Of a DNA stretch of 10,854 nucleotides, positions 1 to 10,854 are shown in pieces. The stretch is from Candidatus Sulfopaludibacter sp. SbA3 (GTDB lineage Bacteria; Acidobacteriota; Terriglobia; 20CM-2-55-15), in NCBI GenBank assembly GCA_945861845.1, contig CAMAWS010000061.1, positions 1-10,854 on the forward strand, read 5' to 3'. The notes beneath the pieces are model-generated. The model saw nothing but the letters and a program-made list of their open reading frames with translations. It did not search any database and had not been told where the DNA came from. The position numbers were made by a program, and so were the translations under genes. How positions within the stretch are numbered: the first letter of the stretch is position 1; each line of letters opens with the position of its first letter.

Positions 1-21
1 AAATGACCGGCCGGACCGGGA

Positions 22-639
22 TTAACGCTCTGTTGGCCACCCTTTGTCGAGCGGCTTTGCCGGGTCTGCGGTAATCTGCAGTTCCGCGCAGTGGTGATAC
101 GAGTAACCCCCAGGATTGTTAAAGGCGTGGTCGGCCATAAACTGCACGATCTGAACAGTGCACTTCTTGCAGTTGATGTTCGGCAGCTGTATGTCCGTCT
201 CAAACATTGCCATTTGACCGGTTGGCCGCGTGGAATGGACGAACAGGCCATCGGCAAGGACGGGAGTCTGAGGCGAGTCCTGGATCGCAGCGGACACAGA
301 CCATGGCCCCCTCTCGCTGTCTTTCGTAGTGACTTGCGGATCAAGCGGCAGCTCGGTGGGCGAGTTCACCGCCAGCGATACCCGGTAGTGCCCCGGGTGG
401 TAAATGGTTTCCTGAATCTTGAGATGCAGCTTCTGGCCGCCAACGGCTTTGCTGATGATGAAGCTCGGTTTGCCCCAATCGGTATTGGAACCACCGCAGG
501 GACCTGCCTTCTGTGGGTCACCGCGGTCGCTTTCGATGAGCCACGAGGCGGGTTCCAAAAGCTTGAAGTGGGCGGAGGCGCTCTGTGCGGATATCGCCAG
601 CACGGCGGCCAGGAAAACAAATCGAACTGAATATTTCAT
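22..639 (-). CDS. Secreted copper polysaccharide monooxygenase-like protein (SCE4755-like)
   Basis: This is probably a secreted copper protein of the lytic polysaccharide monooxygenase-like type. From the ATG at 639 it is 205 residues. Residues 1-23 form a clear signal peptide (basic start, FVFLAAVLA core, SASA cleavage motif), and cleavage leaves His24 as the first mature residue. An N-terminal His is the hallmark of the copper 'histidine brace'. Other candidate ligands are the histidines in YHPGHYR (81, 84), His171 and GYSYHH (182-183). Four Cys (48, 157, 160, 184) could form two disulfides. Start choice: an in-frame ATG at 660 overlaps the kinase stop (ATGA) but has no Shine-Dalgarno, whereas the ATG at 639 follows AAGGAG with 7 bases between. 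It lies 17 bases after the kinase gene and is probably co-transcribed with it. The fold and copper site are inferred from motifs; substrate and activity are unknown. Confidence 0.72.
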   Translation of the reverse strand: MKYSVRFVFLAAVLAISAQSASAHFKLLEPASWLIESDRGDPQKAGPCGGSNTDWGKPSFIISKAVGGQKLHLKIQETIYHPGHYRVSLAVNSPTELPLDPQVTTKDSERGPWSVSAAIQDSPQTPVLADGLFVHSTRPTGQMAMFETDIQLPNINCKKCTVQIVQFMADHAFNNPGGYSYHHCAELQITADPAKPLDKGWPTER

Positions 640-656
640 TGAAGTACTCCTTTTTT
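640..656 (-). promoter_or_regulatory. Ribosome binding site and intercistronic gap before the monooxygenase-like gene
   Basis: On the minus strand the gap reads AAAAAAAGGAGTACTTCA directly before ATG. AAGGAG at this spacing is a strong Shine-Dalgarno and decides the start at 639 over the overlapping ATG at 660. No promoter or terminator fits in 17 bases, which supports co-transcription with the kinase. Confidence 0.7.
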
Positions 657-3365
657 TCATTTTCGCAGCGCCGCTTGCCAGTTGGTCACCACAGTGAGAC
701 GCACGGCGGTCCCTTCGGTTTGGGGATTGAGGATCAGCAGGAAGCGCTGCCCGTCGGGCGTCACATCGAACTCATGGAGGCCGAAGGTTGTGGAATTGGC
801 TGAGAACAACTCGCGCGGCAGTTCCGCCCGAATGCCCTGGGGGCCGGCCTGAATCGCCGCCGCCATGACCTTTCCGACCGGTGTCTGGTAGTAGATCTCT
901 TTTCCGTCGCCGCGCCACTTCACATCGTACGCACCGCCATTGGAGATTTGCCACTTGCCCGCTGGCGCGCTGGCCACACCAGGGAAGGCTTGCACGTACA
1001 GTTCGTTCGCACCGGACTCGTTTGACGCGTAGGCCACCCACCGTCCGTCCGGCGAAATCGCGCCTGTGTTCTCATCGAACTGCGTATGTACCACAGGGAT
1101 CGGCTTCCGTTCGCCTTCTTTGCTTTCAAGGGGCAGCGCCATCAGGTCCCGGCCCGTCTGAGGATTCTGTTCCCGATACAGGAGGTACTTGCCGTCCTTG
1201 CTCCAGTCTAGAACGTACTTCAAATTGGGGCTTTCGGTAAGACGCTCTTCCTGCCCGGCCCCGGAGGCTTCTTTCCGGTAGAGTTGGAACACGCCACCGT
1301 CGCGGTTCGAAGAGAACGCAATCTGGTTGCCGTCAGGAGACCAGACGGGAAAATCATCCGAACCGGCATCAAAGGTCAGCCGCGTCATCACGCCGCGCGC
1401 GAATTCCCGGACCCATATATCCAGGTTGCCTTGCCCACCGTTTCCGATTTCGGTTCGCGCCACCGCCATGCGCTCCGCGCCTGGAGCCACCGCGATGCGA
1501 ATAGACGCGCCTTCCTCCGCAGCCTCTCCCAGTGGCTTCCCGTCCCGGCTTATCCAGACCACCGGCCGCTTCCGTGTGGATGGCGAGGCGAGATACGTCA
1601 GCAATCCGGATTCGGACGCCCAGAACGCGGCGCGGACAGAGGCAGTGGGATTGAGACCAACCTCCTCCGCCACCGAGACCGGATCGCCCTCCAGCCGGAG
1701 AGCGTCCAGGTCGAAGCGCTGGGCCAGCAGTGTCTGGTCCTGCATCCACAACAGATAGTCCGGACTCACGCCGCGCGCGGGAACGTACACGCCTTTGGCC
1801 GCGGTGCGCACGATCTGCTGCCGCGTACCGGGATCGGCGAGAGAACTGCCATAGACTCCCTGAACGTTCGGGTCGCCGCTGGCGATGAAATAGAGAAACC
1901 GGTTACCGTCCGGCAGAAACTGAGGATACCCGTGGTCGGTTTCCTTTCCGGCGGGATCGATTTTGGTGACCAAAGCCGCGCCGCCGCCCGACGCGGAGAC
2001 GCGCTGCAATCCGTCCGCGCTTCCGAACAGGATGACGCCGTCACGGTTCCATGTCCCTGTCGCGGTGACCGAGCCCTCGGTGGCGTCCCCCAAGGTGAGC
2101 GGAGCGCCGCCTGTAATCTCGATCCGCTTGAGCTTTCCACTCGAGAGGAACGCCAGAGACTTGCTGTCGGGCGACCAAGTTGGGAAATTGCCTCCTTCTG
2201 TACCCGGCAGCGGCCGCGCCGCCATCGAATCCAGAGGTCTCAGCCACAGTACCGGCGCGCTGGCGCCGCGTGCCTGTGCCGCAAAAACCACATAGCGTCC
2301 ATCCGGGGATGCGCCGAAGGCCCCATATTGATTGGTGAAGACCGTATCCGGCGGCGCTTCCATGGAAAACTGGACCGCGCTCAGCTCGGGCGCGGTCTCG
2401 CGGAAATGTACGAACGCCAGCGCCGCCAGCCCGATCCCCGCGACGATCGCGGCAGCCGCGACAACGGATGACACCCACGAGAAACGCGCTTTAGCCTGCA
2501 GCGGGACCAGACCGGCGTGTTCGGGCACTGCGTTCTCCAGAAGCAACGTGAAGCCGCTGATATGCCGCAGGCGCTTCTTCGGATCTTTTTCCAGGCACTT
2601 CTCCAGCAGCCGCCGAACGGCAGGCGGCGTCACGCTCAAATCCGGGTGCTCGCGCACGACAGCGGCGAGCGTATCGGTGAGGTCCTCGCCCTTGAAGAGC
2701 CGCTGGCCGGTGACCATCTCGTACAGAACCACGCCGAAGGCCCAGATATCGGCGCGCCGGTCCACAGTCCTGCCGCGAGCCTGCTCGGGCGACATGTAAG
2801 CCGCGGTGCCGAGAATTACTCCACGCTTTGTTGCGCCCAGGCTCATCGTCGGCGAAATCGTGGGCGAATTCGAAGGGTCGGATGCAGACTCGTCCGCCAG
2901 CGCCTTCGCCAGGCCGAAGTCGAGCACCTTGACGGTTCCGTCCGGAGTGATCTTCACATTGGCGGGTTTCAAATCCCGATGCACAATATCCGCTTCGTGC
3001 GCAGCCTCCAGGGCTTCCGCGATCTGCGCCGCAATTCCCAGGGCCTCGTCGAGGGGTATCGGACCGCGCCGGATTCGCTCTGCAAGCGTTTCGCCCGGAA
3101 CCAGCTCCAGCACCAGAAAATGGCGTCCGCCAACTTCTTCGATGCCGTGAATGGCGGCGATGTTGGCGTGGTTCAGCGACGCCAGTACGCGGGCTTCGCG
3201 CTGGAATCGCGCGACCCGCTCGGCATCGTGGGTGAAGGCTTCCGGAAGTAGTTTGATGGCGACGTTGCGGCTCAGCTTCGAGTCGGTGGCTTGATAGACA
3301 TCGCCCATGCCGCCGCTGCCCAAGTGGGCCGTAATTTGGTAGTGTGCGAGTTTGGTTCCGATCAT
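657..3365 (-). CDS. Transmembrane Ser/Thr protein kinase with PD40 beta-propeller sensor domain
   Basis: PknB-type kinase, 902 residues from the ATG at 3365. The kinase domain covers about residues 9-275. Visible motifs are the glycine loop GSGGMG (16-21), Lys38 in VAIK, catalytic HRDLKPAN (129-136), DFG (149-151), a Ser/Thr-rich activation loop (about 158-187) and MSPEQARG (191-198). A hydrophobic segment at about 297-321 is a single membrane helix. The remaining ~580 residues contain repeated PD40/WD40-like blades such as WSPDSKSLAF, WSPDGNQIAFSSN, SPDGRWVAYAS and VTPDGQRFLLI, which would form a periplasmic propeller for sensing or docking. The frame stays open up to 3515, but those extra 50 codons are low-complexity and run into the inverted-repeat element, and the kinase homology begins right after MIGTKLAHYQ, so 3365 is preferred. 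No good Shine-Dalgarno is visible. It heads a unit with the monooxygenase-like gene. The ligand and phosphorylation targets are unknown. Confidence 0.93.
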   Translation of the reverse strand: MIGTKLAHYQITAHLGSGGMGDVYQATDSKLSRNVAIKLLPEAFTHDAERVARFQREARVLASLNHANIAAIHGIEEVGGRHFLVLELVPGETLAERIRRGPIPLDEALGIAAQIAEALEAAHEADIVHRDLKPANVKITPDGTVKVLDFGLAKALADESASDPSNSPTISPTMSLGATKRGVILGTAAYMSPEQARGRTVDRRADIWAFGVVLYEMVTGQRLFKGEDLTDTLAAVVREHPDLSVTPPAVRRLLEKCLEKDPKKRLRHISGFTLLLENAVPEHAGLVPLQAKARFSWVSSVVAAAAIVAGIGLAALAFVHFRETAPELSAVQFSMEAPPDTVFTNQYGAFGASPDGRYVVFAAQARGASAPVLWLRPLDSMAARPLPGTEGGNFPTWSPDSKSLAFLSSGKLKRIEITGGAPLTLGDATEGSVTATGTWNRDGVILFGSADGLQRVSASGGGAALVTKIDPAGKETDHGYPQFLPDGNRFLYFIASGDPNVQGVYGSSLADPGTRQQIVRTAAKGVYVPARGVSPDYLLWMQDQTLLAQRFDLDALRLEGDPVSVAEEVGLNPTASVRAAFWASESGLLTYLASPSTRKRPVVWISRDGKPLGEAAEEGASIRIAVAPGAERMAVARTEIGNGGQGNLDIWVREFARGVMTRLTFDAGSDDFPVWSPDGNQIAFSSNRDGGVFQLYRKEASGAGQEERLTESPNLKYVLDWSKDGKYLLYREQNPQTGRDLMALPLESKEGERKPIPVVHTQFDENTGAISPDGRWVAYASNESGANELYVQAFPGVASAPAGKWQISNGGAYDVKWRGDGKEIYYQTPVGKVMAAAIQAGPQGIRAELPRELFSANSTTFGLHEFDVTPDGQRFLLILNPQTEGTAVRLTVVTNWQAALRK

Positions 3366-3401
3366 GTCGATTCGTGGGCGGATTCTATCAGAACTTCCGC
3401 A
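3366..3401 (-). promoter_or_regulatory. Short 5' region of the kinase gene
   Basis: Only 36 bases separate the kinase ATG from the inverted-repeat element. On the minus strand this stretch holds GATAGAAT about 19 bases before the ATG, which could act as a -10 box. No convincing -35 is present, so any upstream promoter half would lie in the element's terminal repeat. Weak call. Confidence 0.2.
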
Positions 3402-3599
3402 TGGAAACTTCCCTCCTGAGTCAGGAGGGGTGGCGCGGCGACGTTTTATCAGCCGCGCCGGGGTGGTTCCAGAGCCAGAGCGCGGCAGTCCTGAACTTCG
3501 CGGCCCGGGAACCACCCCGTCTGCGCCAAATTAAGGAGGCTTCGCGGCTGTTGCTTCAGGGGCGCAGCCACCCCTCCTGACTCAGGAGGAGAGTTTCCA
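3402..3599. repeat. 198-bp element with 33-bp terminal inverted repeats (MITE/REP-like)
   Basis: The left arm (3402-3434) and right arm (3567-3599) are inverted copies matching at 31 of 33 positions; they differ only in the two bases after TGGAAACT. Each arm itself contains a 17-bp palindrome, CCTCCTGA(G/C)TCAGGAGG, at 3412-3428 and 3573-3589. Inside lies a second, perfect 12-bp inverted repeat, CGGGGTGGTTCC at 3459-3470 against 3508-3519. The unit could therefore fold on either strand into a long arm with a nested hairpin. It contains no credible gene and no clear target-site duplication. It fills most of the gap between glgC and the kinase gene. It may be a non-autonomous mobile or REP-type element, and its right arm may also serve as the end of the glgC transcript, although no U-run follows it. 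Confidence 0.75.
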
Positions 3600-3612
3600 G
3601 AACCATTCGGGT

Positions 3613-4836
3613 TCAACCCGCGGCAAAACGGTATCCTTTGGGAATGACGACGATGCCGCGGTCGGAAACCGTGAAGCGTTCCGCATCGCGCGCCAGGTCA
3701 AAACCGATCCTTTCGCCCGGGGGAATCGACACGTGTTTGTCGACGATACAGCGCTGCAGCTGTGCTCCTTCCCCGACGGTGACATCCTCGAAGAGGAGCG
3801 AATTCTCTACCACAGCCCCGTCTTCCACTCGAACGTTCGGGAACAGTATGGCGTGACGCAGCGTTCCCCCGACGATCAGCGTGCCCGAAGCGAGCATGCA
3901 GTTGACGATTTCCGCCTCGCGTCCTGACCTGCCGGGAACGGTACGAGCCGGAGGATGTTGCCCCTCATAGGTTCGGATCGGCCAGTCCCCCTGGTAGAGG
4001 TCAATCGCAGGCAGGGGATGCAGCAGATCCATGTTCGCTTCGTAATACGCATCGATGGTTCCCACATCCCGCCAATAACGGTCGGCCGTGACCCGTCCGC
4101 TCTCGCCACCAAAACGATATGCGTTCACGCGGTGCGTGCCCACCATCGAGGGGAGAATATCCTTGCCGAAGTCGTGCGTGGAATCGCTGCCGTGATCCTG
4201 GTGAAGGAGGTCCACCAAACGATCCATCGAGAACACATACACGCCCATGGATGCGAGCGCGTGGCCGGAATCGCCCGGAATGCTCTGCGGGTTTTCGGGC
4301 TTCTCCTGAAAGGAAACGATCTGGTCATCCTCATTCACCGTCATGGCACCGAAGGAACTTGCTTCTTCGAGCCCGACCGTAAGACAGGCGATGGTTAACG
4401 CGGCTCCGGAATCGCGGTGGCGCTGAAGCATCGCGTCATAGTCCATTCGGTAGACGTGATCTCCCGAGAGAATCAGCGCGTATTCGGCACCGCTCCGCTC
4501 CAGCAGGTACAGGTTCTGGTAGATTGCGTCCGCGGTGCCGCTGTACCACGATTCTCCGGTCCGCATCTGCGGAGGCACCGGCGTGATGTACTCTCCAAGT
4601 TCGGAGTTGTAGATGGACCACCCGTCACGCAGGTGCTTTTGCAGCAAATGGGACTTGTACTGCGTGAGCACGAGAACGCGGCGCAGCCCGGAATGCAGGC
4701 AGTTGCTGAGCGTGAAGTCGATGATGCGGTACCGCCCCCCGAAAGGCACGGCCGGCTTGGCCCTTTCGGCAGTCAGTGGATGCAGGCGCGAACCGATTCC
4801 GCCCGCGAGTATGATGCTGATTGTCTTCTCGCGCAT
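3613..4836 (-). CDS. glgC: Glucose-1-phosphate adenylyltransferase (ADP-glucose pyrophosphorylase)
   Basis: Makes ADP-glucose and pyrophosphate from ATP and glucose-1-phosphate, the committed step of bacterial glycogen synthesis, in the cytoplasm. At 407 residues it is close to the usual GlgC length. The N-terminal nucleotidyltransferase domain has AGGIGSRLHPLT (11-22), KPAVPFGG (27-34), SGDHVYRMDY (124-133, with the Asp expected to bind metal), FQEKP (176-180, with the Lys that contacts glucose-1-phosphate in the family) and YWRDVGT (254-260). Residues ~305-370 look like the left-handed beta-helix domain. Start: a TTG at 4848 is in frame, but the ATG at 4836 gives the typical MREKTISIILAGG beginning and is preferred; the Shine-Dalgarno is poor for both. 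It is divergent from the GAF-ANTAR regulator. No other glycogen genes are in view. Its allosteric effector cannot be read from the sequence. Confidence 0.95.
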   Translation of the reverse strand: MREKTISIILAGGIGSRLHPLTAERAKPAVPFGGRYRIIDFTLSNCLHSGLRRVLVLTQYKSHLLQKHLRDGWSIYNSELGEYITPVPPQMRTGESWYSGTADAIYQNLYLLERSGAEYALILSGDHVYRMDYDAMLQRHRDSGAALTIACLTVGLEEASSFGAMTVNEDDQIVSFQEKPENPQSIPGDSGHALASMGVYVFSMDRLVDLLHQDHGSDSTHDFGKDILPSMVGTHRVNAYRFGGESGRVTADRYWRDVGTIDAYYEANMDLLHPLPAIDLYQGDWPIRTYEGQHPPARTVPGRSGREAEIVNCMLASGTLIVGGTLRHAILFPNVRVEDGAVVENSLLFEDVTVGEGAQLQRCIVDKHVSIPPGERIGFDLARDAERFTVSDRGIVVIPKGYRFAAG

Positions 4837-6160
4837 GAGGATCTTCAAACAACAAACTGAAGATATAACATCCAGGCTAAACGGTCAGGCCTATAATAAG
4901 TTGTTTTTGGAGGAAGCCCTGGCACGCAGCAATTCCATCGATACGATAAGGCAGACACTGGACCTGGCAGGAAAAGAACTGCAGGTTCTGCAGAAGATCA
5001 GCCAGACGATCAGTTGCAGCCTGGATCTTGATGTCATCCTTGGCCAGATTATCGACCTTGTCGTTGAAGTCACTCACGGTGACTCCTGCCTGATCTATCT
5101 GCTGGATGAGACCGAAGAGAATCTTTTCCTGAGAGCTTCCATGACACCCCATCCACGCCTGATCGGACAGATTTCCTTAAAAGTTGGAGAGGGTATTACG
5201 GGGTGGGTGGCCCGGGAGGCCGAACCGGTTGCCATTGCGCGGCACGCGAGCAAGGACAGCCGTTCAAAAATCTTTCACAACCTGCCCGAAGACAAGTACG
5301 AAGCCTTCCTGTCTGTTCCGATCGTGGTTCCTACCGATAGAGTCGTCGGCGTGATCAACGTTCAACACCGCAAGCCCCGCCGCCATACCGTTGCCGAGCA
5401 GACGCTGCTGACGATCATCGGCCATCAGGTTGGAGGCGCGATCGAGAACGCGAGACTGTATGAGGAGACCAAGCGGCAGGCCGAGCGCCTGCTTGCGCTG
5501 GCACAGGTGGGGCAGATCATCGGGTCGGGCAGGTACCTGGAGGAGATGCTCCAGTTGATTGTGAATCTGATCAGCGAGACCATGCAGGCAAAAGTCTGTT
5601 CGATCATGCTGGTGGACAGGAAACGCAATGAACTTGTTCTCAAGGCTGCCAAGTGTACGAGCAAGGAGTATCTGCAGCGTCCGAGTCTCTCCGTCTCAAA
5701 AAGCCTGATCGGCCGCGTCGTGAAGGAAAGAACGCCCCTCATTGTTCGCGATGTCATGAAGGAACCCGGATATCAAAATGCGGACCTTGCCAAGAAGGAA
5801 GGCGTGAAGTCGCTGGTTTCCGTTCCGATGATCGTGAAAGACGACGCAATCGGTGTAATCAACGTCTACTCATCGGAAGAGCGCGTCTTTTCGCAAGAGG
5901 ACATTCGAACGCTCTGTACTGTGGCAGACCAGGCCGCGCTCGCGATTGAGAACACTAAGCTTGCCATGGAAGCCCAGGAAAGCCAGGAAGCCCTTCAAAC
6001 CCGCAAGCTCGTCGACCGCGCCAAGAGCATCCTTGAAAAGCAGGGGGGCCTGAAAGAGGAAGAGGCCTACCGGCGCCTTCAGCAGCAGAGCATGCGGACC
6101 CGCCGGTCCATGAGGGAGATTGCAGAGGCGGTCATACTTTCCAGCGAAATCCAGGGATAA
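4835..6160 (+). CDS. GAF-GAF-ANTAR sensor / RNA-binding antitermination regulator
   Basis: A cytoplasmic one-component regulator, 441 residues from the ATG at 4835. Two GAF domains (about 65-205 and 235-375) share repeated features: GEGITGWVARE with LSVPIVV..VGVINV in the first, and SLIGRVVKER with VSVPMIV..IGVINV in the second. The last ~55 residues, KLVDRAKSILEKQGGLKEEE onward through AYRRLQQQSM and the end of the helix bundle, match ANTAR, the RNA-binding antiterminator domain known from AmiR, NasR and EutV. GAF domains usually bind small ligands; the ligand here is unknown. No histidine kinase or receiver domain is present, so sensing is probably direct. The start is uncertain: the ATG at 4835 has no Shine-Dalgarno and overlaps the glgC start codon on the other strand, while TTG 4901, TTG 4907 and CTG 4919 lie near a TATAAT/GGAGGA pair. 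It converges on amt, whose leader carries a matching ANTAR-type RNA target. Confidence 0.9.
   Translation: MRIFKQQTEDITSRLNGQAYNKLFLEEALARSNSIDTIRQTLDLAGKELQVLQKISQTISCSLDLDVILGQIIDLVVEVTHGDSCLIYLLDETEENLFLRASMTPHPRLIGQISLKVGEGITGWVAREAEPVAIARHASKDSRSKIFHNLPEDKYEAFLSVPIVVPTDRVVGVINVQHRKPRRHTVAEQTLLTIIGHQVGGAIENARLYEETKRQAERLLALAQVGQIIGSGRYLEEMLQLIVNLISETMQAKVCSIMLVDRKRNELVLKAAKCTSKEYLQRPSLSVSKSLIGRVVKERTPLIVRDVMKEPGYQNADLAKKEGVKSLVSVPMIVKDDAIGVINVYSSEERVFSQEDIRTLCTVADQAALAIENTKLAMEAQESQEALQTRKLVDRAKSILEKQGGLKEEEAYRRLQQQSMRTRRSMREIAEAVILSSEIQG
4837..4918. promoter_or_regulatory. Divergent control region between glgC and the GAF-ANTAR gene
   Basis: A perfect TATAAT lies on the plus strand at 4892-4897 without a recognisable -35. 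GGAGGA follows at 4909-4914. On the minus strand, TATATC preceded by CTGACC at 15 bases is a weak promoter candidate for glgC. If the plus-strand TATAAT is used, the regulator's transcript begins near 4904, downstream of the ATG at 4835. That would require a start at a TTG or CTG around 4907-4921. Low confidence, but the start of the regulator depends on it. Confidence 0.3.
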
Positions 6161-6164
6161 TTCA

Positions 6165-6228
6165 ATTCCGGTGACGTTGATCGAATTGTTCTGAAGCACA
6201 GGAACAATTCGATCAACGTCACCGGAAT
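6165..6228. terminator. Perfect 27-bp inverted repeat between convergent genes
   Basis: The arms at 6165-6191 and 6202-6228 are exact reverse complements with a 10-base loop (TGAAGCACAG). The repeat begins 4 bases after the regulator's stop and 7 bases after the amt stop, so it would end both transcripts. No T-run follows on either strand, so it is not a textbook intrinsic terminator. It may instead block, stabilise or process the 3' ends, or be a binding or recombination site. The arm sequence is unlike the repeats elsewhere in this window. Confidence 0.7.
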
Positions 6229-6235
6229 ACCCGAA

Positions 6236-7537
6236 TTAGTGGCGAGTCTTAGTGCCAGCGTCCGAACCGCTTGGTTTTACGCTCATTCCCGAAGTCTCGA
6301 AATCGCCGAGTCCAAACTCGTACGCGGACTCGCTATGCTGGCTCAGGTCGAGACCAAGCATTTCGTCCTCGGGTGTCAGGCGCAGGCCGAAGATGGCTTT
6401 CACAATCATCAGAATGACCAGTGTTCCGATTCCCGCGAAAGCGATCGTTGCAAGAACGGCAACAAGCTGTGTAACCACAAGTCCCGGGTTGCCGAAGAAC
6501 AGGCCATCGTTTCCAGCAGGATTAATTGCTTTGGAAGCGAACAATCCGGTGGCCAGGGCTCCCCAGACGCCGCCCACGAAGTGAACGCCGACAACGTCGA
6601 GCGAATCGTCATAGCCCAGCTTCGCCTTTACGTTGCATGCCGCATAACAGATCACTCCGGCAACCGCCCCAATTACCATTGCGGACATCGGCCCGACGAA
6701 TCCCGATCCCGGAGTTACCGCTACGAGGCCGGCGACCGCGCCGCTGGCTGCGCCGAGCATGGTTGGTTTTCCTCGGGAGACCCATTCCGCCAGGGACCAG
6801 AGCAACGCCGCCGCCGCGGCGGCCGTATTTGTGGCAAGGAATGCCGAAGCCGCCAGGCCATTTGCGCCCAGGGCGGAACCGGCGTTGAATCCGAACCAGC
6901 CGACCCACAGCAGCGAGGCGCCCAGAACAGTAAACGGAAGGTTATGTGGAATTATGGGAACCCTTCCATAATCCACGCGCCTTCCCATGACGAGCGCGCA
7001 GACCAACGCCGAGGCTCCGGAACTGATATGAACGACCGTCCCGCCCGCAAAGTCCAGGGCGCCCGTGTTTCTGATCCATCCGCCGACGCCCCAGACCCAG
7101 TGACACAGCGGGTCATATATCAGAGTCGCCCAGAGAAGCGTGAACAGGAGGAAACCGCTGAATTTCATGCGTTCCGCGAAGGCGCCGGTGATGAGCGCGG
7201 GGGTGATGATCGCGAAAGTGAGCTGGAAGATGGCAAATGCCTGGTGAGGAATCGTGGCTGCATAGTCGGCATTTGGCGTTTGCCCGACCTGGTTGAAGCC
7301 AATCCAGTCCAGGCTGCCGATCAGGCCGTTGATGTCGGGACCGAAGGCCAGGGTATAACCAATCACGATCCACTGGATGCTGATCAGGGCCGTGATTATG
7401 AAGCTCTGTAATACGGTTCCCAGAACGTTCTTGCCGCGGACCATGCCACCGTAGAAAAAAGCCAGTCCGGGAATTGTCATCATCAGAACGAGCGCCGAGG
7501 AAATGAGCACCCATCCTGTATCGCCAGTGTCGATCAT
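6236..7537 (-). CDS. amt: Ammonium transporter, Amt family
   Basis: An inner-membrane channel for ammonium uptake. It has 433 residues and about 11 membrane helices, as usual for Amt proteins. Family landmarks are PGLAFFYGGMVR (23-34), AFAERMKFSGFLLF (119-132), YDPLCHWVWG (141-150) with Asp142 and the first pore His146, DFAGGTVVHISSG (162-174), WFGFNAGSALGANG (214-227), and GVHFVGGVWG (317-326) with the second pore His319. The tail LGLDLSQHSESAYEF (394-408) is the conserved cytoplasmic end that interacts with PII proteins in relatives, followed by about 25 extra residues. Start: the frame is open upstream to 7651, but AAGGAG sits 7 bases before the ATG at 7537, which also gives the normal N-terminus. 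No glnK/PII gene is adjacent in this window, unlike the common glnK-amtB pair. The leader suggests control by an ANTAR protein. Confidence 0.96.
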   Translation of the reverse strand: MIDTGDTGWVLISSALVLMMTIPGLAFFYGGMVRGKNVLGTVLQSFIITALISIQWIVIGYTLAFGPDINGLIGSLDWIGFNQVGQTPNADYAATIPHQAFAIFQLTFAIITPALITGAFAERMKFSGFLLFTLLWATLIYDPLCHWVWGVGGWIRNTGALDFAGGTVVHISSGASALVCALVMGRRVDYGRVPIIPHNLPFTVLGASLLWVGWFGFNAGSALGANGLAASAFLATNTAAAAAALLWSLAEWVSRGKPTMLGAASGAVAGLVAVTPGSGFVGPMSAMVIGAVAGVICYAACNVKAKLGYDDSLDVVGVHFVGGVWGALATGLFASKAINPAGNDGLFFGNPGLVVTQLVAVLATIAFAGIGTLVILMIVKAIFGLRLTPEDEMLGLDLSQHSESAYEFGLGDFETSGMSVKPSGSDAGTKTRH

Positions 7538-7540
7538 TAA

Positions 7541-7561
7541 GCTTCTCCTTCCGACGAGGAG
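7541..7561 (-). promoter_or_regulatory. Amt ribosome binding site with a possible sequestering hairpin
   Basis: On the minus strand AAGGAG lies 7 bases before the amt ATG. Just upstream, CTCCT (7557-7561) is complementary to the AGGAG at 7545-7549, giving a 5-bp stem with a 7-base loop that would hide the ribosome site. The same upstream bases can instead join the 9-bp stem 7558-7566 / 7593-7601, which would free the site. Confidence 0.45.
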
Positions 7562-7570
7562 CGAAAACAC

Positions 7571-7589
7571 AAAAACGCCCAACAGGGCG
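7571..7589 (-). terminator. Terminator-like hairpin in the amt leader
   Basis: On the minus strand CGCCC-TGTT-GGGCG is followed at once by TTTTT and then GTGTTTT. A 5-bp all-GC stem with a U-run, placed upstream of the gene it precedes, is an attenuator-type arrangement. The stem is short but can be extended or replaced by longer pairings with the second ANTAR hairpin. Confidence 0.5.
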
Positions 7590-7604
7590 GTATTTCGCTC
7601 CAGG

Positions 7605-7660
7605 TCTGGACGTCTTTGTCTCAGATTCAAACTAATTTGGATTTGGTACACCGTTGTACC
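7605..7660 (-). ncRNA. Two-hairpin ANTAR-type RNA target in the amt 5' leader
   Basis: On the minus strand, hairpin 1 (7660-7645) is GGTAC-AACGGT-GTACC, a perfect 5-bp stem with a six-base loop. After 19 bases, hairpin 2 (7625-7605) has a TCTG-A-GAC / GTC-CAGA stem, 7 bp with one bulged A, and the six-base loop AAAGAC. Both loops have A at position 1 and G at position 4, the known signature of RNAs bound by ANTAR antiterminators (paired hexaloop hairpins before a terminator). An ANTAR protein is encoded at 4835-6160. The structure was found by eye with no folding calculation. Confidence 0.72.
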
Positions 7661-7666
7661 GCGGCT

Positions 7667-7695
7667 ATTTTCAGAATTCGGTCTGGAAACGTCAA
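7667..7695 (-). promoter_or_regulatory. Sigma70-type promoter candidate for amt
   Basis: On the minus strand TTGACG (7695-7690) and GAAAAT (7672-7667) are separated by exactly 17 bases; they match the -35 and -10 consensus at 5 of 6 and 4 of 6 positions. Transcription would start near 7660, right at the base of the first ANTAR hairpin, leaving a leader of about 120 bases. No sigma54 (-24/-12) promoter was recognised. Confidence 0.5.
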
Positions 7696-7704
7696 GCGAA
7701 ACCT

Positions 7705-7796
7705 TCTGTTTCTTAATGGCTGCGCCCTATCGGGCTGGCATTCGCATCCGTCTGTTTGTTGATGGCTGCGCCCTATCGGGCTAGCATTCGCATCCG
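7705..7796. repeat. Two tandem 46-bp direct repeats
   Basis: Units 7705-7750 and 7751-7796 abut with no spacer and match at 43 of 46 positions. Each holds TGC-GCCC-TATC-GGGC-nn-GCA, a 7-bp stem with a two-base bulge, and ends in ATTCGCATCCG. The second copy ends 3 bases before the ABC transporter's first ATG, so the array occupies its upstream or leader region and lies upstream of the amt promoter on the other strand. The function is unknown; it could be a regulator-binding array, a transcribed hairpin pair or the remnant of a repeat family. Confidence 0.75.
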
Positions 7797-7799
7797 CTC

Positions 7800-9659
7800 A
7801 TGTACGATAGCTTAATGAAGAAAAGTTTCACCGCGGGTCACATCTATCGCGATCTCCGCCTGCTGATCTGGCCACGGCGCCACCTGTTCTTGATCGGACT
7901 TATCCTTATATTTATAAACCGGGCCGCGGGTCTCGTGCTCCCGGGCACTACGAAGTACCTTATCGATGACGTCGTCCTGAATCGGAAGGAGGAATTACTG
8001 ATTCCGCTGGCAGCTATTGTGGGTGCCGCAGTGCTGGTACAGGCAGTCACTTCATACGCATTGGTTCAACTGCTCAGTACTTCGGCCCAGCAGTTGATTG
8101 CAGATATGCGTGTTCGAGTCCAGCGTCACATAGGCCGCCTGCCCGTCCGGTACTACGATTCGAACAAGACCGGCGCGCTGGTTTCACGGATCATGTCCGA
8201 TGTCGAGGGCGTGCGCAATCTCGTCGGAACCGGCCTGGTCGAATTTATCGGCGGATTATTTACCGCCGTCATTGCGTTCTTCCTGCTCCTGAGAATCAAC
8301 CCCAGCATGACGGCTCTCGCGCTGGTTTTCATGTCGGTCTTTGGACTCATCGTCAAGAAGGCTTTTGGGAAAGTCCGTCCGATGTACCGCGAACGCGGGA
8401 AGATAAATGCCGAAGTTACGGGCCGGCTCACCGAATCCCTGGGAGGAGTGCGGATTGTAAAAGGGTTTCACGCCGAAGAGAGGGAAGCCGCCACGTTCGC
8501 GGCAGGCGCGGGACGTCTGTTTGACTGGGTTCGAAGCACGCTGGTCATGCAGTCTACGGTGAGTTTGATTTCCACGCTGTTCATGGGCCTTGTGAGCGTG
8601 ACGGTGATGATTGCCGGCGGGAGAATGCTTGTCCGCGGGACCATGACGGTGGGAGATTTTGTAGCCTACACGCTGTACATGGGTTTCATGATCGCGCCTG
8701 TTTTCCAGATCGTCGGAATAGGCAACCAGATTTCGGAGGCATTTGCAGGTCTCGACCGCATGCAGGAAGTCCTCCAGGAGCAACCCGAGGATCTTGATCC
8801 CGAGAGAACGGAGGCTGTCGGGGAGATCCGGGGCCATGTCCGGTTCGAGAACGTTACTTTCGAATACGATGCCGGAAAGCCCGTATTGAAGGAAATCTCG
8901 CTCGATGCTTCACCCGACACCATGACGGCGCTTGTCGGCCCATCCGGTTCCGGCAAGAGCACGCTGATCGGACTCGTGGCCGCATTCGCAAAACCATCCA
9001 GCGGCCGTGTCATGGTCGACGGCATCGACCTGTCGACAGTGCGGCTCGATTCATTCCGTTCGCAACTTGGGGTTGTGCTCCAGGACAATTTTCTTTTCGA
9101 CGGAACGATCAAGGAAAACATCCTGTTCGGGCGGCCGGAGGCTACCGATGAGGAAATGAAGCGCGCGGCGCAGATCGCGAGAGTGGACGAGTTTGCCCTG
9201 CGAATGGAACATGGATACGACACCATAATTGGAGAGCGCGGCGTGAAGCTTTCCGGGGGGCAGCGTCAGCGCGTTGCGATTGCGCGAGCGATCCTTGCCG
9301 ATCCGAGAATCCTCATTCTTGATGAAGCCACATCCAGCCTCGATTCGGAAAGTGAGGCGCTCATACAGGAAGGCCTCGCTGCCCTCATGAAGAATCGGAC
9401 CACGTTTGTCATTGCGCACAGGCTCAGCACCATTCGAAGCGCGCAACAGATCCTGGTACTTGAAGACGGCCGAATCATCGAGCGCGGAACGCATTCGGAA
9501 TTGCTGCGGCGCAGGGGCCGCTATTTCGACCTGTACACGAAACAGGCTGGGCTGGAAGCGAACCGCTTTGTCAATCCGGGAGAAATTATGGATCAGGCTC
9601 CGGAGACTATCGCCGCAGCAGTTGGATCAGACCCGGAGCGGTACGAGTCCCGCGATTAG
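7800..9659 (+). CDS. ABC transporter half-molecule, permease-ATPase fusion (ABCB/MsbA-like exporter)
   Basis: An inner-membrane exporter half that would work as a dimer, 619 residues. The N-terminal membrane domain (about 20-325, six helices) is followed by the ATPase domain (about 347-585). ATPase motifs are intact: Walker A GPSGSGKST (380-388), Q-loop VVLQDN (425-430), signature LSGGQRQR (484-491), Walker B ILILDE (504-509), D-loop SSLD and switch His540 (IAHRLST). A ~35-residue acidic tail after the ATPase is not part of the core. The sequence resembles MsbA-like lipid or multidrug exporters, but the substrate cannot be read. Starts at 7800 and 7815 (MKKSFTAGH) are both possible, and neither has a Shine-Dalgarno. 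The stop overlaps that of the convergent TonB-type gene by 4 bases. Two 46-bp repeats lie directly upstream. Confidence 0.95.
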   Translation: MYDSLMKKSFTAGHIYRDLRLLIWPRRHLFLIGLILIFINRAAGLVLPGTTKYLIDDVVLNRKEELLIPLAAIVGAAVLVQAVTSYALVQLLSTSAQQLIADMRVRVQRHIGRLPVRYYDSNKTGALVSRIMSDVEGVRNLVGTGLVEFIGGLFTAVIAFFLLLRINPSMTALALVFMSVFGLIVKKAFGKVRPMYRERGKINAEVTGRLTESLGGVRIVKGFHAEEREAATFAAGAGRLFDWVRSTLVMQSTVSLISTLFMGLVSVTVMIAGGRMLVRGTMTVGDFVAYTLYMGFMIAPVFQIVGIGNQISEAFAGLDRMQEVLQEQPEDLDPERTEAVGEIRGHVRFENVTFEYDAGKPVLKEISLDASPDTMTALVGPSGSGKSTLIGLVAAFAKPSSGRVMVDGIDLSTVRLDSFRSQLGVVLQDNFLFDGTIKENILFGRPEATDEEMKRAAQIARVDEFALRMEHGYDTIIGERGVKLSGGQRQRVAIARAILADPRILILDEATSSLDSESEALIQEGLAALMKNRTTFVIAHRLSTIRSAQQILVLEDGRIIERGTHSELLRRRGRYFDLYTKQAGLEANRFVNPGEIMDQAPETIAAAVGSDPERYESRD

Positions 9660-10854
9660 AATTGGTACCTCATGCCCATTTCGATCTCGCGTGGCGCGCT
9701 GCCGTTGAAAGATCTCCCAAAGAACGGGGACGTCATCACGCCGCTTGGAGTTCCTGGATTGGTCATGTTCAAGGCATTGGTGGCATTTACGAAAATGCTC
9801 ATCTGCGATCCCGCACCGCCTGTTCCGCCGGGTCCGTTTCTGCCTGCGCTTTCTGAAGCTCCGCCGATTCGAAATGCCTTGGAGAAATTGAAGCTGACAT
9901 TGAAAAAGCGCGGTCCCAGTGCGCTGTTTCGAAGAATTCCTGTGGGCCGGTCGTTTGTCTGACCGTCCCCGTTGTTATCTTTTCCGGTCGTGATGTTGTA
10001 ACGATTTCCGCTGTTGGCCGCGAGTGTTGTGGTCAGAAACACACCAAAAGGCAGGCTTGAGTTGAGGCTCGTGTTGAATTGATGCTTTTGCACGAATGCC
10101 GTGGGTCCCCATTCCGTCTTCAGGTCGTAATTGTTCGAGGGCAGGTTAAGCGGTTGATCACTGTCGCTATTCCCCGATGCCAGCGTGTATGCAGCGGTCA
10201 CACTGAACACGCTGAAGCGTTGCCGCATCGCCACGCGAAGGTTCCTGTACTCGGACTTCGCGGTGGACTCGAGTTGATAAATATGTCCCTGATCCGGGAA
10301 GGGCTTTATGCCAGTGTCCGGCAATGGGGCATTGAGATTGCGGCTTCGGAACAGCCGGATTCCGCGATTGTAATCCGTGCTGACGGTCAGGAAGAGATTT
10401 GCGGGCAACGTGCGTTCCAAAGACAGGGACGTATTCACGTTGTAGGGCGCTGCAAGCTCAGGCGCACGAACGCGGCGAGAGGTAACATCCTTCAGAGTAC
10501 CCGCGGCAAACGGGTTTGGCCATCCCGGATTGTCGACCAGGATTTCACCCTGGCGCGTGCCGTCGAGCCTTAGCAGATTCTGAGCAAGGTTTTCATTGAG
10601 GCGCTGATTGAAAACCCCGATACCCGCCCGGATGACAGTCGTCGTCCCGATGGCATAGGCGGCTGCCATACGTGGATTAATGTTGTTCCTATCCTTCAGA
10701 TTAGACTGATATTGGTATCGAGCTCCATAACTGACCGTGAATCGATTCGTCACCCGGAAATCGTTTTGAAGGAAGAATGCCAACTGAAGCTGGCTTGCGT
10801 CCAGCAAGGGATTACCGCGCGTTACCCTGTACTTGAGTGGGGTTCCGCTGCGGT
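9656..10854 (-). CDS. TonB-dependent receptor-like outer-membrane protein, C-terminal part (cut by the window edge)
   Basis: The frame is open to the right edge, so this is the last ~398 residues of a larger protein; the codon at 10807 is an internal TTG, not a start. The sequence is a run of alternating beta strands with aromatic girdle residues (SYGARYQYQSNL, NLFLTVSTDYNRG, FSVTAAYTLASG) and ends in MGMRYQF, a typical outer-membrane barrel end with terminal Phe. The blocks DNNGDGQTNDRP, GPRFFNVSFNFSKAF and VNATNALNMTNPGTPSGVM are characteristic of large Oar/carboxypeptidase-regulatory-like TonB-dependent proteins common in Acidobacteriota. A Gly-rich insert (GGASESAGRNGPGGTGGAG) lies between late strands. 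The ligand is unknown. The N-terminal plug, if present, is outside the window. Confidence 0.88.
   Translation of the reverse strand, partial: RSGTPLKYRVTRGNPLLDASQLQLAFFLQNDFRVTNRFTVSYGARYQYQSNLKDRNNINPRMAAAYAIGTTTVIRAGIGVFNQRLNENLAQNLLRLDGTRQGEILVDNPGWPNPFAAGTLKDVTSRRVRAPELAAPYNVNTSLSLERTLPANLFLTVSTDYNRGIRLFRSRNLNAPLPDTGIKPFPDQGHIYQLESTAKSEYRNLRVAMRQRFSVFSVTAAYTLASGNSDSDQPLNLPSNNYDLKTEWGPTAFVQKHQFNTSLNSSLPFGVFLTTTLAANSGNRYNITTGKDNNGDGQTNDRPTGILRNSALGPRFFNVSFNFSKAFRIGGASESAGRNGPGGTGGAGSQMSIFVNATNALNMTNPGTPSGVMTSPFFGRSFNGSAPREIEMGMRYQF

Follow-up and report, generated by a model that had tools for sequence, protein, structure and literature searches.

A probable ANTAR-type antitermination leader upstream of an ammonium transporter gene of Candidatus Sulfopaludibacter, and its relatives within one bacterial family

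The closest described relatives of the leader analysed here are the ANTAR systems EutV/eut, NasR/nasF and AmiR/amiE. In the portions of PMC3369931 and PMC8934654 on which this account draws, these systems have two hairpins (here P1 and P2) with hexanucleotide loops that are closed by a C-G pair and have A as their first and G as their fourth base (A1 and G4). An intrinsic terminator shares sequence with P2, an ANTAR protein is encoded in the genome, and nitrogen genes lie downstream. G4 is the only base contacted by EutV (PMC8934654). The linkers of the eut elements measure 5-12 nt; EutV induction falls drastically at a linker of 14 nt (PMC3369931) and is abolished when 20 nt are added (PMC8934654). 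A survey of actinobacterial ANTAR RNAs, according to the part of PMC8164766 used here, accepts linkers of 2-25 nt.

ANTAR RNAs have already been placed upstream of genes for ammonium transporters, P-II, and glutamate and glutamine synthases (PMC3369931), so the novelty that a preliminary description of our locus had seen in an ANTAR RNA on an ammonium transporter gene had been anticipated in print. For instance, the nitrogen regulon predicted in Desulfotomaculum acetoxidans (PMC3369931) and that of NitR, the ANTAR regulator of the GS/GOGAT genes of Clostridium saccharobutylicum (cited in PMC6316151), have several leaders per genome, with ammonium transporter, P-II and glutamine or glutamate synthase genes among their targets. 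Proteins that combine GAF and ANTAR domains are listed within a subclass of one-component regulators (PMC7496416, in the part used here), and PMC3369931 stated in 2012 that none of them had yet been characterised. Literature searches on GAF-ANTAR proteins, on ANTAR with Acidobacteria and on ANTAR with ammonium transporters returned, among the matches listed and leaving the supplementary tables of PMC3369931 aside, no acidobacterial ANTAR regulon.

The locus described below shares with the EutV, NasR and AmiR systems the two hairpins with their loop features, a predicted overlap of P2 with a terminator, an encoded ANTAR protein and nitrogen genes downstream. It differs from them, as they are presented in these sources, in that its sensor is a tandem GAF and not a receiver or NIT domain, and in the 25-nt linker of the leader. 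It resembles the Desulfotomaculum and NitR regulons in the number of leaders and in the kind of target genes, but the RNA consensus (P1 CAC..GUG, P2 GAC..GUC) was found here only in one family of bacteria, and the regulator is again of the tandem-GAF type.

The window, that is, the whole stretch of DNA analysed, comprises 10,854 nucleotides of contig CAMAWS010000061.1 of Candidatus Sulfopaludibacter sp. SbA3; its order is represented here by 11 genomes, all of one family. The ammonium transporter gene amt occupies positions 6236-7537 of the minus strand and encodes 433 amino acids (PF00909, E 6.5e-129; TIGR00836 over its cut-off). On the same strand, a sigma-70-like promoter is found at 7667-7695, composed of TTGACG (7695-7690), a 17-nt spacer and GAAAAT (7672-7667), from which a start would be expected near 7660. 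It is followed by P1 (7645-7660), in which the arms GGTAC (7660-7656) and GTACC (7649-7645) enclose the loop AACGGT (7655-7650), AACGGU in the RNA, over a C-G closing pair. P2 (7605-7625; predicted -6.3 kcal/mol) has a core formed by GAC (7620-7618) and GTC (7611-7609), with the loop AAAGAC (7617-7612) and again a C-G closing pair, and an outer stem TCTG (7625-7622)/CAGA (7608-7605) from which A7621 is bulged. Thus, both hairpins have stems of at least 3 bp and hexanucleotide loops with A1 and G4. Between them lies a weak hairpin, CAAA-UUAG-UUUG (7628-7639), whose loop is not of the A1/G4 type; it is present in the minimum free energy fold of the leader and absent from the folds of truncated transcripts. 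The linker measures 25 nt from a 4-bp P1 arm to GAC and 19 nt between the full stems, values that fall outside the range of eut elements and inside that of the actinobacterial survey. A U-run follows P2 at a distance of 33 nt, as in the relatives described below, and 3' of it come a Shine-Dalgarno-like GGAAGGAG and the ATG of amt.

The two hairpins, whose presence on the amt-sense strand had been claimed in the preliminary description, are beyond chance. Pairs of C-G-closed A1/G4 hairpins whose stems have at least 5 and at least 3 bp were obtained in 2 of 20,000 dinucleotide shuffles of positions 7665-7540, and in 17 of 20,000 when at least 3 bp were asked of both stems. The whole window, both strands counted, contains two such pairs at the looser setting and only the one of the amt leader at the stricter one. 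The 126-nt leader also folds better than 200 of 200 shuffles (z -3.16). The promoter candidate noted earlier is present too, although taken alone it is at chance level, as one promoter-like site was counted in the whole window against 2.9 in shuffles. A search of Rfam 15 returned no relevant family at E<=10; its three matches are to eukaryotic RNA types and lie far below the gathering scores. One of them, to a miRNA family at 6166-6227, was discarded as spurious.

Since only two amt leaders were available for comparison, covariation was counted on other members of the putative regulon. All 11 family genomes were searched with a loose pattern for P2 and a U-run, which gave 358 matches, against 220 for the reversed pattern (overlaps counted in both), most of them therefore due to chance; among the matches listed, terminator-like candidates were picked by eye. 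The stretches fetched contain 46 places with P2 plus U-run, and the 25 of these with a clear P1 nearby were taken as training set. To be chosen, an element had to have GAC/GUC and G4 in its P2, a T5 run downstream, and a P1 of 3 pairs or more with C-G closing and G4; A1 was not demanded. The resulting covariance model, R1, has 35 positions and 7 pairs and was trained without the window and without the amt leader of genome G008. The Rfam search, proposed earlier as a check, was silent. This family-built model ranks the amt leader first in the window (7659-7607, minus strand, 18.4 bits, E 0.0032; runner-up 12.6 bits). In a genome-wide search the same site taken alone has an E of 0.99 and is not significant, which we put down to its long linker.

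R1 matches are concentrated in the family. The family has 44 elements at E<=0.05 (25 of them the training set). In a scan of the class with stricter filters, 24 of 299 genomes have a match at this E, among them all 11 of the family. Outside the family, 13 of 288 genomes have one match each, compared with about 14 expected by chance. ANTAR domains are encoded in 164 of the 299 genomes, so many lineages possess ANTAR proteins without the R1 consensus. This family context, with elements in 11 of 11 genomes and chance level outside, settles the reading of the window leader, which is very likely an ANTAR-type leader RNA. The P2 loops of the 44 elements carry G at position 4 in 43 cases (G4 having been imposed on the 25 training elements) and A at position 1 in only 20, unlike those of the EutV, NasR and AmiR systems as described in the sources cited; these proportions fit G4 as the sole contacted base (PMC8934654).

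Overlap of P2 with a terminator is also common in the family: the 3' arm of P2 pairs beside the U-run in 39 of the 44 elements, that is, in 25 of 25 training elements, for which the U-run was part of the selection, and in 14 of the 19 others, at least 5 of which had already been seen with the pattern. None of four fetched matches from outside the family (of the 13) shows it. When the folding of 45 overlapping elements was predicted with the P2 arm available, the stem touched the U-run in 43; with the arm hidden, the stem ended at least 2 nt from the U-run in 44. In G004:C175 the P2 loop measures 7 nt, so that the energy computed for it with P2 forced has no meaning.

The single element whose stem still touches the U-run when the arm is hidden is that of the window, where two terminator-like structures are predicted. 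The longer one (7571-7617, minus strand) is formed by AAAGACGUCCAG (7617-7606), which comprises the P2 loop together with the 3' arm of that hairpin, and UUGGGCGUUUUU (7582-7571); it is the minimum free energy fold of the transcript ending at 7571, and its ACGUCCA...UGGGCGUUUUU pairing recurs in several relatives. P2 and this terminator are thus predicted to be mutually exclusive. The shorter one (7571-7589, predicted -8.9 kcal/mol) is a local hairpin, CGCCC-UGUU-GGGCG (7589-7576), followed by U5 (7575-7571). This is the GC stem with U-run of the preliminary description; it exists, but the pairing that competes with P2 is the longer one. The short hairpin is compatible with P2 and remains beside the U-run while P2 is held, so the window copy perhaps switches incompletely and may be leaky or partly uncoupled. 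Over the whole window, 14 terminator-like sites were counted against 11.5 in shuffles.

The short hairpin could also mean that the element is decaying, terminating transcription regardless of P2 and leaving amt under constant attenuation rather than under an ANTAR protein. The singular behaviour of the window among the 45 elements and its long linker agree with such a decay, as do two findings in other genomes: G007, of the same genus, has neither amt nor its leader at this place, and in G005 the leader of a truncated amt relative is degenerate. However, the window resembles the relatives in both hairpins and their loops, in its promoter spacing and in how far the U-run lies from P2, the P2-overlapping terminator is the structure of lowest energy, and a stem of five pairs followed by U5-G-U-G would be a weak terminator; decay is therefore an unlikely explanation.

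In the 25 relatives of the training set, 19 cells of the P1 alignment are changed on both sides with pairing kept, a number reached in 0 of 500 shuffles although partly built in by the selection of at least 3 pairs, and position 1 of the loop is A in 22 of 25 without having been selected for; the stems of P2 are invariant and carry no covariation information. P1 might also act as a DNA operator for a repressor, with the hairpins being incidental, since it forms a perfect palindrome with 6-bp arms (GGTACA-N4-TGTACC) at the expected start site beside a promoter-like sequence. This is very improbable, because the variation with pairing, the frequency of A1 and the presence of P2 and an overlapping terminator after P1 all speak against it.

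Coming back to the ANTAR leader, TTGAC with a -10-like hexamer was found upstream of P1 in 33 of 51 elements (all those fetched from the family, with E up to 0.99), compared with 2.1% of mononucleotide-shuffled upstream sequences. The distance from promoter to P1 is mostly 36-47 nt in the family and 36 nt in the window. Transcription therefore probably begins just before P1, and not downstream of 7605, a start that the preliminary description had regarded as fatal to its proposal.

The distribution of the element among amt orthologues is uneven. The orthologue of G008 (71% identity) is preceded by a P1 that follows the same stem and loop rules (GGUAC/GUACC with AACGGC) and by a P2 with GAC/GUC and AACGAA, the two being separated by 51 nt that contain further hairpins; here R1 pairs P1 with a G1/G4 hairpin of the linker and not with the P2 of the terminator. 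In the readable leaders of the orthologues of G006 (69%) and G009 (54%) the motif was not found. The amt of G010 has only 9 nt of upstream sequence, and the G005 relative is the truncated fragment mentioned above. The conservation of the hexaloops in homologous leaders, suggested earlier as a check, is thus seen in G008 and fails in G006 and G009. When 38 amt leaders were scanned for hairpins in a simple way, a C-G-closed A1/G4 pair turned up only in the window and G008, and the same two leaders are the best R1 matches over 31 amt loci. No R1 match was found within 400 nt upstream of amt at 27 loci of the class outside the family, nor at 80 amt loci from many phyla, Acidobacteria included, some of which have little upstream sequence. 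The switch on amt genes of the window type is therefore not fixed in the family, whereas the regulon is present throughout.

The probable trans-acting antiterminator is a GAF-GAF-ANTAR protein encoded on the plus strand at 4835-6160, convergent with amt (its start codon is uncertain, the open frame beginning at 4613). Its ANTAR domain matches PF03861 with E 2e-18 and 66.3 bits, over the curated cut-off of 27.3. The family proteins were compared at the 11 EutV residues named in the part of PMC8934654 used here, with the numbering matched to the present alignment. The four that hold G4 (R142, K149, E160 and Y164) are identical in the 13 aligned of the 14 family ANTAR proteins. In the window protein K143, M172 and R175 are also identical, K147 is replaced by R, and three backbone contacts differ (R168Q, N173R and R177S). 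The bin of the window contains one ANTAR match, that of the window itself, and is 81% complete, so that a second one could be missing. Each of the 11 family genomes has one or two ANTAR matches, 14 in total, of which 13 lie inside homologues of the GAF-GAF-ANTAR protein according to a protein search; the 14th (G005:C891) lies beside a partial one.

In the same-genus G007, only about 60 bp or less separate the ANTAR gene from an ABC transporter gene, whose counterpart in the window lies on the far side of amt; no amt stands between them. Around the ANTAR genes of the 10 family genomes besides that of the window, flanks of at least about 1.5 kb (shorter where a contig ends; G005:C891 was left out) showed no amt, and regulator and amt were seen side by side only in the genome of the window. 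The preliminary description had the ANTAR regulator control amt as a neighbour in cis; leader and protein of the required kinds are both present, but since the adjacency is not conserved, control is presumably exerted in trans over a regulon. It is likely that the GAF-GAF-ANTAR protein of the window acts on amt in trans and that amt belongs to a nitrogen regulon.

The genes behind the elements agree in kind with such a regulon. The first downstream frames of 28 elements were scanned with Pfam (7 without match) and include ammonium transporters, P-II, glutamine synthetase, an amino acid permease and NifA-like sigma-54 activators with GAF domains, one of which scores 500.9 bits against TIGR01817, just under the cut-off of 528.85. 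Genes for amt, P-II, glutamine synthetase and NifA-like proteins that bear elements are spread among the 11 genomes. Further targets are a GAF-phosphorylase, BBP2 porins, CitMHS-type transporters, a circularly permuted ATP-grasp protein and an HlyD-type protein; an ankyrin protein lies downstream of a weak element (E 0.12). In the window's own genome, another P2 with the loop AAAGAC is found at G000:C206, its downstream gene lying beyond the contig edge.

With good confidence, the amt leader can be taken as an ANTAR antitermination element that belongs, with other targets, to a nitrogen regulon present throughout the family and controlled in trans by the GAF-GAF-ANTAR protein. The active protein would bind P1 and then P2; P2 held in this way would block the long terminator, and the polymerase would read into amt, while without the protein transcription would stop near 7571. 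We have counted against this explanation the genome-wide E of 0.99, the long linker, the P2-compatible hairpin, the leaders of G006 and G009 without motif, the degenerate leader of G005, the three substituted backbone contacts and the incompleteness of the bin. The signal might be nitrogen status, in the form of glutamine and/or 2-oxoglutarate, a reasoned guess made because GAF1 is PtsP-like and GAF2 NifA-like. GAF1 matches the GAF of PtsP (NF008283, positions 4-174, E 6.3e-38; solved structure 3ci6, E 4.9e-20) and GAF2 that of NifA (TIGR01817, positions 3-186, E 5.9e-29), both below the full-length cut-offs, as expected for single domains. The PtsP GAF is reported to bind glutamine (PMC4848567) and the NifA GAF of A. 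vinelandii 2-oxoglutarate (PMC8219145), in the parts of these papers used here. A characterised example of this combination of sensors was not found among the matches listed in the literature searches.

More tentatively, the GAF-GAF-ANTAR protein might be a one-component master regulator of nitrogen that senses glutamine through its PtsP-type GAF and 2-oxoglutarate through its NifA-type GAF and antiterminates amt, glnK, glnA and nifA-like genes, filling in this bacterial order the role played elsewhere by NtrBC. NtrC was detected by its NCBIfam cut-off in 0 of 11 family genomes, but also in only 1 of 14 controls, and many NtrC-like proteins score below this cut-off. The results give a GAF-type ANTAR protein its likely regulon, offer a signal hypothesis that is specific and cheap, and suggest that transcription attenuation is the means by which an uncultured, probably acidobacterial lineage controls its nitrogen assimilation. 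Its natural variants, such as the relaxed A1 of P2, the long linkers and the one hairpin independent of P2, would test the model in which only G4 is contacted and the linker is tightly limited.

Several further observations concern individual elements. The second amt of the window's own genome (G000:C188, L075 4469-4567) is preceded by two elements, or by a second P2 and terminator, in series, and the same is seen before other amt genes (L080, L081 and L083). In some leaders of amt or NifA-like genes (L123, L141, L201, L134 and L138) a third hexaloop-like hairpin lies between or before P1 and P2; a subclass with three hairpins was considered and stays a mere lead, as the count of 2 in 46 against 0.67 expected is not convincing. 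Strong elements of 38.9 and 36.4 bits lie at L135 496-675 and L124 448-543. The frame that follows has 60 amino acids (MVLIKVQYDGYNRQFKL...) in G003, and a 32-aa frame in G001 is related to it, so that a small protein under ANTAR control is possible at these elements. In G008, a P2-like hairpin with an overlapping terminator (L086, G008:C95:7833-7879) stands before a second GAF-GAF-ANTAR gene, for which autoregulation is possible.

Two kinds of repeats flank amt in the window. Between the convergent ANTAR and amt genes there is a perfect 26-bp inverted repeat (6166-6227), absent at this place in G007, which is perhaps a two-way terminator. The stretch that separates the ABC transporter gene from the amt promoter holds two near-identical 36-bp direct repeats (7715-7750 and 7761-7796), which together with amt make up the segment missing from G007.
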